Both the position numbers and the translations under genes were made by a program. Below are positions 1 through 64,000 of a stretch of DNA of 64,000 nucleotides, piece after piece. Each line of letters begins with the position of its first letter. The stretch's first letter is position 1. The notes beneath the pieces were generated by a model that did not search any database, was not told where the DNA came from, and saw only the letters and a list, made by a program, of their open reading frames with translations. The stretch comes from Gemmatimonadota bacterium (lineage in GTDB: Bacteria; Gemmatimonadota; Gemmatimonadetes; Longimicrobiales; Gaopeijiaceae), in contig JAUIEJ010000011.1 in the NCBI GenBank assembly GCA_030428885.1, positions 1 to 64,000 on the forward strand, written 5' to 3'.

Positions 1-128
1 ATCCTCGCTACGCCCACGTGGCCGACCGGGCGGTGCATCTCTTCGACGGTCAGGTGGTGAGCGAAGACGACGCCCGCCGGGCCCACGAGCTCGAGGAAGC
101 CGGCTTCGACGTGGCGTCGGGCGACTGA
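1..128 (+). CDS. ABC transporter ATP-binding protein, C-terminal end (partial)
   Basis: The window opens inside a gene; the frame from base 3 runs to a TGA at 126-128. The 41 visible residues begin PRYAHVADRAVHLFDGQVVS, which matches the end of MacB/LolD-type ABC ATPases: the stretch after the H-loop histidine ending in the 'DR..HL.DG.VV' strand. The Walker and signature motifs lie upstream of the window, so the exported substrate cannot be judged. It probably energises a permease or efflux pump at the inner membrane. A strong hairpin follows at 161-192. Confidence 0.7.
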   Translation, partial: PRYAHVADRAVHLFDGQVVSEDDARRAHELEEAGFDVASGD

Positions 129-160
129 CCGTCGGCCGTCGTTCCGTGCCGCCGTGGAGA

Positions 161-192
161 AAGGGGCGGGCCGTCGCATCGGCCCGCCCCTT
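161..192. terminator. Bidirectional hairpin terminator between convergent genes
   Basis: A 13-bp perfect stem (AAGGGGCGGGCCG pairing with CGGCCCGCCCCTT) closes a 6-nt loop. It sits between the ABC ATPase ending at 128 and the minus-strand hydrolase gene ending at 209. Only a short T run follows, but the convergent position fits a shared terminator. Confidence 0.6.
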
Positions 193-208
193 CGTTCGGG
201 GTCTCCCC

Positions 209-1960
209 TCAGCCGTCGAACGAGCCGAACAGGTCGTGTCCGGGCCACGTGGCCACGGCGTCCACCGCGGCGTTGAAGTCGGGGTAGGGCCCGTCGGGGG
301 AACGGTTCAGGATCACGATCCAGGTCGTGCCGTCGGCCCGTCGCCAGAAGCGGGCGAGGCCGCCCCGGGGCAGTCCCGTGTGATACCAGTCCAGATCGTC
401 TCCCCGGGGGGCGAACTCCATGAAGTTCGTGTAGAAGTATCCGGACCCGGGCCAGATCGCGTCGGGGCGGGTGGCGAAGGCCTCCATGGTGGTGCTCTGG
501 AACAGGGCGGGCCCGTTGCGTCCATCGATGGCGTTCAGGAGTCGCATCAGGTCCATGGAGCGGCCGATCCAGGCGCCGGACGCGCCGGCGTAGATCTGGT
601 CCAGGACCGGTACGGTGACCGCCGCGCCCGAACGGTCGTGATAGGTGGGCTGAGCGGTCTCCTGGGCCGGATCCCCGCTGCCGAACCGGGGTCCGGTGAC
701 GCCGAGGGGCGCGAAGAGGTTCTGCTGCACCCAGGTCTCGAAGTCCATGCCCGTGACCGACGCGATGTATTCGGCCACCACCTGGGTGGCGTAGTTGCTG
801 TAGGCGTACGTGGTGCCCGGGTCGTGGTCGAGGGGCACGCCGAGACCGTATCGAATCAACTGGGCCTGATCCCGCACCCCGTCCTGATTGACGCCCTCGA
901 TCCACAGGCGGTCGTCCACCGCCCGGGCGTCGTCCCACCCCCCGGCGTGATCCATGAGGTTCTGGAGGGTGATCCCGGCGATGCGGGCGTCGGGGGTCTC
1001 ACCGGGCAGGGGGGTGAGCCCGGGCATGGTCTGGAACGGCAGGTCGTCGAGGGCCAGGGTGCCGTCTTCCACGAGCGTCATGGCCGCGAGACCGGCGATG
1101 GGCTTGGACACGCTGCCCCAGCGCATGATCTGGTCGGGCACGATGGGTGTGGCCCCCGACCGGTCGGTGAATCCGTACCCCCGGGCGTGGACGAGGCGGC
1201 CGTCCCGGGCCACCGCCACCACTCCGCCGGGGACGTCGTACTGGCGCATGTAGGCCACCATGGCGGCGTCCACCGACGCCAGCTCCGCGACCTGCGCGCC
1301 GGTGGCGGTGAACACGTCGACGTCGGCGGTGCCTTCCGTGCCCTCCACGTCCACCCGGAGCACGGTGGTGCCCTCGGCCACCCCGTGCACCTGGCCGTCC
1401 GAGGCGGTGGCCACGGCCGGGGCGTCGGTGCTCCACACGTACGTGCGGCCGCGCAGGGACCGGCCCGCGCTGTCCACGGCCTGGGCCGTGACGGTCGCCA
1501 CGTCTCCGGTCCCCAGGAGCACGTCGTCCATGGATAGCTGGACCTCGGCGGTGCGCGACCGCAGCACCGTCAGGCTCACGGTGGCCGAGCGTCCTTCGGC
1601 CGTCGCCGTGATGGTCGCCGTGCCTGGATCGGCGGCGGTGATCCGACCCGAGGCATCGACCGCCGCCACCGAGGGGTTCGACGAACTCCAGGTCACCGTC
1701 CGCCCCGAAAGCGTCGATCCGTCGGCCGCCAGGGTCCGGGCGCTGAGGGACAGCGTGCCGTCTTCGAACACTGTGGGGGTGGCCGGGGTGATCTCCACCG
1801 ACGCCACGGGATCGGGATCGCCGGGCTCGGGGTCCGGGTCCGTGCCCGAATCGCTGCCGCAGCCAGGCAGGATTCCCAGGGCGAGGGCAGCGGCGAGGGC
1901 CAGCGCGGACCGGCGCCGGCCGAAGTCCGGGAAACGAAGGAACGATGTCGAAGGGCTCAT
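209..1960 (-). CDS. Lipoprotein serine hydrolase (beta-lactamase/class C-like) with Ig-like (Big2) domains
   Basis: 583 residues. The N-terminus is a lipoprotein signal with lipobox ILPGC (Cys34), followed by an Asp/Pro-rich linker. Two bacterial Ig-like Big2 domains follow (about 52-132 and 137-216), with typical 'P..F..GTLSLSA' and 'W.SSNP.VAAVD..G' patterns. The C-terminal domain is a serine beta-lactamase-fold hydrolase: SVSK at 283-286 (catalytic Ser and Lys), YSN at 387-389 and HTG at 527-529. Known relatives are DD-peptidases, esterases and class C enzymes, so the substrate is open. It is probably anchored in the outer membrane facing the periplasm or surface. The start is an ATG with no good alternative before the signal. 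Confidence 0.85.
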   Translation of the reverse strand: MSPSTSFLRFPDFGRRRSALALAAALALGILPGCGSDSGTDPDPEPGDPDPVASVEITPATPTVFEDGTLSLSARTLAADGSTLSGRTVTWSSSNPSVAAVDASGRITAADPGTATITATAEGRSATVSLTVLRSRTAEVQLSMDDVLLGTGDVATVTAQAVDSAGRSLRGRTYVWSTDAPAVATASDGQVHGVAEGTTVLRVDVEGTEGTADVDVFTATGAQVAELASVDAAMVAYMRQYDVPGGVVAVARDGRLVHARGYGFTDRSGATPIVPDQIMRWGSVSKPIAGLAAMTLVEDGTLALDDLPFQTMPGLTPLPGETPDARIAGITLQNLMDHAGGWDDARAVDDRLWIEGVNQDGVRDQAQLIRYGLGVPLDHDPGTTYAYSNYATQVVAEYIASVTGMDFETWVQQNLFAPLGVTGPRFGSGDPAQETAQPTYHDRSGAAVTVPVLDQIYAGASGAWIGRSMDLMRLLNAIDGRNGPALFQSTTMEAFATRPDAIWPGSGYFYTNFMEFAPRGDDLDWYHTGLPRGGLARFWRRADGTTWIVILNRSPDGPYPDFNAAVDAVATWPGHDLFGSFDG

Positions 1961-2061
1961 ATCCGCGGCACTCGGGCGAGGACGTGTGAAGGGGCCACTC
2001 CCTCACGCGCATGGTCGGGCGTCCGGGGATCACGGAGTGGCCGGGTGGATCGCTCCGGGAC

Positions 2062-2090
2062 CTGACCGGGGCCCGGGACGGCCGTACCTT
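2062..2090 (+). promoter_or_regulatory. Candidate promoter for the ABC ATPase/NtrC/NtrY operon
   Basis: CTGACC (2062-2067), a 17-bp spacer, then TACCTT (2085-2090), in the divergent gap before the ABC ATPase gene. The same TACCTT -10-like hexamer recurs upstream of thrS and of the squalene-synthase-like gene in this window. The leader would be about 100 nt. Called from sequence only. Confidence 0.35.
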
Positions 2091-2197
2091 CCGGCGGTGG
2101 CGAGAAACCGTCCGGGGCGCTCGGACGTCCAACAACACGACGAGGGGCGCGGACGCGTCCCTCCGGATCACCTGCGAATCGGGGAGCGAGAGGGCGA

Positions 2198-2863
2198 ATG
2201 ATCAAGCTCAGGGACGTCGAGAAGTCGTACCGCACGGGAGCGGGCGAGACCTTCGTGCTGCGGCGCATCGACGCCGAGGTCCGGGAGGGGGAGTTCGTCA
2301 CCATCATGGGGCCGTCCGGCGCGGGGAAGAGCACCCTGCTCTCGATCCTGGGCATGTTGGACGCCGATTGGCGTGGCGAATACCACCTCTACGAGCACGC
2401 GGTCCACTCCCTGAAGCCCCGGCACCGCATCGAGCTGAACAAGGAGTACATCGGCTTCGTCTTCCAGCAGTATCACCTCCTGGACGACCTCACGGTGTAC
2501 GAGAATCTCGAGATCCCCCTCTCGTACCGGAACGTGAAGCGGAAGGACCGTCAGGCCATCGTGGCCGACGCCCTGGACCGCTTCCAGATCGTGGGAAAGA
2601 AGGACCTCTACCCGAACCAGCTCTCCGGCGGCCAGCAGCAGTTGGTGGCCGTGGCCCGGGCCATCATCGCCGAGCCCCGGGTGATCCTGGCCGACGAGCC
2701 CACCGGGAGCCTCCACTCCAGTCAGGGCCGCATGATCATGGAGCTCCTCAAGCAGTTGAATCGCGAGGGCACCACCATCATCCAGGTGACCCACAACGAG
2801 GACTACGCCCTGTACGGCAATCGGATCATCCAGCTCCGGGATGGATGGATCGTCGAGGAGTGA
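2198..2863 (+). CDS. ABC transporter ATP-binding protein (MacB/LolD-like)
   Basis: 221 residues, the normal length for a stand-alone export ATPase. Walker A is GPSGAGKST, the Q-loop is in FVFQQYHLL, the signature is LSGGQQQ, Walker B is VILADEPTG, and the H-loop is THNEDYA. This is the MacB/LolD/FtsE class, which powers permeases moving lipoproteins, peptides or drugs across the inner membrane. No permease is adjacent; the next two genes encode a sigma-54 activator and a sensor kinase. A gene set like this is consistent with a phosphorelay-controlled export system, with the permease elsewhere (inferred). Confidence 0.88.
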
Positions 2864-2864
2864 C

Positions 2865-4241
2865 GTGACGTTCACCGACTCGCCGCCCCGGATCCTGGTC
2901 GCCGACGACCAGGCCGACGTCCTGGAGGCCCTGCGCCTGCTCCTCAAGGGCGAGGGCTTCGCCATCGTCGCCGCGTCGTCGCCGGCCGGTGTACTCCGGG
3001 CCGTCCAGGACGAGGACGTGGACGTGGTCCTCATGGACCTGAACTACACCCGGGACACCACCTCGGGGCGGGAGGGCCTGGACCTCCTGGCCCGGATCCG
3101 ATCGGAGGACGACACCCTTCCGGTGGTGGTCATGACGGCGTGGGGCAGCGTGGAGGGGGCGGTGGAGGCCATGCGCCGCGGGGCCCGGGACTACGTGGAG
3201 AAGCCGTGGGACAACGACCGGCTCCTGGTCACCCTCCGGACCCAGGCCGAACTGGGGCGGGCCCTGCGCCGGAGCCAGCGCATGGAGGGCGAGAACCTCC
3301 AGGTACGGAAGAGCGGCATGCCCGAGCTCATCGCCGAGTCCAAGGCCATGGAGCCCGTCCTGGACATGATGGAGCGGGTGGGGCCCTCGGCGGCCAACGT
3401 CCTCATCACCGGCGAGCACGGCACCGGGAAGGAAGTGGTGGCCCGCTGGCTCCACGCCGTCAGTGACCGGTCCCAGAAGCCGTTGGTGGCCGTCAACGTA
3501 GGCGGCTTCAGCGAAGGTGTGTTCGAGAGCGAGATCTTCGGCCACGTGAAGGGGGCGTTCACCGACGCCAAGAGCGATCGGGTGGGCTGTTTCGAGATGG
3601 CCGACCAGGGCACCCTCTTCCTGGACGAGATCGCCAACATCACCCTCCAGCAGCAGGCCAAGCTGCTCCGGGTCCTGGAGACCGGCGAGGTGCAGCGGGT
3701 GGGGGCGTCCAAGGTGCGCCGGGTCGACGTGCGGGTGCTGTCGGCCACCAACGCCGATCTGGGCGACGCCGTGGGGGAGGGCGGCTTCCGGGAAGACCTC
3801 CTCTATCGCCTCAACACCGTGGAGATCCACCTGCCGCCCCTCCGGGAGCGCCGGGAGGACATCGTCCCCCTGGCCCTCCACTTCCTGCGCCGGGAGGCGG
3901 CCAAGTACGGCCGCGACGTGGACGGCTTCTCCCGGGAGGGCACCGACGCCCTCCTCCGGCATCCCTGGCCGGGCAATGTCCGGGAACTGGAGCACACCAT
4001 GGAACGGGCGGTGCTCCTGGCCCGGGGCTCGGAGGTCTCGGTGGGCGACCTCTCCCTCCGCCGACGGGGCGACGAGGGCGCCGGGTCCATGGACCAGCTC
4101 ACCCTCGACGAGGCCGAACGGCTCCTCATCGAAAAGGCCCTGGACCGCCACGGGGGGAACGTGAGCCGCGCGGCCGAAGCCCTGGGCCTGTCGCGCAGCG
4201 CCCTGTATCGTCGCCTGCAGCGCCACGACCTCTCCACGTAG
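2865..4241 (+). CDS. Sigma-54-dependent response regulator (NtrC family)
   Basis: 458 residues from GTG 2865. I preferred this start to the ATG at 2841, which overlaps the ATPase gene, because GAGGAG lies 4 nt upstream. An N-terminal receiver has acidic residues DD near 14, phospho-acceptor Asp58 and Lys113 (EKPW). The AAA+ domain has a Walker A variant GEHGTGKE (183-190), the sigma-54 contact loop GAFTDA (230-235) and Walker B LFLDE. A Fis-type helix-turn-helix (about 415-455) ends the protein. GAFTDA instead of GAFTGA is a recognised variant loop. It is presumably phosphorylated by the kinase encoded 8 nt downstream. Confidence 0.92.
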   Translation: MTFTDSPPRILVADDQADVLEALRLLLKGEGFAIVAASSPAGVLRAVQDEDVDVVLMDLNYTRDTTSGREGLDLLARIRSEDDTLPVVVMTAWGSVEGAVEAMRRGARDYVEKPWDNDRLLVTLRTQAELGRALRRSQRMEGENLQVRKSGMPELIAESKAMEPVLDMMERVGPSAANVLITGEHGTGKEVVARWLHAVSDRSQKPLVAVNVGGFSEGVFESEIFGHVKGAFTDAKSDRVGCFEMADQGTLFLDEIANITLQQQAKLLRVLETGEVQRVGASKVRRVDVRVLSATNADLGDAVGEGGFREDLLYRLNTVEIHLPPLRERREDIVPLALHFLRREAAKYGRDVDGFSREGTDALLRHPWPGNVRELEHTMERAVLLARGSEVSVGDLSLRRRGDEGAGSMDQLTLDEAERLLIEKALDRHGGNVSRAAEALGLSRSALYRRLQRHDLST

Positions 4242-4249
4242 GACCCGCC

Positions 4250-5674
4250 GTGCCCGGCTCCCCGCCTCTGTCTCCCATGGACCGGCCCCGGACCCCCGAG
4301 CCCGACGATCGGACCGGCGCCGGCCGCGCCCTTCGGCGCATGACCCACGATCGCCGCATCGTGCTCCTGGCCCTCCTGGCGGGGCTTCCCGGCGTGGTGG
4401 TGTCGGCGGTGCTCCTCTGGCTGGCCGCCTATCCCGCCCGGATCACCTGGACGGTGGGGGTGGGGCTGGCGGTGGTGTGGCTCGCCGCGGCCTTCGCCCT
4501 GCGGGACCGGGTGGTGCGGCCCCTCCAGACCCTGGCCAACATGCTGGCGGCCCTCCGGGAGGGCGATTTCTCCATCCGGGCCCGGATCCCCGAAGAGGGC
4601 GCTTCCGACCCCCTCTCCCTCACCTACGTGGAGCTCAACGCCCTGGAGGAGATCCTCCGGGAGCAGCGACTGGGGGCGGTGGAGGCCACCGAGCTGCTGC
4701 GGAAGGTGCTGGAGGAGGTCGACCTGGCCATCTTCGCCTTCGACGAGTCCCACGGCCTGCGCCTGGTGAACCGGGCCGGCGCCCGACTCCTGGGGCAGCC
4801 CGCGGATCGGGTCATCGGGCGTTCGGCGGCGGAACTGCGGCTGGACGAGGGACTCCGGGGGCCGGCTCCCCGGACCATCGAGCTGGCCCATCCGGGAGGG
4901 CAGGGCCGCTTCGAGCTGCGCCGCAACGTGGTACGGCAGGAGGGAGTCCCCCTCCAACTCCTGGTCCTCTCCGACCTCAGCCGGGCGCTGCGGGAGGAGG
5001 AACGCCAGGCGTGGAAGCGCATCGTCCGGGTGTTGTCCCACGAGATCAACAACTCCCTCGCCCCCATCACCTCCATCACCGGGAGCCTCACCAGCCTTCT
5101 GGCTCGGGACCCCCGGCCCGAGGACCTGGATCAGGACCTGGACCGGGGTCTTTCGGTGATCCGGAGCCGGGCCGAGTCCCTGGGGCGGTTCATGGCCGCC
5201 TACGCCCGCCTCGCCCGGCTCCCCGAGCCCGATCTGGCACCGGTGCGGGTCGAGGCCCTGGTCCAGCGGGTGGCGGCGCTGGAGACCCGGATTCCCGTGG
5301 TGGTGGTGGGCGGGCCCGACGTGACCATCCAGGCCGACGCCGACCAGCTCGAGCAGGTGCTGGTGAACCTGATCCGCAACGCCACCGACGCCACGGTGGG
5401 CGACGACGGGGCGGGGCCGTCCACCGGGGGTGTACACGTGCGCTGGATCCAGCGCAGCGGCAAGCTCCACCTCATGATCGAGGACGAGGGCCCCGGGGTG
5501 GCCGACACCACCAACCTCTTCGTGCCCTTCTACACCACCAAACCCGGCGGATCGGGCATCGGCCTGGTGCTGTGCCGTCAGATCGCCGAAAGCCACGGCG
5601 GGGGGCTGGAGCTGGAGAATCGGGACGACGGCCGGGGGGCGTGTGCCCGCCTCACCCTGCCCACCGACCTCTGA
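4250..5674 (+). CDS. Membrane sensor histidine kinase (NtrY-like)
   Basis: 474 residues from GTG 4250; an in-frame ATG at 4277 is an alternative start. Two membrane helices (about 37-60 and 65-84) have almost no periplasmic loop between them. A HAMP-like segment (about 85-140) and a PAS-like domain (about 145-245) follow. The phospho-acceptor helix holds His264 in LSHEINNSLAPI. The ATPase domain shows N-box NLIRNATDA, G1 DEGPGV and G2 GGSGIGL. The 'HEINNSLAPI' form is typical of NtrY-type kinases. With such a small loop it probably senses a cytoplasmic or membrane signal. It pairs with the preceding NtrC-type regulator. Confidence 0.9.
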   Translation: MPGSPPLSPMDRPRTPEPDDRTGAGRALRRMTHDRRIVLLALLAGLPGVVVSAVLLWLAAYPARITWTVGVGLAVVWLAAAFALRDRVVRPLQTLANMLAALREGDFSIRARIPEEGASDPLSLTYVELNALEEILREQRLGAVEATELLRKVLEEVDLAIFAFDESHGLRLVNRAGARLLGQPADRVIGRSAAELRLDEGLRGPAPRTIELAHPGGQGRFELRRNVVRQEGVPLQLLVLSDLSRALREEERQAWKRIVRVLSHEINNSLAPITSITGSLTSLLARDPRPEDLDQDLDRGLSVIRSRAESLGRFMAAYARLARLPEPDLAPVRVEALVQRVAALETRIPVVVVGGPDVTIQADADQLEQVLVNLIRNATDATVGDDGAGPSTGGVHVRWIQRSGKLHLMIEDEGPGVADTTNLFVPFYTTKPGGSGIGLVLCRQIAESHGGGLELENRDDGRGACARLTLPTDL

Positions 5675-5711
5675 GGGCACGGCCCGGGGGCCGGCGCCTC
5701 CGTCGACGGCG

Positions 5712-6161
5712 TCAGTCGCCCGGGCCGTTCACCACGGCCAGGGGATGCCGGATGGTGGCGGTGCGCCCGTCGGAGGCCGTCACTTCCACCTCCACCCGCC
5801 ACGCGCCGGCCACCGGGAAGGGCAGTTCCACGGGCCCGTACCCCCCCGGGATGCCCGGAGCCGCCTCGGCCAGGTGCCACCGGTCCACCAGTTCGGGCAC
5901 CGAGGGCGGGGCGGGCGGATCCACGGCCTCGGCCCTCACCCGGACCACGGCGCCCGCGGCGGGATGGCCGCTGTCTTCGGCCAGGACGAAGACCCGGGCC
6001 GTCCCCACGGCGGCGGGGGTGGGCGACACCCGCACCTGGGCGTCCAGGGCGGGATCACCCGAGTGGGCGGGCCGCTCCGGGCCCCGGCACGCCCCGAGGC
6101 CCACGAGGGCGACGGCCAGCACCCCGGCCGCCGCGGAACGCCGGCTCGCCCGCGTCCTCAC
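5712..6161 (-). CDS. YtkA/FixH-like lipoprotein next to Sco
   Basis: 149 residues from a GTG that overlaps the sco stop by 4 bp (GTGA), so the pair is translationally coupled. A lipobox GLGAC lies at residues 21-25. The remaining domain is about 100 residues of beta-strand-like sequence with 'GAVVRVRAEAV' and 'GAWRVEVEVTASDGR', the pattern of YtkA-like/FixH-like domains found near copper and cytochrome oxidase assembly genes. Coupling to Sco supports a periplasmic or membrane-anchored role in respiratory oxidase maturation. I see no classic metal ligand cluster, so the exact role is open. Confidence 0.7.
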   Translation of the reverse strand: MRTRASRRSAAAGVLAVALVGLGACRGPERPAHSGDPALDAQVRVSPTPAAVGTARVFVLAEDSGHPAAGAVVRVRAEAVDPPAPPSVPELVDRWHLAEAAPGIPGGYGPVELPFPVAGAWRVEVEVTASDGRTATIRHPLAVVNGPGD

Positions 6162-6829
6162 GAGCCCTCCCCCAGCACCCGCTCCAGGGCCTCCCGGAGC
6201 ACGTCTCCTCGGGTCTCGGGGAGCACCTGGGCCACGAGCCGGCCCTCCCGGTCGATGAGGAAGGTCCGGGCCGTATGGTCCACCAGGTAGTCGTCGCCCA
6301 GGGCGCCCCGGGGGTCGGGGGCCGTGCTGTCGGCGGCGCCGCCGGCCCGGGGCCGGTACACGAACCCGATGCCGTATTCCAGCACCTGGGGCCGGAGCGC
6401 CTCCACCGGAGCCGTCAGGGCCACCACCCCCTCGTGGAACGACGACGTGAACCGGTCGAGAGCCGGGGCGGAGTCCCGTACCGGATCCAGGCTCACGAAG
6501 ACCACCTGGAGGGCGTCGCCGCCGGGATCGAGCTCTTCCTGGAGCCGGGAGAGCTGGGCCAGGGTGATGGGGCAGACGTCGGGGCAGTGGGTGTAGCCGA
6601 AGAAGAGGGCCACCACCCGACCCCGGAAGTCGCCGAGCGTCACCCGCCCACCCTCGGTGTCCAGGAGATCCAGCGGCGGGGCCGGGACGGCCTGGGCCAG
6701 GAACGGGTCGAAGCCGTCGTCCGCCGATGCCGGGGCCTCCGGGCCCGTGCCCCGGGCGCCGAGGTAGACCAGGGCGGCCAGGAGTCCCGTGACGGATCCC
6801 AGGGCGAGGCGAAGCATGCGGGGAGACAT
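6158..6829 (-). CDS. Sco1/SenC-type copper chaperone
   Basis: 223 residues from ATG 6829, where a hydrophobic anchor begins immediately (MSPRMLRLALGSVTGLLAAL); the longer reading frame adds only a Pro-rich stretch. The thioredoxin fold carries the copper site: Cys82 and Cys86 in HCPDVC and His185 in VDHTA. Sco proteins deliver copper to the CuA site of cytochrome c oxidase and sit on the periplasmic face of the inner membrane. Pro/Gly-rich residues 160-175 are a loop insertion. Coupled to the downstream YtkA-like lipoprotein gene. Confidence 0.9.
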   Translation of the reverse strand: MSPRMLRLALGSVTGLLAALVYLGARGTGPEAPASADDGFDPFLAQAVPAPPLDLLDTEGGRVTLGDFRGRVVALFFGYTHCPDVCPITLAQLSRLQEELDPGGDALQVVFVSLDPVRDSAPALDRFTSSFHEGVVALTAPVEALRPQVLEYGIGFVYRPRAGGAADSTAPDPRGALGDDYLVDHTARTFLIDREGRLVAQVLPETRGDVLREALERVLGEGS

Positions 6830-6921
6830 GCACGGAAGTTCACCCGGGGGGCCCGGGGATTCCAGCCCCGCCGGGGGCCCCGGGGTCGGGTCACGGCGGC
6901 GCAACGGTCCACGACGAACCG

Positions 6922-7524
6922 GTGTCCCACCGCATGAAGACGACGCAGGAGGGACGTGGACACGCGCTCGGGACCGCGGAAGTGACCGAACACCAATGCA
7001 TCGAAGACGCCCGGGCCGGGGACGCCCGGGCCTTCCGCAGCCTGTACGAGGCCCACGTGGACCGGGTGTACCGCCTGGCCTACCGCATGTGTGGAGACGA
7101 CGACATGGCCCGTGACATGACCCAGGAGACCTTCATCCGGGTGCACCAGCGCCTGGATCAGTTCCGGGGCGATTCGGCCTTCTCGACCTGGCTCCACTCC
7201 ATCGCCGTGAGCGTGACCCTGAACGGGCTGCGCAAGGTGAAGCGGACCCGCTCCCGGGAGCACGATCTGGACGACGTGGCGCCCCTGACGGCGCCGCCCA
7301 CGCCCCGGGCCGAACCCGACCTGCGGGACCGCCTCAAGGCGGCCATCGAGGCGCTGCCCGACATCTACCGCGCCGTCTTCGTGATGCACGACCTGGAAGG
7401 CTACAACCACCGCGAGATCGCCTCGGCCCTGGACGTGGCCGAGGGCACCTCCAAGGCCCGCCTGAGCCGGGCACGCTCCCGGCTGCGGGAGGCCCTGGAC
7501 GACTTCGCTCCGGAGTACGCGTGA
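6922..7524 (+). CDS. ECF RNA polymerase sigma factor
   Basis: 200 residues. Sigma region 2 spans about 28-100, with 'FRSLYEAHVDRVYRLAYRMCGDDDMARDMTQETFIRV' features and FSTWLHSIA. Region 4 spans about 140-195, with the recognition helix in 'HREIASALDVAEGTSKARLSRARSRL' form. The true start may be ATG 6934 or GTG 6982, since the first 20 residues are not conserved-looking. It heads a four-gene operon in which every junction overlaps by 1-4 bp, so the next gene is presumably its regulator and the HEAT proteins its targets or effectors. Confidence 0.9.
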   Translation: MSHRMKTTQEGRGHALGTAEVTEHQCIEDARAGDARAFRSLYEAHVDRVYRLAYRMCGDDDMARDMTQETFIRVHQRLDQFRGDSAFSTWLHSIAVSVTLNGLRKVKRTRSREHDLDDVAPLTAPPTPRAEPDLRDRLKAAIEALPDIYRAVFVMHDLEGYNHREIASALDVAEGTSKARLSRARSRLREALDDFAPEYA

Positions 7525-8267
7525 TGAACGACGATTCCCCTGCGGACCGCGACGCGGACCGCCTCCCCGACACCTGGCTCCACGTGGCCCGCTCGAGCTA
7601 CCACGCCCCCGGCGACACGCCCCGGGAGGAGATCTGGCAGGCGCTGGAGGCCCGGCTCTTCGAGGCCGAGGGCCCCGACGAGGCCCCGTCCGGCTCCACC
7701 GACCTGGCGTTTCCCGCACCCCTTCGCCCCCGCTTCGGGCGGTGGGTGGGCCTGCTGGCGGCGGCGTCGGTGGCCCTTCTCCTGGGACTGGGGCTCGGAC
7801 GGTGGTCGGCGGCGCCCGCCGGCAGCGACACGGTGGCCGACGCCCCGGCCGAGGCGCCCACGGCGGTGCCCGCCGGAACGCCCGTGCCCCGGAGCGGCAC
7901 CGCCGTGCGCTTCGCCGCGGCCCGGCACCTGAGCGACGCCGAGGCTCTCCTGGCCTTCGTGGCCGCCGACGCCCGGGAGGGACGGACCGACCGGGACGTG
8001 GGCGTGTGGGGCCGCACCCTCCTGACCCAGACCCGCCTGCTCCTGGACTCGTCGGTGTCCGACGACCCGGCGGTGCGCGGCGTGCTGGAAGACCTGGAGC
8101 TGGTGCTGGCCCAGATCGCCCTCCTGGCCGCTCCCGACGTGGACGCGGCCCGGGTGCGCAGTGAGTTGGACCTGATCGCCCGAGGGGTCGACGAGACGGG
8201 AGTCCGCTCCCGGATCCACTCGGTGCTCCCCTCGGTGGACCGCGGCCTGGCCGCGGCCGACGACTGA
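7521..8267 (+). CDS. Membrane anti-sigma-factor-like protein
   Basis: 248 residues; GTG 7521 overlaps the sigma stop by 4 bp (ATG 7524 is an alternative). An N-terminal cytoplasmic segment of about 75 residues contains SSYHAPGDTPREEIW. A single membrane helix follows (about 78-96), then an Ala/Pro linker and a helical extracytoplasmic domain (about 115-248). Layout and position match anti-sigma factors. However, the HxxxCxxC zinc motif is absent and there are no cysteines in the N-terminal part, so it would be a non-zinc class. Sigma inhibition is inferred from context. Confidence 0.65.
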   Translation: MMNDDSPADRDADRLPDTWLHVARSSYHAPGDTPREEIWQALEARLFEAEGPDEAPSGSTDLAFPAPLRPRFGRWVGLLAAASVALLLGLGLGRWSAAPAGSDTVADAPAEAPTAVPAGTPVPRSGTAVRFAAARHLSDAEALLAFVAADAREGRTDRDVGVWGRTLLTQTRLLLDSSVSDDPAVRGVLEDLELVLAQIALLAAPDVDAARVRSELDLIARGVDETGVRSRIHSVLPSVDRGLAAADD

Positions 8268-8326
8268 TGATGTTTCCGATGAACCTCTGGACGACAACCA
8301 TGAATTCCCTGGGACGAGGTGTGACG

Positions 8327-9985
8327 ATGCGACGGCTGTGGACGGTTGGAGCGGTGTGGACCGCCGCTCTTCTTTCGGGGACGGCGGTGGCCGCCCAGAG
8401 CGTGGGCTCCAGCACCGACCGGGCGCGCCTGGTCGAGACCCGGGCGCGCCTGGGGGTGGCCGAGGCGCGCGTGCGGTCCGAACTCGCCCAGGCCAGGGCC
8501 GGACTCGAGGTGCGGGAGGCCCAGTTGGCCAGCCGGGTCCGCACGGCCCGGGCCGGGGTCCGGATGGACGTGGCCCGGGTCCGCTCCCGGCTCCAGGCCA
8601 CGGAAGCGGCCCTGGCGTCCCGAGGCCCGGCGTACCGGGGGTGGGCCACCGGCGTGGGCGTGGCCCGGGGTGTGAGCGTGGCCCGGACGGTCACGGCCCC
8701 CGAGGCCTGGCTGCCCCAGGACCCCGCCGATTCCCTCTACCGGGCGGCCCGGGCGCGGCTGAACGATCGGCGGTACGCCGAGGCGGCCCGGACCTTCGCC
8801 GAGATCCGGACCGACTATCCCCGCTCGGGCTACGTGGGCGACGCCTACTACTTCGAGGCCCTGGCCCGCTCCCGGGTGGGGGCCCAGCAGGAGCTGCGGG
8901 TGGCGCTGGAACTCCTGGCGGCCCAGCGGGAACGCCACCCCCAGGCCGCCACCGTGGCCGACGCCCGCGCCCTGGCGGTGCGCATCGAGAGTCAACTGGC
9001 CCGCCGCGGCGACGCCGACGCGGCCGAGGCCCTCATGGGAGCGGCCCGGGGCGGGGCGTCCCAGGTGGCCTGTGACGACGAGGAACAGGCCCTGCGGGCC
9101 ACGGCGCTGAGCGCCCTGCTCCAGATGGACCCGGACCGGGCCCGCCCCATCCTCCAGGAAGTGCTCCGGACCCGGGACGAATGTGCCGCCGAACTCCGGG
9201 CCCAGGCCGTCTTCATCCTGGCCCAGCACATGGAGGACGACGACGGCACCATCGACCTCCTCCTGGACCTGGCGCACCGCAACCCCGATCCCGATCCCGA
9301 GGTGCGGGAGGCCGCCGTCTTCTGGCTCTCCCAGACCGGGCGGGACGAGGCCGTGGACGCCCTGGTGGAGATCCTGGAATCGGGCACCGCCAGCCGTGAG
9401 GTGGCCGAACACGCCGTCTTCGCCCTGGGCCAGTCGGGCAATCCCCGGGCCTTCCAGGTGTTGAGGGACTACGCCGCCGACTCCTCGGCCGACCCCGACA
9501 TCCGGGGCAACGCCATCTTCTGGCTCGGCCAGGAGGGCGGGGAAGAGGCCGGGCCGTTCCTCCGCTCCCTCTACGACTCCCTCCAGGACCGGGAGCTCAA
9601 GGAGCGGGTGTTCTTCGCCCTGGCCGAGGCCGGCGGGGCGGGGGACCGGGACTGGCTGGTGGCCCGGGCCATGGACGTGAACGAAGACGTGGAGGTGCGG
9701 AAAACCGCCCTCTTCTGGGCCGGTGAGGCCGGGATGTCGCCCGAGGAGGCGCTGCAGATCTATCGCACGGCGCCGGATCGGGAACTCCGGGAGCAGGCCA
9801 TCTTCGTCCTGACCCAGGTGGCCGAAGACGACGAGGCGGCCGACGTCCTCATGGAGATCGCCCGCACCGAAGACGACGCCGAGCTGCGGCAACAGGCCGT
9901 GTTCTGGCTGAGCCAGAGCGACGATCCCCGGGTGGCCGAGTTCCTTCTGGAGATCATCCGGGGCAATGGGGGAGGTGGGGTGTGA
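8327..9985 (+). CDS. Secreted TPR/HEAT-repeat protein
   Basis: I choose ATG 8327, 552 residues, because a signal peptide starts there and ends at VAAQ; the open frame extends to ATG 8267, which overlaps the anti-sigma stop. Residues about 30-110 form an Arg/Ala/Glu-rich coiled helix. Residues about 125-190 resemble a TPR tally ('YRAARARLNDRRYAEAARTFAEI', 'YPRSGYVGDAYYFEAL'). The C-terminal 300 residues hold about eight HEAT-like repeats with a shared core such as AVFWLSQ, AIFWLGQ, VFFALAE and ALFWAGE. It likely acts as a periplasmic binding scaffold. The partner is unknown. Confidence 0.85.
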   Translation: MRRLWTVGAVWTAALLSGTAVAAQSVGSSTDRARLVETRARLGVAEARVRSELAQARAGLEVREAQLASRVRTARAGVRMDVARVRSRLQATEAALASRGPAYRGWATGVGVARGVSVARTVTAPEAWLPQDPADSLYRAARARLNDRRYAEAARTFAEIRTDYPRSGYVGDAYYFEALARSRVGAQQELRVALELLAAQRERHPQAATVADARALAVRIESQLARRGDADAAEALMGAARGGASQVACDDEEQALRATALSALLQMDPDRARPILQEVLRTRDECAAELRAQAVFILAQHMEDDDGTIDLLLDLAHRNPDPDPEVREAAVFWLSQTGRDEAVDALVEILESGTASREVAEHAVFALGQSGNPRAFQVLRDYAADSSADPDIRGNAIFWLGQEGGEEAGPFLRSLYDSLQDRELKERVFFALAEAGGAGDRDWLVARAMDVNEDVEVRKTALFWAGEAGMSPEEALQIYRTAPDRELREQAIFVLTQVAEDDEAADVLMEIARTEDDAELRQQAVFWLSQSDDPRVAEFLLEIIRGNGGGGV

Positions 9986-10776
9986 GGGCCGGGGTTGCCG
10001 GCGTCGCTTCGGCGGCGCTGGCCTGTGCCCTCCTCCTTCCCGGTGCCGGGGCCGCCCAGGACGGCGACGCCCTGGACCGGAGGGTTCGGGACGCCGGAGC
10101 GGACCGGGTGGCGTTCCGCTTCGAGGTCGACCCCGACGTGACCGTCTGTGAGAACGGCTTCCGCAGGGGCGAAGACGGGGACACCTACTGGGGGCGCTGG
10201 AGCGGCGACGGCCCCCGGTGCCCCGGGGGACCCCTGGAGGTCGTGGTGACCCGGGGCGCGCGGGGCGTACGGGACGTGGACTTCGGTCCGGTGGGGCACG
10301 AGGACGCCGACGTGGATCTGGGTGAGGTTTCGCCGTCGGAGGCGTCGGAGTGGCTCCTCTCCCTGGCCTACCGGGGCGCCGACGCCGATGCCGCCGAGGA
10401 GGCCATGGCCGGGGCCGTGGTGGCCCGGGACGTGGACGCGGCCCCGGCGCTGGTGGGGCTGGCCCGGGATCGGGACCTGGACGGCGAGGTGCGGCGCAGC
10501 GCCCTCTTCTGGGTCTCCCAGGAGGCGGCCCGGGGAATCGACACGACCCTGGCCGGGATCGCCGCCGACGAGGCCGAGGACCAGGACGTTCGGGACGCCG
10601 CCGTGTTCGGGCTGTCCCAGCGGCCCGAGTCCGAGGCCGTGCCGGCTCTCATGGACCTGGCCCGGACCGCCCCCCACGTGAAAACCCGCAAGACGGCCCT
10701 CTTCTGGCTGTCCCAGTGCGACGACGACCGCGTGGTGGAGTTCTTCTCGTCCATGATCCTGGGGTCGGGCGGCTGA
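9982..10776 (+). CDS. Secreted HEAT-repeat protein, shorter partner
   Basis: 264 residues; GTG 9982 overlaps the preceding stop by 4 bp. A signal peptide ends at GAGAAQ. Residues about 30-105 are unlike the upstream protein and include two cysteines about 27 residues apart (TVCENGF, PRCPGG). The C-terminal half has HEAT-like repeats with the same hallmark (ALFWVSQ, AVFGLSQ, ALFWLSQ). The shared 'FWLSQ' core shows that the two proteins are paralogous in that part and probably form one periplasmic system under the upstream sigma/anti-sigma pair. Confidence 0.82.
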   Translation: MRAGVAGVASAALACALLLPGAGAAQDGDALDRRVRDAGADRVAFRFEVDPDVTVCENGFRRGEDGDTYWGRWSGDGPRCPGGPLEVVVTRGARGVRDVDFGPVGHEDADVDLGEVSPSEASEWLLSLAYRGADADAAEEAMAGAVVARDVDAAPALVGLARDRDLDGEVRRSALFWVSQEAARGIDTTLAGIAADEAEDQDVRDAAVFGLSQRPESEAVPALMDLARTAPHVKTRKTALFWLSQCDDDRVVEFFSSMILGSGG

Positions 10777-10795
10777 AGCGCGTGGTGGCGGGGGC

Positions 10796-10832
10796 TCGGA
10801 GGGCGGTGTACGTTTCGACGTCTGCCCTCCGA
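10796..10832 (+). terminator. Strong hairpin after the HEAT operon
   Basis: Outer stem TCGGAGGGC/GCCCTCCGA encloses a second small stem ACGT-TTCG-ACGT. No U run follows. It could terminate the sigma-HEAT transcript or structure the leader of the diguanylate cyclase gene that starts 18 nt later. Confidence 0.4.
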
Positions 10833-10849
10833 TCCCCTCGCCCCATCGT

Positions 10850-11764
10850 ATGGACAGCGTCTTTCCCCAACGCATGTCGGTCCTGCTCGTCCAGGCGGAG
10901 CCCGGCGGGGCGGAGGAGCTGCGCGCGAGCCTGGGCGCAGCGGCGGGTATGGAGGGGATCGATCTCCACGTGGAGCAGGCCACCACGCTGGACGGCGCGC
11001 TGGAGCGCCTGACCCGGGGCGGGATGGACGTGATCCTCCTGGACCTCTTCCTCCCCGACTCCGAGGGCCTCACCACTTTCGAGCGGACTTCGGCCTTCGC
11101 CCCCGACGTGCCCATCATCATCGTCACCGACGTGGTGGACGATCAGTTGGCGGTGAGCACGGTCCAGGGCGGCGCCCAGGACTATCTGGTTCGGTCGGAG
11201 ATCCGCCCCGCGGTGCTGGGTCGGGCCATGCTCTACGCCATCGAGCGGCATCGGCTCCTGTCCGCCCTCCGGAGCCTGTCCCTCATCGACGACCTCACGG
11301 GGCTGTACAACCGGCGGGGGTTCACCGAGCTGGGGGAGCAGTACATGAAGCTGGCCTGGCGGTCGGGGAGGGCCATCACCCTGGTCTATCTCGACGTCGA
11401 CCGCTTCAAGAGCATCAACGACACCCTGGGACACCTGGTGGGCGACCGGGCGCTCCGGCGGGTGGCCGACATTCTCAAGGCCACATTCCGCCGCTCCGAC
11501 ATCATCGCCCGCCTCGGCGGCGACGAGTTCGCCGTGCTGGCCCTGGAGACCACCGGCGAGCCCGCCGAGTGGCTCGCCCAGCGGCTCCGGGAGGGCGTGT
11601 CCATGCACAACGCCTCGAGCCGGGAACCCTTCCGCCTGGCCGCATCGGTGGGTGTGGCCCGCTCCATGGGCGAGCAGCGGGTGGATCTGGACGACCTCCT
11701 GGCCCAGGCCGATGCCGCCATGTACCGGGAGAAGCGGTCGAAGCAGAAGGCCGCCTACCTCTGA
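10850..11764 (+). CDS. Response regulator with GGDEF diguanylate cyclase domain
   Basis: 304 residues. The receiver domain (about 10-125) keeps the phospho-acceptor Asp65 (VILLDLFLPD). The usual acidic pair reads QAEP, and the conserved Lys is Arg115 in YLVRSE, so phosphorylation may be altered. The GGDEF domain (about 140-302) has an intact active site GGDEF at 223-227 and an I-site RRSD (214-217) exactly five residues upstream. It should therefore make c-di-GMP from GTP and be product-inhibited. No c-di-GMP effector gene is nearby. It stands alone, with no kinase adjacent. Confidence 0.92.
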   Translation: MDSVFPQRMSVLLVQAEPGGAEELRASLGAAAGMEGIDLHVEQATTLDGALERLTRGGMDVILLDLFLPDSEGLTTFERTSAFAPDVPIIIVTDVVDDQLAVSTVQGGAQDYLVRSEIRPAVLGRAMLYAIERHRLLSALRSLSLIDDLTGLYNRRGFTELGEQYMKLAWRSGRAITLVYLDVDRFKSINDTLGHLVGDRALRRVADILKATFRRSDIIARLGGDEFAVLALETTGEPAEWLAQRLREGVSMHNASSREPFRLAASVGVARSMGEQRVDLDDLLAQADAAMYREKRSKQKAAYL

Positions 11765-11896
11765 CCCGGGCCCCCGCCCGGGGTCGGGATCCGCCCGGGG
11801 CCGGGCGTGTAACGAATTGACACTCCATGCCCGTGGCGTCAGCTTAACAGGCTGTTGCGGGTTTCTGGATTTCTCCACTGAACCACGTGGGCCGGC

Positions 11897-13549
11897 ATGT
11901 TCAAATCGGTGCGGGGACGCCTCATCACGGTCGTGGTCATCGCCTTCGCGGCGATGTGGCAGTTGTATGCCAACTACCGTGACACGGGATCGCCCATCAA
12001 GCTGGGTCTGGACCTCCAGGGCGGGATGCATCTCGTCCTTGAAGTCGACGACTCCCTGGGCACCCTGACCCCCGAGGCACGGGAGGCGGGAATCGATCAG
12101 GCGGAGCAGGTGCTCCGCACGCGCATCGACGAGTTCGGGGTCGAGGAACCCCTCATCCAGAAGTCCGGCTCGGAGCGGATCATCGTCGAGCTGGCGGGGA
12201 TCTCCGACCCGGAGCGCGCCCGGGACATCATCCAGCAGGCCGCCTTCCTCGAGTTCAAGCTCGTGGACGTGTCGGCTCTGAGCGAGCAGGAGCTGGCCCG
12301 GGTCGACCGGGCCCTGGTGACGTCGTTCGGCGTGGACTCCCTGGCCGCTCTGGGCCGGGACGTGGAGGCCCCCACCGGCGACCTGGAGAACATCCTCTTC
12401 GGCGGGGCCGACACCACGGCCGCCGCCGACTCCATGGCCGCCGATTCCACCGCCGCCGGCGACACCGAAGCCGAGCCCGCCGAGGCCGAGGCCCCCAACC
12501 TGAGGCCGTTCTCGTCGCTGCTCCGCATGGGCGACGCCCCGGGCACCTATCTGGTGGCCGAGGAAGACGTGGCCACGGCCCGACTGCTCCTGGCCTCCGA
12601 GTCCGGCCAGTCGTCGCTGCCCCGCAACATCTCCCTCCAGTGGGGCAACGAGGTGGATGCGGCGGCCGGGCGGAACTACCGCCGCCTCTACGTGCTCGTG
12701 GAAGAGGCGTTCATGACCGGGGAATACCTGGAGGACGCCCAGGCGCAGCGGGATCCCCAGTTCAACCAGGCCATCGTGAACTTCCAGTTCAACCGGGCCG
12801 GCGGACGCCTCTTCTCCCGCTTCACCGGGCAGAACGTGGGTGAGTACCTGGCCATCGTCCTGGACGGCGAGGTCATGAGCGCCCCGGTGATCCGGGACCG
12901 CATCGGGGCGTCGGGCCAGATCGAGATGGCCGGCGCTCCCCTGGAGGAAGCCCGGGACCTGGCCCTGGTGCTCCGGGCCGGTGCCCTCACCACCCCGCTG
13001 CGCATCATGGAGGAGCGGACCGTGGGGCCGTCGCTGGGGCAGGACTCCATCGACCAGGGGGAGATCGCCGGGATCGTGGGCATGATCCTGGTGCTGGGCA
13101 TCATGGTGGGCTATTACCGCATGGCCGGCTTCCTCTCCATCGTGGCCCTCACCATCTACCTGATCCTGGTCATGGGCGGCATGGCGGGCATGGGGGCGAC
13201 CCTCACCCTGCCGGGCATCGCGGGCCTGATCCTCTCGGTGGGAATGGCGGTGGACGCCAACGTGCTCATCTTCGAGCGCATACGAGAGGAACTGGCCGCG
13301 GGCAGGGCCACGCGCACGGCGGTGGACGAAGGGTTCGGACACGCCCTGTCGGCCATCGTCGACGCCAACGTCACGACCCTCATCACGGCCCTGATCCTCT
13401 TCCAGTTCGGAACGGGTCCGGTGCGAGGCTTCGCCGTGACGCTCTCCATCGGTATCGTCGCGTCGTTCTTCTCGGCGATTTACGTCACCCGGACCTTCTT
13501 CCTGCTCTACCTGCAGGGTAAGAAGGCGTCCGACCCCATCAGCATCTGA
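11897..13549 (+). CDS. secD: Protein translocase subunit SecD
   Basis: 550 residues. The first membrane helix is followed by the hallmark LGLDLQGGMHLVLEVD (D1 motif). A large periplasmic region contains a low-complexity Ala/Asp/Thr/Glu insert (about residues 170-205). The C-terminal five-helix bundle includes AVDANVLIFERIREE. SecD works with SecF in the SecYEG complex to drive late translocation with the proton gradient. secF follows 5 nt later. TTGACA at 11817-11822 is a good -35 hexamer, but I found no convincing -10 at the right distance. Confidence 0.96.
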   Translation: MFKSVRGRLITVVVIAFAAMWQLYANYRDTGSPIKLGLDLQGGMHLVLEVDDSLGTLTPEAREAGIDQAEQVLRTRIDEFGVEEPLIQKSGSERIIVELAGISDPERARDIIQQAAFLEFKLVDVSALSEQELARVDRALVTSFGVDSLAALGRDVEAPTGDLENILFGGADTTAAADSMAADSTAAGDTEAEPAEAEAPNLRPFSSLLRMGDAPGTYLVAEEDVATARLLLASESGQSSLPRNISLQWGNEVDAAAGRNYRRLYVLVEEAFMTGEYLEDAQAQRDPQFNQAIVNFQFNRAGGRLFSRFTGQNVGEYLAIVLDGEVMSAPVIRDRIGASGQIEMAGAPLEEARDLALVLRAGALTTPLRIMEERTVGPSLGQDSIDQGEIAGIVGMILVLGIMVGYYRMAGFLSIVALTIYLILVMGGMAGMGATLTLPGIAGLILSVGMAVDANVLIFERIREELAAGRATRTAVDEGFGHALSAIVDANVTTLITALILFQFGTGPVRGFAVTLSIGIVASFFSAIYVTRTFFLLYLQGKKASDPISI

Positions 13550-13554
13550 CCGCC

Positions 13555-14517
13555 ATGCGCCTCTTCGCCAACGCGAACTACACGTTCATCGACAAGCGCC
13601 GCACCGCGTACGTCATCTCGGCGATCGCCATCGTGGTGGGGCTGGGGGCCATGATGGCCAACATCGCCCTCATCGGCTCGTGGCAGAACTACGGGGTGGA
13701 CTTCACCGGGGGCTCCCTGGTGCAGGTGCACTTCAACTCCGAGCGGGACGTGGGGGAGGTGCGGGACGCCCTGGGCGGGGTTTCGGGACCCGAAGTGACC
13801 CGCTTCGCCGGCGAGAACGAGTTCGTCATCCGGGCCCCCCTGGACGAGGGCGCGTCGGTGGACGCCGTCCGGACGTCCATCGAGGGGCAGCTCCAGGCCG
13901 CCTTCGGCGCCGGATCGTTCGAGATCTCCCGCACCGAGCTCGTGGGTCCGAAGATCGGGGCCGAACTCCAGCAGAAGGCGCTTTTCGCCATCCTGTTCTC
14001 GTTCGTCCTGACCCTGATCTACCTGGCGATCCGGTTCGAGCTGCGCTTCGGCATGGCCGCGGTCATCGCCACCATGCACGACATTCTCATCACCCTGGGC
14101 TTCCTGGCCCTCTTCCGGGTGGAGATCGCGCTGCCCACCGTGGCCGCCATCCTGACCATCGTGGGGTACTCGCTGAACGACACCATCGTGGTGTTCGACC
14201 GCATTCGCGAGAACATGGGCAAGAAGGGGGCGCGCAAGGTGGATCAGGTCGAACTCATCGACCGCTCCATCAACGAGACGCTGCCCCGGACCGTGCTCAC
14301 GTCGGGCACCACCCTGGCGGTGCTGGTGGCCCTCCTCCTGGTGGGTCCGGCGGTGATCCGGGACTTCTCCACGGTGCTGATCCTCGGGGTCCTCATCGGG
14401 ACGTATTCGTCGATCTTCGTGGCCTCGCCGGCGCTGGTGGAGATCCGCAAGCGCATGGGCGACGGCGGCGACCGGGAACGCGCGCGGAAGCGGCGGGCCC
14501 GGGCCGCCTCGGTCTGA
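13555..14517 (+). CDS. secF: Protein translocase subunit SecF
   Basis: 320 residues, a normal SecF length. The N-terminal helix is followed by GVDFTGGSLVQV, the SecF form of the D1 motif. A periplasmic domain and five further helices follow, with YSLNDTIVVFDRIRENM and a basic C-terminal tail. It forms the SecDF motor with the preceding gene. The next gene, tatD, begins 30 nt downstream, so all three are probably cotranscribed. Confidence 0.96.
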   Translation: MRLFANANYTFIDKRRTAYVISAIAIVVGLGAMMANIALIGSWQNYGVDFTGGSLVQVHFNSERDVGEVRDALGGVSGPEVTRFAGENEFVIRAPLDEGASVDAVRTSIEGQLQAAFGAGSFEISRTELVGPKIGAELQQKALFAILFSFVLTLIYLAIRFELRFGMAAVIATMHDILITLGFLALFRVEIALPTVAAILTIVGYSLNDTIVVFDRIRENMGKKGARKVDQVELIDRSINETLPRTVLTSGTTLAVLVALLLVGPAVIRDFSTVLILGVLIGTYSSIFVASPALVEIRKRMGDGGDRERARKRRARAASV

Positions 14518-14547
14518 CCGGGCCGCCGGTCCGGCTGGGCCGCCGGC

Positions 14548-15327
14548 ATGCTCTTCGACAGCCACTGCCACCTCACGGCCGACGCCTTCGACGACGATCG
14601 TGAGGCGACCCTCACCCGGGCCCGGGAGGCCGGGGTGACGCGCCTGGTGACCATCGCGTCCGACGCCGACGACGCCGAGGCGGCCCTGGAGTGGGCGCGG
14701 CCCCGGGACGGCGTCTGGTCCACGGCGGGGGTCCACCCCCACGAGGCCGCCAAGGCCACCCCCGAGGCCCTGGCCCGGGTTCGGGCTCTCCTGGACGATC
14801 CCGGCGTGGTGGCGGTGGGGGAGTGCGGGTTGGACTTCCACTACGACCACGCCCCCCGGGGCGTGCAGTTCGCCGCCTTCCGGGCCCAGGTGGCCCTGGC
14901 GGCCGAGACGGGCCTTCCCCTGGTGGTCCACTGCCGGGACGCCGACGACGAGATGGGGGCCGAGTTCGACGCCGGCGCGGCGGAGGTGACGGGGGTGCTG
15001 CACTGCTTCACCGGGGGCGACGCCCTGCTGGATCGGGCGCTGGACGCCGGGTGGTACGTGTCGTTCAGCGGCATCGTGACCTTCAAGCGATTCCAGGGGG
15101 CCGAGCAGGTCCGCCGGGTCCCGGCTTCCCGGCTCCTGGTGGAGACCGACGCCCCCTATCTGGCGCCCGTGCCCCTCCGGGGCCGACGCAACGAGCCCGC
15201 CTTCGTGGCCCACACCGCCGAGGTGGTGGCTCGCATGCGCGGACTCGACCTCGGTGAACTGGCGGCCCTCACGGCGGCCAACGCCGCCCGCTTCTACGGG
15301 CTGCCCGACACCGGCACGGGCCCATGA
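14548..15327 (+). CDS. tatD: TatD-family metal-dependent deoxyribonuclease
   Basis: 259 residues, full TatD length. The TIM-barrel metallohydrolase ligands are visible: FDSHCHL (HxH), GECGLDFHYD (Glu), VVHCRD (His), LHCFTG (His) and VETDAPYL (Asp). TatD enzymes are Mg-dependent 3'-5' exonucleases or DNases linked to DNA repair. The gene's stop overlaps the mutL start (ATGA), consistent with a shared transcript with DNA repair genes. Confidence 0.93.
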   Translation: MLFDSHCHLTADAFDDDREATLTRAREAGVTRLVTIASDADDAEAALEWARPRDGVWSTAGVHPHEAAKATPEALARVRALLDDPGVVAVGECGLDFHYDHAPRGVQFAAFRAQVALAAETGLPLVVHCRDADDEMGAEFDAGAAEVTGVLHCFTGGDALLDRALDAGWYVSFSGIVTFKRFQGAEQVRRVPASRLLVETDAPYLAPVPLRGRRNEPAFVAHTAEVVARMRGLDLGELAALTAANAARFYGLPDTGTGP

Positions 15328-17105
15328 CCCGGCGGATCCGGGTGCTCCCCGACGCCGTGGCCAACCAGATCGCCGCAGGCGAGGTGGTGGAGCGCCCGGC
15401 CTCGGTGGTGAAGGAACTTGTGGAAAACGCCCTGGACGCCGGGGCGAGCCGCGTGGACGTGGAGATCGAGGCCGGGGGCAAACGCCGCATCCGGGTGGCC
15501 GACGACGGCCACGGCATGGTGCGGGCCGACGCGATCCTCTGTCTGGACCGCCACGCCACGAGCAAGATCGAGGCGGCCGCCGACCTCCGGGGCATCCGGA
15601 GCTTCGGGTTCCGGGGCGAAGCCCTTCCCAGCATCGCGGCCGTGTCCCGACTCCGCATCGAGACCCGGGGCGACGACGAGGTGGGCACGGCGATCCGGGC
15701 CACCGGGGGCCGGATTCTCGACGTGACCGATCTGGCCCGGCGTCGGGGCACCACGGTGGAGGTCCAGGGCCTCTTCTTCAACGCGCCGGCCCGGAGTCGC
15801 TTCCTGAAGTCGGCGGCCGCCGAGGCCCGGGCCGTGTCGGAGGTGCTCACCTCCCTGGCTCTGGCTCATCCCGAGGCGACCCTCCGCCTCGTCTCCGGCG
15901 ACCGCACCCTCCTGGACCTCCGGGGCACCGACGACATGCGGGAGCGGGTGGCGGCCCTCTGGGGCGACGACGCCGCCGAGACCCTGATCCCCGTCTACCT
16001 GCCCCTGGGGGGCACGGTGGTGAAGGGGCTCGTCCAGCGCCCCGACGCCGCCCGGCCGGGGCTGCGCCGGGCCCACCTCTTCGTGGAGGCCCGTCCCTTT
16101 CGCGAGCCCGCCCTCATCAAGGCCGCGGAACGGGGCTACCGCACCACCATCCCGTCGGGGGCCCGGCCCTGGATGTTCCTCCATCTCGAGGTGCCCCTGG
16201 GCTCGGTGGACGTGAACGTCCATCCCGCCAAGGCCGAGGTGCGGTTCCGGGATCGGGGGGCGGTGGAGGAAGCGGTGGAAGCCGCCGTGCGGGCCGCCCT
16301 GGCCGACGCCGCCAGCGCGGCTCCCGTGGGCCGTTCCGCCCCGGTCCAGGCCCCGGCGGTGCGGGAGCGGGGGCCCGACGCCGCCGGCGCCCACGACGGG
16401 GCCCGGGACCGGCGCCCGTCGCCGCCGCTGGAGGGCCAGATGGCCCTCTTCGTCTCGGGCCCGGCTCCGGGCGACCCGGCCCCGCCCGCCGAAGGTGAGC
16501 CGGCCCCCCACCTCGAGGCGCTCCCCATGGGTCGGCCTCGCCTCACCCAGTTCCACCGCCAGTGGATCGTGGCCGAAGCCCGGGAGGGGCTCCTCATCAT
16601 CGATCAGCACTCGGCCCACGAACGGGTGTTGTTCGAGCGGCTCATGAAGGCCTACGGCGAGGGGGGAGCCGAGGCCCAGCGTCTGCTCTTTCCCCTGACC
16701 CTGCGCCTCACACCCGACGAACTCCACGAGGTGGACCAGGTCCGGGGCCTCCTGGCCCGGGCGGGATTCGAGATCGACCTCTTCGGCGCCGACACCGTCA
16801 TCGTCCACACGGTGCCCGATCCCCATCCGTGGTTCGACGCCGAGCGGTGCATCCGGGAGATGATCGGCGAACTCACCGCCGGCACCAGCGATCTCATGCG
16901 CGCCGCCCGGAACCAGCACGAACGCATCGCCATGACCTTCGCCTGCAAGGGCGCCATCAAGGCGGGACAGACCCTCTCCGACGCCGAGATGCAGGAGCTC
17001 TTCGACGCCCTCTTCGCCACCGAACTTCCGTGGCACGACGTCCACGGGCGGCCCACGGTGGTGCGGCTGTCCAACGCCGAACTGGAGCGCAAGTTCGGGC
17101 GATGA
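15324..17105 (+). CDS. mutL: DNA mismatch repair protein MutL
   Basis: 593 residues. GHKL ATPase motifs are at the N-terminus: ELVENALDAGA, VADDGHGM, ATSKI and RGEALPSI. A Pro/Ala-rich linker covers about 335-390. The C-terminal domain carries a near-complete endonuclease motif DQHSAHERVLFE (consensus DQHA-x2-E-x4-E, Ser for Ala), then ACKGAIKAG. The usual CPHGRP zinc-site motif reads DVHGRP, so its cysteine is missing. This implies methyl-independent, nicking-type mismatch repair. No mutS is in the window. Confidence 0.95.
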   Translation: MTRRIRVLPDAVANQIAAGEVVERPASVVKELVENALDAGASRVDVEIEAGGKRRIRVADDGHGMVRADAILCLDRHATSKIEAAADLRGIRSFGFRGEALPSIAAVSRLRIETRGDDEVGTAIRATGGRILDVTDLARRRGTTVEVQGLFFNAPARSRFLKSAAAEARAVSEVLTSLALAHPEATLRLVSGDRTLLDLRGTDDMRERVAALWGDDAAETLIPVYLPLGGTVVKGLVQRPDAARPGLRRAHLFVEARPFREPALIKAAERGYRTTIPSGARPWMFLHLEVPLGSVDVNVHPAKAEVRFRDRGAVEEAVEAAVRAALADAASAAPVGRSAPVQAPAVRERGPDAAGAHDGARDRRPSPPLEGQMALFVSGPAPGDPAPPAEGEPAPHLEALPMGRPRLTQFHRQWIVAEAREGLLIIDQHSAHERVLFERLMKAYGEGGAEAQRLLFPLTLRLTPDELHEVDQVRGLLARAGFEIDLFGADTVIVHTVPDPHPWFDAERCIREMIGELTAGTSDLMRAARNQHERIAMTFACKGAIKAGQTLSDAEMQELFDALFATELPWHDVHGRPTVVRLSNAELERKFGR

Positions 17106-18064
17106 AGCCCCGCGCCCTGGCCCTCACCGGGCCCACGACCTCGGGAAAGACGTCCCTGGGCCTGGCCCTGGCCCGGCGGTTGGGCGGCGAGATCATCTCC
17201 ATGGACTCCCGCCAGGTGTACCGGGGCATGGACATCGGCACCGACAAGGTCACGGCCCGGGAGCGGGCGGGGGTGCCCCACTACGGCCTCGACCTGGTGG
17301 ACCCCGATGAACGCTACTCGGCGGGCCGGTACGCCCGGGAGGTTCGCCGGTGGATTCCCGAGATCGAGGCCCGGGGCCACCTGCCCCTCCTGGTGGGGGG
17401 AACGGGCTTCTTCCTCAGGGCGGTCCTGGAGCCCATCTTCCGGGAACCGCCCCTGGATCCGGCGCGCCGCCTGGCCCTGCGGGCGGTGCTGGGGCGCGTT
17501 CCCCTCGACGGGCTGGCCCGGTGGCTGGAGCGGCTGGACCCGGAGCGGGCGCCGCTGGCGATGGCCGGGGGACGGCAGCGGGTGGAGCGCACCCTCGAGG
17601 TCCCGCTCCTCACGGGTCGCTCCCTGTCGTGGTGGCACCGGGAGGCCCCGGCCGACGGGCCCGCCGTACCCTGTCTGGTGGTGTGCCTGCGCTGCCCCCG
17701 GGAGGAACTGGACCGCCGCATCGACGCCCGGGTGTCCCGCATGGTGGAACGGGGGTTCCTGGACGAGGTACGGGGGCTCGTGGAGGCGGGGTACGGGCCC
17801 GACGACCCGGGAATGAGCGGGACCGGGTACCGGGAGGTGGCCGCCGCCCTCCGGGGCGAGATGACCCTCGACGAGGCCCTGGACGAGATGCGGCGTCAGA
17901 CCCGGCGCTACGCCCGCCGACAGCTCACCTGGTTCCGGAACCAGCTCCCCGATACGACCCTGGTGCTCGACGTGGCGCTGGGGCGGGACGCCCTCCTGGA
18001 CCGCATCGAAACCGCCTGGCGCGACGCCGGGGAATCCTCCACGACGACCGAGACTGGGCCATGA
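17102..18064 (+). CDS. miaA: tRNA dimethylallyltransferase
   Basis: 320 residues from ATG 17102, overlapping the mutL stop (ATGA). The P-loop is GPTTSGKTS, followed by DSRQVYRGMDIGT and the lid region LVGGTGFFLRA; the tail has GTGYREVAAALRG and RRYARRQLTWFRN. MiaA adds a dimethylallyl group to A37 of tRNAs reading UNN codons. The isoprenoid donor pathway is encoded elsewhere in this window (dxs, ispA). The mutL-miaA order is a common bacterial arrangement. Confidence 0.95.
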   Translation: MKPRALALTGPTTSGKTSLGLALARRLGGEIISMDSRQVYRGMDIGTDKVTARERAGVPHYGLDLVDPDERYSAGRYAREVRRWIPEIEARGHLPLLVGGTGFFLRAVLEPIFREPPLDPARRLALRAVLGRVPLDGLARWLERLDPERAPLAMAGGRQRVERTLEVPLLTGRSLSWWHREAPADGPAVPCLVVCLRCPREELDRRIDARVSRMVERGFLDEVRGLVEAGYGPDDPGMSGTGYREVAAALRGEMTLDEALDEMRRQTRRYARRQLTWFRNQLPDTTLVLDVALGRDALLDRIETAWRDAGESSTTTETGP

Positions 18065-18846
18065 CTGTCTGGGAAGCGCTGATCCTGGGGTTCGTCCAGG
18101 GCGCCACCGAGTTTCTTCCCGTGTCGAGTTCGGGCCATCTGGTGGTGGCCCAGGAACTCCTGGACATCCACGTGGAGGGAGTGCTCTTCGAGGTGGCGGT
18201 CCACGTGGCCACCCTCCTCTCCATCGCCCTGGTCTACCGCCGCCGCATCGTGGATCTGGTGGTGGGCATGGTGCGGCGGGAGAGCGACGCCTGGGGATAC
18301 GTGGGACTCCTGGTGGCCGCCACGGTCCCCGCGGCGATCCTGGGGCTGGCCTTCGAAGACCGCCTGGAGGCCCTCTTCGACGACCCGGTGGTGCCCGGCG
18401 TGGCGTTCCTGGTGACGGGCGCGGTGTTGTGGTCGTCCAGGGCGGCCCTGGCCCGGGACCCGTCCCGCAAACCGTGGCTCACGGCGGCCATCCTCATCGG
18501 CTTCGCCCAGGCCTTCGCCCTCGTCCCGGGCATCAGCCGGTCCGGGAGCACGGTGGTGGCCGCACTCTGGCTGGGCGTGGCCCCCGCCGAGGCGGCCGCC
18601 TTCTCGTTTCTCATGGCCCTTCCGGCCATCTCGGGTGCGGCGGTGCTCCAGATTCCCGACGTGATGGCGGGTCCGGTGGACATCACCACGGCGGCCCTCC
18701 TCACCGGCGGGGTGGCGGCGGCCGTCACGGGGGTCCTGGCCATCAAGACCTTCGTGGAGATGCTCCGCCGCAAGGCCTTCCACCAGTTCGCCGTCTACGT
18801 GTGGCTCCTGGGGGCCGCCTTCCTCGCATGGGTGCTCCTGGGATGA
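18061..18846 (+). CDS. uppP: Undecaprenyl-diphosphate phosphatase
   Basis: 261 residues, ATGA-coupled to miaA. This is a multi-pass BacA/UppP membrane protein with both signature motifs, EFLPVSSSGHL near the N-terminus and PGISRSGST at about 155-163. It recycles undecaprenyl diphosphate to the monophosphate carrier for peptidoglycan and other envelope polymers and confers basal bacitracin resistance. Length and helix pattern are typical. Confidence 0.95.
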   Translation: MTVWEALILGFVQGATEFLPVSSSGHLVVAQELLDIHVEGVLFEVAVHVATLLSIALVYRRRIVDLVVGMVRRESDAWGYVGLLVAATVPAAILGLAFEDRLEALFDDPVVPGVAFLVTGAVLWSSRAALARDPSRKPWLTAAILIGFAQAFALVPGISRSGSTVVAALWLGVAPAEAAAFSFLMALPAISGAAVLQIPDVMAGPVDITTAALLTGGVAAAVTGVLAIKTFVEMLRRKAFHQFAVYVWLLGAAFLAWVLLG

Positions 18847-19712
18847 CCGAGCTCGACCGCCTGGTGGCCCGGGCCCTGGACGAAGACGTGGGCACGGGCG
18901 ACGTCACCACGGCGTGGACCGTCCCCGCCCAGGCCCGGGGCCGGGCCGAGATCCGGGCCAAGGCCCCTCTCGTGGTGGCGGGGCTGGATCCGGCGATCCG
19001 GGTGTTCGGGGCGGTGGACCCGGAACTGGTGCTGGAGATCGACGTGGACGACGGCGCTCCCCGGGCCCCGGGAGAGCGGGTTCTGGCCGTGGACGGCCGT
19101 CTGGCGTCGATCCTCACCGCCGAGCGCACCGCCCTCAATTTCCTGGGACGCCTCTCGGGCATCGCCACCCTGACCCGGAGGTTCGTGGCGGCGGTGGAGG
19201 GCACGGGGGCCCGGGTCATCGACACCCGGAAGACCACGCCGGGATGGCGGGCCCTGGAGAAGGCCGCGGTCCGGGCCGGGGGCGGCACGAACCATCGCCT
19301 GGGGCTCCACGACATGGTCCTGGTGAAGGAGAACCACATCGCTTCGGCCGGAGGGCTGGAGGCGGCGGTGGCAGCCGTGGCGTCCCACAACGCGCAGGGA
19401 CTCCCGGTGGAGGTGGAGGTCCGGAATCTCGGGGAGCTCGAACGGGCCCTCACCCTGGGGGTCGAGCGGATCCTCCTGGACAACATGGATCCCGACACGT
19501 TGCGCGAGGCCGTGGCCCGGACCCGGGCCCACCCCGGCGGGGGTGCCGTCCTCGAGGCGTCGGGCAACGTGACCCTGGAGACGGTGGCCACCGTGGCCGG
19601 CACCGGCGTCGATCTGGTGAGCGTGGGGGCCCTGACCCATTCGGCGCCGGTGGCGGATCTCTCCCTCGTGGTGGTGGAGCGTCGTTCCGGGCCCGTCTCC
19701 GGATCGGCCTGA
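18843..19712 (+). CDS. nadC: Nicotinate-nucleotide pyrophosphorylase (quinolinate phosphoribosyltransferase)
   Basis: 289 residues, ATGA-coupled to uppP. Conserved sites include EDVGTGDVTT, ERTALNFL, DTRKTTPGWR, GGGTNHRLGLHD, LVKENHI, LLDNM and the C-terminal VSVGALTHS. It converts quinolinate and PRPP to nicotinate mononucleotide in de novo NAD synthesis. nadA and nadB are not in the window. nadK lies 25 kb downstream. Confidence 0.95.
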   Translation: MTELDRLVARALDEDVGTGDVTTAWTVPAQARGRAEIRAKAPLVVAGLDPAIRVFGAVDPELVLEIDVDDGAPRAPGERVLAVDGRLASILTAERTALNFLGRLSGIATLTRRFVAAVEGTGARVIDTRKTTPGWRALEKAAVRAGGGTNHRLGLHDMVLVKENHIASAGGLEAAVAAVASHNAQGLPVEVEVRNLGELERALTLGVERILLDNMDPDTLREAVARTRAHPGGGAVLEASGNVTLETVATVAGTGVDLVSVGALTHSAPVADLSLVVVERRSGPVSGSA

Positions 19713-19722
19713 GGCGGCGCCC

Positions 19723-20550
19723 GTGGACCCCCTCACCCACTGGGAAGGCGAGCCGGTGTCGGTGCGGGAGGCCGTGTGGGGCATCCCTCGCCTGGAGGCC
19801 TGGGCCCAGCTCCCGTCCACCAACGACCGGGGGCGACGCCTGGCCCTGGACGGGGCGCCGGCCTGGACGGTGGTGGTGGCCGGGCGGCAGACCGCGGGGC
19901 GGGGGAGGGCGGGCCGCCCGTGGCAGTCCGACGACGGGGCCGGGCTGTGGGCCTCGGTGATCCTGCGCCCCCGCTCCCCGGCCCAGGGCGGCCTTCTTCC
20001 CCTCCTCACCGGGGTGGCCCTGGCCCGTGCCCTGGAGGCCGATCCGTCCGCCCCGGGGCCGGGAGTGGGACTGAAGTGGCCCAACGACGTCTGGATCGCC
20101 GGCCGGAAGGTGGCGGGCGTGCTCTGTGAAGCGGCGGCCGCGGCGGTGGTGGTAGGGGTGGGGGTCAACCTCCGCACCCCACCCGGCGGCTTCGCCCCGG
20201 GTCACGCCGCCCGGTCGGGAAGCCTGGAGGCCCTCTCGGGCCGACCCTGGTCCGGGGCCCGGGTCCTGGGCGCCCTGATCCGGGAACTGCGCCCCCTGCT
20301 GGATCCGCCCCGGCTTCGCTTCGACGGACCGCTGGCGCGAGCCTGGGGGGAGCGGGACATTCTCCTGGGGCGACCGGTCCGGGTGGGTCCGGTCCAGGGC
20401 ATCGCCCGGGGCGTGGATCCCGACGGCTCCCTCCGGGTCGAACGGCCCGACGGGACCCTCACCCCCGTGCGGGCCGGCCGCGTGGAGTGGACGCCCCCCG
20501 ACGGCCCGGCCCCTGGCGCCGCGGCCTCCAACGACGGAACCGAGGAGTGA
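19723..20550 (+). CDS. birA: Biotin--[acetyl-CoA-carboxylase] ligase, catalytic-only form
   Basis: 275 residues from GTG 19723. Sites: the GRGRAGRPW biotinoyl-AMP loop, then LKWPNDVW and GRKVAGVLCE, with an SH3-like C-terminal domain (about 225-265). There is no N-terminal winged helix, so it is a group I ligase that biotinylates the carboxyl carrier protein but should not repress the bio genes. coaX follows 2 nt downstream and its RBS lies over this gene's end. Confidence 0.92.
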   Translation: MDPLTHWEGEPVSVREAVWGIPRLEAWAQLPSTNDRGRRLALDGAPAWTVVVAGRQTAGRGRAGRPWQSDDGAGLWASVILRPRSPAQGGLLPLLTGVALARALEADPSAPGPGVGLKWPNDVWIAGRKVAGVLCEAAAAAVVVGVGVNLRTPPGGFAPGHAARSGSLEALSGRPWSGARVLGALIRELRPLLDPPRLRFDGPLARAWGERDILLGRPVRVGPVQGIARGVDPDGSLRVERPDGTLTPVRAGRVEWTPPDGPAPGAAASNDGTEE

Positions 20551-20552
20551 CC

Positions 20553-21326
20553 ATGCAGTTGGTGCTGGACGTGGGAAACACCGAGACGGTGGTGGGCGCC
20601 GTGGCCGGGCGCGATGAGGTCCGGGGACACTGGCGCATCTCCACCCAGGTGCCTCGCACCGCCGACGAATACACCTACCTCCTCCGGGGCATGCTCCGGG
20701 ACTCGGGATTCGGCGACGTGCCGTTCCGCAGGGCCGTGCTCGGCTCGGTGGTGCCCGCGGCCAACGACGTCCTGGTGCCTACCCTGGAGCGCCTGGTGGA
20801 GGGGGGCGTCCTCACGGTGGATGCCACCTCCGACCTCCCCATCCGCCTCGAGGTCGACGAGCCCCGATCCGTGGGCGCCGACCGGGTCGTGAACACCCTG
20901 GCGGCCCGGGAGATGTACGGCCGGGACACCATCGCCGTGGATCTGGGCACCGCCACCACCTACGACTGCATCACCGCCGACGGGGTGTTCGTGGGGGGCG
21001 TCATCGCCCCGGGGGTGTCGGCGGGGCTGGAGTGGCTGGGCCGCCGCACGGCCAAGCTGCCCCGGGTCGAGTTCCTGCCCCCCGACACCGTCATCGGCAC
21101 CCGCACCGAAACCTGCATCCGGAGTGGGATCTTCTACGGCGTCATCGACGGCATCGACGGCATGGTGGAGCGGATCCGGGCCGAGTGGGGGCGCCCCGAC
21201 GCCCTGGTGGTGGCCACGGGCGGCTACGCGCCCCTGGTGGGCCCCCATACCCGCACCGTGGAGACGGTGGAGCCGTTCCTGACCCTCTACGGCCTGGCCA
21301 TCGCCGGGGAGTTGCTGGGCGCCTGA
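20553..21326 (+). CDS. coaX: Type III pantothenate kinase
   Basis: 257 residues from ATG 20553; GAGGAG at 20542-20547 is the RBS, and the upstream in-frame extension overlaps birA. ASKHA-type motifs: DVGNTETVVG (phosphate 1), GADRVVNTLAA, VDLGTATTYDCI and ATGGYAPLV. It phosphorylates pantothenate in the first step of CoA synthesis and is insensitive to CoA feedback in known family members. The birA-coaX neighbourhood is common in bacteria. Confidence 0.95.
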   Translation: MQLVLDVGNTETVVGAVAGRDEVRGHWRISTQVPRTADEYTYLLRGMLRDSGFGDVPFRRAVLGSVVPAANDVLVPTLERLVEGGVLTVDATSDLPIRLEVDEPRSVGADRVVNTLAAREMYGRDTIAVDLGTATTYDCITADGVFVGGVIAPGVSAGLEWLGRRTAKLPRVEFLPPDTVIGTRTETCIRSGIFYGVIDGIDGMVERIRAEWGRPDALVVATGGYAPLVGPHTRTVETVEPFLTLYGLAIAGELLGA

Positions 21327-21342
21327 CGACCCGGCCGACCCT

Positions 21343-22353
21343 TCAGGGCCCGGCGGGCGCCGGGGCCCGGGCGGTGTCCCGCAATCGGCGGCCGTACCAC
21401 CGGATCCATCCGTTGCTCCACCCCAGCATACGGGCGTTGCGCACGATGGCCGTCACGTCGGCGCGTCCGATCTTGGTCTCCTCGCGGAACACCCGGGGGT
21501 TGGACCGGGAGATGGCCAGGGTGCGCACGGCGAAGAGGTAGGGCAGGAGGCAGAAGAGGCGCACCCCGTGGCGGCGCCGGGGCAGCACGGCCAGGTACCG
21601 GCGCGCCGCCTCCAGATGCCCTTCGGCCTTGTCCACCAGGCGGTCCAGGATCGCCCGCTCCACGGCGGGGTCCTCCACCGAGCCCTCCAGGAGGGCCACG
21701 GGGTCGGGAGCCCCGGCGGGCACGAACGAGCGGGGCACGAACACCCACCCCCGCTCCCAGTCGCCGTGGAGTCCCCGGATCACGTTCACCGTCTGGAGCG
21801 CCAGTCCGAACTCCCGTCCCAACCCCATCATGCGCTCGTGGGACCGGGCCACCGCCGGCAGGTCCAGGGCGAAGAGGTCGGTGAGGAGCCACCCCACCCG
21901 GCCCGCCACCTCGTGCATGTAGTCGTCCAGCGCCGCCTCGTCGGCGATGTCGGGCCCTCGCCGCACCCATCGGGCCATGCCGTCGGTGGAGTCGGCGGTG
22001 TGGCGCACGATGACGTCCCGGGCCCCGGGCCGCATGGCCTCCAGCGCCTCGTGCACCCGGGCCGCGTTGCGGGCCACCAGGGCGTCGGGGGTGTCGTCGT
22101 CCACCCCCACCAGGCGGTCCACCAGCGCGCCCCCGGGGGCGTCGCCCCGGAGAGCCCGGGCCCACGACTCCAGGAGGGGCACCTTCTCGTCCGGCGTCAT
22201 GGACTCGTTGTCCTCCAGGTAATCCGACACCCGGAGCACCAGGTAGGCCACCTCGATCTCCGAGCGCAGGGGCTCGGGAAGGAGGTCGATGCCCAGGGCG
22301 AAGGTCCGGCTCGCCGCGTGGAGCAGTTCGTTGAGGGTGGGGGACTCGGGCAT
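21343..22353 (-). CDS. Squalene/phytoene synthase-family protein (squalene-synthase-like)
   Basis: 336 residues. The N-terminus resembles eukaryotic-type squalene synthases: SRTFALGIDLLP, then LRVSDYLEDN, the first Asp-rich motif (DxxED). The second motif, normally DYLED after NIIR, reads NVIRGLHGDWERGW, so two acidic residues are replaced by Gly and only one Asp remains. The expected reaction is head-to-head condensation of two prenyl diphosphates, but the changed motif leaves chemistry uncertain. No hopanoid or carotenoid genes adjoin. A TACCTT -10-like box ends 7 nt before the ATG, so the message may be leaderless. Confidence 0.8.
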   Translation of the reverse strand: MPESPTLNELLHAASRTFALGIDLLPEPLRSEIEVAYLVLRVSDYLEDNESMTPDEKVPLLESWARALRGDAPGGALVDRLVGVDDDTPDALVARNAARVHEALEAMRPGARDVIVRHTADSTDGMARWVRRGPDIADEAALDDYMHEVAGRVGWLLTDLFALDLPAVARSHERMMGLGREFGLALQTVNVIRGLHGDWERGWVFVPRSFVPAGAPDPVALLEGSVEDPAVERAILDRLVDKAEGHLEAARRYLAVLPRRRHGVRLFCLLPYLFAVRTLAISRSNPRVFREETKIGRADVTAIVRNARMLGWSNGWIRWYGRRLRDTARAPAPAGP

Positions 22354-22507
22354 GGCCCGAAAGGTAGCGGATCGGGGCCGTGGCGCACCCCCGGGGCGGC
22401 GGCGCCGGGGAGAGGCGCCGACAGGGGTGGGCGCCGGGCCCCCGGATCACCGGATGTGCCCGTGGGGCAAGGGATACGCCCCTGTTACCCCGACCCCGGC
22501 CCCCGGC

Positions 22508-22535
22508 TTGACACGGCCCGTCACCCCTCTATCAT
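22508..22535 (+). promoter_or_regulatory. groESL promoter
   Basis: TTGACA (22508-22513), a 16-bp spacer and TATCAT (22530-22535). Transcription would begin about 22542, right at the edge of the CIRCE operator. This is the best vegetative-type promoter in the window. Confidence 0.75.
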
Positions 22536-22546
22536 TCAGACGGCTG

Positions 22547-22573
22547 TTAGCACTCCCATGTCTTGAGTGCTAA
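22547..22573 (+). promoter_or_regulatory. CIRCE operator (HrcA binding site)
   Basis: A perfect CIRCE element: TTAGCACTC, 9-nt spacer, GAGTGCTAA. It lies just downstream of the -10 box and 53 nt before groES, so HrcA bound here should block groESL transcription except under heat or misfolding stress. hrcA itself is not in the window. Confidence 0.97.
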
Positions 22574-22625
22574 CAGGAGTCCTCGATCAACATCCACACC
22601 ATCTCTGTCTCAGGAGGCAGGCGAT

Positions 22626-22931
22626 ATGGCTACTTCCGCTGCGACGAAGATCCAGCCGCTCGCGGACCGCGTCGTCGTGAAGCCCCTGGAGGAGGCCGAG
22701 CAGATGCGCGGCAACCTCTACATCCCCGACACGGCCAAGGAAAAGCCCCAGCAGGGCGAGGTCGTGGCTCTCGGGCCGGGCAAGATCGCCGACAACGGCG
22801 ACCGCGTGGCCCCGGAGCTCGAAGTGGGCAACCGGGTGCTCTACGGCAAGTACAGCGGCACCGAGGTCACCGTCGCCGGGGAGGAGTACCTGATCCTCCG
22901 CGAGTCCGACGTCCTCGCCGTTCTGAAGTGA
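22626..22931 (+). CDS. groES: Co-chaperonin GroES
   Basis: 101 residues from ATG 22626, with a strong RBS (CAGGAGG, 22611-22617). Core motifs: [18 protein letters not shown], the mobile loop with [14 protein letters not shown], and [24 protein letters not shown]. The frame stays open upstream through the CIRCE region, but that part is leader. It caps GroEL. groEL follows after 43 nt. Confidence 0.97.
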
Positions 22932-22974
22932 CGATCCGCGACCTCATCGCACACGTGTAAACAGGAGTCGATAC

Positions 22975-24615
<1,641 letters not shown>

Positions 24616-24664
24616 GCCCGAGCCTCGCCCGCGCCGGCTCCGGCCGGCCCTCGAGGTCACACCG

Positions 24665-24696
24665 ACGCCCGGTCCCCGTTCGCGGGGGCCGGGCGT
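24665..24696. terminator. Hairpin between groEL and the convergent amidohydrolase gene
   Basis: A 13-bp stem, ACGCCCGGTCCCC with GGGGGCCGGGCGT (one G-T pair), closes a 6-nt loop. It sits in the 88-bp gap between two convergent stops, so it probably serves both strands. There is no strong U run. Confidence 0.5.
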
Positions 24697-24703
24697 TCGG
24701 CGT

Positions 24704-26245
24704 TCAGGGCCCTCCGCCCGCCGTCGGGCCCCGCACGGGCCGGCCCGGGAACCGGGCGTCCAGGATCGCCCCATCCCGCAGGACCGGGACGCCCGCGACC
24801 ACCACGGCGTCGATCCCGGCCGAGGGAAGGGTGGGTTGGGCGTAGGTCGCCCGATCCAGAACGGTCTCCGCGTCGAAGACGACGATGTCCGCGTCGGCCC
24901 CGGGTTGGAGCCGGCCCTTTCGCGCCATGTCCGGCACCCGTTCCTCGAGATACCGGGCCGGTTCGAGGCTCAGCTTGCGCACGGCCTCCATCAGGGTCAG
25001 GACGCCTTCGTCGCGCACGTACCGCCCCAGCACCCGGGCGTTCGTGCCCGCCACCCGGGGGTGGGTCCGTCCCGAGTCCCACGCACCGTCGCTGGCGATC
25101 ATGGCCAGGGGGTGGGCCAGGCACTCCCGCACCGCCCGCTCGCGGCTCGCCGGGTCTTCGGGGTGGTAGATCACGAGGCCACCCTCCGCACGGTACCGGG
25201 CGTAGGACTCGCGGGTCAGGCGCTCCCCGGTGGGCGGCCATTCCATGCGCTGGAATCGCTCGTCGGGCCACGTTCTCCACGCCTCCGGATCGCCCCGATC
25301 GATGAAGGTGGCGGACGCGAGGTAGGGGTAGCAGTCGGTCCCCACCCTCAGGCCGCGCGCCCGAGCGCCTTCGAACAGGGTCAGCGCCTCCCCCGTGAAC
25401 CCGCCGTGCATGCTCTGGAGGTGACTCAGGTGGACGGCGGTGCCCGTGACGGCGGCTGTGGCGATGATCTCGTAGATGTCGCCCCACTCCCGGACGGGGT
25501 GGAAGTCGCGGCCGTGGAGGTGAGACGGAGCGCCGTGGTCGGCGGCCAGCCGGACCATGCGAAGGATCTCGCTATGGGTGGCGCCCGGCGTGTACTGGAC
25601 ACCGAACGACACCGCAAGGGCGCCGGCCTCCAGCCCCCTCTCCACGAGGATCGCGAGGGTGTCGAGTTCCTCGGCGTCGAGGGCGCGGTCATCGAGCTCC
25701 GGCTGGACCCGCACCGTGTTGAGCCCGGGCCAGTCGGGCATGCCGAGATGGAGCTCGACGGTCGTGTCGCCTGCGGCGATCCGGCGAAGCGTCTGATGGT
25801 CCACCGCGGTGCCGTAGTGGGCGATGGCGGTTCCGGCGAGCCCTTCGTAGTAGGCCGGGACGTCGACCGCTCCTCCCTCCAGCATGAGCACGGTGGTGGT
25901 GCCGTCGGCGACCCGCAGGCGGAAGAGGGCGTCGCCGTGCTGGTAGGTGTTGAGGTCGATGAACCCGGGGGCCACGACGAGCCCATCGGCCGCGAGGGTA
26001 TCCAGGCCTTCCAGCGGCGACCCGGAGATGGCTGCGATGGCGCCGTCCCGGATCCCCACGTGCCGGACGGCGTCCAAACCCGTTTCCGGGTCGAGAACCC
26101 GGCCTCCCTCGACTACCAGGTCGAAGGCCCCGGGGTCGACCGGCGCCGTGCACCCGGCCACGGACAGGGCGGATACCAGGGCTGCGAGGCCTCGGGCGGG
26201 GAGGGGGGCGAGTGCTCGACCCCTCGGGAGCGGGCGCCGGTTCAT
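24704..26245 (-). CDS. Lipoprotein amidohydrolase (N-acyl-D-amino-acid deacylase-like)
   Basis: 513 residues from ATG 26245; the lipobox is SVAGC. An amidohydrolase beta-sandwich starts at 'FDLVVEGGRVLDPETG'. The barrel's first strand reads GFIDLNTYQHGD: the usual HxH metal pair appears as YxH. Later ligand-like positions are present (SHLHGRDFH, VHLSHLQSMHG, IASDGAWDSG). The C-terminal 'KGRLQPGADADIVVFD' is typical of D-aminoacylases. It probably hydrolyses an N-acyl amino acid or cyclic amide in the periplasm. Two further in-frame starts (26254, 26269) lie inside or beyond a predicted -10 box. Confidence 0.78.
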   Translation of the reverse strand: MNRRPLPRGRALAPLPARGLAALVSALSVAGCTAPVDPGAFDLVVEGGRVLDPETGLDAVRHVGIRDGAIAAISGSPLEGLDTLAADGLVVAPGFIDLNTYQHGDALFRLRVADGTTTVLMLEGGAVDVPAYYEGLAGTAIAHYGTAVDHQTLRRIAAGDTTVELHLGMPDWPGLNTVRVQPELDDRALDAEELDTLAILVERGLEAGALAVSFGVQYTPGATHSEILRMVRLAADHGAPSHLHGRDFHPVREWGDIYEIIATAAVTGTAVHLSHLQSMHGGFTGEALTLFEGARARGLRVGTDCYPYLASATFIDRGDPEAWRTWPDERFQRMEWPPTGERLTRESYARYRAEGGLVIYHPEDPASRERAVRECLAHPLAMIASDGAWDSGRTHPRVAGTNARVLGRYVRDEGVLTLMEAVRKLSLEPARYLEERVPDMARKGRLQPGADADIVVFDAETVLDRATYAQPTLPSAGIDAVVVAGVPVLRDGAILDARFPGRPVRGPTAGGGP

Positions 26246-26252
26246 GGACGGC

Positions 26253-26280
26253 ATTGTAGCCCCGCCCACCCGACGGGCAA
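26253..26280 (-). promoter_or_regulatory. Promoter for the amidohydrolase gene, giving a near-leaderless mRNA
   Basis: On the minus strand TTGCCC (26280-26275), a 16-bp spacer and TACAAT (26258-26253). Initiation about 7 nt later would fall at the ATG at 26245, so the mRNA would have no Shine-Dalgarno leader. Confidence 0.45.
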
Positions 26281-26309
26281 GCCTCCCACGACCCGGTGCG
26301 GGCCGAACC

Positions 26310-28229
26310 TCAGACGAGCCGGTTGACGATGAAGGCCCCGATCCAGGCCAGGGCCAGCATGTACGAGAACTGCAGGATCGGCCACTTCCACCCGGCGGTC
26401 TCCCGGCGCATCACGGCAACCGTGGAGAGGCACTGGAGGGCGAAGGCGAAGAAGACGAGGAGCGCCAGCGCTCCCCCCAGGTCGAGCTGCTCCTGGAGGG
26501 CTTCCTGGAGTTCAAGGGAATCCTCCCCGGCATCGTCCACGCCGGCGAGGGTGCCCAGGGTGCCCACGATGACCTCCCGGGCCGCCAGCGACGAGATCAG
26601 CCCGATGCCGATCTTCCAGTCGAAGCCCAGGGGCGCGATGACGGGCTCCACCACCTGGCCCGCCCGCCCCAGGACACTCTCCTCGATGGGCGGGGCCGCC
26701 CCGTTCTGGGCCGGCACCTGGGTGAGGACCCACAGCACCACGGTGACGCCGAGAATGATCCGCCCGGCCCGGCGAAGGAAGATGCGGGTGCGCTCCAGGA
26801 GACGGAGTCCCAGGGACCGCAGCGACGGAATGCGGTACGAGGGCAGTTCCATGACGAACGCGCTGGGCTCGCCCCGGAGCAGGGTGCGCTTCAGGATCCA
26901 GGCCGTGACGATGGCGGCCAACGCCCCCAGGAGATAGAGGCCCAGGAGGGTGGCGGCCCGGGCCCCGAGGAACGGCCCCAGGATCGGGCCCTCGGGAATG
27001 AAGGCCGCGATGAGGAGGGCGTAGACGGGGAGTCGGGCCGAGCAGGTCATGAACGGCGCCACGAAGATCGTGGCCAGCCGGTCCCGTTCGTCTTCCACGG
27101 TCCGGGCCGACAGAATCGCCGGGATGGCGCAGGCGTAGGCCGACAGGAGGGGGAGGAAGGCCCGGCCCTGGAGTCCCACGCGATACATGAGCCGGTCGGC
27201 GATGACCGCGGCCCGGGCCATGTAGCCCGAATCCTCCAGGATTCCCAGGAAGAGGAACAGGATCAGGATCTGGGGCAGGAACACGAGCACCGACCCCACC
27301 CCGGCCCACACGCCGTCCACCAGGAGGCTCCGGACCCACCCGTCGGGGAGCGCACCCCCGATCCATCCCCCCGACGTGGCCACGAGCCACTCCACCCCGT
27401 CCATGAGGGGGGTCGCCCAGGTGAAGATGGCCTGGAAGACCAGGAGCACCACGGCCAGGAAGGTCAGGGGGCCGAACACCCGGTGCAGCAGCACCGAGTC
27501 CAGCCGTTCGGTGAGGCGCGAGGGGCCGGCCCGCCGATATCCGGCCAGGGCCGTGACCCGCTCCACGTGCCGGCGCCTCCGGGCGAAGGCGTCCACCGTG
27601 GGCAGGGCCACGCCCCGGGCCGGGGTGTTGGAGACGGCGGGGGAGGGGCGTTCGGGGAGGGGCCCCCGCTGGTGCACGTGGTGGAGGAAGGTGTGGACCC
27701 GGTCCAGTCCCCGACCCGTTCGGGCCGCGGCGCGCACCACGTCCACCTCCAGTTCCCGGGCCAGGACCCGTTCGTCCAGGTCGCCGCCCCGCCGCTCCAG
27801 CTCGTCGGCCATGTTGAGGACGAGGAGCGTCGGCACGCCCACCTCCAGGATGGGCTCGCACAACATGAGCTGGGCCTCCAGCCGGGTCACGTCCACGATG
27901 AGGACGATGGCGTCGGGCGAGGGGAGGCCCGTGCGGCCTTCCAGCACGTCCCGGGTCACCCGCTCGTCCAGGGTGCGGGCCGAGAAGCCGTTCACCCCCG
28001 GGAGATCCACCAGGTCGAGTTCGGCGCCCCCGTCCAGGACGATCCGGCCCACGTGTTTCTCCACCGTGACCCCGGGGTAGTTCGCCACCTTCTGGCGCAA
28101 CCCGGTGAGACGGTTGAAGAGGGTGGATTTGCCCGAATTGGGCGGCCCCACCAGGGCCACCAGGGGGCGGCGCCCGGGGGGAACCGGCGCCGCGGCGGAC
28201 GCGGCGTCGAGGGGGGAGGTGGGGGGCAC
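26310..28229 (-). CDS. feoB: Ferrous iron transporter FeoB
   Basis: 639 residues from GTG 28229. The N-terminal GTPase has G1 GPPNSGKST, G3 DLPG and G4 LNMAD; a helical GDI-like linker follows. The membrane part has two Gate domains, with GYMARAAVIADRLM, GRAFLPLLSAYACAIPAI and MTCSARLPVYALLIAAFIP. It is about 130 residues shorter than E. coli FeoB, mostly in the linker and C-terminus. It imports Fe(II) across the inner membrane. feoA is 28 bp upstream on the same strand. Confidence 0.95.
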   Translation of the reverse strand: MPPTSPLDAASAAAPVPPGRRPLVALVGPPNSGKSTLFNRLTGLRQKVANYPGVTVEKHVGRIVLDGGAELDLVDLPGVNGFSARTLDERVTRDVLEGRTGLPSPDAIVLIVDVTRLEAQLMLCEPILEVGVPTLLVLNMADELERRGGDLDERVLARELEVDVVRAAARTGRGLDRVHTFLHHVHQRGPLPERPSPAVSNTPARGVALPTVDAFARRRRHVERVTALAGYRRAGPSRLTERLDSVLLHRVFGPLTFLAVVLLVFQAIFTWATPLMDGVEWLVATSGGWIGGALPDGWVRSLLVDGVWAGVGSVLVFLPQILILFLFLGILEDSGYMARAAVIADRLMYRVGLQGRAFLPLLSAYACAIPAILSARTVEDERDRLATIFVAPFMTCSARLPVYALLIAAFIPEGPILGPFLGARAATLLGLYLLGALAAIVTAWILKRTLLRGEPSAFVMELPSYRIPSLRSLGLRLLERTRIFLRRAGRIILGVTVVLWVLTQVPAQNGAAPPIEESVLGRAGQVVEPVIAPLGFDWKIGIGLISSLAAREVIVGTLGTLAGVDDAGEDSLELQEALQEQLDLGGALALLVFFAFALQCLSTVAVMRRETAGWKWPILQFSYMLALAWIGAFIVNRLV

Positions 28230-28257
28230 GGCGGAGGAGAGGGGGTGGGGCGGTGCG

Positions 28258-28554
28258 TCAGAGGTCCGGGTCCGTGAGCCGCCGGACGCAGATGCAGCCG
28301 GCCATTTCCCGGCGGAGCGCCAGAAGGGAGCCGTCGATGCTCACGATGGGATCGCCCGAAGGGGAGCGGCGCACGGGGCACACCGAGCAGCCCGGGAGCA
28401 TGCCCCGCTCCAGGAGGGACTCCACCTGACCGGCCGGGAGGTCGAACCGGACCAGCTCCACCGTCTCCCGCAGGGGGATGTCGGCGAGGCGGAGGTCTCC
28501 GGGAACTTCGGAGACCACGGGAAGCTTCCGTTCCGCGTCGGGTTTGTCGGACAT
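28258..28554 (-). CDS. feoA: FeoA-domain protein
   Basis: 98 residues from ATG 28554; the frame continues upstream through the operator, but that part is not coding. The SH3-like FeoA fold is suggested by LRLADIPLRETVELVRFDLP, ERGMLPGCSVCPVRRSPSGD and IVSIDGSLLALRREMAGCI. FeoA supports FeoB-dependent Fe(II) uptake, probably by touching its GTPase domain. It heads the feoAB operon behind a Fur-like palindrome. Confidence 0.87.
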   Translation of the reverse strand: MSDKPDAERKLPVVSEVPGDLRLADIPLRETVELVRFDLPAGQVESLLERGMLPGCSVCPVRRSPSGDPIVSIDGSLLALRREMAGCICVRRLTDPDL

Positions 28555-28568
28555 GGCGAGGCCGGTGA

Positions 28569-28587
28569 GATGAGAATCACTCTCATC
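28569..28587. promoter_or_regulatory. Fur-family operator upstream of feoA
   Basis: A perfect 7-5-7 inverted repeat, GATGAGA-ATCAC-TCTCATC, containing the TGAGAAT half-site typical of Fur/DtxR-type boxes. It lies 15 nt before the feoA ATG and directly downstream of a -10-like box, so an iron-bound repressor would block initiation. Which iron regulator binds is inferred from the site's shape and the target genes. Confidence 0.7.
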
Positions 28588-28590
28588 TGC

Positions 28591-28618
28591 AAGATACACC
28601 GCCCGGTCGGGGGCGAAA
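28591..28618 (-). promoter_or_regulatory. Candidate feoAB promoter
   Basis: On the minus strand TTTCGC (28618-28613), 16-bp spacer, TATCTT (28596-28591). The predicted start would fall inside the palindrome at 28569-28587. The -35 is weak. Confidence 0.4.
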
Positions 28619-28640
28619 GACCCGGCGGGGGCGCCGTGGG

Positions 28641-28669
28641 TTGGACCGGCCGGGGCACTGCCATACCTT
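28641..28669 (+). promoter_or_regulatory. Candidate thrS promoter
   Basis: TTGGAC (28641-28646), 17-bp spacer, TACCTT (28664-28669), giving a leader of about 58 nt before the thrS ATG. The hexamers are only moderate matches, but the -10 is the same as at 2085 and 22366-22361. Confidence 0.3.
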
Positions 28670-28733
28670 TCACACCTCGGGCCGGTCCACACGTAGGTGG
28701 AGCGGCGTTCACCGAATCGACGAGCAGGGTTCC

Positions 28734-30695
28734 ATGAGCAGCGACGCCTCCGCCCACGCCCCCGTGCGGGCGATTCTCCCCGACGGTTCCTCGAAGGACC
28801 TCCCCCCCGGATCCACCGCCGGCGACGTGGCCGCCGCCATCGGCCCCGGCCTGGCCAAGGCCGCCGTGGCCGCCGTGGTGGACGGCGAGGTGGTGGACCT
28901 CATGCGCCCCCTGGAGGGCGAGGTCCAGTTGAAGATCCTCACCGAACGCGATCCCGAGGCCCTGGCCGTGCTCCGCCACTCGGCGGCCCACGTCCTGGCC
29001 ACCGCGGTCCGGGCGCTGCGGCCCGGAGCGGGCATCGGCTTCGGCCCGGCCATCGACGAGGGGTTCTACTACGACTTCGAGGTCGACGAACCCTTCACCC
29101 CCGACGACCTGGAGCGCTTCCAGGAGGAGATGGCCCGGGTCATCGACGAGGATCAGGCCTTCGAGCGACGTCGGGTCACCCGAAACGAGGCGCGGGACCT
29201 CTTCGCCGACGATCCCCTCAAGCTCGAACGTCTCGAGGAGTTCGACGAGGACGAGGTCATCACGGTCTACCGCAACGGTCCGTTCCTGGATCTGTGCCGG
29301 GGTCCCCACGTGCCCAGCACCGGGCGCCTGGCCAACTACCGGCTGTTGAGCGCCGCCGGCGCGTACTGGCGGGGCGACGAACGGCGCCAGATGCTCCAGC
29401 GCATCTACGGTACGGCGTTCTTCAAGCAGGCCGATCTCGCCACCCACCTCGAGCGGCTCGAGGAGGCGAAGAAGCGCGACCATCGCACTCTGGGACGGGA
29501 ACTCGGGCTCTTCAGCACCGACAACCGGGTGGGGGCGGGGCTGATCCTCTGGCACCCGCCCGGCGCCGTGGTGCGCATGGAGATCGAGAACTACGAGCGG
29601 GAACTGATCCTCCGCCACGGCTACGACCTGGTCTACACGCCCCACGTGGTGAGCGAGCGCCTCTTCGAGATCTCCGGCCACCTCGAGAACTTCGCCGAGA
29701 ACATGTTCGGGGCCATGGAGGTGGAGGGCGGTCGCTACCGCCCCAAGCCCATGAACTGCCCGGGCCACATCGCCATCTACCAGGCCGGCCAGCACTCCTA
29801 CCGGGACCTTCCGATCCGGATGGCCGAGTTCGGTACGGTCTACCGATACGAGCGCAGCGGCGTGCTCCACGGCATGCTCCGGGTCCGGGGCTTCACCCAG
29901 GACGACGCCCACGTGTTCTGCACCGGCGATCAGGTGGGGAACGAGATCGAGCGGCTCCTGGACCTGGTGGACGAGATGCTGGCCACCTTCGGGTATCCCT
30001 ACACCATCGAACTCGCCACCAAGCCCGAGAAGGCCCTGGGCACCGACGAGGAGTGGGAGCGGGCCATCGCGGTCCTGGCCGACACGCTGGACGCCCGGGG
30101 CGTGCCCTACACCCTGGACGAGGGGGGCGGCGCCTTCTACGGGCCCAAGCTCGACTTCAAGCTCATCGACGCCATCGGGCGGAAGTGGCAGGGCCCCACG
30201 GTCCAGCTCGACTTCAACCTCCCGGAGCGGTTCGGCCTGGAGTACGTGGGTGAGGACAACGAACGCCACCGGCCCTTCATGCTGCACCGGGTGCTTGTGG
30301 GGTCCATGGAGCGGTTCGTGGGCGGGCTCATCGAACACTACGCCGGGGCGTTCCCCGTCTGGCTCGCCCCGGAGCAGGTGCGGGTGCTCCCCATCTCCGA
30401 GCAGTGGGTCGAGAGCGCCCAGGACCTGGTCGCCCTCCTGAAGTCCCGGGGAATCCGGGCCGCCCTCCACGACCGGGACACCCTCTCCTACCGCATCCGG
30501 GACGCCGAGATGATGAAGGTGCCCTACATGGCCGTGGTGGGAGAGCGGGAGGCCGAGGCCGGGACGGTGGCCGTGCGACGCCGGGGCGGGGGCCGGAAGC
30601 AGGAGATCATGGACCGGGAGGCCTTCGCCGCCCTGGTCCGGGACAAGATCGACACCCGTGCGCTGGAACTCGCCCAGGAGCCGGGCGAGGGGTGA
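28734..30695 (+). CDS. thrS: Threonine--tRNA ligase
   Basis: 653 residues from ATG 28734. Domains in order: TGS (about 8-70), the editing domain with HSAAHVLA and the second zinc-type motif, the class II catalytic core with MNCPGHI, FGTVYRYERSG, GFTQDDAHVFC and FMLHRVLVGSMERF, then the anticodon-binding domain. It charges tRNA-Thr and removes mis-charged serine. No T-box leader is evident. The next gene overlaps its stop by 4 bp. Confidence 0.97.
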   Translation: MSSDASAHAPVRAILPDGSSKDLPPGSTAGDVAAAIGPGLAKAAVAAVVDGEVVDLMRPLEGEVQLKILTERDPEALAVLRHSAAHVLATAVRALRPGAGIGFGPAIDEGFYYDFEVDEPFTPDDLERFQEEMARVIDEDQAFERRRVTRNEARDLFADDPLKLERLEEFDEDEVITVYRNGPFLDLCRGPHVPSTGRLANYRLLSAAGAYWRGDERRQMLQRIYGTAFFKQADLATHLERLEEAKKRDHRTLGRELGLFSTDNRVGAGLILWHPPGAVVRMEIENYERELILRHGYDLVYTPHVVSERLFEISGHLENFAENMFGAMEVEGGRYRPKPMNCPGHIAIYQAGQHSYRDLPIRMAEFGTVYRYERSGVLHGMLRVRGFTQDDAHVFCTGDQVGNEIERLLDLVDEMLATFGYPYTIELATKPEKALGTDEEWERAIAVLADTLDARGVPYTLDEGGGAFYGPKLDFKLIDAIGRKWQGPTVQLDFNLPERFGLEYVGEDNERHRPFMLHRVLVGSMERFVGGLIEHYAGAFPVWLAPEQVRVLPISEQWVESAQDLVALLKSRGIRAALHDRDTLSYRIRDAEMMKVPYMAVVGEREAEAGTVAVRRRGGGRKQEIMDREAFAALVRDKIDTRALELAQEPGEG

Positions 30696-31837
30696 GGATC
30701 CGGGGGCTCGGGGTCGCGGCGGCTCTGGCGGGACTCGTGGGGCCGGTGTCGGCCCAGGACTTCACGGCCGAGGTCCGCCCTCGCTTCGAGGTCCGGGCCT
30801 TCGACGGCGATACGGATTCGTTCACCGCCATGCGCACCCGGTTCGGCGTGGCGTGGGCGTTCGACACGCCGGGCACTCTGTTCATCCAGGTCCAGGACGT
30901 GCGGCGGTGGGGCACCGATCCGGGCGATGCGTCGGCCGAGGTGTTCGACCTCCACCAGGGCTGGTTGGAGTTGGGGGCGCGGGGGGAGAGCAACTTCTGG
31001 CTCCGGGCCGGTCGACAGGAGATGAGCCTGGGGACCCGCCGTCTCGTCGCCGCGCCGCCGTGGTCTCATGCGAGTCGGAGCTTCGACGCCGCCCGGATGG
31101 CGCTGCGGATCGGCTCCCGGGCGTTGCTCGAAGGCTTCAGCGCCATCCTGCCCGACGACGCCTCCTTTTCCGGGCTCTGGCTCGAGGGGAGTGGCGGCCC
31201 CCTGGACCGGGGCGCGGCCTTCGCCTTCTTCGAGTACGACAACCGGATGGGGACGGCGGATCGCACCACCGTGGGGGCGGAGGCCCTCCTCGCCCTGGGG
31301 CCGTTCGACCTCCAGCTCGAAGGCTCGATCCAGGAGACCGAAGGGGTGGGGGAGGGGGCGGCCTTCGGAGCGTTCCGCCTCACCCTGCCCCTGGACCGCC
31401 CCGGCGCCCAGGTCTCGGCCGGGGTGGACGTGCTGTCCGGCGCGGCCCCGGGCGACGACCGCCGGCCGTTCGACAATCTCTACGGCCTGGCCCACAGCTT
31501 CCACGGGTTCGCCGACCTCTTCACCGACTTCACCGTTCACACGGGGGGGCGGGGGCTGGTGGACTGGACGGCGCGGGGCGTCTGGCCCGCCGGCGACGCC
31601 TGGTCGGTGCAGATCGACCTGCACCGCTTCTCCGTGGCGGTGGACGAAGGGCTCCCCGATGCCCACCTGGCCGATGAAGTCGATCTGACGGCCCGGTGGC
31701 GCTCCGACGACGGCCTGGCGTTCCTCGGCGGATTGGCCTTCGTGTCGGACGACGACGCCCTGGCCGCCGTGGGCCGTCCCGGGCTCGGTCAGGTGTTCGG
31801 GTACGTCCAACTGGGCGTGGCGCTGGACGGGCGCTGA
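30692..31837 (+). CDS. Outer-membrane beta-barrel (alginate-export/porin-like) protein
   Basis: 381 residues from GTG 30692, overlapping the thrS stop (GTGA). A signal peptide ends at VSAQ. The body alternates short amphipathic strands with aromatic girdles: RFGVAWAFDTPGTLFIQVQDVR, FDLHQGWLELGA, 'NFWLRAGRQEMSLGTRRL', SFDAARMALRI. The segment 'GRQEM..GTRRL' resembles alginate-export-family porins. It does not end in the usual C-terminal Phe. Likely an outer membrane channel. Substrate unknown and the family call is moderate. Confidence 0.65.
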   Translation: MRIRGLGVAAALAGLVGPVSAQDFTAEVRPRFEVRAFDGDTDSFTAMRTRFGVAWAFDTPGTLFIQVQDVRRWGTDPGDASAEVFDLHQGWLELGARGESNFWLRAGRQEMSLGTRRLVAAPPWSHASRSFDAARMALRIGSRALLEGFSAILPDDASFSGLWLEGSGGPLDRGAAFAFFEYDNRMGTADRTTVGAEALLALGPFDLQLEGSIQETEGVGEGAAFGAFRLTLPLDRPGAQVSAGVDVLSGAAPGDDRRPFDNLYGLAHSFHGFADLFTDFTVHTGGRGLVDWTARGVWPAGDAWSVQIDLHRFSVAVDEGLPDAHLADEVDLTARWRSDDGLAFLGGLAFVSDDDALAAVGRPGLGQVFGYVQLGVALDGR

Positions 31838-31856
31838 CCCCGAGACGCACCGGCCG

Positions 31857-31885
31857 TTGACCCGGCGCCGCCCCGGGGCGATCTT
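31857..31885 (+). promoter_or_regulatory. Candidate promoter for the infC operon
   Basis: TTGACC (31857-31862), 17-bp spacer, GATCTT (31880-31885). The -35 is good and the -10 poor. If used, it would give a leader of about 210 nt that contains the hairpin and U-run at 32041-32067. Confidence 0.3.
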
Positions 31886-32040
31886 CATGGCTCCCGTGCT
31901 GGTTCGAGGCGGGACAACGGGACACAATACGGAAGTGGGTCGACGGCGGTCGGCCCCACCTACGTCGGCACTGCGGTGACCGGCCGTCCGGGTTCTTCGC
32001 CGATGGTGCCCTCCCACGGAGGCCGCCGTCGTTCGCGACG

Positions 32041-32067
32041 AGCCCGGTTCGAACCGGGCTTTTTTTT
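32041..32067 (+). terminator. Rho-independent terminator in the infC leader (possible attenuator)
   Basis: A perfect 20-bp palindrome (AGCCCGGTTC followed by its reverse complement) is followed by eight T residues, the clearest intrinsic terminator in the window. It lies only 35 nt upstream of the infC start codon. It either ends the transcript from the porin-like gene or acts as an attenuator for infC-rpmI-rplT. Confidence 0.8.
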
Positions 32068-32102
32068 GTTTCGTGGGACGAACTCCTGCGGAGGGAAGAG
32101 CC

Positions 32103-32621
32103 ATCAGCGAGAAGCGGGTCCGCGTCAACGAGCAGATCCGGATCAGCCCGATCCGCCTCATCGGGGCGGAGGGAGAGCAGATCGGGATCGTGTCGCTGGA
32201 TCAGGCCCGGGAACGGGCCGACGAAACGGGCCTCGACCTGGTCGAGGTGGCGCCGGAAGCTCGGCCGCCCGTGGTCAAGCTCATGGACTACGGGAAGTTC
32301 AAATACGAGGAGGCCCGGGCGGCGAAGGAAGCCCGGAAGAAGCAGCACACGGTCCACGTCAAGGAGGTGAAGTTCCGCCCCGGGATCGAGGACCACGACT
32401 ACGCGTTCAAGGTCCGCCATGCGCGGCGGTTCCTGGAAGAAGGCAACAAGGTCAAGCTGACCATGCGGTTTCGTGGCCGGCAGGTGACCCACGCCGGACT
32501 GGGGCGAGACGTCCTGGTTCGGGTCACCCAGGACCTGCAGGACGTGGGCAAGGTCGAGAGCCAGCCCAGTTTCGAGGGCCGCATCATGTCCATGGTGCTG
32601 GCCCCACTGAAGAGCCGGTGA
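32103..32621 (+). CDS. infC: Translation initiation factor IF-3, AUC start codon
   Basis: 172 residues from ATC 32103. The RBS GGAGGG (32090-32095) is 7 nt away and conserved IF-3 sequence starts here (ISEKRVRVNEQIRISPIRLI). The only canonical in-frame start, GTG 32073, precedes the RBS. IF-3 genes in other bacteria use AUU or similar rare codons so that IF-3 represses its own synthesis. Core motifs: ARPPVVKLMDYGKFKYE and the C-terminal KVKLTMRFRGRQ. First gene of the infC-rpmI-rplT operon. Confidence 0.95.
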   Translation: MSEKRVRVNEQIRISPIRLIGAEGEQIGIVSLDQARERADETGLDLVEVAPEARPPVVKLMDYGKFKYEEARAAKEARKKQHTVHVKEVKFRPGIEDHDYAFKVRHARRFLEEGNKVKLTMRFRGRQVTHAGLGRDVLVRVTQDLQDVGKVESQPSFEGRIMSMVLAPLKSR

Positions 32622-32654
32622 CCTGCGCGTCACCGACGAATGCCGGGAGGCACC

Positions 32655-32855
32655 ATGCCGAAGATGAAGACCAACCGTGCCGCTGCGAAGCGCCTGAAGC
32701 GGACCGCCAAGGGCAAGCTGAAGCGCTTCAAGGCCAACCACAGCCACATCCTGACCAAGAAGGATCGCAAGCGGAAGCGTCGTCTCCGCTCGGCGGACCT
32801 CGTGGACAAGGCGGATCAGAAGCGCATGGACCGCCTCATGCCCTACGGCCAGTAA
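32655..32855 (+). CDS. rpmI: 50S ribosomal protein L35
   Basis: 66 residues from ATG 32655, where the conserved [13 protein letters not shown] begins; GGGAGG 5 nt upstream is the RBS, so the ATG at 32640 is not used. Highly basic, with the [11 protein letters not shown] motif typical of L35. Between infC and rplT as in most bacteria. Confidence 0.97.
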
Positions 32856-32867
32856 AGGAGACCGACG

Positions 32868-33233
32868 ATGCCTCGTACCAAGGGCGCGGTCCCGCGCAAC
32901 GCTCGCAAGAAGAAGATCTTCAAGGCCGCCAAGGGCTACTTCGGGGGCCGCAAGAACCTCTATCGCACCGCCAAGGACGCGGTGGAGAAGGGGTGGGAGC
33001 ACGCCTACCGGGACCGGAAGAAGAAGAAGCGGAATTTCCGGCGCCTCTGGATCGCCCGGATCAACGCCGCGAGCCGGGAGCACGACATGTCGTATTCCCG
33101 CTTCATGAACGGCCTCAGCCGGGCCGGTGTGGAACTCGACCGGAAGGCCCTGGCCGATCTCGCCGTCCGGAGCCCCGAGGCCTTCGCGGCCCTGGTGGAC
33201 CGGGCCAGGGAAGGGCTGGACCAGGCGTCCTGA
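32868..33233 (+). CDS. rplT: 50S ribosomal protein L20
   Basis: 121 residues with RBS AAAGGAG. Motifs: the N-terminal basic helix with [15 protein letters not shown], then [23 protein letters not shown]20 is an early-assembly 23S rRNA binder and in several bacteria also represses its own infC-rpmI-rplT operon. Whether the leader here binds L20 cannot be told by eye. Confidence 0.97.
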
Positions 33234-33258
33234 TCCCGCCGTTTCCGGGACGGATTCC

Positions 33259-33294
33259 ACGGGGGCTTCGCGGCATGGACCGCGAAGCCCCCGT
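33259..33294 (+). terminator. Large perfect hairpin between rplT and pheS
   Basis: A 15-bp perfect stem (33259-33273 with 33280-33294) closes a 6-nt loop, 25 nt after the rplT stop. No U run follows. It could be a terminator, an RNA-processing site or an mRNA-stabilising hairpin. Confidence 0.5.
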
Positions 33295-33374
33295 TGGCGT
33301 TCCTTCCCCCCTCTTCCTCACCGTTCTAGCTTTCTCGCTCCCCGCCGACCGATCCGGACCGTGAGCCGATCCGC

Positions 33375-34415
33375 ATGACCGACGTTCCCTCTCTGGTGAA
33401 GCAGCTCGACGCCCTTCTCGCCGAGGCCCTGGGCGAGGTGTCCGCGGCCTCCGACGGCGACGCCCTGGAAGGGGTGCGCATTCGGTATCTGGGCCGGAAG
33501 GACGGGCGGATTTCGGGCGTACTACGCCAACTGGGCGCCCTGGATCCCGCCGACCGACCGGCCGTGGGCGCGGCGGCGAACCGGGTGAAGGCCCGCCTGG
33601 AGGAGGCGCTGGACGAGGCGGCCGCGGCCCTCGCCGCCCCGGAGGACGCCGGGCGGGCCCTGGACCTCACCCTTCCCGGGCGGGAGCCGTGGAGCGGGGG
33701 ACGCCACCCCGTGACCCGGGTCATGGACGAGATCTACGAGGTGTTCCGCGACATGGGCTTCAGCCGGGCCCGGGGGCCCGAAGCCGAGACCGAGTGGTAC
33801 AACTTCGAGGCCCTGAACACGCCCCTGGATCACCCGGCGGCCGACGAACAGGACACGCTGTACCTCCGGGACTCGGTCCTGCTGCGGAGCCACACTTCGC
33901 CGGTGCAGATCCGCACCCTGGAGTCCCATGAACCCCCCATCCGGATTCTCGCCCCGGGGTGGGTCTACCGTCGCGACACCTACGACGCCACCCACACCCC
34001 GGCCTTCCTCCAGGTCGAGGGACTGGTGGTGGACGAGGGCATCAGCTTCGTGGACTTCAAGGCCACCCTGGCCGAATTCGCCCGGCGCATGTGGGGGCCC
34101 GGCACCCGGATTCGCCTGCGCCCGTCGTTCTTTCCCTTCACCGAACCCAGCGCCGAGGTCGACGTGAAGCGGGTGGTGACGGCGCCCGACGGCACCACCT
34201 CCGAGACCGACTGGCTCGAGATCATGGGGGCCGGCATGGTCGATCCGGCGGTGCTGGACGCCGCCGGCGTGGATTCGGAGCGCTACACGGGCTTCGCCTT
34301 CGGCATGGGGCCGGCCCGCATCGCCATGCTCAAGTACGGCGTGGACGACCTCCGCACCTTCTTCGAGAACGACGTGCGGTTCCTCGAGCAGTTCGTGCCC
34401 GGAGGACTCCGATGA
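33375..34415 (+). CDS. pheS: Phenylalanine--tRNA ligase alpha subunit
   Basis: 346 residues. An N-terminal coiled-coil (about 1-95) precedes the class II core: HPVTRVMDEIYEVFRDMGF, TPLDHPAADEQDT, LRSHTSPVQIRTLE, GWVYRRDTYDATHTPAFLQVEGL and RPSFFPFTEPSAEVDV. It forms the alpha2-beta2 PheRS with pheT, whose start overlaps this stop (ATGA). Confidence 0.97.
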   Translation: MTDVPSLVKQLDALLAEALGEVSAASDGDALEGVRIRYLGRKDGRISGVLRQLGALDPADRPAVGAAANRVKARLEEALDEAAAALAAPEDAGRALDLTLPGREPWSGGRHPVTRVMDEIYEVFRDMGFSRARGPEAETEWYNFEALNTPLDHPAADEQDTLYLRDSVLLRSHTSPVQIRTLESHEPPIRILAPGWVYRRDTYDATHTPAFLQVEGLVVDEGISFVDFKATLAEFARRMWGPGTRIRLRPSFFPFTEPSAEVDVKRVVTAPDGTTSETDWLEIMGAGMVDPAVLDAAGVDSERYTGFAFGMGPARIAMLKYGVDDLRTFFENDVRFLEQFVPGGLR

Positions 34416-36817
34416 ACGTCTCCCTGAACTGGCTCCGCTTCCTGGCGCCCGGCGTCGAGGGCGACGCCCATGCCCTGGCCGAGGCCATGGCGGCCCTGGG
34501 CTTCCCCGTGGAGGGGATCGACGCCCTGGGGGCCGAGCTGGGCGACATCGTGGTGGCCCGGGTGGTGGAGGCGGGCCGGCACCCCAACGCCGATCGCCTC
34601 TCCCTCTGCCGCGTGGACGCCGGAGGCGACGAGCTCCTGGACGTGGTGTGCGGTGCCCCCAACGTCCGGGCCGGCGCCCTCTACCCCTTCGTGCCCGTGG
34701 GGGGCGTGCTTCCCGACGGCATGAAGATCCGCAAGGCCAAGATCCGGGGTGAGACGTCCAACGGCATGCTCTGCTCCGCCAAGGAGTTGGGACTCGGGGT
34801 CGACCACTCCGGCATTCTGGAACTCCGCACCGACGCGGCCCCCGGCTCGCCCTTCGTGGAGGCCTTCGGTCTGGCCGGCGACGCCCGCCTCGATGTGGAA
34901 GTCACGGCCAATCGGGGGGATCTGCTGAGCCACGTGGGGGTGGCCCGGGAGATGGCACCCCGGGGGGTAGAGGGCGTGGCGCTTCCTCGGGTGCCCGGCG
35001 GGGCGGAGCCGAAGGTGGAACTCCGGACCGGCGAGGGGGCCGTGGAGGTGGACGGGATCACGGTGTCCATCGACGAGCCGACCCTCTGCCGGCGCTTCCT
35101 GGGCGCCGTGATCCGGGGGGTGACCGTGGGCCCCTCGCCCGACTGGCTCCAGGCCCGGTTGCGGGCCGTGGGAGCCCGGCCCATCAACAACGTGGTGGAC
35201 GCCACCAACTACGTGCTCTTCGAACTGGGCCAGCCCACCCACGCCTACGATCTGGCCACCCTGAAGGGTCGGCGGATCGGGGCCCGGCTCGCCGCCGAGG
35301 GCGAAGGGGTCCGAACCCTGGACGGCGAGGACCGCACCCTGAGCGCGTCCATGCTCGTCATCGCCGACGGGGAGCGCACCGTGAACGTGGCGGGGATCAT
35401 GGGCGAGGACGAGACGGCGGTCTCCGACGCCACCACCGACGTCTTCCTGGAGTGTGCCCATTTCGAGCCCCGCTCGGTGCGCACCACCAAGAAGGCCCTG
35501 GGCATCCAGAGCGACGCCGGATACCGGTACGAGCGCTGGGTCGATCCCACGGGGCAGGAGCGGGCCTTCCGTCGCGTGATCGAGGTCATCGTGGCCACGG
35601 CGGGGGGTACGGTCCACCCCGTGGCCGCCGACGTCCACCCCGATCCCTGGACGACGCCCCGCCTCTCGCTCCGTCGCAGCCGGGTGGAGCGCCTGCTGGG
35701 GGTCCCCTTCGACGGCGCGGCCGTCGCCGGACTCCTGCGGCCCCTGGGCTTCGTCGTGGACGAGGGCGACGGCGACACCCTCACCGTGGACGTGCCGGGG
35801 TGGCGGGGCTACGACGTCACCCGGGAAGTCGACCTCATCGAGGAGGTGGCCCGCCGGTACGGCTTCGACCGGTTCCCCGACCGGGCCGGACCGTTCCGCC
35901 CCACCACCGTTCCCGATCATCCCCTCTTCCGCCTCGAGGACGACCTCCGGACCCTCCTGGTGGGGCGGGGGCTCTTCGAGGCCCAGACGCCGGCGTTCGT
36001 GCCCCCCACCGAGGGCGACGTCCACCTCTCCAACCCCCTCTCCCAGGAAGAGCCGGTCCTGCGCCGCGACCTGGTTCCGTCGCTGTTGCGGCGGGTCCAG
36101 CGCAACCTCGCCCGGGGCGTGCGGGACGTGCGGCTCTTCGAGGTCGGAACCAGCTTCCGCTCCCGGGGCCCGGGAGAGGCGCCGGCCGAGGAGACCCGCC
36201 TGGCCGTGGCCATCACCGGCCGCCGCCGCCCCGAGCACTGGTCCGAACCCGACGAGGCCCTGGACCTGCGCGATCTCCAGGGACTCCTGGCGGCCCTGGT
36301 CCGGCGCGCCCGGCCCGGAGCCCGGGTGGAGCCCGGGTTCGTGGACGGCAGCCGGTTGATGCCGGGAGAGGCGTTCGTGGTCCGGGACGGTGACGCCGAG
36401 GTGGGCTTCGGGGGTCGGGTGTCGCCCGACGCCCTGGACGTCCCGCCCTGGGCCGGCGCCGTTCTGGCCCTGGAGCTGGCCCTTCCCGCCCTTCCGGCGC
36501 CCTCCCCCGACCCCACGGCACGGGCCCTGCCGGCGTATCCGGCGGTGGAGCGCGACGTGGCCCTCGTGGTCCCCGGCGCCGTGGCGTCGGCCACCCTGGT
36601 GGAGGCGGCCCGGAGCGCCGGCGGACCGTTGCTGGACGGGGTGGAGGTCTTCGATCTCTACGAGGGCGAGCACCTTCCCGAAGGCACCCGATCCATCGCC
36701 TACCGCTTCCGCTTCCGGTCGCCGGAGCGTACCCTCACGGATGACGAGGTGGACCGGGCGTTCCGGTCGATCATCGCGCGCGTCGAGGAGGAACCGGGTG
36801 TCCACGTCCGACGATAG
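34412..36817 (+). CDS. pheT: Phenylalanine--tRNA ligase beta subunit
   Basis: 801 residues from ATG 34412 (MNVSLNWLRFLAPG). Domains: B1/OB-fold tRNA-binding region (KIRKAKIRGETSNGMLCSAKELGLG), B3/B4 editing region, B5, the catalytic-like core (LIEEVARRYGFDRFPD) and the C-terminal anticodon-binding FDX-ACB domain ending RSIIARVEEEPGVHVRR. The next gene's GTG start lies inside its last codons. Confidence 0.97.
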   Translation: MNVSLNWLRFLAPGVEGDAHALAEAMAALGFPVEGIDALGAELGDIVVARVVEAGRHPNADRLSLCRVDAGGDELLDVVCGAPNVRAGALYPFVPVGGVLPDGMKIRKAKIRGETSNGMLCSAKELGLGVDHSGILELRTDAAPGSPFVEAFGLAGDARLDVEVTANRGDLLSHVGVAREMAPRGVEGVALPRVPGGAEPKVELRTGEGAVEVDGITVSIDEPTLCRRFLGAVIRGVTVGPSPDWLQARLRAVGARPINNVVDATNYVLFELGQPTHAYDLATLKGRRIGARLAAEGEGVRTLDGEDRTLSASMLVIADGERTVNVAGIMGEDETAVSDATTDVFLECAHFEPRSVRTTKKALGIQSDAGYRYERWVDPTGQERAFRRVIEVIVATAGGTVHPVAADVHPDPWTTPRLSLRRSRVERLLGVPFDGAAVAGLLRPLGFVVDEGDGDTLTVDVPGWRGYDVTREVDLIEEVARRYGFDRFPDRAGPFRPTTVPDHPLFRLEDDLRTLLVGRGLFEAQTPAFVPPTEGDVHLSNPLSQEEPVLRRDLVPSLLRRVQRNLARGVRDVRLFEVGTSFRSRGPGEAPAEETRLAVAITGRRRPEHWSEPDEALDLRDLQGLLAALVRRARPGARVEPGFVDGSRLMPGEAFVVRDGDAEVGFGGRVSPDALDVPPWAGAVLALELALPALPAPSPDPTARALPAYPAVERDVALVVPGAVASATLVEAARSAGGPLLDGVEVFDLYEGEHLPEGTRSIAYRFRFRSPERTLTDDEVDRAFRSIIARVEEEPGVHVRR

Positions 36818-37112
36818 AGCACGGGCCGAAGCGGCCGAGACGGCCCTCGTGGGCCTGGAGAAGGCCGTGGTCCGGGCCCTGGAGCGCATCGGGACGCTGG
36901 AGGCCGGGCTCGAGGCGGCCCGGAGCCGCCGCGACGAGGTGGAGGGCCTGCTGGCCCGCATGGCCGACGGCGACGAGAACCCGGCCCACATGCAGGAGCG
37001 CCTCACCGTCCTGGAGGCGGAGAACGCCGACCTGCGGCGCCGCCTGGACGAGGGGAGGGAAGGGGTCGAGCGACTCCTGGCCAAGATCCGCTTCCTCGAG
37101 GAGCAGCGCTGA
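36798..37112 (+). CDS. Small coiled-coil protein between pheT and zapA
   Basis: 104 residues from GTG 36798, overlapping the pheT end by 20 bp; GAGGAGG just upstream is the RBS. Almost entirely Ala/Glu/Arg/Leu heptads ('ETALVGLEKAVVRALERIGTLEAGLEAA', 'LEAENADLRRRLDEGREGVERLLAKIRFLEEQ' pattern). It has no recognisable catalytic domain. It ends 1 nt before zapA, which encodes an FtsZ-ring coiled-coil protein, so a ZapB-like partner role is a reasonable inference from position and shape. Confidence 0.65.
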   Translation: MSTSDDRARAEAAETALVGLEKAVVRALERIGTLEAGLEAARSRRDEVEGLLARMADGDENPAHMQERLTVLEAENADLRRRLDEGREGVERLLAKIRFLEEQR

Positions 37113-37113
37113 C

Positions 37114-37407
37114 ATGTCCGACCGCACGGCCGTAACCGTCCGCATCGCCGGCGAGGAGCACGCCATCCGGTCGTCGGCGCCCCCCGAGTACACCCGGCGC
37201 TGCGCCCGCCTCGTGGACGAGCGCATCACCGAGATCCGCCGCCGATCGACGCTGGTGGAGGGACACCGGGCCGCCATCCTGGCGGCGCTCTCCATCACCG
37301 ACGAGCTCTATCAGGCCCGGGAGGAGCTCCGCCGGCTCCGGGACGACGTGGCGGCGCGCTCCGGCGTCCTGGCCGGACGCATCGACGAGGCCCTGGCCGA
37401 AGAGTAG
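37114..37407 (+). CDS. zapA: Cell division protein ZapA
   Basis: 97 residues. The N-terminal beta-hairpin domain reads VTVRIAGEEHAIRSSAPPEY, followed by the long helix with 'RRCARLVDERITEI' and HRAAILAALSITDELYQ. ZapA bundles FtsZ filaments at mid-cell. Following pheT, as in many bacteria. Confidence 0.88.
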   Translation: MSDRTAVTVRIAGEEHAIRSSAPPEYTRRCARLVDERITEIRRRSTLVEGHRAAILAALSITDELYQAREELRRLRDDVAARSGVLAGRIDEALAEE

Positions 37408-37438
37408 GGCCGGGCGCCCCCCGGGCGGGGCCCGCCGC

Positions 37439-37468
37439 TTGCGCGGGCGCCGGGGCGATTCCTATCCT
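37439..37468 (+). promoter_or_regulatory. Candidate rny promoter
   Basis: TTGCGC (37439-37444), 18-bp spacer, TATCCT (37463-37468) in the 159-bp gap between zapA and rny. The leader would be about 90 nt. Confidence 0.4.
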
Positions 37469-37566
37469 CTGCAAAGTTTTACGCGTTCGTCATCTCCGCC
37501 TCGTGGCGGGCGGCGCGCGCATTGCGTTCAACCGCCGGGCCCGTCGGCCCGGATTCGGAGTGATAC

Positions 37567-39144
37567 ATGGGATCCCCGCTCGAGTGGGTCGCGGCGATCC
37601 TGGGTGGCCTCGCCGCAGGGGTGCTGGTGGGCATGGCCCTCGCAGGTGCCCGGGAACGCCGGAGGCGGGAGCGAGAGGTCCAGGCGGCGCAGGACGACGC
37701 CTCCCGGATTCTGTCTCGCGCCCGGGAGGAGTCCGATAGCGTGCTCCGCGAGGCGGAGCTCGAAGGCCGGGACGCCGTACTCCGGCTTCGGGAGTCGTGG
37801 GAGAAGGAAGAGGGACGCCGCCGCGACGAGATGGAACGGGCCGAGCGGAGGGCCGAGGAGCGCTCCGACAACCTGGACCGCCGCGCCGATCTGCTCCAGG
37901 ACCGGGAGGCCGGTCAGGACCGTCGCACCCGGGAACTGGAAGCCCGGGAAGAGGCCGTCCGCACCCGGGAGGCCGAGGCCGAAACCGTCCAGGAAGACGC
38001 GCGCCGCCGCCTCGAGTCCCTGGCCGGGCTCTCCGAGGCCGAGGCCCGCCGGAAACTCCTGGACGATCTCCTGGACGAGGCCCGGGCCGACGCCGCCAAT
38101 CGGGTGCGGGAGATCAAGGAGGAGGCCCAGCGCACGGCGGAGCGGGAAGGCAAGAAGATCCTGGGCCTCGCCATCCAGCGCATGGCCGCCGACACCACGG
38201 CCGAGACCACGGTTTCGGTGGTCCAGCTCCCCTCCGACGAGATGAAGGGGCGCATCATCGGGCGGGAGGGGCGCAACATCCGGGCCTTCGAGCAGGCCAC
38301 GGGCATCGACGTCATCATCGACGACACCCCCGAGGCCGTGGTGCTCTCCGGGTTCGACCCCATTCGCCGCGAGGTGGCGCGCCTGGCCCTGGAGCGGCTC
38401 ATCGAAGACGGGCGCATCCACCCGGGGCGCATCGAGGAGATGGTGGAGAAGGCCCGGGGCGACGTGGACCAGGGCATGACCGAAGCCGCCGAGGAGGTGC
38501 TCTACGAACTCGGCGTCCACGGGGTGCACCCCGAGATCGTCCGGGTCCTGGGGCGTCTGCGCTTCCGCACGTCGTACGGACAGAACCAGCTCCAGCACGC
38601 CCGGGAGGTGGCGCTGCTGGCCGGGAGCATGGCGGCCGAGATGGGGCTGGACGTCCAGGTCACCAAGCGGGCCGGGTTGCTCCACGACGTGGGAAAGGGC
38701 CTGACCCACGAGCAGGAGGGCACCCACGTGGAGCTGGGGTGGCGCCTGTGCAAGAAGCACGGCGAGGGCGACGTGGTGCTCAACGCCATCAAGGCCCACC
38801 ACGACGAAGAGCCCCACCACTTCGCCGAGACCTTCCTGGTGACGGCGGCCGACGCCATCAGCGGCTCCCGCCCCGGCGCCCGGCGCGAGATGTTCGAGGG
38901 CTACGTGAAGCGCCTGGAGAAGCTCGAGGAGATCGCCCTGGAGCACGATGGCGTGGAGCGCTGCTTCGCCATCCAGGCGGGACGGGAACTCCGGGTCATG
39001 GTGGAGCCCGAGCGGGTGAGCGACGCCGAGATGGCCCAGATCTCCGAGGCCGTGGCCCGGCGGATCGAAGACGAACTCCAGTACCCCGGCCAGATCAAGA
39101 TCGTGGTGGTCCGGGAGACCCGGGCCGTGGACTTCGCCCGCTGA
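37567..39144 (+). CDS. rny: Ribonuclease Y
   Basis: 525 residues. An N-terminal membrane helix (about 5-25) is followed by a long Arg/Glu coiled-coil (about 30-200). The KH domain has GRIIGREGRNIRAFE. The HD phosphodiesterase domain has 'GQNQLQHAREVALLAG' and LLHDVGKGLTHEQEGTH. It is a membrane-anchored endoribonuclease that starts mRNA decay. Typical length. Confidence 0.96.
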   Translation: MGSPLEWVAAILGGLAAGVLVGMALAGARERRRREREVQAAQDDASRILSRAREESDSVLREAELEGRDAVLRLRESWEKEEGRRRDEMERAERRAEERSDNLDRRADLLQDREAGQDRRTRELEAREEAVRTREAEAETVQEDARRRLESLAGLSEAEARRKLLDDLLDEARADAANRVREIKEEAQRTAEREGKKILGLAIQRMAADTTAETTVSVVQLPSDEMKGRIIGREGRNIRAFEQATGIDVIIDDTPEAVVLSGFDPIRREVARLALERLIEDGRIHPGRIEEMVEKARGDVDQGMTEAAEEVLYELGVHGVHPEIVRVLGRLRFRTSYGQNQLQHAREVALLAGSMAAEMGLDVQVTKRAGLLHDVGKGLTHEQEGTHVELGWRLCKKHGEGDVVLNAIKAHHDEEPHHFAETFLVTAADAISGSRPGARREMFEGYVKRLEKLEEIALEHDGVERCFAIQAGRELRVMVEPERVSDAEMAQISEAVARRIEDELQYPGQIKIVVVRETRAVDFAR

Positions 39145-39238
39145 CGCCCCCTCGCCCTCGCGCCGTTATACTTCGCCGGCGTCGGGACCTCGCCCGACGC
39201 TCCCCCCCGTTCGCCCCCGCACTCCAGGAGCCGCAGGA

Positions 39239-40129
39239 ATGTCGGCACAGCTCATCTCCGGCCGGGACATCGCCGCCACCATCCGCGAAGAGGTCAAGGA
39301 GCGGGTCACCGCCCTGAACGAGGCCACCGGGCGGGTTCCGGGCCTGGCCACCGTTCTGGTGGGCGAGGATCCGGCCAGTCAGCTCTACGTCGGGATGAAG
39401 AACAAGGCCGCCAAGGCCGCGGGGATCCACTCGGAGCAGATCACGCTGCCCGTCGACACCCCCGAAGACGAGCTCCTGGGGGTGGTCCAGGGCCTGAACG
39501 CCAACCCCGACATCCACGGCATCCTGGTCCAGCTTCCCCTCCCGGGGCACATCGACGAGCACAAGGTGCTCCTGGCGGTGGATCCGGCCAAGGACGTGGA
39601 CGGATTCCATCCGGTGAACGTGGGCAAGCTCTCCACCGGGGCCACCGACGTCCTGGCGCCCTGCACTCCGTGGGGCGTGGTTCAGATGCTCCTGCGCACG
39701 GGCAACGATCCCCGGGGCAAACACGTGGTGGTGGTGGGGCGGTCCAACATCGTGGGACGGCCCATGGCCTCGCTTCTCCTGCGCCGGGGCGCCGGCGGCG
39801 ACGCCACGGTCACCGTGGCCCACAGCCGCACGCCCGACCTGGGGGCCGTGACCCGCCTGGCCGACATCCTCATCGTGGCCGTGGGCCGCCCGGGCACCGT
39901 CACCGCCGACATGGTCCGGCCCGGCGCCGTGGTCATCGACGTGGGCACGAACCGGGTGGACGCCCCCGATACCGAGCGGGGGTACCGCGTGGTGGGCGAC
40001 GTGGACTTCGACGCCGTGAAGGACGTGGCGTCGTGGATCACCCCGGTGCCCGGCGGCGTGGGGCCCATGACCATCGCCATGCTGCTGTCCAACACCGTCG
40101 ACGCCTTCGAGCACCTCGTCGGGAACTGA
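39239..40129 (+). CDS. folD: Bifunctional methylenetetrahydrofolate dehydrogenase/cyclohydrolase FolD
   Basis: 296 residues. Conserved sites: LVGEDPASQLYVGMKNKAAK (catalytic Tyr and Lys), VQLPLPGHID, DVDGFHPVNVGKL, the Rossmann VVVGRSNIVGRPMA and ITPVPGGVGPMTIAML. It interconverts 5,10-methylene- and 10-formyl-tetrahydrofolate using NADP. A -10-like TATACT lies at 39167-39172, with a small hairpin in the leader (39180-39201). First gene of a run reaching recN. Confidence 0.96.
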   Translation: MSAQLISGRDIAATIREEVKERVTALNEATGRVPGLATVLVGEDPASQLYVGMKNKAAKAAGIHSEQITLPVDTPEDELLGVVQGLNANPDIHGILVQLPLPGHIDEHKVLLAVDPAKDVDGFHPVNVGKLSTGATDVLAPCTPWGVVQMLLRTGNDPRGKHVVVVGRSNIVGRPMASLLLRRGAGGDATVTVAHSRTPDLGAVTRLADILIVAVGRPGTVTADMVRPGAVVIDVGTNRVDAPDTERGYRVVGDVDFDAVKDVASWITPVPGGVGPMTIAMLLSNTVDAFEHLVGN

Positions 40130-40135
40130 CGGATC

Positions 40136-41569
40136 GTGGTGCCCAGGGACGACGCGACCCTCGACCTCTTCGCGGCTCCCGAGCCGTCGGACGCCCCGGA
40201 CGGGGCCGCCGACCCGCCCGAAGCGGCCTCCGAGGCCGGCTCGGCCCCTCCCGCCGAGCCCGAGCCCCAGCGGGAGGTGTGGACCGTCTCCCAGGTCAAC
40301 CGGGCGGTGCGCAACCTCCTGGAAGGCCAGTTGCCGGCCCTCTGGGTCTCGGGCGAGGTGGCGAACTGGAAGCGGGCGGGATCGGGGCACCGGTACTTCA
40401 CCCTGAAGGACGAGAACGCCCAGATCCGGGCCGTCATGTGGCGCAGCGACGCCTCCCGGCTCCCCGTGGACCCCGACGACGGCATGGAGGTGCGGGTCCA
40501 GGGCTCCCTCACCCTCTACGAGGCCCGGGGGGAGTACCAGCTCGTGGTGCGGCAGTTGGAGGCCGCCGGCGCCGAGGGGTTGTGGCGCATCGCCTTCGAG
40601 AAGCTCCGGGCGCGCCTGGACGCCGAAGGGCTCCTGGCCCCGGAGCGGAAGCGCCCCATTCCCCGCTTTCCCCGCACGGTGGGAGTGGTCACCTCCACCA
40701 CGGGGGCCGCGCTCCGGGACATCCTCTCGGTGATCCGCCGCCGGGCGCCGTGGACCCGGGTGCTGGTCATGGGCACCCGGGTCCAGGGCGAGGGGGCGGC
40801 GCTGGAGGTGGCCCACGCCGTCCGGACCCTGGGCCGGTCCGGTCGGGTGGACGTCCTCATCGTGGGGCGGGGCGGGGGATCCATCGAAGATCTGTGGGCC
40901 TTCAACGAAGAGCCGGTGGCCCGGGCCGTGGCCCAGTGCCCGGTGCCGGTGATCTCGGCGGTGGGGCACGAGGTGGACGTCACCATCTCGGATCTGGTGG
41001 CCGACCTCCGGGCCCCCACGCCGTCGGCGGCGGGAGAAGCCGCCGTGGTGGACGGCGCCGCCGTGCAGGACTACCTGTCCGCCGTGCCCACCCGCCTGGC
41101 CGCCGGCCTCACGGCCCGGGTCGCCTCGCGGCGCCGGGCGGTGGACGAGGGGCTGCCCCGCCTGCGGCGCGCCGTGCAACGCCTGGTGGAGCCCCGGCGG
41201 GACCAGGCCGTGCGCTTGAGGGAGCGTATGGGTCGGGCCCTGGCCATGGCGGTGGAGCGCCGCCGACGCCGGGCCGACGTGGGCCCTCGGCTGCACCGGG
41301 CCATGGCGGTGGCCGTGGATCGACGGCGGCAGCGCCTGGCGGGACTGGCCGGTCGCCTCCAGGCCCTCTCGCCCCTTTCCACCCTGGAGCGGGGGTACGC
41401 CGTGCCCCTGACCCGGGACGGCCGGGTGCTCCGCACCACCGAAGACTTCACCCCGGGCCGGAGCTTCGTGCTGCGGGTCACCGACGGCCGCATCGACTGC
41501 GAGGCCGGCGCGGTGCACCCCGACGGCGACGACCCGTTCACCGCATCGAAGGAATCCATCCATGAGTGA
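40136..41569 (+). CDS. xseA: Exodeoxyribonuclease VII large subunit
   Basis: 477 residues from GTG 40136. An acidic Ala/Pro N-terminal extension (about 1-42) precedes the OB-fold (VWTVSQVNRAVRNLLEG, LWVSGEVANWKRAGSGHRYFTLKD). The catalytic domain has GVVTSTTGAALRDIL, GRGGGSIEDLWAFNEE and AVGHEVDVTISDLVADLRAPTPS. A helical coiled tail with LERGYAVP ends it. It degrades single-stranded DNA with XseB. Confidence 0.95.
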   Translation: MVPRDDATLDLFAAPEPSDAPDGAADPPEAASEAGSAPPAEPEPQREVWTVSQVNRAVRNLLEGQLPALWVSGEVANWKRAGSGHRYFTLKDENAQIRAVMWRSDASRLPVDPDDGMEVRVQGSLTLYEARGEYQLVVRQLEAAGAEGLWRIAFEKLRARLDAEGLLAPERKRPIPRFPRTVGVVTSTTGAALRDILSVIRRRAPWTRVLVMGTRVQGEGAALEVAHAVRTLGRSGRVDVLIVGRGGGSIEDLWAFNEEPVARAVAQCPVPVISAVGHEVDVTISDLVADLRAPTPSAAGEAAVVDGAAVQDYLSAVPTRLAAGLTARVASRRRAVDEGLPRLRRAVQRLVEPRRDQAVRLRERMGRALAMAVERRRRRADVGPRLHRAMAVAVDRRRQRLAGLAGRLQALSPLSTLERGYAVPLTRDGRVLRTTEDFTPGRSFVLRVTDGRIDCEAGAVHPDGDDPFTASKESIHE

Positions 41570-41819
41570 CACCCCGGGGGCCGACGCCCCGCAGTCGGAC
41601 GAACCGGGCCTGGAGCGCCGGCTGAAGCGCCTGGAGGCCATCCTCGCGGCGCTGGAGGCCGACGAACTGGAGTTGGAGAAGGCCCTGGCCCTCTTCGAGG
41701 AGGGCGTGGGCCACGTCCGGTCGGCCGAGCGGATCCTGGCCGAAACCGAACTCCGGGTCGAGGAACTGCTGGGCGACGACGGCCGCACCCGCCCCCTGGA
41801 CGGCGACGAGGCCTCGTGA
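41562..41819 (+). CDS. xseB: Exodeoxyribonuclease VII small subunit
   Basis: 85 residues, start overlapping the xseA stop by 8 bp. Motif 'LERRLKRLEAILAALEADELELEKALALFEEGV' spans the two conserved helices of XseB. Acidic ends. Multiple copies coat the XseA helical region. Confidence 0.93.
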   Translation: MSDTPGADAPQSDEPGLERRLKRLEAILAALEADELELEKALALFEEGVGHVRSAERILAETELRVEELLGDDGRTRPLDGDEAS

Positions 41820-42742
41820 CGAGCGCCTTCGACCTGGGCGGCTTTCTGGCCGCCGAGGTGCCCCGGGTGGACGCGGCGCTGAACCGGGCCCTGGATGCGG
41901 CCCCCGTGGCCGCCCTCGACGAAACCGTGGCCGCGGCGGTGGCCCACGGGGTGCGGTCCGGAGGCAAGCGGCTCCGCCCGATCCTCTGCGTCGAGGCCTG
42001 GCGGGCCGCGGGAGGCACCGCTCACGGCATGGCCGACGACGACCCCCGGGCGTACGACCTGGCGGCCTCCCTGGAGCTGATCCACGCCTACTCCCTCATG
42101 CACGACGACCTGCCGTGCATGGACGACGCCGACCTGCGCCGGGGTCAGCCCACCACGTGGCGCGTCCACGGGTCGTCGGCCACGGTCCAGGGCGGGGTGG
42201 CCCTGATTCCCCTGGCGGCCCGCCAGGCCTGGACCGCCGCTCGGGCCCTGGGCTGCTCGGAGGACCAGGCTCGGGAGGTGTGCCGCACGCTTCTACGGGC
42301 CGCCGGCTCCGAGGGCATGGTGGGGGGGCAGGGGCTGGACCTCCTGGGGGAGGATCGCACCCTGGAGTCCCACGAACTCGATGAACTCCACGCCCACAAG
42401 ACCGGCGCGCTCCTCACCGCGTCGCTGGTCATGGGGGCCCGGGCCGCCGGCGCCTCGCCGCCGGTGCGGGACGCCCTGGAGGCCTACGGTCGACGCATCG
42501 GCCTGGCCTTCCAGATCGCCGACGACGTCCTGGACGCCACCGCCACCGCCGAGGCCCTGGGCAAGACCCCCTCCGACGCCGACCTGGGCAAGTCGACCTA
42601 CGTCGCCCTCCACGGCCTGGCCGCCGCCCGGGCCCGGGGCGAGGAGGAGGTGGCCGCCGCCCTCGCGGCCCTGGACGACGCCCGCATCCCGTCGCCCGCC
42701 CTCCGGGCGCTGGGCCGTTACGTGGTGCGCCGCGAGCGCTGA
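41816..42742 (+). CDS. ispA: Polyprenyl (farnesyl/geranyl) diphosphate synthase
   Basis: 308 residues from GTG 41816, overlapping the xseB stop (GTGA). Motifs: GGKRLRPILC, the first Asp-rich motif HDDLPCMDDADLRRG with its two-residue insertion (IspA type), and the second QIADDVLD. It condenses IPP with allylic diphosphates, most likely to farnesyl diphosphate. Next to dxs, and probably the supplier for undecaprenyl and squalene-like products. Confidence 0.93.
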   Translation: MTSAFDLGGFLAAEVPRVDAALNRALDAAPVAALDETVAAAVAHGVRSGGKRLRPILCVEAWRAAGGTAHGMADDDPRAYDLAASLELIHAYSLMHDDLPCMDDADLRRGQPTTWRVHGSSATVQGGVALIPLAARQAWTAARALGCSEDQAREVCRTLLRAAGSEGMVGGQGLDLLGEDRTLESHELDELHAHKTGALLTASLVMGARAAGASPPVRDALEAYGRRIGLAFQIADDVLDATATAEALGKTPSDADLGKSTYVALHGLAAARARGEEEVAAALAALDDARIPSPALRALGRYVVRRER

Positions 42743-42838
42743 TTTGCGAAGTTTCCCGGTATGGATCCGCCGGTGCCATCGGGTGTAGCCGATGCGTTCC
42801 GCCGGGAATGTCCGTCCCCACTTGGTACAGAGGTCGTC

Positions 42839-44761
42839 GTGTCGCTTCTCGATGAGGTTCGTTTTCCCGCCGATCTCCGGGGTCTTCCCCGGGAGAAGCT
42901 CCGTCAATTGGCCGACGAGGCGAGGGACCGCCACATCGACGTGGTGGCCCAGAAGGGGGGCCACTTCGGGGCCTCCCTGGGGGTGGTGGAACTCACCGTG
43001 GCCCTCCACTACGTCTACGACACGCCCCGGGACCAGATCATCTGGGACACGGGCCACCAGGCCTATATCCACAAGATCCTCACGGGGCGGAACGAGCGGC
43101 TCCCCTCCATTCGCACCCGGGGCGGCCTGGCGCCCTTCCTGCGCCGCGACGAATCCGAGTTCGACGCCTTCGGAGCCGGCCACGCCGCCACCTCCATCTC
43201 CGCCGCCTGGGGCATGGCCGTGGGACGGGATCTCCGAGGCTCGGACTTCGACGTCCTGGCCGTCATCGGCGACGGCGCCATGGGGTGTGGCCTGGCCTAC
43301 GAAGCCCTGAACAACGCGGGACATACGGAGCACGACTTCACAGTCGTCCTCAATGACAACGACATGTCCATCGGCCCGGCCGTGGGGGCCCTCAACAAGT
43401 ACCTCACGTCCATGGTGACCAACCCGGCCTACAACAAGGTGCGGGACGTGGTGAAGGACGTGCTCCATCGGGCGCCCCGCTCCCTGGGGCACATCATGGA
43501 GGAGGTGGCCGGGAAGCTCGAGGACGGCGTCAAGCACATGCTGACCCCGGGCATGCTCTTCGAAGCCCTGGGCTTCCGCTACGTGGGCCCCGTGGACGGC
43601 CACGATCTCGACGAGCTCGTGGACACCTTCACCCGGGTGCGGAAGATGCACGGACCCATCCTGGTCCATGTCCTCACCCAGAAGGGCAAGGGATTCCACC
43701 TCGCCGAGGACGATCCGTGGACGTGGCACGCCGCGTCGCCCTTCGACAAGATCTCGGGCACCGCCACCCGCAAGAAGGCGGGGCGGCCCCGGTATCAGAA
43801 GGTGTTCGGCAAGGGGCTCGTGGAACTCGCCGACGAGGATCCGCGCATCGTGGCCATCACCGCCGCCATGCCCGACGGCACCTCCACCGATCTCTTCTCC
43901 CGGGCCCACCCCGACCGCTACTTCGACGTGGGCATCGCCGAAGGACACGGGGTGACCTTCGCCGCGGGGCTGGCCACCCAGGGCGTGCGCCCGGTGGTGG
44001 CCATCTACTCCACCTTCCTGCAGCGGGGCTACGACAACATCGTCCACGACGTGGCGCTCCAGGACCTGCCGGTGGTGTTCGCCATGGACCGGGCCGGGAT
44101 CGCCGGCGCCGACGGACCGACCCACAACGGCGCCTTCGACATCGCCTACCTCCTGGCCGTGCCCAACATGGCCGTGACCGCGGGGAAGAACGGCACCGAA
44201 ACCCTGGGACTCCTCCGCGCCGGTCTTGCCCGGGAAGACGGACCGTTCTCCCTCCGCTGGCCCCGGGACGCGGTGCCCGACGAGGTCCCGTCGGCCCTGA
44301 CCATCGACCCGGTGCCCTTCGGCACCTGGGAGGTGCTCCGGAACGGCCGCGACCTCTGCATCCTGGCGGTGGGGACCATGGTGCTCCCCGCCCTGGACGC
44401 GGCCCAGGAACTGGCGGCCCGGGGCATCGACGCCTCGGTGGTGAACTGCCGCTACCTGAAGCCGTACGATCGAGCCGTGTTCGAGGAGATGGTCTCGAGC
44501 CACGACGCCATCCTCACGGTGGAGGAAGGCACGGTGGTGAACGGCTTCGGCGCCTACATGACCCGGGAGATCACCTCGTTCCGCCCCGGCGCGCCCCTGC
44601 GCATCGAGACCATGGGACTCCCCGACGATTTCGTGGAGCACGGGGGTCGGGAGGAGCTGCTGGCCGAGATGGACCTGGACGCGGCGGGCATCGCCCGGCG
44701 GGCCCGGGCCCTGGTGGACGGCGGCTCCGGCGTGCCCCGGAGCACTCGGGAGTCGGCGTGA
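42839..44761 (+). CDS. dxs: 1-deoxy-D-xylulose-5-phosphate synthase
   Basis: 640 residues from GTG 42839, where the conserved Dxs N-terminus begins (SLLDEVRFPADLRGLP) with AGAGG upstream; the ATG at 42761 adds 26 unconserved residues. TPP site: GDGAMGCGLAYEALNNAG. Later: MDRAGIAGADGPTHNGAFD and EEGTVVNGFGAYM. It makes DXP from pyruvate and glyceraldehyde 3-phosphate, the entry to the MEP isoprenoid pathway. In the 96-bp gap after ispA I see no strong promoter. Confidence 0.95.
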   Translation: MSLLDEVRFPADLRGLPREKLRQLADEARDRHIDVVAQKGGHFGASLGVVELTVALHYVYDTPRDQIIWDTGHQAYIHKILTGRNERLPSIRTRGGLAPFLRRDESEFDAFGAGHAATSISAAWGMAVGRDLRGSDFDVLAVIGDGAMGCGLAYEALNNAGHTEHDFTVVLNDNDMSIGPAVGALNKYLTSMVTNPAYNKVRDVVKDVLHRAPRSLGHIMEEVAGKLEDGVKHMLTPGMLFEALGFRYVGPVDGHDLDELVDTFTRVRKMHGPILVHVLTQKGKGFHLAEDDPWTWHAASPFDKISGTATRKKAGRPRYQKVFGKGLVELADEDPRIVAITAAMPDGTSTDLFSRAHPDRYFDVGIAEGHGVTFAAGLATQGVRPVVAIYSTFLQRGYDNIVHDVALQDLPVVFAMDRAGIAGADGPTHNGAFDIAYLLAVPNMAVTAGKNGTETLGLLRAGLAREDGPFSLRWPRDAVPDEVPSALTIDPVPFGTWEVLRNGRDLCILAVGTMVLPALDAAQELAARGIDASVVNCRYLKPYDRAVFEEMVSSHDAILTVEEGTVVNGFGAYMTREITSFRPGAPLRIETMGLPDDFVEHGGREELLAEMDLDAAGIARRARALVDGGSGVPRSTRESA

Positions 44762-45678
44762 CCGACGGTCCCGGTACTTCGGTCCGGCACATCGGGGTCG
44801 TCATCCGGCCCGATGCCCCGGACCTGGGCAGGATCGTATCGGAACTGGCGGAGGCGGCGGCGGCCCGGGGCCTGGCCGTCTCCATCGAAGACCACGCCCT
44901 GAGCGCCGCGGCCCCGGGGGCCAGGGCGCTGGACCCGGTGGCCGATCCCCCGGATCTCATGGTGGCCCTGGGGGGCGACGGCACCCTGCTGCGGGCCAGC
45001 CGCATGCTGTTCGGCTCGGAGACCCCCCTCCTGGGCATCAACCTCGGGAACCTGGGCTTCCTCACCGCGGCCGGCGCCCGGGAGGTGGAGAGCTCCCTGG
45101 ACCGCATTCTCGCGGGGGCGTACGGCGTGGACCGGCGCTTCACCCTCCGGGCCGTGGTCCACGGGCCCGACGGCGAGGAACGGGAGGTGTTCCACGCCCT
45201 CAACGACATGGTGGTGCACAAGGCCGGGGCCGCCCGCGTAGCCCGCCTGGAGATCCGGGTGGGCCCGGAGGGCCACGAGGAAGAGGTGGGGAGCTTCTCC
45301 GGCGACGGGGTCATCATCGCCACGCCCACCGGTTCCACGGCGTACAACCTGTCGGCCGGGGGTCCCATCGTGGTGCCCCGCATGGAATGCCTCACCGTGA
45401 CCCCCATCTGCCCCTTCACCCTGGCCGTGCGGCCCCTGGTGGTGCCGTCCAGCGAAGCCGTGGCGGTGCTGGCCCTGGAGCGGGATCCGTCGCTGGTTCT
45501 CACCGTGGACGGGCAGGACGGCCGGTGGCTGGAGGAAGACGAGTGGGTGCGGGTGGCCCGGGGCGGCACGCCGCTGCACCTGGTCCAGTTCCCGGAGCGC
45601 ACCTTCTTCGGCACGCTCCGCCGGAAGCTCAACTGGGCCGCCCGCCCCTCGTCGGAGGACGGCCTCCACACCCTGTGA
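44758..45678 (+). CDS. nadK: NAD kinase
   Basis: 306 residues from GTG 44758, coupled to dxs (GTGA). Motifs: ALGGDGTLLRASRML, LGINLGNLGFLT, LNDMVVHK, ATPTGSTAYNLSAGGP and TVDGQDG. It phosphorylates NAD to NADP. The dxs-nadK-recN order is common in several phyla. Confidence 0.95.
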   Translation: MTDGPGTSVRHIGVVIRPDAPDLGRIVSELAEAAAARGLAVSIEDHALSAAAPGARALDPVADPPDLMVALGGDGTLLRASRMLFGSETPLLGINLGNLGFLTAAGAREVESSLDRILAGAYGVDRRFTLRAVVHGPDGEEREVFHALNDMVVHKAGAARVARLEIRVGPEGHEEEVGSFSGDGVIIATPTGSTAYNLSAGGPIVVPRMECLTVTPICPFTLAVRPLVVPSSEAVAVLALERDPSLVLTVDGQDGRWLEEDEWVRVARGGTPLHLVQFPERTFFGTLRRKLNWAARPSSEDGLHTL

Positions 45679-45695
45679 TCCGTCCCGTGGGGCCA

Positions 45696-45723
45696 TTGAA
45701 TCCCCCCGCTCCGGGTCGATAGC
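45696..45723 (+). promoter_or_regulatory. Candidate recN promoter
   Basis: TTGAAT (45696-45701), 16-bp spacer, GATAGC (45718-45723). The predicted start is within 1-2 nt of the recN ATG at 45732, so the message could be leaderless. I see no LexA-type palindrome in the 53-bp gap. Confidence 0.3.
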
Positions 45724-45731
45724 TTCCGGCC

Positions 45732-47393
45732 ATGCTCATCGAGCTCCGCATTCGCGACTACGCCGTCATCGACGAGCTCACCCTGGAGCTCGGGCCCGGC
45801 CTCAACGCCCTCACGGGAGAGACCGGGGCGGGGAAGTCCATCATCGTGGGCGCCCTCTCCCTCCTCCTGGGGGAGCGGGCCTCGTCCGACGACGTCCGGG
45901 TGGGGGCCGATCGGGCCGTGGTGGAGGGGGTGTTCGACGTGGAGGGGCGCCTCGATCTCCTGGGGCGTCTCGACGATCTGGGACTCCGGGCCGAAGAGGG
46001 ACTCCTGATCCTGCGCCGGGAGGTCCAGGCCGAGGGCCGCAACCGGGCCTGGGTCAACGGATCTCCCGCCACGGCCACCGTGGTGGGACGGCTGGGATCG
46101 GCCCTGGTGGACCTCCACGGCCAGCACGAGCACCAGACCCTCCTGAACCGCACGGCCCAGCGGGACATCCTGGACGCGTACGCCGGACTCGACGGCGACG
46201 CCGCCGAGGTACGCCGCCTCCACCACGACTGGGCCACGGCCCGGGATGCCCTGGAAGAGCGTCAGGCCCGAGCCCGGGAACTCGAAAGCAGGGCGGACTT
46301 TCTACGCTTCCAGCTCAACGAGATCCGAGACGCTGATGTGGCCGCCGACGAGGAAGACGACCTCGACGTCCGGGCCCGGCGACTCGAGCACGCCCGGGAG
46401 CTGGCCGAGGGGGCCCACGGACTGGAGTCCCTGCTCTACGCCGGCGACGACGCCCTCTCCGACCGCCTGGCCGAGGCCCGGAGCCTGGCCCAGCGCCTGG
46501 CCCGCATCGACCCGTCCCTGGCCGATCTGGCCGGCGCCGTGGAGACGGCCTACCACGCCACGGTGGAGGCGGGTCGGGCCGCGGGGTCGTACGCCGAAGG
46601 GGTGGAGCACGACCCCCGGGAGCTGGAGCGGGTCCAGTCCCGGCAGCACCGGCTCTTTCGCCTGAAGCAGAAGTACGGACCCACCCTGGCCGACGTGGTG
46701 GAGACCGAGGCGCGTCTAGCCGAGGAGGTGGCCGAGCTCGACGCCGCCGACCGGGACCTCACGGCGCTGGAGGCCCGGCGCGACGCCGCCCGGGACGCCC
46801 TTCACGTGGCCTCGGCCCGCCTCACCGCGGCCCGGGAGGAGCACGGGGGCCGGCTCGCCGCCGACGTCCAGGCCGTCCTCCCCGAACTGGGCATGCCCGG
46901 GGCCTTGGTGCAGGTGGCGCTCCTCCCCCGGGACGAACCCGGTCCGGGCGGCGCCGAGGACGTGGAGTTCCGGGTGTCCCTCAATCCGGGCTTCGAGCCC
47001 CGGCCCCTCCGGAAGGTGGCGTCGGGAGGCGAGTTGTCCCGGGTCATGCTGGCCCTGAAGGCGCTCCTGGCCCGGGTGGACCGGGTGCCCACCCTGGTGT
47101 TCGACGAGATCGACGCCGGCATCGGCGGGGTGGTGGCCACCGGCGTCGCCCGGAAGCTGGCCGAGGTGGCCGCCGACCATCAGGTGTTCGTCATCACCCA
47201 TCTGCCCCAGCTCGCCTCCCGGGCCGGCGCCCATCTCCTGGTGCGGAAGCGGGAGTCGGAGGGCGTGGCGGCCACGGCCGTCTCGGTGCTGGACGGGGAG
47301 GACCGCATCACCGAGATCGCCCGCATGCTGGGCGGCGACCCCGAATCGGCCACTTCACGGGAGCACGCCCGGGAGATGCTCCGGGCGGGATAG
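45732..47393 (+). CDS. recN: DNA repair protein RecN
   Basis: 553 residues, the family's usual size. SMC-like: head motif GETGAGKSIIVGALSLLLGE, two long coiled-coil arms, C-terminal signature ASGGELSRVMLALKALLA and Walker B LVFDEIDAGIGG. It tethers broken DNA ends during recombination repair. Its stop faces the minus-strand surface protein gene 18 bp away. Confidence 0.96.
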   Translation: MLIELRIRDYAVIDELTLELGPGLNALTGETGAGKSIIVGALSLLLGERASSDDVRVGADRAVVEGVFDVEGRLDLLGRLDDLGLRAEEGLLILRREVQAEGRNRAWVNGSPATATVVGRLGSALVDLHGQHEHQTLLNRTAQRDILDAYAGLDGDAAEVRRLHHDWATARDALEERQARARELESRADFLRFQLNEIRDADVAADEEDDLDVRARRLEHARELAEGAHGLESLLYAGDDALSDRLAEARSLAQRLARIDPSLADLAGAVETAYHATVEAGRAAGSYAEGVEHDPRELERVQSRQHRLFRLKQKYGPTLADVVETEARLAEEVAELDAADRDLTALEARRDAARDALHVASARLTAAREEHGGRLAADVQAVLPELGMPGALVQVALLPRDEPGPGGAEDVEFRVSLNPGFEPRPLRKVASGGELSRVMLALKALLARVDRVPTLVFDEIDAGIGGVVATGVARKLAEVAADHQVFVITHLPQLASRAGAHLLVRKRESEGVAATAVSVLDGEDRITEIARMLGGDPESATSREHAREMLRAG

Positions 47394-47411
47394 GGCAGGG
47401 GTGCGGCGCCC

Positions 47412-49016
47412 TCAGCCGCCCCAGAGCCGCCGCACGAGGCGCAGCCCGAACTCGCTGCGCACGCCGGCGGGCACCCGGCCGCCGCTCCCCGCGACCGCCC
47501 GGTGCACCCGCAGGTAGGCCTCGAAGCCGCCCCCCTCGGTCTCCGGGAGTCCCCTGGAGCGGTAGGTGAGGGTGCCCCCCACCTCGTGGAGACTCACCTC
47601 GGTGCCCTCGTCCAGGAGGGTGGCGTCGGGGTAGTACCGGCTCTCGATCTGGATCTCACTGAAGGGTTCCCGGCCGGGGGACACGGCGGCGTAGCTGTCC
47701 GCCCCCCGGGAGGTGTATCGCCAGCTCGCGGCCAGGGAGAGGGCGGGCGCCAGGCGGAAGGCCGGCTCCACCTCGACCTGGAGGCCGTCTCCCGGGTCCC
47801 ACTCCACCAGGGCCACGTCTCCGGTGCCGGAGAGCACCTGGCCGTAGGGTGCGATGCGCCGCTCCACGTCGGCCGCTTGCTGGAGGGTGTACACGACCTG
47901 GGCCCGGAGGGCGAGGCGGCGAGTGGCCACGGAAAACCAGGCGCCGCCCTCCAGGTCCATCTGCCCGTCGTCCCACCCCCGGTCCAGGAAGACGGCCGTG
48001 GAATCGACCCTGCCCGTAGGGAGGCGCACCGTGCCCATGGCCGCCAGACTCCAGGCCAGGGTCGGCGCGCCGAGGGAATCGACGCGTTCGCCCTGGAGCA
48101 GGCGGGCCGCCACCCGGGCCTCCACGTCGCCCAATCCCCAGCGGTTGCCGTAGCTGGCCAGGGGCGCCGCCCGGAAGGGGCCCCCCGCCGCCGACACCAG
48201 GGTGGCCAGACCCTCCCGGTCCAGGACCGCGGTGGCCAGAGGCGGGCCCGACGTCAGGGGGGCGAGGCCCTGGGCCGTGAGGGCCGCGTCCAGGTCGTCG
48301 AAGTAGGCCGAGAGAGCGTCGCCGCTGGTGGTGCCGCCGGCCGGGAACAGTCCCGAGGCGAAGTACGCCTGATCGAGTGCCAGGCGGGCGTCTCCCAGGT
48401 CCGAGGCCAGGCTCGTGGCCGCCGCGCACCCGTCGGAGCCCGGATCCTCGCCGCAGAGCTGGGTTCGGAGGGCGGCGGCCGCCGCGACCCGGCCGTCCAG
48501 GTCGGCGAAGAAGCTCTCCACCGCCGCGGCGGACTCGACCCGGGGGTTGATGCCGAGATCGGCGCTTTCGTCGGCGGCGATGCGCACGTCGGCCTCGAGG
48601 GTGGTCCGCACCAGGGGCACGGTGAGCCCCACCGTGATGCGGTCCCATACCCCGAGGTCCACGGAGAGGGGCACCCGCACCTCGTTGCGCGACACCGCGG
48701 CCGTGGACGCCCCCAGGCGGAACGGCCCCGACGGGCCCGCCAGGGACTCCAGCACCGACCGGAGGTCGTCCAGCCCCGGAATCAACTCGGCGGCCGAGGC
48801 CCGGGTGAGGTCGGCGCCGGCCGAGATCCGTTCGCCGTCGAGGCCGAACTCGTCGCTCCACCCCAGAAACACGCCCCCTCCCCGGATCCGGAGTTCGCCG
48901 GTTCCCACCACCGGATCGACCAGGGATTGGCCCCGGATCGGACTCGACCCGACCAGGACGGCACCCGCCACGAGAAGGGCCGGAAGGGCGGCGAATCGGA
49001 GTGAAGACGACGGCAT
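47412..49016 (-). CDS. Secreted outer-membrane beta-barrel-like protein
   Basis: 534 residues from ATG 49016 (the longer frame runs back through the tRNA genes). A signal peptide ends at IRGQ. The sequence is rich in alternating strands with Gly/aromatic turns ('GVWDRITVGLTVPLVRTTLEADVRI', 'LSLAASWRYTSRGADSYAAV', 'EIQIESRYYPDATLL'). A helical stretch with two cysteines lies at about 170-200. The middle and end resemble transport-type outer membrane barrels. No specific family is recognised. Function unknown. Confidence 0.65.
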   Translation of the reverse strand: MPSSSLRFAALPALLVAGAVLVGSSPIRGQSLVDPVVGTGELRIRGGGVFLGWSDEFGLDGERISAGADLTRASAAELIPGLDDLRSVLESLAGPSGPFRLGASTAAVSRNEVRVPLSVDLGVWDRITVGLTVPLVRTTLEADVRIAADESADLGINPRVESAAAVESFFADLDGRVAAAAALRTQLCGEDPGSDGCAAATSLASDLGDARLALDQAYFASGLFPAGGTTSGDALSAYFDDLDAALTAQGLAPLTSGPPLATAVLDREGLATLVSAAGGPFRAAPLASYGNRWGLGDVEARVAARLLQGERVDSLGAPTLAWSLAAMGTVRLPTGRVDSTAVFLDRGWDDGQMDLEGGAWFSVATRRLALRAQVVYTLQQAADVERRIAPYGQVLSGTGDVALVEWDPGDGLQVEVEPAFRLAPALSLAASWRYTSRGADSYAAVSPGREPFSEIQIESRYYPDATLLDEGTEVSLHEVGGTLTYRSRGLPETEGGGFEAYLRVHRAVAGSGGRVPAGVRSEFGLRLVRRLWGG

Positions 49017-49082
49017 GGAGAGCGGTGTGCGGGGTCGATGCGGGAAGGGACCCGACAAGATAACGAATCCTGCCGCCATGTC

Positions 49083-49110
49083 TTGACATCCCCCCGCGCA
49101 AAAGTCTACG
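49083..49110 (+). promoter_or_regulatory. Promoter of the tRNA-Gly/tRNA-Cys unit
   Basis: A perfect TTGACA at 49083-49088; the best -10 at 16 bp is TCTACG (49105-49110), a weak match. It lies about 18 nt upstream of mature tRNA-Gly, the expected distance for a stable-RNA promoter. Confidence 0.5.
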
Positions 49111-49127
49111 TTTCCTGCCTCATTGAC

Positions 49128-49200
<73 letters not shown>

Positions 49201-49203
49201 CTC

Positions 49204-49244
49204 GCGAGGGGAGCGAGGCGTTCACCGCTTGCGCTCCCCTTCGC
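49204..49244 (+). other. Intercistronic hairpin between tRNA-Gly and tRNA-Cys
   Basis: GCGAGGGGAGCG pairs with CGCTCCCCTTCGC (one bulged T). It fills the spacer between the two tRNAs and probably guides processing of the precursor. Confidence 0.5.
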
Positions 49245-49247
49245 TTT

Positions 49248-49318
49248 GGCGCCGTGGCCAAGCGGTAAGGCAGAGGACTGCAAATCCTTTATCCCCGGTT
49301 CGAATCCGGGCGGCGCCT
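49248..49318 (+). tRNA. tRNA-Cys (GCA), integration target
   Basis: 71 nt. Acceptor GGCGCCG/CGGCGCC, anticodon loop CTGCAAA (anticodon GCA), T-arm CCCGG-TTCGAAT-CCGGG. CCA is not encoded. From the anticodon loop to the 3' end it is part of a 46-bp repeat found again at 53143, so the intact gene is at the left junction of an integrated element that rebuilt its 3' half. Confidence 0.97.
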
Positions 49319-49323
49319 CTTGG
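49278..49323 (+). repeat. attL of the tRNA-Cys element (46-bp direct repeat)
   Basis: The 46 bp from the anticodon loop of tRNA-Cys through five bases past its 3' end recur without mismatch at 53143-53188. Flanks differ on both sides (GGA before and ACTT after here; TTC before and CTGG after at the other copy), so the boundaries are exact. Confidence 0.93.
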
Positions 49324-49349
49324 ACTTACGCGCTTTTCCACAGTCTGCG

Positions 49350-49370
49350 TGGGCACAGATTGGGCACAAG
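49350..49370 (+). repeat. Left-end TGGGCACA repeat pair
   Basis: TGGGCACA at 49350 and TGGGCACAAG at 49361, starts 11 bp apart, 27 bp inside attL. The same pair in the same orientation occurs near attR (53006-53026). Candidate arm-type integrase or excisionase binding sites. Confidence 0.55.
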
Positions 49371-49393
49371 CGCCGCTTCCGCGGAGTCTCAGA

Positions 49394-49594
49394 ATGGCGA
49401 AGTACGCGATTGGCGACTTGGTAAAGCTGAAGTCGGGTAGTCCGGTGATGACGGTCTCCAGCACGTTCGTCCCTTTCTCGGGTCACTCCAAGGACGAGAC
49501 GGTCTACACCTGCAAGTGGTTCGCGGGCGCCAAGATGCAGAAAGGGGAATTCCCAGAGCAATCGCTGATCCCGGCTCCTCCTGAGGATGAGTGA
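49394..49594 (+). CDS. YodC-like small protein (DUF2158)
   Basis: 66 residues from ATG 49394. It begins MAKYAIGDLVKLKSGSPVMT and ends with 'YTCKWFAGAKMQKGEFPEQSLIP', the DUF2158 pattern (GD-V-LKSGG-MTV ... C-WF-G-K-Q-G-F-E-L). Function of the family is unknown; members are frequent cargo of phages and islands. The next gene overlaps by 8 bp, so the two form a small left-end operon. Confidence 0.75.
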   Translation: MAKYAIGDLVKLKSGSPVMTVSSTFVPFSGHSKDETVYTCKWFAGAKMQKGEFPEQSLIPAPPEDE

Positions 49595-49868
49595 CGATGA
49601 GAGAGGGAAGGCGGCTGCGGTCGCGTCGTGGATGAAGGGTCAGCTGGAGAAGCACCAGACACTCTACCAGGATGTCGCCGTCCACGAGATCCAGTCCCGT
49701 TTCGGCCCCGAGTTCACCTACCTCAACGACGCCGGAAATCCAGCGATTGACCGCAAGGTCCTCGCGGCGTTCAGGAGCTTGACCGAAGGCTCTGTTGTAT
49801 GGGAACGCGGGGAGAGGTGCTGGCGTCGCCGCGAGTCCTACGATCCGGAAGGCCGGGTCGTCGACTAG
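49587..49868 (+). CDS. Small conserved hypothetical protein (DUF6953-like)
   Basis: 93 residues. The pattern 'ASWMKGQLEKHQTLYQDVAVHEI', FTYLNDAGNPAIDRKVLAAF and VVWERGERCWRRRESYD recalls a small DUF6953-type family in which a helical N-part precedes a conserved 'VWERGE.-WR.R' end. I am recalling the family name and could not check it. Its TAG stop shares the palindromic CTAG with the convergent integrase stop, so the two genes meet tail to tail. Confidence 0.6.
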   Translation: MSDDERGKAAAVASWMKGQLEKHQTLYQDVAVHEIQSRFGPEFTYLNDAGNPAIDRKVLAAFRSLTEGSVVWERGERCWRRRESYDPEGRVVD

Positions 49869-50680
49869 CCACTCCGCCGGGCCCGCTCCTCGGCGGGCTC
49901 CACCAGCGTCAGCAGGTCCTCGGCCACGAGGTGGGAGTACTTCATCGTGGTCCGGATGTCGGAGTGCCCCATGGCGCGCTGGACCTTGTGGGGCGAGTGG
50001 CCCTGCCTGAGCCACTCCGTGACCCGGCGGTGCCGGAGGTCGTGCTGATTCAGGTCCTCGGGTAGCCCCGCCCGCTTCACGGCTCCGGCGAACGCCCGCC
50101 GCAGGCTCCCGATGCGCTCCCCGGCCTTCGCGTGGCGCCGGTCGATCTCGTGGTGGAAGATCCACGGGGCGCGCTGGCCCCCGTAGGTGCGCAGCCGGAA
50201 GGTCGCCATGTGCTCCCGGAGGGCCTCCCGCAGCCGCGGGGTCATCGGGACCTTCCGGGTGAGCCCACTCTTGTTGCGCCGGCCGCCCCGGACCGACTCC
50301 ACCGTCAGGAGTCCCCCCTCGAGGTCGACATCCTGCCAACGGAGCCAGAGGGCCTCAGAGTCGCACCGCAGACCCGCCTCGCCCAGGACGAGCACGTAGG
50401 TCCGGAGCATCGGCCGGCCCTCGCACGCGGCCACCAGGGCCTCGTACTGGTCCGGATCGAGGATCAGGGGCTCCCGGGTGTCGCCCTCTGGCGTCTTCGT
50501 CTTCGAGACCGGGTTGGACTCCACGATCTCCAGCTCCTCGGCGAACGAGAAGACGATGTGGAGGACCATGCGGTCCTTCGCCACGCTCCGCGCCGAGAGG
50601 GGCCGGCTGCGCTTCGAGCCGTCGGGCCTGGCGCGAGCGCCGCCTCGCCTTCTGGCGGGACGCTCAGGATGCAGAGGCAT
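49865..50680 (-). CDS. int: Tyrosine recombinase/integrase, probably 5'-truncated
   Basis: The catalytic domain is complete: Arg in GEAGLRCDSEALWLRW, the beta-hairpin Lys in RRNKSGLTRKVPM, HDLRHRRVTEW (HxxR), GHSDIRTTMKYSHL (His and Tyr nucleophile). Coding character begins about 50635 (PDGSKRSRPLSARSVAKDRM, the end of the core-binding domain). The open frame continues to 50962, but that part is Arg/Pro-rich noise antisense to another gene fragment. I list ATG 50680 (271 residues). The arm-binding domain and most of the core-binding domain are missing, so it is probably inactive, yet it explains the tRNA-Cys integration. Confidence 0.8.
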   Translation of the reverse strand: MPLHPERPARRRGGARARPDGSKRSRPLSARSVAKDRMVLHIVFSFAEELEIVESNPVSKTKTPEGDTREPLILDPDQYEALVAACEGRPMLRTYVLVLGEAGLRCDSEALWLRWQDVDLEGGLLTVESVRGGRRNKSGLTRKVPMTPRLREALREHMATFRLRTYGGQRAPWIFHHEIDRRHAKAGERIGSLRRAFAGAVKRAGLPEDLNQHDLRHRRVTEWLRQGHSPHKVQRAMGHSDIRTTMKYSHLVAEDLLTLVEPAEERARRSG

Positions 50681-50850
50681 CAGTACCGCTACCCGATGAG
50701 GACGGGATGGCCCGCGACCTGGGGGAGGCCATCGTGGCACCGCTGCACGCCCTTGGGGTCGAGCCCGCGGAGGTTGGCGAGGCGGCTCTCTCGAACTACA
50801 TCCTCGCGATGGTGGCCGCCCTGACGCCGTTGCCCGGCACCCTTCGATAG
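50629..50850 (+). pseudogene. 3' fragment of an unknown gene abutting the integrase
   Basis: On the plus strand a frame without start runs to TAG 50848-50850 and reads like real protein: 'WRERRLAFWRDAQDAEASV', then MARDLGEAIVAPLHALGVEP and AALSNYILAMVAALTPLPG. It runs antisense over exactly the part where integrase coding character disappears. I read this as a deletion or rearrangement joining two broken genes. An internal ATG (50707) could give a 47-residue peptide. No family recognised. Confidence 0.45.
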
Positions 50851-50871
50851 GATCCGGGTGGGACCCCTGAT

Positions 50872-51312
50872 CTAGCCGCGGACCCCGGCCAAGATGGACT
50901 TCGCGGCTCCGTCGGAAAGCCCCTGAATCAGCGCTATCGCCCGGGTTGCGCGCTTGCGCCAATCCGGAAACGAGTCAAGGGAAGGGGCACCGGTTGGGGC
51001 GAGAACGTAGTCGGCGTCCGCCCGGGCGTCCTCCAAGTGCTGCATATCGACCCGGATGGCGTGCATCTTTCGGTTGTTCTGATCTATCGCGGCACGCTTC
51101 AGCCCCAACTTCAATCCAGAATGCGAGCTCTCACCCAGCTCCGCCATCTCCCCATCGCTCGTGGCTTGCCTGACTCGAGATTCGAGCGACATCAGTATGG
51201 CGTAGTAGAGCCTGCCGGCGGCCGTCCGGCGTAACGCCTCGTCGTCAACGCCCGCCGCTGGCTCAAGGCAATGGTCAGCAACAGGCACCCACAGCGAAGG
51301 ATCGAACGTCAC
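50872..51312 (-). CDS. HEPN-like helical protein, last gene of the island operon
   Basis: 146 residues; ATG 51312 overlaps the upstream stop (ATGA). All-helical. 'LRRTAAGRLYYAILMSLESRV' resembles the first HEPN helices (R-YYA pattern), and 'RVDMQHLEDARADADYVL' gives an RX4H plus an R-ADY end like HEPN proteins. HEPN proteins include RNases used in toxin-antitoxin and anti-phage systems. The match is by pattern only and the RX4H position is not classical. Confidence 0.6.
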   Translation of the reverse strand: MTFDPSLWVPVADHCLEPAAGVDDEALRRTAAGRLYYAILMSLESRVRQATSDGEMAELGESSHSGLKLGLKRAAIDQNNRKMHAIRVDMQHLEDARADADYVLAPTGAPSLDSFPDWRKRATRAIALIQGLSDGAAKSILAGVRG

Positions 51313-51689
51313 TCTGCCCTCGCGACCAGGGCAACGTAGGCGTTCCCCCCCTCCACTTGCGCCTGGAGCTCGTCCTGGATGGCGAGTCGATCCGCCTCCT
51401 GCGGGACCCTTGCAGCGACCACGATGCGCCAGTCAAAGAGTTGCGCCGCCCCCCTCATTCGCTTGCAGTTGACCTCAGCTCCCGCGTCGAGGTTCTCGCG
51501 GGCCCACCGCGTCACCGCCGCAAGATCCCTATCCGGAAGAGACGGTTCGTGAGAGGAGCGAGTGGACTCGACAACCCAGATCGTGCCCCAAGCAGACTGC
51601 GTTTCGATCGTGCTCACGACTCCCCCGTCGAGAGACAACTCCTCCTCGCGGGAAGCGTCCGAGCCCAGAAACCGCGTAATCCTATTCAT
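51309..51689 (-). CDS. Unknown protein, fourth gene of the island operon
   Basis: 126 residues from ATG 51689, inside the end of the upstream gene (8-bp overlap) and overlapping the next start by 4 bp. Predicted alpha/beta, with 'GGVVSTIETQSAWGTIWVVES', 'DRDLAAVTRWARENLDAG' and DWRIVVAARVP. No cysteine cluster, membrane helix or known catalytic motif. I do not recognise the family. Tight coupling implies stoichiometric expression with the neighbours. Confidence 0.65.
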   Translation of the reverse strand: MNRITRFLGSDASREEELSLDGGVVSTIETQSAWGTIWVVESTRSSHEPSLPDRDLAAVTRWARENLDAGAEVNCKRMRGAAQLFDWRIVVAARVPQEADRLAIQDELQAQVEGGNAYVALVARAE

Positions 51690-51999
51690 CCGAACTGGTC
51701 TCCATCCCCGGGAAACCACTCGCCCCAACTACGTCCACGATCCGGTCCCTGAGGTCGATGAGGCCGGCCATGGACAGCATGAAGCGGTGAGTGATTTCGG
51801 GCGCCACTTCGACGGTGTCATCGTCGGATGCCCGGTCCCTCGCACCCTGAACGATTCTTGCGAGATCGGCATACCCGACCAACAACTCAACCTCTCCGCG
51901 CGCGATCGAAAGGTGGAAGAAGTTGGCGCCCTGAGGGGGGGGGAGCGTCTCGTTGAGCTTCAACTGGACCCTAACCTGCGCCTGCTTCTCTGGCATCAT
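51682..51999 (-). CDS. DUF3467-like small protein, third gene of the island operon
   Basis: 105 residues (two consecutive ATGs at 51999 and 51996; AGGGA upstream). The order 'ANFFHLSIARGEVELLVGYADL', then 'VEVAPEITHRFMLSMAGLIDLRDRI', resembles DUF3467: a 'NF..I..S..E..L.FG' strand pair, an acidic stretch and a terminal helix. Family function is unknown. 18 nt after the previous small gene and overlapping the next by 8 bp. Confidence 0.65.
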   Translation of the reverse strand: MMPEKQAQVRVQLKLNETLPPPQGANFFHLSIARGEVELLVGYADLARIVQGARDRASDDDTVEVAPEITHRFMLSMAGLIDLRDRIVDVVGASGFPGMETSSDE

Positions 52000-52017
52000 G
52001 TTTCCCTTGCGGAGTAC

Positions 52018-52206
52018 CTAGAGTCGAGCCTGCCGAGAAGGGAGTAGAGTATCGGCAGCAAGGAAGGCCAGGGCAAGAGCTGCAGGTGGCGAGCGGTTGG
52101 GCACAGCCGTGCCGAAATACCCGAATCGGAGCGAGTTGAGGGGCGCCCATTGCCCGAAGCCCTCGTCCGCGCCAGACGGGGCCTCCGGGGCCGCCCGCTT
52201 GTTCAT
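52018..52206 (-). CDS. Small hypothetical protein, second gene of the island operon
   Basis: 62 residues. Its ATG shares one base with the upstream stop (TGATG), so it could be translated by re-initiation. Pro/Ala/Gly-rich start, then 'PPAALALAFLAADTLLP', a short hydrophobic stretch. No family recognised. Supported mainly by position; the alternative is an untranslated 200-bp spacer. Confidence 0.4.
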   Translation of the reverse strand: MNKRAAPEAPSGADEGFGQWAPLNSLRFGYFGTAVPNRSPPAALALAFLAADTLLPSRQARL

Positions 52207-52979
52207 CAGGGTGCGGCGGCAAGGCCCCTGGTCGCACAATGGATGTAGTCGAAGGTGAGGATCGCCCGGAGCGAATTGACCCGACTCCCGTATCCAACGT
52301 CGGCGCCGTGGAGCACCGCGTGCCGGCTGAACTCTGGAGTAGTGCTGGCCCAAGCGAAGCTCTCGAGTAGCCGCTTGGCAACGAATACACGGGCAGCCTG
52401 ATCGAACGGATTCTGCTCGGACAGCGCGTCCTGCAGGTACCGCTCCAGGCGCTTTCCTGACAGGCGTCCCTGGTGTCCGAAACGCTCCGCCAAGACGCCC
52501 TCGACCTGCGGCAGTAGTGCCGGGACCGAGAGGAGGTATTCGCCCCTGATGTGAGCCTCGACGGCAGCGTCCAGGATCGGGAGCCGATGACTGAGCTGCC
52601 CGTCATCAGCCCATCCAGCGAGAAGACCGCGGACTCGCGGCTCGTCGTAGAACTCGAGGAAAAGGTCCTCCACATCTCCCTCGGTCAACTCGCCCCGCTT
52701 CAGGCCGTCGGCAAGCTGATCCAGAGCACCGGCGGCGAGGTCTGTCGTCGGCGGCCACCCCATCTGGATCAGGAACGCACCCCAAGCCTGAGTCCTCAGA
52801 TGCAACCGCTGGAGCATTCTCGTGAGGTCGACTTGGGCTCGCACCCAGTCGGAAAGAACGCTCACGTCGGGTAGGCTCCGCCGGACATCCTCTACTAGTG
52901 CCTCGACCTCCGCGTGACGCCGCTTCATCTGGGCGTTGAAGCGGCTCACGGTTTCAGCCACCTGCTCGAATTCGTTCAT
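52206..52979 (-). CDS. HEPN-like protein heading the island operon
   Basis: 257 residues from ATG 52979 behind a G-rich RBS; the longer frame adds only a His/Gly leader. Helical throughout. The C-terminus, 'EFSRHAVLHGADVGYGSRVNSLRAILTFDYI', has RHAVLH (RX4H) and the 'HG..YG...NSLR' continuation seen in HEPN-type helical proteins linked to abortive infection. The N-terminal half (QMKRRHAEVEALVEDVRR) is coiled. I infer a possible RNA-targeting effector. Not proven. Confidence 0.6.
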   Translation of the reverse strand: MNEFEQVAETVSRFNAQMKRRHAEVEALVEDVRRSLPDVSVLSDWVRAQVDLTRMLQRLHLRTQAWGAFLIQMGWPPTTDLAAGALDQLADGLKRGELTEGDVEDLFLEFYDEPRVRGLLAGWADDGQLSHRLPILDAAVEAHIRGEYLLSVPALLPQVEGVLAERFGHQGRLSGKRLERYLQDALSEQNPFDQAARVFVAKRLLESFAWASTTPEFSRHAVLHGADVGYGSRVNSLRAILTFDYIHCATRGLAAAP

Positions 52980-53005
52980 CCCGCCCCCCCCATGGTGGCC
53001 GTTGC

Positions 53006-53026
53006 TGGGCACAAGCGTGGGCACAA
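53006..53026 (+). repeat. Right-end TGGGCACA repeat pair
   Basis: TGGGCACAAG at 53006 and TGGGCACAA at 53018, starts 12 bp apart, same orientation as the left pair at 49350-49370. Also upstream of the minus-strand operon, so they may double as an operator. Confidence 0.55.
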
Positions 53027-53142
53027 CAGTAGTCCGCGAAACCGAAACGGACCGTGATCAGAGAAGGTCGCGCCACAGGGATCGCCCCGCCAACCCTACG
53101 GATCCGACCAATCTCGAACGATTCCGAAGGCCCGGCAGATTC

Positions 53143-53188
53143 CTGCAAATCCTTTATCCCCGGTTCGAATCCGGGCGGCGCCTCTTGG
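53143..53188 (+). repeat. attR of the tRNA-Cys element (46-bp direct repeat)
   Basis: A perfect copy of 49278-49323, holding only the anticodon-loop-to-3'-end part of tRNA-Cys; no 5' half precedes it. Marks the right end of the element. Confidence 0.93.
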
Positions 53189-53256
53189 CTGGTACGGTCG
53201 AGTCAGCGGTCGGGTCCCTCGGGGCCCGGCCGCTTTCTCGTATCGGGAGGGTGTGG
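53169..53256 (+). repeat. 88-bp repeat, copy 1 (tRNA-Cys 3' end plus its terminator)
   Basis: Matches 53414-53501 with a single mismatch (T/C inside CTTTCTCG). It starts in the tRNA T-arm part of attR and continues into native tRNA-Cys downstream DNA. The two copies are 245 bp apart. Between them, 157 bp (53257-53413) hold only GC-rich inverted repeats and no credible gene. Confidence 0.9.
53205..53237 (+). terminator. Original tRNA-Cys terminator, copy 1
   Basis: Stem AGCGGTCGGG with CCCGGCCGCT (one G-T pair), 10-nt loop, then TTTC. In the uninterrupted chromosome it would lie about 17 nt after tRNA-Cys. The element has pushed it 3.9 kb away. Confidence 0.6.
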
Positions 53257-53413
53257 CGCCGCCCGGACGAGGCGGCGAAGCCGGCTCGGGGCCGCAACTG
53301 CGGCCCTTCGAACCGCAGGTTCGACCCGAGGGACGACCCGGTGCTCCGAAGGCCTGGGCACCGACCCCCGAGGGGAGCGAGGATCGCCGCCCCCCGGCGG
53401 CGACCGGAGCTCC

Positions 53414-53501
53414 ATCCGGGCGGCGCCTCTTGGCTGGTACGGTCGAGTCAGCGGTCGGGTCCCTCGGGGCCCGGCCGCTTTCCCGTATCGGGAGGGTGTG
53501 G
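53414..53501 (+). repeat. 88-bp repeat, copy 2 (second att/tRNA-Cys remnant)
   Basis: The first 20 bp repeat the end of the att core (tRNA-Cys T-arm, acceptor and five flanking bases), the rest repeats the tRNA terminator region. A leftover attachment site from another insertion or a duplication at the same tRNA. Confidence 0.9.
53450..53482 (+). terminator. tRNA-Cys terminator, copy 2
   Basis: The same 10-bp hairpin as 53205-53237, displaced by 245 bp, with TTTCCC instead of TTTCTC after the stem. Confidence 0.55.
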
Positions 53502-53513
53502 TGCCGTTCCCCC

Positions 53514-53700
53514 CGCGCCCTCAACCCACCCGAACTCCGAGAATCCTGGCGTTGTGGAGACTTCGGGGCGCCATACCGCACCAAGTCACCCCACGACGGC
53601 GTCGACGGAAACGTTGTGGATGATTGGGGGTGCTCCCGCACCCCCAAACCGACATTCGCCCGGTGGAGCGGGCGGTTCGGGAGACTTGGCGGCGCGGCCC
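53514..53700. repeat. 187-bp direct repeat, copy A
   Basis: Recurs at 54211-54397 (offset 697) with only scattered mismatches. It contains a 10-bp perfect stem TTGGGGGTGC/GCACCCCCAA (53624-53647). Non-coding. Fills the gap between the att remnant and the small secreted-protein gene. Confidence 0.9.
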
Positions 53701-53763
53701 GGAGACTTGTCCGACTGGCACCGCGGCTCGCACTTTATCGGCTCCTCCAATCGAGGCCTCTCG

Positions 53764-54198
53764 ATGATGCGCGCGACGGTTCTCACCGCCCTCCTCGCCC
53801 TGGTGTCCGCCGCACCGGCCAGTGGCCAGGACGACTTCGTGAACGTGGCGGTTGCCGCGATCCGCGGCCTGGAGAGCGGTACCGATCAGGTGGAGTGGCT
53901 GGTGAGTTCGGTGGCCATGCCGGACGACGATCCGGACGCCCACGCGCGGCGCATGGCCGAAGTGGCCCGCCGCGCCGAGCTCCCCCTCGTGGACAAGCCT
54001 GAGCTTCGGGACCCTCAGATCGCCCTTCGCTTCTGGGCGCTCCACGTCCGGGGCGACACCGCGACCATCCGGATCTACCAACGGCGGCCCCTCCGGGCCG
54101 ACGGAGTATCTGCGCCGAATTCGGGCTGCACGGCCCTGATGGTACGGGTCGATGGAACGTGGGTGTTCGAGGGCTGTTCAGGCGGGTGGATCGGGTAG
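53764..54198 (+). CDS. Small secreted protein between 187-bp repeats
   Basis: 144 residues from ATG 53764 (a second ATG follows directly). A signal peptide ends at PASGQ. The mature part is an alpha/beta domain of about 120 residues with 'FVNVAVAAIRGLESGTDQVEWLV', 'PQIALRFWALHVRGDTATIRIY' and a C-terminal pair of cysteines (SGCTALMVRVDGTWVFEGCSG) likely forming a disulfide. No family recognised. It sits alone between two copies of the 187-bp repeat, which suggests cassette-like duplication or insertion. Confidence 0.7.
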   Translation: MMRATVLTALLALVSAAPASGQDDFVNVAVAAIRGLESGTDQVEWLVSSVAMPDDDPDAHARRMAEVARRAELPLVDKPELRDPQIALRFWALHVRGDTATIRIYQRRPLRADGVSAPNSGCTALMVRVDGTWVFEGCSGGWIG

Positions 54199-54210
54199 TC
54201 ATCCGCCTGG

Positions 54211-54397
54211 CGCGCCCTCAACCCACCCGAACTCCGAGAATCCTCGCGTTGTGGAGACTTCGGGGCGCCATACCGCACCAAGTCACCCCACGGCGGCGTC
54301 GACGGAAACGGTGTGGATGATTGGGGGTGCTCCCGCACCCCCAAACCGACATTCTCCCGGTGGAGCGGGCGGTTGGGGAGACTTGGCGGCGCGGCCC
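54211..54397. repeat. 187-bp direct repeat, copy B
   Basis: Copy of 53514-53700 starting 13 nt after the secreted-protein stop; its internal hairpin could terminate that gene. Its end runs into a 68-bp-period tandem repeat. Confidence 0.9.
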
Positions 54398-54482
54398 GCG
54401 ACGGGCAGAGCTGGACCGCGCGGCGCGGGAGAGCGGGCGGTTGGGGAGACTTGGCGGCGCGGCCCGCGACGGGCAGAGCTGG
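54363..54482. repeat. Tandem 52-bp repeat, period 68 bp
   Basis: 54363-54414 and 54431-54482 are identical 52-bp blocks, each ending GACGGGCAGAGCTGG. The first overlaps the end of the 187-bp repeat copy B. No gene. Confidence 0.85.
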
Positions 54483-54496
54483 CCCGCCCGGCCCGA

Positions 54497-55024
54497 TCAG
54501 CCTCCGCCCACCTCGCGCAGCAGGTCGAAGCCGATGCCGGCGGTGGCCCGGAGCAGGTCTTCGCCCACCTCCAGGGTCACGCCCCACCAGCCGGCCGAAC
54601 GGGGCCAGCGCAGCGACGCGCTGCCCACCAGGCCCGACTGGCTCTTGGCGAAGCGGTAGCCGATGCCCAATTGGACGTGCTTCTCCTCCACGGGGAAGCG
54701 GAATCCGCCCCGCAGGGTCAGGCCGCCGTCCAGGCTCACGCAGCGGGAGTCGTTCACCGCCTCGCCGCTGGCGATCTCGGTGCAGGTGCCGTCGCGCTCT
54801 TCCACACCCGAATCGTCGCCGCCGAAGCCCACGTCCACGGCGCCCCGGGCGTAGAAGGCGAGGCTCCGGGCCTCGAAGAAGCCCATGGCCGCGAACCCGG
54901 TGAAGTCCCGGGCGTCCATGAAGCCGGCTTCGGCGCCGATGGTGTTCTGCTGCCCCGCGGCGGGAGCGGCACCGACGAGGGCCACGGCGACCACCGCGGC
55001 CAGGAGGGCAAGACGAGCATTCAT
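54497..55024 (-). CDS. Secreted outer-membrane beta-barrel-like protein
   Basis: 175 residues. A signal peptide ends at PAAGQQ. A small barrel of strand-turn repeats follows: 'IGAEAGFMDARDFTGFAAMGFFEA', 'LAFYARGAVDVGFGG', 'LTLRGGFRFPVEEKHVQLGIGYRF'. One cysteine pair (GTCTEIA, SRCVSLD) may form a surface-loop disulfide. Size suits an eight-stranded OmpA/OmpX-like barrel, but no family is certain. Confidence 0.65.
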   Translation of the reverse strand: MNARLALLAAVVAVALVGAAPAAGQQNTIGAEAGFMDARDFTGFAAMGFFEARSLAFYARGAVDVGFGGDDSGVEERDGTCTEIASGEAVNDSRCVSLDGGLTLRGGFRFPVEEKHVQLGIGYRFAKSQSGLVGSASLRWPRSAGWWGVTLEVGEDLLRATAGIGFDLLREVGGG

Positions 55025-55042
55025 GGGGAACCGGGGGGGAAG

Positions 55043-55315
55043 CTAGGGGTGCCGGTCGGTCCGGCGGTCGGAGAAGTGCCGCCGGTCCACCATGCCGCGG
55101 CGATCCCGGCCCGAGCGACGGTCGTCGCCGCTGCGGCGGGGTGTGCCCGAACGACGGTCCCGCCCGGTGCGCCGTTCCACGGCCACGCGCAGCGAACGCT
55201 GGCGACGGATCCGCAGACGACGGCCCACTCCCTCGCGGCGAGGCGTCAGGCGGCGGCGATCCCGGGCACGGCGATCCCGCTCGGGCCAGGCGTCCGGGGG
55301 AGGAGGAGGGCTCAT
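55043..55315 (-). CDS. Small Arg-rich protein with DRR repeats (tentative)
   Basis: 90 residues, about 40% Arg, with repeated '-DRRSG-/-DRR-' units ('ERRTGRDRRSGTPRRSGDDR'). It lies between an ECF sigma gene and a secreted barrel gene on the same strand, 18 nt upstream of the latter's start. Such composition can also come from GC-rich non-coding DNA, so this call is weak. If real it would be a nucleic-acid- or polyanion-binding peptide. Confidence 0.35.
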   Translation of the reverse strand: MSPPPPPDAWPERDRRARDRRRLTPRREGVGRRLRIRRQRSLRVAVERRTGRDRRSGTPRRSGDDRRSGRDRRGMVDRRHFSDRRTDRHP

Positions 55316-55396
55316 GGGCGTTCCCTGAAGGGATCGATCGGGTGGAGAAGTATACGGCGCGTCGCACCCGTGGGGCCAGACGCGGCCCCGACGGCC

Positions 55397-56008
55397 TCAG
55401 GGATCGGGAAGGGGTCCCATTTCCTTGCGCAGCCACGCCCGGGCCGACACCCAGCCCCGATGCACCGTGCGCACCGAGAGGCCCAGGGCCTCGGCCGTCT
55501 CTTCCGCGCTGAGTCCGGCGAAATACCGCATCTCCACGATCCGGCTCCCCCGCTCGTTGATGTCGGCCAGGCGGTTCAGGGCGTCGTTCAGGGCCAGCAC
55601 CTCGTCGGCCTCTTCGGCGCTGATGGCCGCCTGGGCCTCGTCGAGGGAGACGTGCTCCGCCCCGGCGCCCCGCTTCAGCCGTTTCCGGGCCCGGGCGTAG
55701 TCGACCAGGATCCGGCGCATGGTGTGGCCGGCGATGGCGAAGAAATGGGACCGCGTCTCGGGATGGATCGCCTCCTGCCCGTGGAGGCGGAGGTAGGCCT
55801 CGTGCACGAGGGCCGTGGCGCCCAGCGTATGACCGACCCGTTCCCGGGAGAGGTGGGAGCGGGCCAGGGACCGGAGCTCGTCGTAGACCAGCGGGAGCAG
55901 CCGATCCAGGGCCAGATCGTCGCCGTCCTTGATCTTGATCAGCAACTGGGTGACCGACGGCTCGGAACTCAACGGCGACTCCACGCTCGAGGACGAACAG
56001 CCCTGCAC
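55397..56008 (-). CDS. ECF sigma factor (Acidobacteria/TIGR02999-type)
   Basis: 203 residues from GTG 56008. The order 'SVTQLLIKIKDGDDLALDRLLPLVYDELR', GATALVHEAYLRL, FFAIAGHTMRRILVDYARARK, 'RGSRIVEMRYFAGLSAEETAEALGLSVRTVHRGWVSARAWLRKEM' matches the ECF subfamily often paired with Ser/Thr kinases. No kinase or anti-sigma gene is adjacent. It may drive the downstream minus-strand surface genes. Confidence 0.9.
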   Translation of the reverse strand: MQGCSSSSVESPLSSEPSVTQLLIKIKDGDDLALDRLLPLVYDELRSLARSHLSRERVGHTLGATALVHEAYLRLHGQEAIHPETRSHFFAIAGHTMRRILVDYARARKRLKRGAGAEHVSLDEAQAAISAEEADEVLALNDALNRLADINERGSRIVEMRYFAGLSAEETAEALGLSVRTVHRGWVSARAWLRKEMGPLPDP

Positions 56009-56084
56009 GGCCCACCATGGGCCGCCGGGAGCCGCCGGGGCAAGGCTGAAGTCCGCCCCGACGGCCCCCGGTGGGACCCCGTCT

Positions 56085-57305
56085 TCAGCGCACCACCGCT
56101 TCGGCGCAATTCAGCGCCACACCCGTGATCTCGGCGGGCCGAGAGCCCGTGGCCCGGTAGTGGACCTGCAGCTCGGTGATGACCGAGCCCCGGGCGCAGA
56201 AGGCCTGCTGGGCCCACTGGTTGCAGTTGGTGCGCTCCTCCACCTCTTCGATGGCCGGATCGTAGTGGGTGCCCTGATCGTCCACCCTCGACCCCCGGAG
56301 ACGCACCCCCTTCAGGCGGTCGTTCTGCTGACGCTGGCAGATCTGGAGTCCCGAGGCCCACTGCATGGTGGAGAGCGACGACACGATGGTCACGGTGCGC
56401 AGGCTCCCTTCCGATCCGTTGCAGCGATCGAAGGTGCGGGACCCTGCGGTGAAGGTGCCGTCGAAGCCGCTGAACTCGGCCCGGAGGTAGCAGGGGCGGT
56501 CGTTGCGCTCCCCGAAGGTGACGCCCTTCAGCGCCATGCCGTCGGGGGCCCGTAGGGTCTGGACCACGCCGTTGGTGCCGCTGAGGCGGTCCCCGGCCGA
56601 GGGGCGGTCGAGCTGGAGGGCCCGGGGTCGGGTGGGCAGGGCCGACTGGCGTGTGACCTGCTCGGCCACCATGCGCACGCTCCGGCACTGGAGGGCCATT
56701 CCCACGATGGCCGCGTCGCGCCAGTGGGCCACCACCCCGGTGGCCACCTGGTCACCGGGGCACTCCACCCACCGGCTCCATTCGTTGCAGTTCGGTCGAT
56801 CGTAGAAGCGGCTCACCACCCCCCCGCGTCCGTCGGCCTCCACGCTCTGGAACCGGATGGCCACACCCTTCAGACGTCCGTTCTGCCGCCGCTGACAGAC
56901 ACGGAGTCCCGTGATCACCGAACCCACGGGGGCCGCCACGGTCTTGTCGGGAGCATTGCAGCCGCTCCCCAGCGTGGAGGTGTTGTTGGTGCCCGAACGC
57001 ACCGAGGCGTCGCCGTCGGGGTCCAGGTCGAACGCGTGGTAGCGCAGTTCCAGGATGCAGGGCCGGTCGGAGCGCTCTCCGCCCCGGATGGCCGAGAGGA
57101 CGCGTTCGTTGGGCGCCGAATCGACGTCGCCCGCGCCGGCGTCGCCCGAGACCTGGGTCGTGGTGGTGCCGCCCGTGACCTCCATGCGCCATCCCCCGTT
57201 CAGGGGGGTGTCGGAGAGGCGGCCGAACTGGCCCGCCGCAGGGGACGACGCAAGGAAGAAGAGGAGGGCGAGGGTGCTGCCGACGAGAGACGGTCGCGCC
57301 TTCAT
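56085..57305 (-). CDS. Secreted Cys-rich protein with two internal repeats
   Basis: 406 residues from ATG 57305. A signal peptide ends at PAAGQ. Two homologous halves follow: each has 'ERSDRPC/ERNDRPC', VCQRRQNGRLKGVAIRF or ICQRQQNDRLKGVRLRG, 'NCNEWSRW/NCNQWAQQ', and ends in 'ITGVALNC' or 'IVGMALQC'. Paired cysteines recur at matching positions, so several disulfides per repeat are likely. The V-x-G-[VIL]-x-L-x-C strands suggest a beta-prism or lectin-like fold. No family recognised with confidence. Confidence 0.7.
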   Translation of the reverse strand: MKARPSLVGSTLALLFFLASSPAAGQFGRLSDTPLNGGWRMEVTGGTTTTQVSGDAGAGDVDSAPNERVLSAIRGGERSDRPCILELRYHAFDLDPDGDASVRSGTNNTSTLGSGCNAPDKTVAAPVGSVITGLRVCQRRQNGRLKGVAIRFQSVEADGRGGVVSRFYDRPNCNEWSRWVECPGDQVATGVVAHWRDAAIVGMALQCRSVRMVAEQVTRQSALPTRPRALQLDRPSAGDRLSGTNGVVQTLRAPDGMALKGVTFGERNDRPCYLRAEFSGFDGTFTAGSRTFDRCNGSEGSLRTVTIVSSLSTMQWASGLQICQRQQNDRLKGVRLRGSRVDDQGTHYDPAIEEVEERTNCNQWAQQAFCARGSVITELQVHYRATGSRPAEITGVALNCAEAVVR

Positions 57306-57523
57306 GGCGATGGCTCCGGAGAGGGGAACGAGGCTCACACCCGCCGTGGCGTCGAAGCGCCCCGGGGTCGGACATCCACCCCCCCCGTGTCCGATTCCGC
57401 GAGCGGGCGTCGCCACATGGATGAGCCCGATCGGGCCCGATTCCGCTACTACGGATGGAGGCCCGACTCCCGAGTCTCCGATTCGACCCGACTCAGAGAC
57501 GCTTCCCCGAGGAGTTGTTCGGC

Positions 57524-59608
57524 ATGCGATCCCCGCCTGTCTCGCCCCGCCGCCGTCCCCGGTGGTCGGCGACCCTGGTCCTGGCCGGCGCCGCCCTGAC
57601 CGGCGCCGCGCCGGCCGCGGCCCAGGAACCCGAGCCCCTCACGGTGCGCTCGTCGGCCACCGACGGCTTCGTCGACGCCGACCAGGCCATCGAGCTGACC
57701 TTCAATCGGCCGGTGCTGCGGCCCGCGGAGCGGGTGGCCGTCTTCCTGGAGGAGATGGACATCACCGACCTCTTCGAGCGCCGTCCCGAGACCATGCGCT
57801 ACGATCCCCGGGTGCTGCCCCTCAACTCGGGCGAACACGAGATGGTGGTCTACCGGGTGAGCGCCGGCGAGTGGACCGAGATCGGGCGGGTGGGGCTGCG
57901 GGTCCGCACGGCCCTGGGCTTCGACACCAGCGAGACCGATCCGTCGGCCACGGCGGCGTGGTCCACCCGGGTGGCCAAGGGCTTCGATCCGGAAGACAAC
58001 GACCCGGGCGAGATTCCGGGCAACGTCGACATGCAGCTCGGCCTCCGGTCCGAACAAGCCCGGGGCGAGACCCGCCTGGTGACCCAGGCCTCGGTGGTGG
58101 GCGCCAGCGAGCGGGAATACGCCCTGCGCTTCGGCGAACTCGAAGACGACGCCCCCCTCTTCGACCTCTCCAGCTATCAACTCCAGGCGGCCCGGGGTCC
58201 GGTGGAACTCGCCGTGGGCCACGTCTCCGCCGGCGATCAGCGCCATCTCATCTCGGGCTTCGGCAGTCGAGGGGCCACCCTGGCGCTGCGCCCCGACCAG
58301 CGGGTCGACCTCTCCCTGGGCGCCCTCCACGGCAATCAGGTGGTGGGATGGGGAGATCTCATCGGGGGCACGGAGGCGGACCACCGCATCGTCACCGGGG
58401 CCGTGGGGGTCGAGGCCCTGGCCGAGCCCGGCAAGCTGCGGGTCGAGCTCTCGGGCATGAGCGGCTCCATTCTCCCCCTCTCGGGCTTCAACCAGGGGGT
58501 GGTGAACGACGCCGAGAAGAGCCGGGGTGTGGGCGTGCGGGTCCAGGCCGCGGCGCTGGATCGCCGGGTGCGCCTGGACGCCGGCTTCGCCCGGAGCACC
58601 TTCGACAATCCCGACGACCCCACGCTGGCCCAGGGGCTCGATCTGGTGGACGTGGTGGAGGAGACCCACGCCGCCCGCTACCTGGACGCCAGCGTGGACC
58701 TGCTGCGCAATCTGCGCCTGGGTGAGACGCGGTCGGCCCGTCTTTCCGTGGGACTCCGCCACGAACGGGTCGATCCCCTCTACCGGAGCCTCGGCGCCTA
58801 CGCCTCGGCCGATCGCCTGAACAACGCCCTGGACGTCCAGGCCGACGTGGCCGGGGTGGGCATCCAGGCCAACTGGGCCGGGACCCGCAACAATCTGGAC
58901 GACATCGTCTCGATCCTCACCAGCAAGACGCGCCGGCGCGGCCTCACCCTGCGGGTGCCGCTGGCCCGGGTCGTGGAGTCCGAGTCCCGCTGGATTCCCG
59001 ACCTGAACGCCTCGGCCAACCGCACCCACCAGTTCGGCGAGGGCTCGCCGGAGAACGGCGGCTTCTCGCCGTCCCACATTCCCGATCAGGTCAGCACCGA
59101 CCGCTCGGCCTCGGCCAGTTGGCGCTTCGACAAGGTGGGGCTGTCGTACCGCTGGAACCGCAGCGAGCAGGACAACCGGCAGGAGGGCCGGGAGGACGCC
59201 GACTTCGTGGGTGTCCGCCACGGGGTCGACGTCCAGATCACGGCGTGGAGCCGCATCCAGGCGGGGGTGAACCTCGGCCTCGAGTCCTCCGAGGATCTGG
59301 GCGCCGACGAAGTGGACGAGACCGTGCGCTACGGCTTCAACGTGAGCTGGCAGGTGTTCGACCGCAGCGCCATGAGCCTGCGGTGGTCGGACACCACCAC
59401 CGAAGACCAGGCCGCCACCCGGGGGCGGGGCAACTCGTCGGTGGACGCCCAGTGGTCGTCGGTGCTGCCCTACCTGGACCGGTTCCAGGGGCAGTACTTC
59501 CTGCGCTACACCCGCAACGTCTCGGATTCGTTCGACACGACCTTCGACTTCGACGACCAGCGCCGGTCGTGGTGGCTCGATCTCGGCTTCAACTTCACGT
59601 TCTTCTAG
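57524..59608 (+). CDS. Large outer-membrane beta-barrel protein
   Basis: 694 residues from ATG 57524 (RBS GAGGAG; an upstream in-frame ATG at 57455 precedes the signal). A signal peptide ends at PAAAQ. Residues about 30-150 look like an Ig-like/carbohydrate-binding beta domain ('ADQAIELTFNRPVLRPAERV'). From about 160 there are some twenty amphipathic strands, ending SWWLDLGFNFTFF with the terminal Phe that BamA recognises. No plug or known motif. It forms an operon with the next gene, 14 nt away. Confidence 0.75.
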   Translation: MRSPPVSPRRRPRWSATLVLAGAALTGAAPAAAQEPEPLTVRSSATDGFVDADQAIELTFNRPVLRPAERVAVFLEEMDITDLFERRPETMRYDPRVLPLNSGEHEMVVYRVSAGEWTEIGRVGLRVRTALGFDTSETDPSATAAWSTRVAKGFDPEDNDPGEIPGNVDMQLGLRSEQARGETRLVTQASVVGASEREYALRFGELEDDAPLFDLSSYQLQAARGPVELAVGHVSAGDQRHLISGFGSRGATLALRPDQRVDLSLGALHGNQVVGWGDLIGGTEADHRIVTGAVGVEALAEPGKLRVELSGMSGSILPLSGFNQGVVNDAEKSRGVGVRVQAAALDRRVRLDAGFARSTFDNPDDPTLAQGLDLVDVVEETHAARYLDASVDLLRNLRLGETRSARLSVGLRHERVDPLYRSLGAYASADRLNNALDVQADVAGVGIQANWAGTRNNLDDIVSILTSKTRRRGLTLRVPLARVVESESRWIPDLNASANRTHQFGEGSPENGGFSPSHIPDQVSTDRSASASWRFDKVGLSYRWNRSEQDNRQEGREDADFVGVRHGVDVQITAWSRIQAGVNLGLESSEDLGADEVDETVRYGFNVSWQVFDRSAMSLRWSDTTTEDQAATRGRGNSSVDAQWSSVLPYLDRFQGQYFLRYTRNVSDSFDTTFDFDDQRRSWWLDLGFNFTFF

Positions 59609-59622
59609 GAGAGGAGCGGATC

Positions 59623-60918
59623 ATGCGTCGCCTTTCGACCGTCTTCGCCCTCGCCCTGGGGGGCGCGCTCCTGGCCCCTGCCTCGTCGGTGTCGGGTCAG
59701 ATCCAGCGTCACCCCACCGGGGTCAACGTCAACGCCACCGGGGCCACCACCGTCTTCATCAGCTTCGGCAACCTCGAGGGCTACGTGCCCGTGGAGGCCC
59801 TCTGGTGCGGCGAGTTGATTCCCGCCACCCCGGACCTGGGAGACAAGTGCGATCCCTCGACCCTCTTCGGGGCCCTCCCGATCCGGTACGCCCAGGGACG
59901 CTCCAGCGGCCAGGACGGCTTCACCGACATCATGTCCATTCCCCCGTCGGTGGCCCGGCGTGCCTACCAGGCCGCCGCCGAGGGCGCCGATTCCCGCTTC
60001 TTCTACGTGCGCCGGTTCTCCGATCCCCAGGGGGTGCGGCCCGATCAGTTCGTCACCGTCACCTGCCGTATGACGTCGGGCGGCGCCCGGGTGCCCCTCT
60101 CGCTCCTGGACGTGCGCCTGCGCTTCGTCACCGACGACGCGGTGCTGTCGGTGCGCACGGGCGAGGCCCCGCCGCCCCTCCAGGCCGAGATCCACTACAC
60201 GGGCACGGGCAACCTGGTGGGCCGGTGGGAGGTGGTCATGCCCGGCGAAGACCCGCCCACCTCCGACGACCTCCTCACCGAAGCCACCCTTCCCGCCGAG
60301 CTCCGGGGCACCCAGCGGCGCTACACCGAGCTGGAGCGGTTCAACATCTTCCTGCCTCCCACGGGAGAGGTGGTGCTCCCGGGCCCCGACGTCACCGACC
60401 TGCCCACGGCCCGGAACGGCATGTACCAGGTGCTGCTCCGCATCGAGGCCAGCGGCGACAAGGAGGGCGACTCGGATCTGGCCGCCGCCGGGGCGGGGGA
60501 GGGGGTGGTGCGCAGCGGCGCCGTGGCGGGATTCCCCATTCCCCCGTTGCGCTACTTCGTCGGCGACGCCGGCGCCGTGGGAGTGGCGGGCGCCCGACTG
60601 CGGGCCCTGTTCCCCGCCGCCGATTCCATCGTGGACCCCGGCGAGCCCGTGACCTTCACCTGGACCCAGATGGGGGCCGCCCTCCTGTACCGTCTCGAGG
60701 TGCGCACCCCCGACGAGGTGCCGGTGTTGTCGGCGCTGCTCCAACCCGGATCGGCCACGTACCGGGCCCCGGACTGGCTCGCGGAGCGGGCGGGCGAGGG
60801 GGTCGTGGAATGGCGGGTCCAGGCCCTGGGAAGTGGGGGCGCCGTGGTGAGCGAGACCCCCTGGCAGCGCCTGATCCTGACGGGGGGGACTCCGGGGCCG
60901 GGAGGGGGCGGCGGCTGA
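59623..60918 (+). CDS. Secreted beta-rich protein paired with the barrel protein
   Basis: 431 residues from ATG 59623, with a strong RBS (AGGAGAGGAG). A signal peptide ends at VSGQ. The N-terminal half has an Ig-like start (HPTGVNVNATGATTVFISFG), a cysteine pair (LWCGEL, DKCDPS) and 'FFYVRRFSDPQGVRPDQFVTVTC'. The C-terminal quarter resembles an Ig/fibronectin-like module ('PGEPVTFTWTQMGAALLYRLEV'). It ends in a Gly run. Likely an exported partner of the preceding barrel. Function unknown. Confidence 0.7.
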   Translation: MRRLSTVFALALGGALLAPASSVSGQIQRHPTGVNVNATGATTVFISFGNLEGYVPVEALWCGELIPATPDLGDKCDPSTLFGALPIRYAQGRSSGQDGFTDIMSIPPSVARRAYQAAAEGADSRFFYVRRFSDPQGVRPDQFVTVTCRMTSGGARVPLSLLDVRLRFVTDDAVLSVRTGEAPPPLQAEIHYTGTGNLVGRWEVVMPGEDPPTSDDLLTEATLPAELRGTQRRYTELERFNIFLPPTGEVVLPGPDVTDLPTARNGMYQVLLRIEASGDKEGDSDLAAAGAGEGVVRSGAVAGFPIPPLRYFVGDAGAVGVAGARLRALFPAADSIVDPGEPVTFTWTQMGAALLYRLEVRTPDEVPVLSALLQPGSATYRAPDWLAERAGEGVVEWRVQALGSGGAVVSETPWQRLILTGGTPGPGGGGG

Positions 60919-60975
60919 GGCGCCGGGCCGGCGGGCCATGTGGCGGTGGGTCCCGGGGGGTCGCATGTTGAACGC

Positions 60976-62208
60976 ATGACGACGCACCCGTGGGACACCG
61001 TCTGGCTGGGAGGGACCCTGGCCACCTTCGATCCGAACCGGCCCGGCCCGTGGGGGGCGCTTCCCGAGGCGGCCCTGGGGGTGAAGAACGGGCGCATCGT
61101 CTGGATCGGCCCCCTCACCGACCTCCCCGAGCCCCCCGATGTGGTGGCCCGGGAGGTGCGGTCCGTGCCCGACACCTGGATCACCCCCGGCCTGGTGGAT
61201 TGCCACACCCACGCCGTCTTCGGCGGCGATCGAGCCGACGAATTCGCCGCCCGACTCGCCGGCGCCGACTACGCCGAACTGGCCCGGGCCGGCGGGGGCA
61301 TCCGGAGCACCGTGCGGGCCACCCGAGCCGCCGACGACGAACCCCTGCGGGCCGCAGCCGAAGCCCGGCTCCGGGATCTGGCCCGGGACGGCGTCACCAC
61401 CGTGGAGGTGAAGTCCGGCTACGACCTCACGGTGGAGGGCGAGCTGCGCATGCTCGACGTGGCCCACGCCGCGGGTCGGCGGGCCGGTGTGGCGGTGCAG
61501 GGCACTCTTCTGGCCCTTCACGCCCTCCCCGACGAGTTCGCCCACGACCGGGCGGCCTACGTCGACCTGGTGGCCCGGGAGATGGTGCCCCGGGCCGCGG
61601 AGCAGGGTCGGGCCGCCCAGGTCGACGCCTTCGTGGAGGACATCGCCTTCTCGGCCGAGGAATGCGCCCCGGTGTTCCGGGCGGCCCGAGCGGCGGGCCT
61701 GGGGCTACGGGTCCATGCCGACCAGCTCACCGACTCCGGCGGCGCCGTCCTGGCCGGGGAGTGGGGCGCCGCCAGCGCCGACCACCTGGAGCGCACCTCG
61801 CCCCAGGGCGTTCGAGCCATGGCCGACGGCGGTTGCGTGGCGGTGCTGCTCCCCGGCGCCTACCTCACGCTCCGGGACGACCACCCCCCTCCGGTGGCGG
61901 CGTTTCGGGAGGCCGGCGTCCCCATGGCCGTGGCCACCGACCTCAATCCCGGGTCGTCCCCCCTCCGCTCCCTCCGCACCGCCGCGGCGCTGGCCTGCTC
62001 CCTCTTCGGCCTCACCCCCGCCGAGGCCCTGGCCGGGGTCACCCGTGAGGCGGCCCGGGCCCTGGGGCTGGACGATCGGGGCGTTCTCGAGGTGGGACGT
62101 CGGGCCGATCTGGCGGTGTGGCACGTGAAACGTCCGGAGGAACTCGCCTATTGGATCGGCGGCGAGCTTCTCCGGACGCGGGTCCTGGAGGGGATCGAAG
62201 AGGGCTGA
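60976..62208 (+). CDS. hutI: Imidazolonepropionase
   Basis: 410 residues from ATG 60976. Metal ligands: VDCHTHAVFGGDRADEF (HxH), later VHADQLTDSGGA (His) and VATDLNPGSSP (Asp). The substrate loop reads 'YAELARAGGGIRSTV', typical of HutI. It opens the imidazolone ring in histidine degradation to N-formimino-glutamate. Other hut genes are not in the window, so it stands alone here. Confidence 0.95.
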   Translation: MTTHPWDTVWLGGTLATFDPNRPGPWGALPEAALGVKNGRIVWIGPLTDLPEPPDVVAREVRSVPDTWITPGLVDCHTHAVFGGDRADEFAARLAGADYAELARAGGGIRSTVRATRAADDEPLRAAAEARLRDLARDGVTTVEVKSGYDLTVEGELRMLDVAHAAGRRAGVAVQGTLLALHALPDEFAHDRAAYVDLVAREMVPRAAEQGRAAQVDAFVEDIAFSAEECAPVFRAARAAGLGLRVHADQLTDSGGAVLAGEWGAASADHLERTSPQGVRAMADGGCVAVLLPGAYLTLRDDHPPPVAAFREAGVPMAVATDLNPGSSPLRSLRTAAALACSLFGLTPAEALAGVTREAARALGLDDRGVLEVGRRADLAVWHVKRPEELAYWIGGELLRTRVLEGIEEG

Positions 62209-62215
62209 GCTCCCC

Positions 62216-63889
62216 TCAGATCCCTCCTCCGCCACCCCGGCGGGTGGGCGGACGGGCCGTGCCCGACGAGCCGCTGCGGGTGGGCCCCGACGAGCGGGTC
62301 GGAACCGCCCGGGTCGTGCCCCCCGAACTCCGGGTGGGCGCCGAGCGCGCCGCGCCCCCGCCCGACGAACTCCGGGTCGTGGGAACCGCCCGGGCCGTGC
62401 CGCCGCTGCTCCGGGTCGGGGTCGCCCGGGTGGCGCCACCCGACGACCGGGTGGGGGCCGAGCGGGTCGCCGCGCCCGAGCTCCGGGTCGTGGGCACCGA
62501 CCGGGTCGTGGTGGGGCGGGTCGGCGCCGCCGTTCCCCCGGTGCGGGTGGTGGGGCGGGCCCGGGTGGTGGTGGGCGCGCTCCGGGTGGGTCGGGCCGAC
62601 CGGGTGGTCGGGGCCGACGGCGTCCGGGGTGCCGCCGTGCCGCTCCGGGTGGTGGGACGGGTGGGCGCGGCGGTTCCGCCGCCGCGGGTCGTGGGCACCC
62701 GGGCCGAGGGCGGCGCCGTGGTCCGGGTCGGCGTGTCGCCGCCGGTCCGGGCCGTGGGCGTTCCGCTCCGGGTCGAGGCCGGCGGGGTGGTCCGGGTCGA
62801 CGGGGGCGTGCCCCGGACCGTACCCCCCCGGAGGGCGTCGGACGGCCGGGTGCGGACCGAACCCGGCGCCGCGGCGTCGGGCCCCGTCCGGCGGGTCGTG
62901 GGCGCCGCCACGCCGCGATCCGGCGTCCGGGACGGCACCGCCTGGCCCGGAGCCCCGTCGCCCGGACGGGTCCGGGTCGAGGTGGGCGCCGCGGTGCTGC
63001 CCGGCCTCGTGCGGGCCGTGGGCGTCGGGCTGGCCGCGCGGCCGCCGTCCGTGGGCGTCCTGGACGGGACCGCCGCCCGGCCCGTTCCCACCCGGGTCGA
63101 CGCGGGCTGGGCCCGGGTCGTGGCCGTGGGCGCGCTCCCGCTCCGGGGCACGGCGGTCCGGCCCGTGTCCCGGGCGCCCCCCCCTTCCTTGTAGACCGGC
63201 CCGCTGGATCCCCACGCCCAGGGCGAGCCCGAGCGGCGACCGCCGCCGGCCACCACCACGGTGGACCCGTAGGGCCACCCGCCGTAGGGAGAACCGCCCC
63301 ACGCCGAGCCCCAGTGGTCCCAGGGATCGTACGACCAGTAGGGTCCCCACGAGGGCCAGAACGGATCGGGACGGTAGATGAAGGCGCCCCCACCGGCCCA
63401 GACGTCCACGCCCCAGCCCCCCCACGGGCGCCGGACCCGGTACCGGTCGAAGTAGCGGGCCGCCGACACGCCCCGGTAGCCGAAGGTGGGGCCCGCCACG
63501 ATGCAGTCGTAGTACCACGCGGAGCGCCAGGTCGTGGCGTAGGTCCAGACGTCCCACGCCCACGGATCGTAGTAGCCGGCGCACCGCGGTCTCACCTGTC
63601 CGTAGCCGTACCCGTAGTCGTCGTACGCGCCCCACGAGCTCCGGCCCCAGGTGGCTCCGTGGTATCCGCCCCGGAAGTCGTAGTCGTGCCAGGAGTCCCA
63701 GCCGCCGTACAACCCGGCGCCGCCCCCGCCCGCCCACAATCCCGTGCCCGTGGACACGGTCATTCCGAAGTGGACCCCGTCGAACAGCCCCGTGCCGAAG
63801 CCGAGTCCCAGCGAGAACCCTCCCTGGGCCGCGGCCCCCGCGGGAAGCAGGGCCAGGGTCAGGAGAGCCGCAGCGGACCGAACACGCAT
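62216..63889 (-). CDS. Secreted Trp/Tyr/Gly-rich protein with long Thr/Arg/Pro/Ser tail
   Basis: 557 residues from ATG 63889. A signal peptide ends at GAAAQ. Residues about 25-245 are rich in Gly, Trp and Tyr ('YDPWAWDVWTYATTWRSAWYY', GGSPYGGWPYGST). From about 250 to the end, over 300 residues are low complexity, made of T-R-P-S-A-G units; near the end 'PTRSSGG-TRA' repeats several times. The tail suggests a cell-surface or envelope structural role. No family recognised. The neighbouring hutI gene converges on it. Confidence 0.7.
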   Translation of the reverse strand: MRVRSAAALLTLALLPAGAAAQGGFSLGLGFGTGLFDGVHFGMTVSTGTGLWAGGGGAGLYGGWDSWHDYDFRGGYHGATWGRSSWGAYDDYGYGYGQVRPRCAGYYDPWAWDVWTYATTWRSAWYYDCIVAGPTFGYRGVSAARYFDRYRVRRPWGGWGVDVWAGGGAFIYRPDPFWPSWGPYWSYDPWDHWGSAWGGSPYGGWPYGSTVVVAGGGRRSGSPWAWGSSGPVYKEGGGARDTGRTAVPRSGSAPTATTRAQPASTRVGTGRAAVPSRTPTDGGRAASPTPTARTRPGSTAAPTSTRTRPGDGAPGQAVPSRTPDRGVAAPTTRRTGPDAAAPGSVRTRPSDALRGGTVRGTPPSTRTTPPASTRSGTPTARTGGDTPTRTTAPPSARVPTTRGGGTAAPTRPTTRSGTAAPRTPSAPTTRSARPTRSAPTTTRARPTTRTGGTAAPTRPTTTRSVPTTRSSGAATRSAPTRSSGGATRATPTRSSGGTARAVPTTRSSSGGGAARSAPTRSSGGTTRAVPTRSSGPTRSGSSGTARPPTRRGGGGGI

Positions 63890-63962
63890 CGTACGCACCT
63901 CACATACCTCCGGTGGTGGATTCACCCGCCCGAAAGAGCAGGGAACATGCCAGGGGAGCGGC

Positions 63963-63986
63963 GTCGCACACTAAACCATGTGCGAC
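63963..63986. promoter_or_regulatory. Palindrome upstream of the Trp/Tyr-rich protein gene
   Basis: GTCGCACA and TGTGCGAC, perfect 8-bp arms around an 8-nt A/T-rich centre. It lies about 75 bp upstream of the start at 63889, a likely operator or promoter region for that gene or for a gene beyond the window. Confidence 0.4.
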
Positions 63987-64000
63987 AACGACTTGTGTCG

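Follow-up and report, generated by a model that had tools for sequence, protein, structure and literature searches.

In a 64,000-nucleotide stretch of Gemmatimonadota DNA (the window), a tyrosine integrase gene on the minus strand runs back to back into an open frame on the plus strand. Are these two broken genes, what broke them, and can the element that carries them still move? An earlier note, made from the letters of the DNA, had claimed that one deletion took the integrase's 5' end along with most of another gene. We propose, with a probability of about 0.82, that the locus is a small tRNA-Cys island of 3,865 bp, and that its own integration module was wrecked by a DNA-losing rearrangement, which joined the integrase gene to the gene for an XRE-type regulator. 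The features are listed in Table 1. (Other genomes, contigs, and loci are given by our own G, C, and L numbers.)

Table 1. Features of the tRNA-Cys island, in window coordinates.
Feature	Position	Strand	Basis
tRNA-Cys (gca), integration target, intact copy	49248..49319	+	ARAGORN
attL, exact 46-bp repeat (tRNA-Cys 3' part and four further bases)	49278..49323	+	
Cargo gene, DUF2158 family	49394..49594	+	Pfam PF09926, E = 1.1e-13
Cargo gene, DUF6953 family	49587..49868	+	Pfam PF22266, E = 1.1e-26
Remainder of tyrosine integrase (end of core-binding domain, whole catalytic domain)	49865..50628	-	PF00589, profile, alignment
Junction of the two broken genes	50620..50640	.	profile ends meet
Last 73 residues of putative XRE-type regulator, DNA-binding half missing	50629..50850	+	
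Cargo gene, phrog_5176-like	50872..51312	-	
Cargo gene	51309..51728	-	open frame, coding GC pattern
Cargo gene	51682..51999	-	open frame, coding GC pattern
Cargo gene with RHAVLH	52206..53024	-	open frame, coding GC pattern; phrog_28904 (28 residues, E = 4.9e-5)
attR, second copy of the 46-bp repeat	53143..53188	+	

A small island at a tRNA-Cys gene

The island (49278–53188) is bounded by two exact 46-bp repeats, which lie 3,865 bp apart. Both of these att repeats are intact, and the core of the repeat had a match in 0 of 100 shuffles of the window. In G001, a genome of the same genus, the left flank, the tRNA-Cys gene, and the right flank are contiguous. The locus therefore has both features expected of a genomic island integrated at a tRNA gene: an empty site in a related genome, and the tRNA's 3' end repeated in direct orientation on either side. 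Its contents are the DUF2158 and DUF6953 genes, what is left of the integrase, the fragment on the plus strand, and four other genes on the minus strand. We found no phage or plasmid relatives of the island's DNA.

The right flank is itself repetitive. A stretch made up of the final 20 bases of the tRNA-Cys repeat and the DNA downstream (53169–53261) recurs 245 bp further on (53414–53506, 98% identity); similar repeats are present in G001, and in G003 as three copies about 241 bp apart. The same flank also has a 188-bp direct repeat (53514–53701 and 54211–54398), with copies that are 97% identical and 697 bp apart.

Two truncated genes and the junction between them

The earlier note held that the integrase's catalytic domain is intact and that its 5' end is gone, and the comparison with full-length homologues agrees on both points. 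The catalytic domain is whole (Pfam PF00589, E = 4.4e-25), and it has the R, K, HxxR, H, and Y that tyrosine recombinases conserve: in the alignment, the catalytic motifs LRCDSE, NKSG, HDLRH, GHSD, and YSHL look complete. The frame has no stop codon and no frameshift. Homology to relatives is restricted to 49868 to about 50628, and the window's integrase corresponds to positions 106–362 of 363 in a home-made profile (49877–50626, minus strand). In the part that they share with it, full-length relatives from G024, G252, and G191 (386–391 amino acids) have 65, 65, and 64% identity to the window's integrase, and that of G040 (397 amino acids) has 56%; these figures shift slightly with the stretch compared. 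In the alignment, by eye, ARPDGSKRSRPLSARSV of the window's integrase pairs with HQPDGSTRSRPLSSRSV of G252, and the match stops just past PDG. Pfam finds the SAM-like core-binding domain (PF02899) in the proteins from G024 and G040, and not in the window's integrase. Judged against these relatives, the predicted protein lacks about 130 N-terminal residues, namely its arm-binding region and the greater part of its core-binding domain.

We considered that this might be a naturally short integrase. We rejected this because full-length relatives align beyond the break and no complete aligned relative starts there; among the homologues examined, no close one has the same start as the window's integrase. 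A frameshift instead of a loss was also rejected, since inspection by eye of all three frames upstream of 50640 on the minus strand showed no integrase N-terminus, and a profile search found none either. The in-frame start codons past the break (ATG at 50680, GTG at 50740, and TTG at 50962) all read non-homologous sequence. When the N-terminal part of the G024 integrase was compared with the window's genome, residues 112–160 matched at 50540–50674 and there was one weak match (E = 0.037); by this search, the lost part has no copy elsewhere in the assembly. The second-best integrase in this genome is 32% identical to the window's, relatives in viral contigs are 22–34% identical, and searches of solved structures returned distant tyrosine recombinases only.

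On the plus strand, the peptide appears from its homologues to be the C-terminus of an XRE-type helix-turn-helix regulator of about 200–300 amino acids. This is in keeping with the earlier suggestion that the opposite strand encodes the natural C-terminus of another protein, as are the plus-strand GC pattern (0.81, 0.51, and 0.81 at codon positions 1, 2, and 3 over 50629–50847) and the profile match described below. Single-protein matches to the frame are weak (best E = 2.3e-5, per genome, in a search of 394 genomes). Seven of them sit near the C-terminus of frames of 134–266 amino acids, and the clearest of these have an N-terminal HTH-like region. (L071, L074, L076, and L077 looked unrelated and were excluded; lower matches are outside the set.) Since these seven had been picked for matching the fragment, we made a second profile, from the C-termini of 12 further members. 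The fragment matched it with E = 2.3e-9; none of 2000 shuffles did better than E = 0.1. The 12 members lie outside our alignment A2 but were found by the A2 profile, which holds the fragment, so the test is only partly independent. Given the second profile and the shuffles, we rejected a chance open frame on the plus strand.

The fragment's homologues are indeed longer, at about 200–300 amino acids as stop-to-stop frames, and one of them (L073) is itself damaged. What the fragment has is the C-terminal domain of the XRE-type family: in a home-made profile of the regulator family, positions 132–199 of 216 fall at 50620–50835 (plus strand), so the DNA-binding half of the regulator would be missing. 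The N-terminal helix-turn-helix is absent from the window. Within the family, HTH_3 is below Pfam's cut-off (E = 0.01–0.02 in three of the seven proteins). The peptide has no relatives in plasmids or viral contigs, and its one phage match is at chance level (E = 9).

The two truncations coincide at a single sharp junction, where the fragments lie head to head. We placed it where we did because the ends of the integrase and regulator profiles meet there. Frame-specific GC follows minus-strand integrase coding to about 50640 and the plus-strand frame from then on, which fits the earlier estimate that integrase coding character stops at about 50635. No relative has the same junction: among 58 genomes, including the window's own, only the latter spans it, and G040 matches the integrase part alone.

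How the two fragments came to be joined

The double truncation is best explained by a loss of DNA that put the integrase out of action. A DNA-losing rearrangement would have fused the integrase gene, broken in its middle, to an XRE-type regulator gene broken in the same way. The lost DNA would have encoded the N-terminus of the integrase (its arm-binding domain along with most of the core-binding one) and the DNA-binding domain of the regulator. The integrase and regulator fragments have 72% and 71% GC, as against 58–65% for the cargo on both sides, and this shared high GC suggests that they originated in one module. On the other side, the integrase's intact frame, with a GC3 of 0.95, may still be expressed, or the event may be recent.

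How are such genes arranged elsewhere? Besides the window's own, the A2 profile found 31 sites in 26 other genomes (394 searched, including the window's). We read the flanks of 30 of these sites, several of which are cut by contig ends, and 12 have an integrase nearby. The regulator is upstream of the integrase and co-directional with it at eight of the 12 (L083, L084, L228, L229, L232, L237, L244, and L249), the integrase is upstream and co-directional at one (L080), and the two are tail to tail at three (L230, L235, and L245); none is head to head. Without the five sites where the C-terminal profile is below threshold (L230, L232, L237, L244, and L245), the counts are 5, 1, 1, and 0, in the same order. 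A further search of the order with the regulator profile added none. In G259:C18, a damaged integrase that is 66–67% identical to the window's is immediately preceded, on its own strand, by a regulator homologue. The intact integrases of G252, G191, and G289:C86 have co-directional upstream neighbors. The G024 integrase has, upstream and at the edge of the contig, a co-directional fragment with a weak resemblance to the regulator's C-terminus; 8 of 500 shuffles reach its score.

Internally damaged copies of the integrase family were found in three of the 17 other matched genomes (G259, G362, and G106). We also noticed another shortened integrase of the family in G106 (L282, 4544–5279), beside tRNA-Cys; a copy of the tRNA end, with one mismatch, lies 2,902 bp away.

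A single deletion that took out both 5' ends and the intervening promoters of a divergent integrase (minus strand) and regulator (plus strand) would need the fewest events. It would also leave the right side as found: the fragment's stop codon is 21 bp from that of the minus-strand gene at 50872, which is a natural tail-to-tail spacing, while an inversion and a second deletion would need luck to produce it. (We did not accept a native terminator in 50850–50872 as proof of the tail-to-tail arrangement, as the folding is no better than that of shuffles, with z of 1.71 and 0.99.) However, a simple deletion is unsupported by the relatives because it needs a head-to-head ancestor, which was not found: the integrase-linked sites are co-directional (8 + 1) or tail to tail (3), and the genes upstream of the close intact integrases are co-directional as well. 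So while both genes are truncated and DNA was probably lost, as the earlier note had it, the single deletion is not established, and we hold it tentatively, at somewhat below even odds. An ancestor with the regulator followed by the integrase on the minus strand would fit the relatives' layout, including that of G259:C18, and the high GC that the two fragments share. In that case a segment with the regulator's 3' part and the integrase's 5' part would have been inverted, and both 5' parts then lost. But this takes at least two events, the second breakpoint must hit the 21 bp between two stop codons, and a profile search detected no integrase N-terminus to the right of 50850 on either strand. 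We regard this course of events as a little less likely than the single deletion.

The junction could also be that of two elements, if tandem tRNA-Cys islands were joined by a deletion or an illegitimate event, with the integrase coming from one and the regulator and cargo from its neighbor. The GC mosaic across the island would fit, as would the repeated targeting of tRNA-Cys by this integrase family; but this seems unlikely given that there is no internal att copy between the two 46-bp repeats and that the fragments are alike in composition. Finally, the junction was seen in only one of the 58 genomes searched, as would be expected of an assembly chimera. We give this explanation hardly any credence: the assembly has 23 contigs, and the junction is inside a 254-kb contig, within an island that is bounded by matching att repeats.

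Mobility, cargo, and comparison with known systems

On its own, without the domains that bind core and arm sites, the catalytic domain of a tyrosine recombinase is not known to assemble a recombination synapse. Because the window's integrase is left with a catalytic domain that lacks these partners, self-excision should be lost: the truncated protein would be unable to grip the core sites or to build the synapse. Reasoning from the sequence, the island is probably fixed where it is. With both att repeats intact, a helper integrase might still rescue it. Members of the integrase family are near tRNA-Cys in G024, G034, G252, G289:C86, G331, and G106 (others are near other tRNA genes), so there may be helpers in the wider class. 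One could go further and suppose that the remnant is alive, with a catalytic-only integrase (from ATG 50680) and a short regulator peptide (from ATG 50707) being expressed, and that the island is a satellite moved only by the integrases of other tRNA-Cys elements. We consider this very improbable. If the integration module was wrecked, as we propose, then the locus is an example of a small island becoming fixed, in which integrase and regulator were lost together and the cargo and att sites stayed intact.

In relatives, the slot between tRNA-Cys and the integrase holds defense-like cargo. In G252 (L272, 2829–5722), this stretch encodes a TIR protein (PADLOC TIR-TM, E = 3.2e-48), and in G289 (L274, 2749–6467) it encodes an Mrr/nSTAND3 protein (PDC-S73, E = 1.4e-142). 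The DUF2158–DUF6953 pair occupies this slot in the window (49324–49865) and is a candidate for a role in defense. The location of such cargo is a handle for finding more of it.

As for the minus-strand cargo, homologues of the 50872–51312 protein occur in three other genomes of 295 searched, with two close together in tandem in G055 (L286, 1495–1788 and 2411–2701); in the seven loci examined, none is linked to the regulator or an integrase. The 51309–51728 protein weakly matches the end of the PADLOC RT_UG22 model (E = 0.0022, positions 340–422 of 476), and Pfam finds no RT domain in it. Near the C-terminus of the 52206–53024 protein, the R-x4-H spacing of RHAVLH is, by eye, reminiscent of HEPN proteins; this protein has no convincing Pfam family.

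Overall, the island looks like ordinary genome decay in a known kind of element. As in other tRNA-integrated islands with a tyrosine integrase (PF00589; PHROG 1), the integrase reads towards the tRNA and a direct repeat of the tRNA's 3' end is found at either end; unlike in those islands, two cargo genes separate the tRNA from the integrase. The integrase resembles others of its class in its complete catalytic domain and usual motifs, but the arm-binding domain and most of the core-binding domain appear to be gone. Similarly, the C-terminal domain of the putative regulator can be aligned along all of its roughly 65 residues with those of the XRE-type (HTH_3-like) integrase-linked regulators of the same bacterial class, but the HTH half is gone and the orientation is opposite to the usual co-directional layout. 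The decay is of the same kind as in degenerate islands and prophage remnants with truncated integrases. Their breaks end in a stop codon or a frameshift, whereas the break in this island joins two gene fragments head to head.
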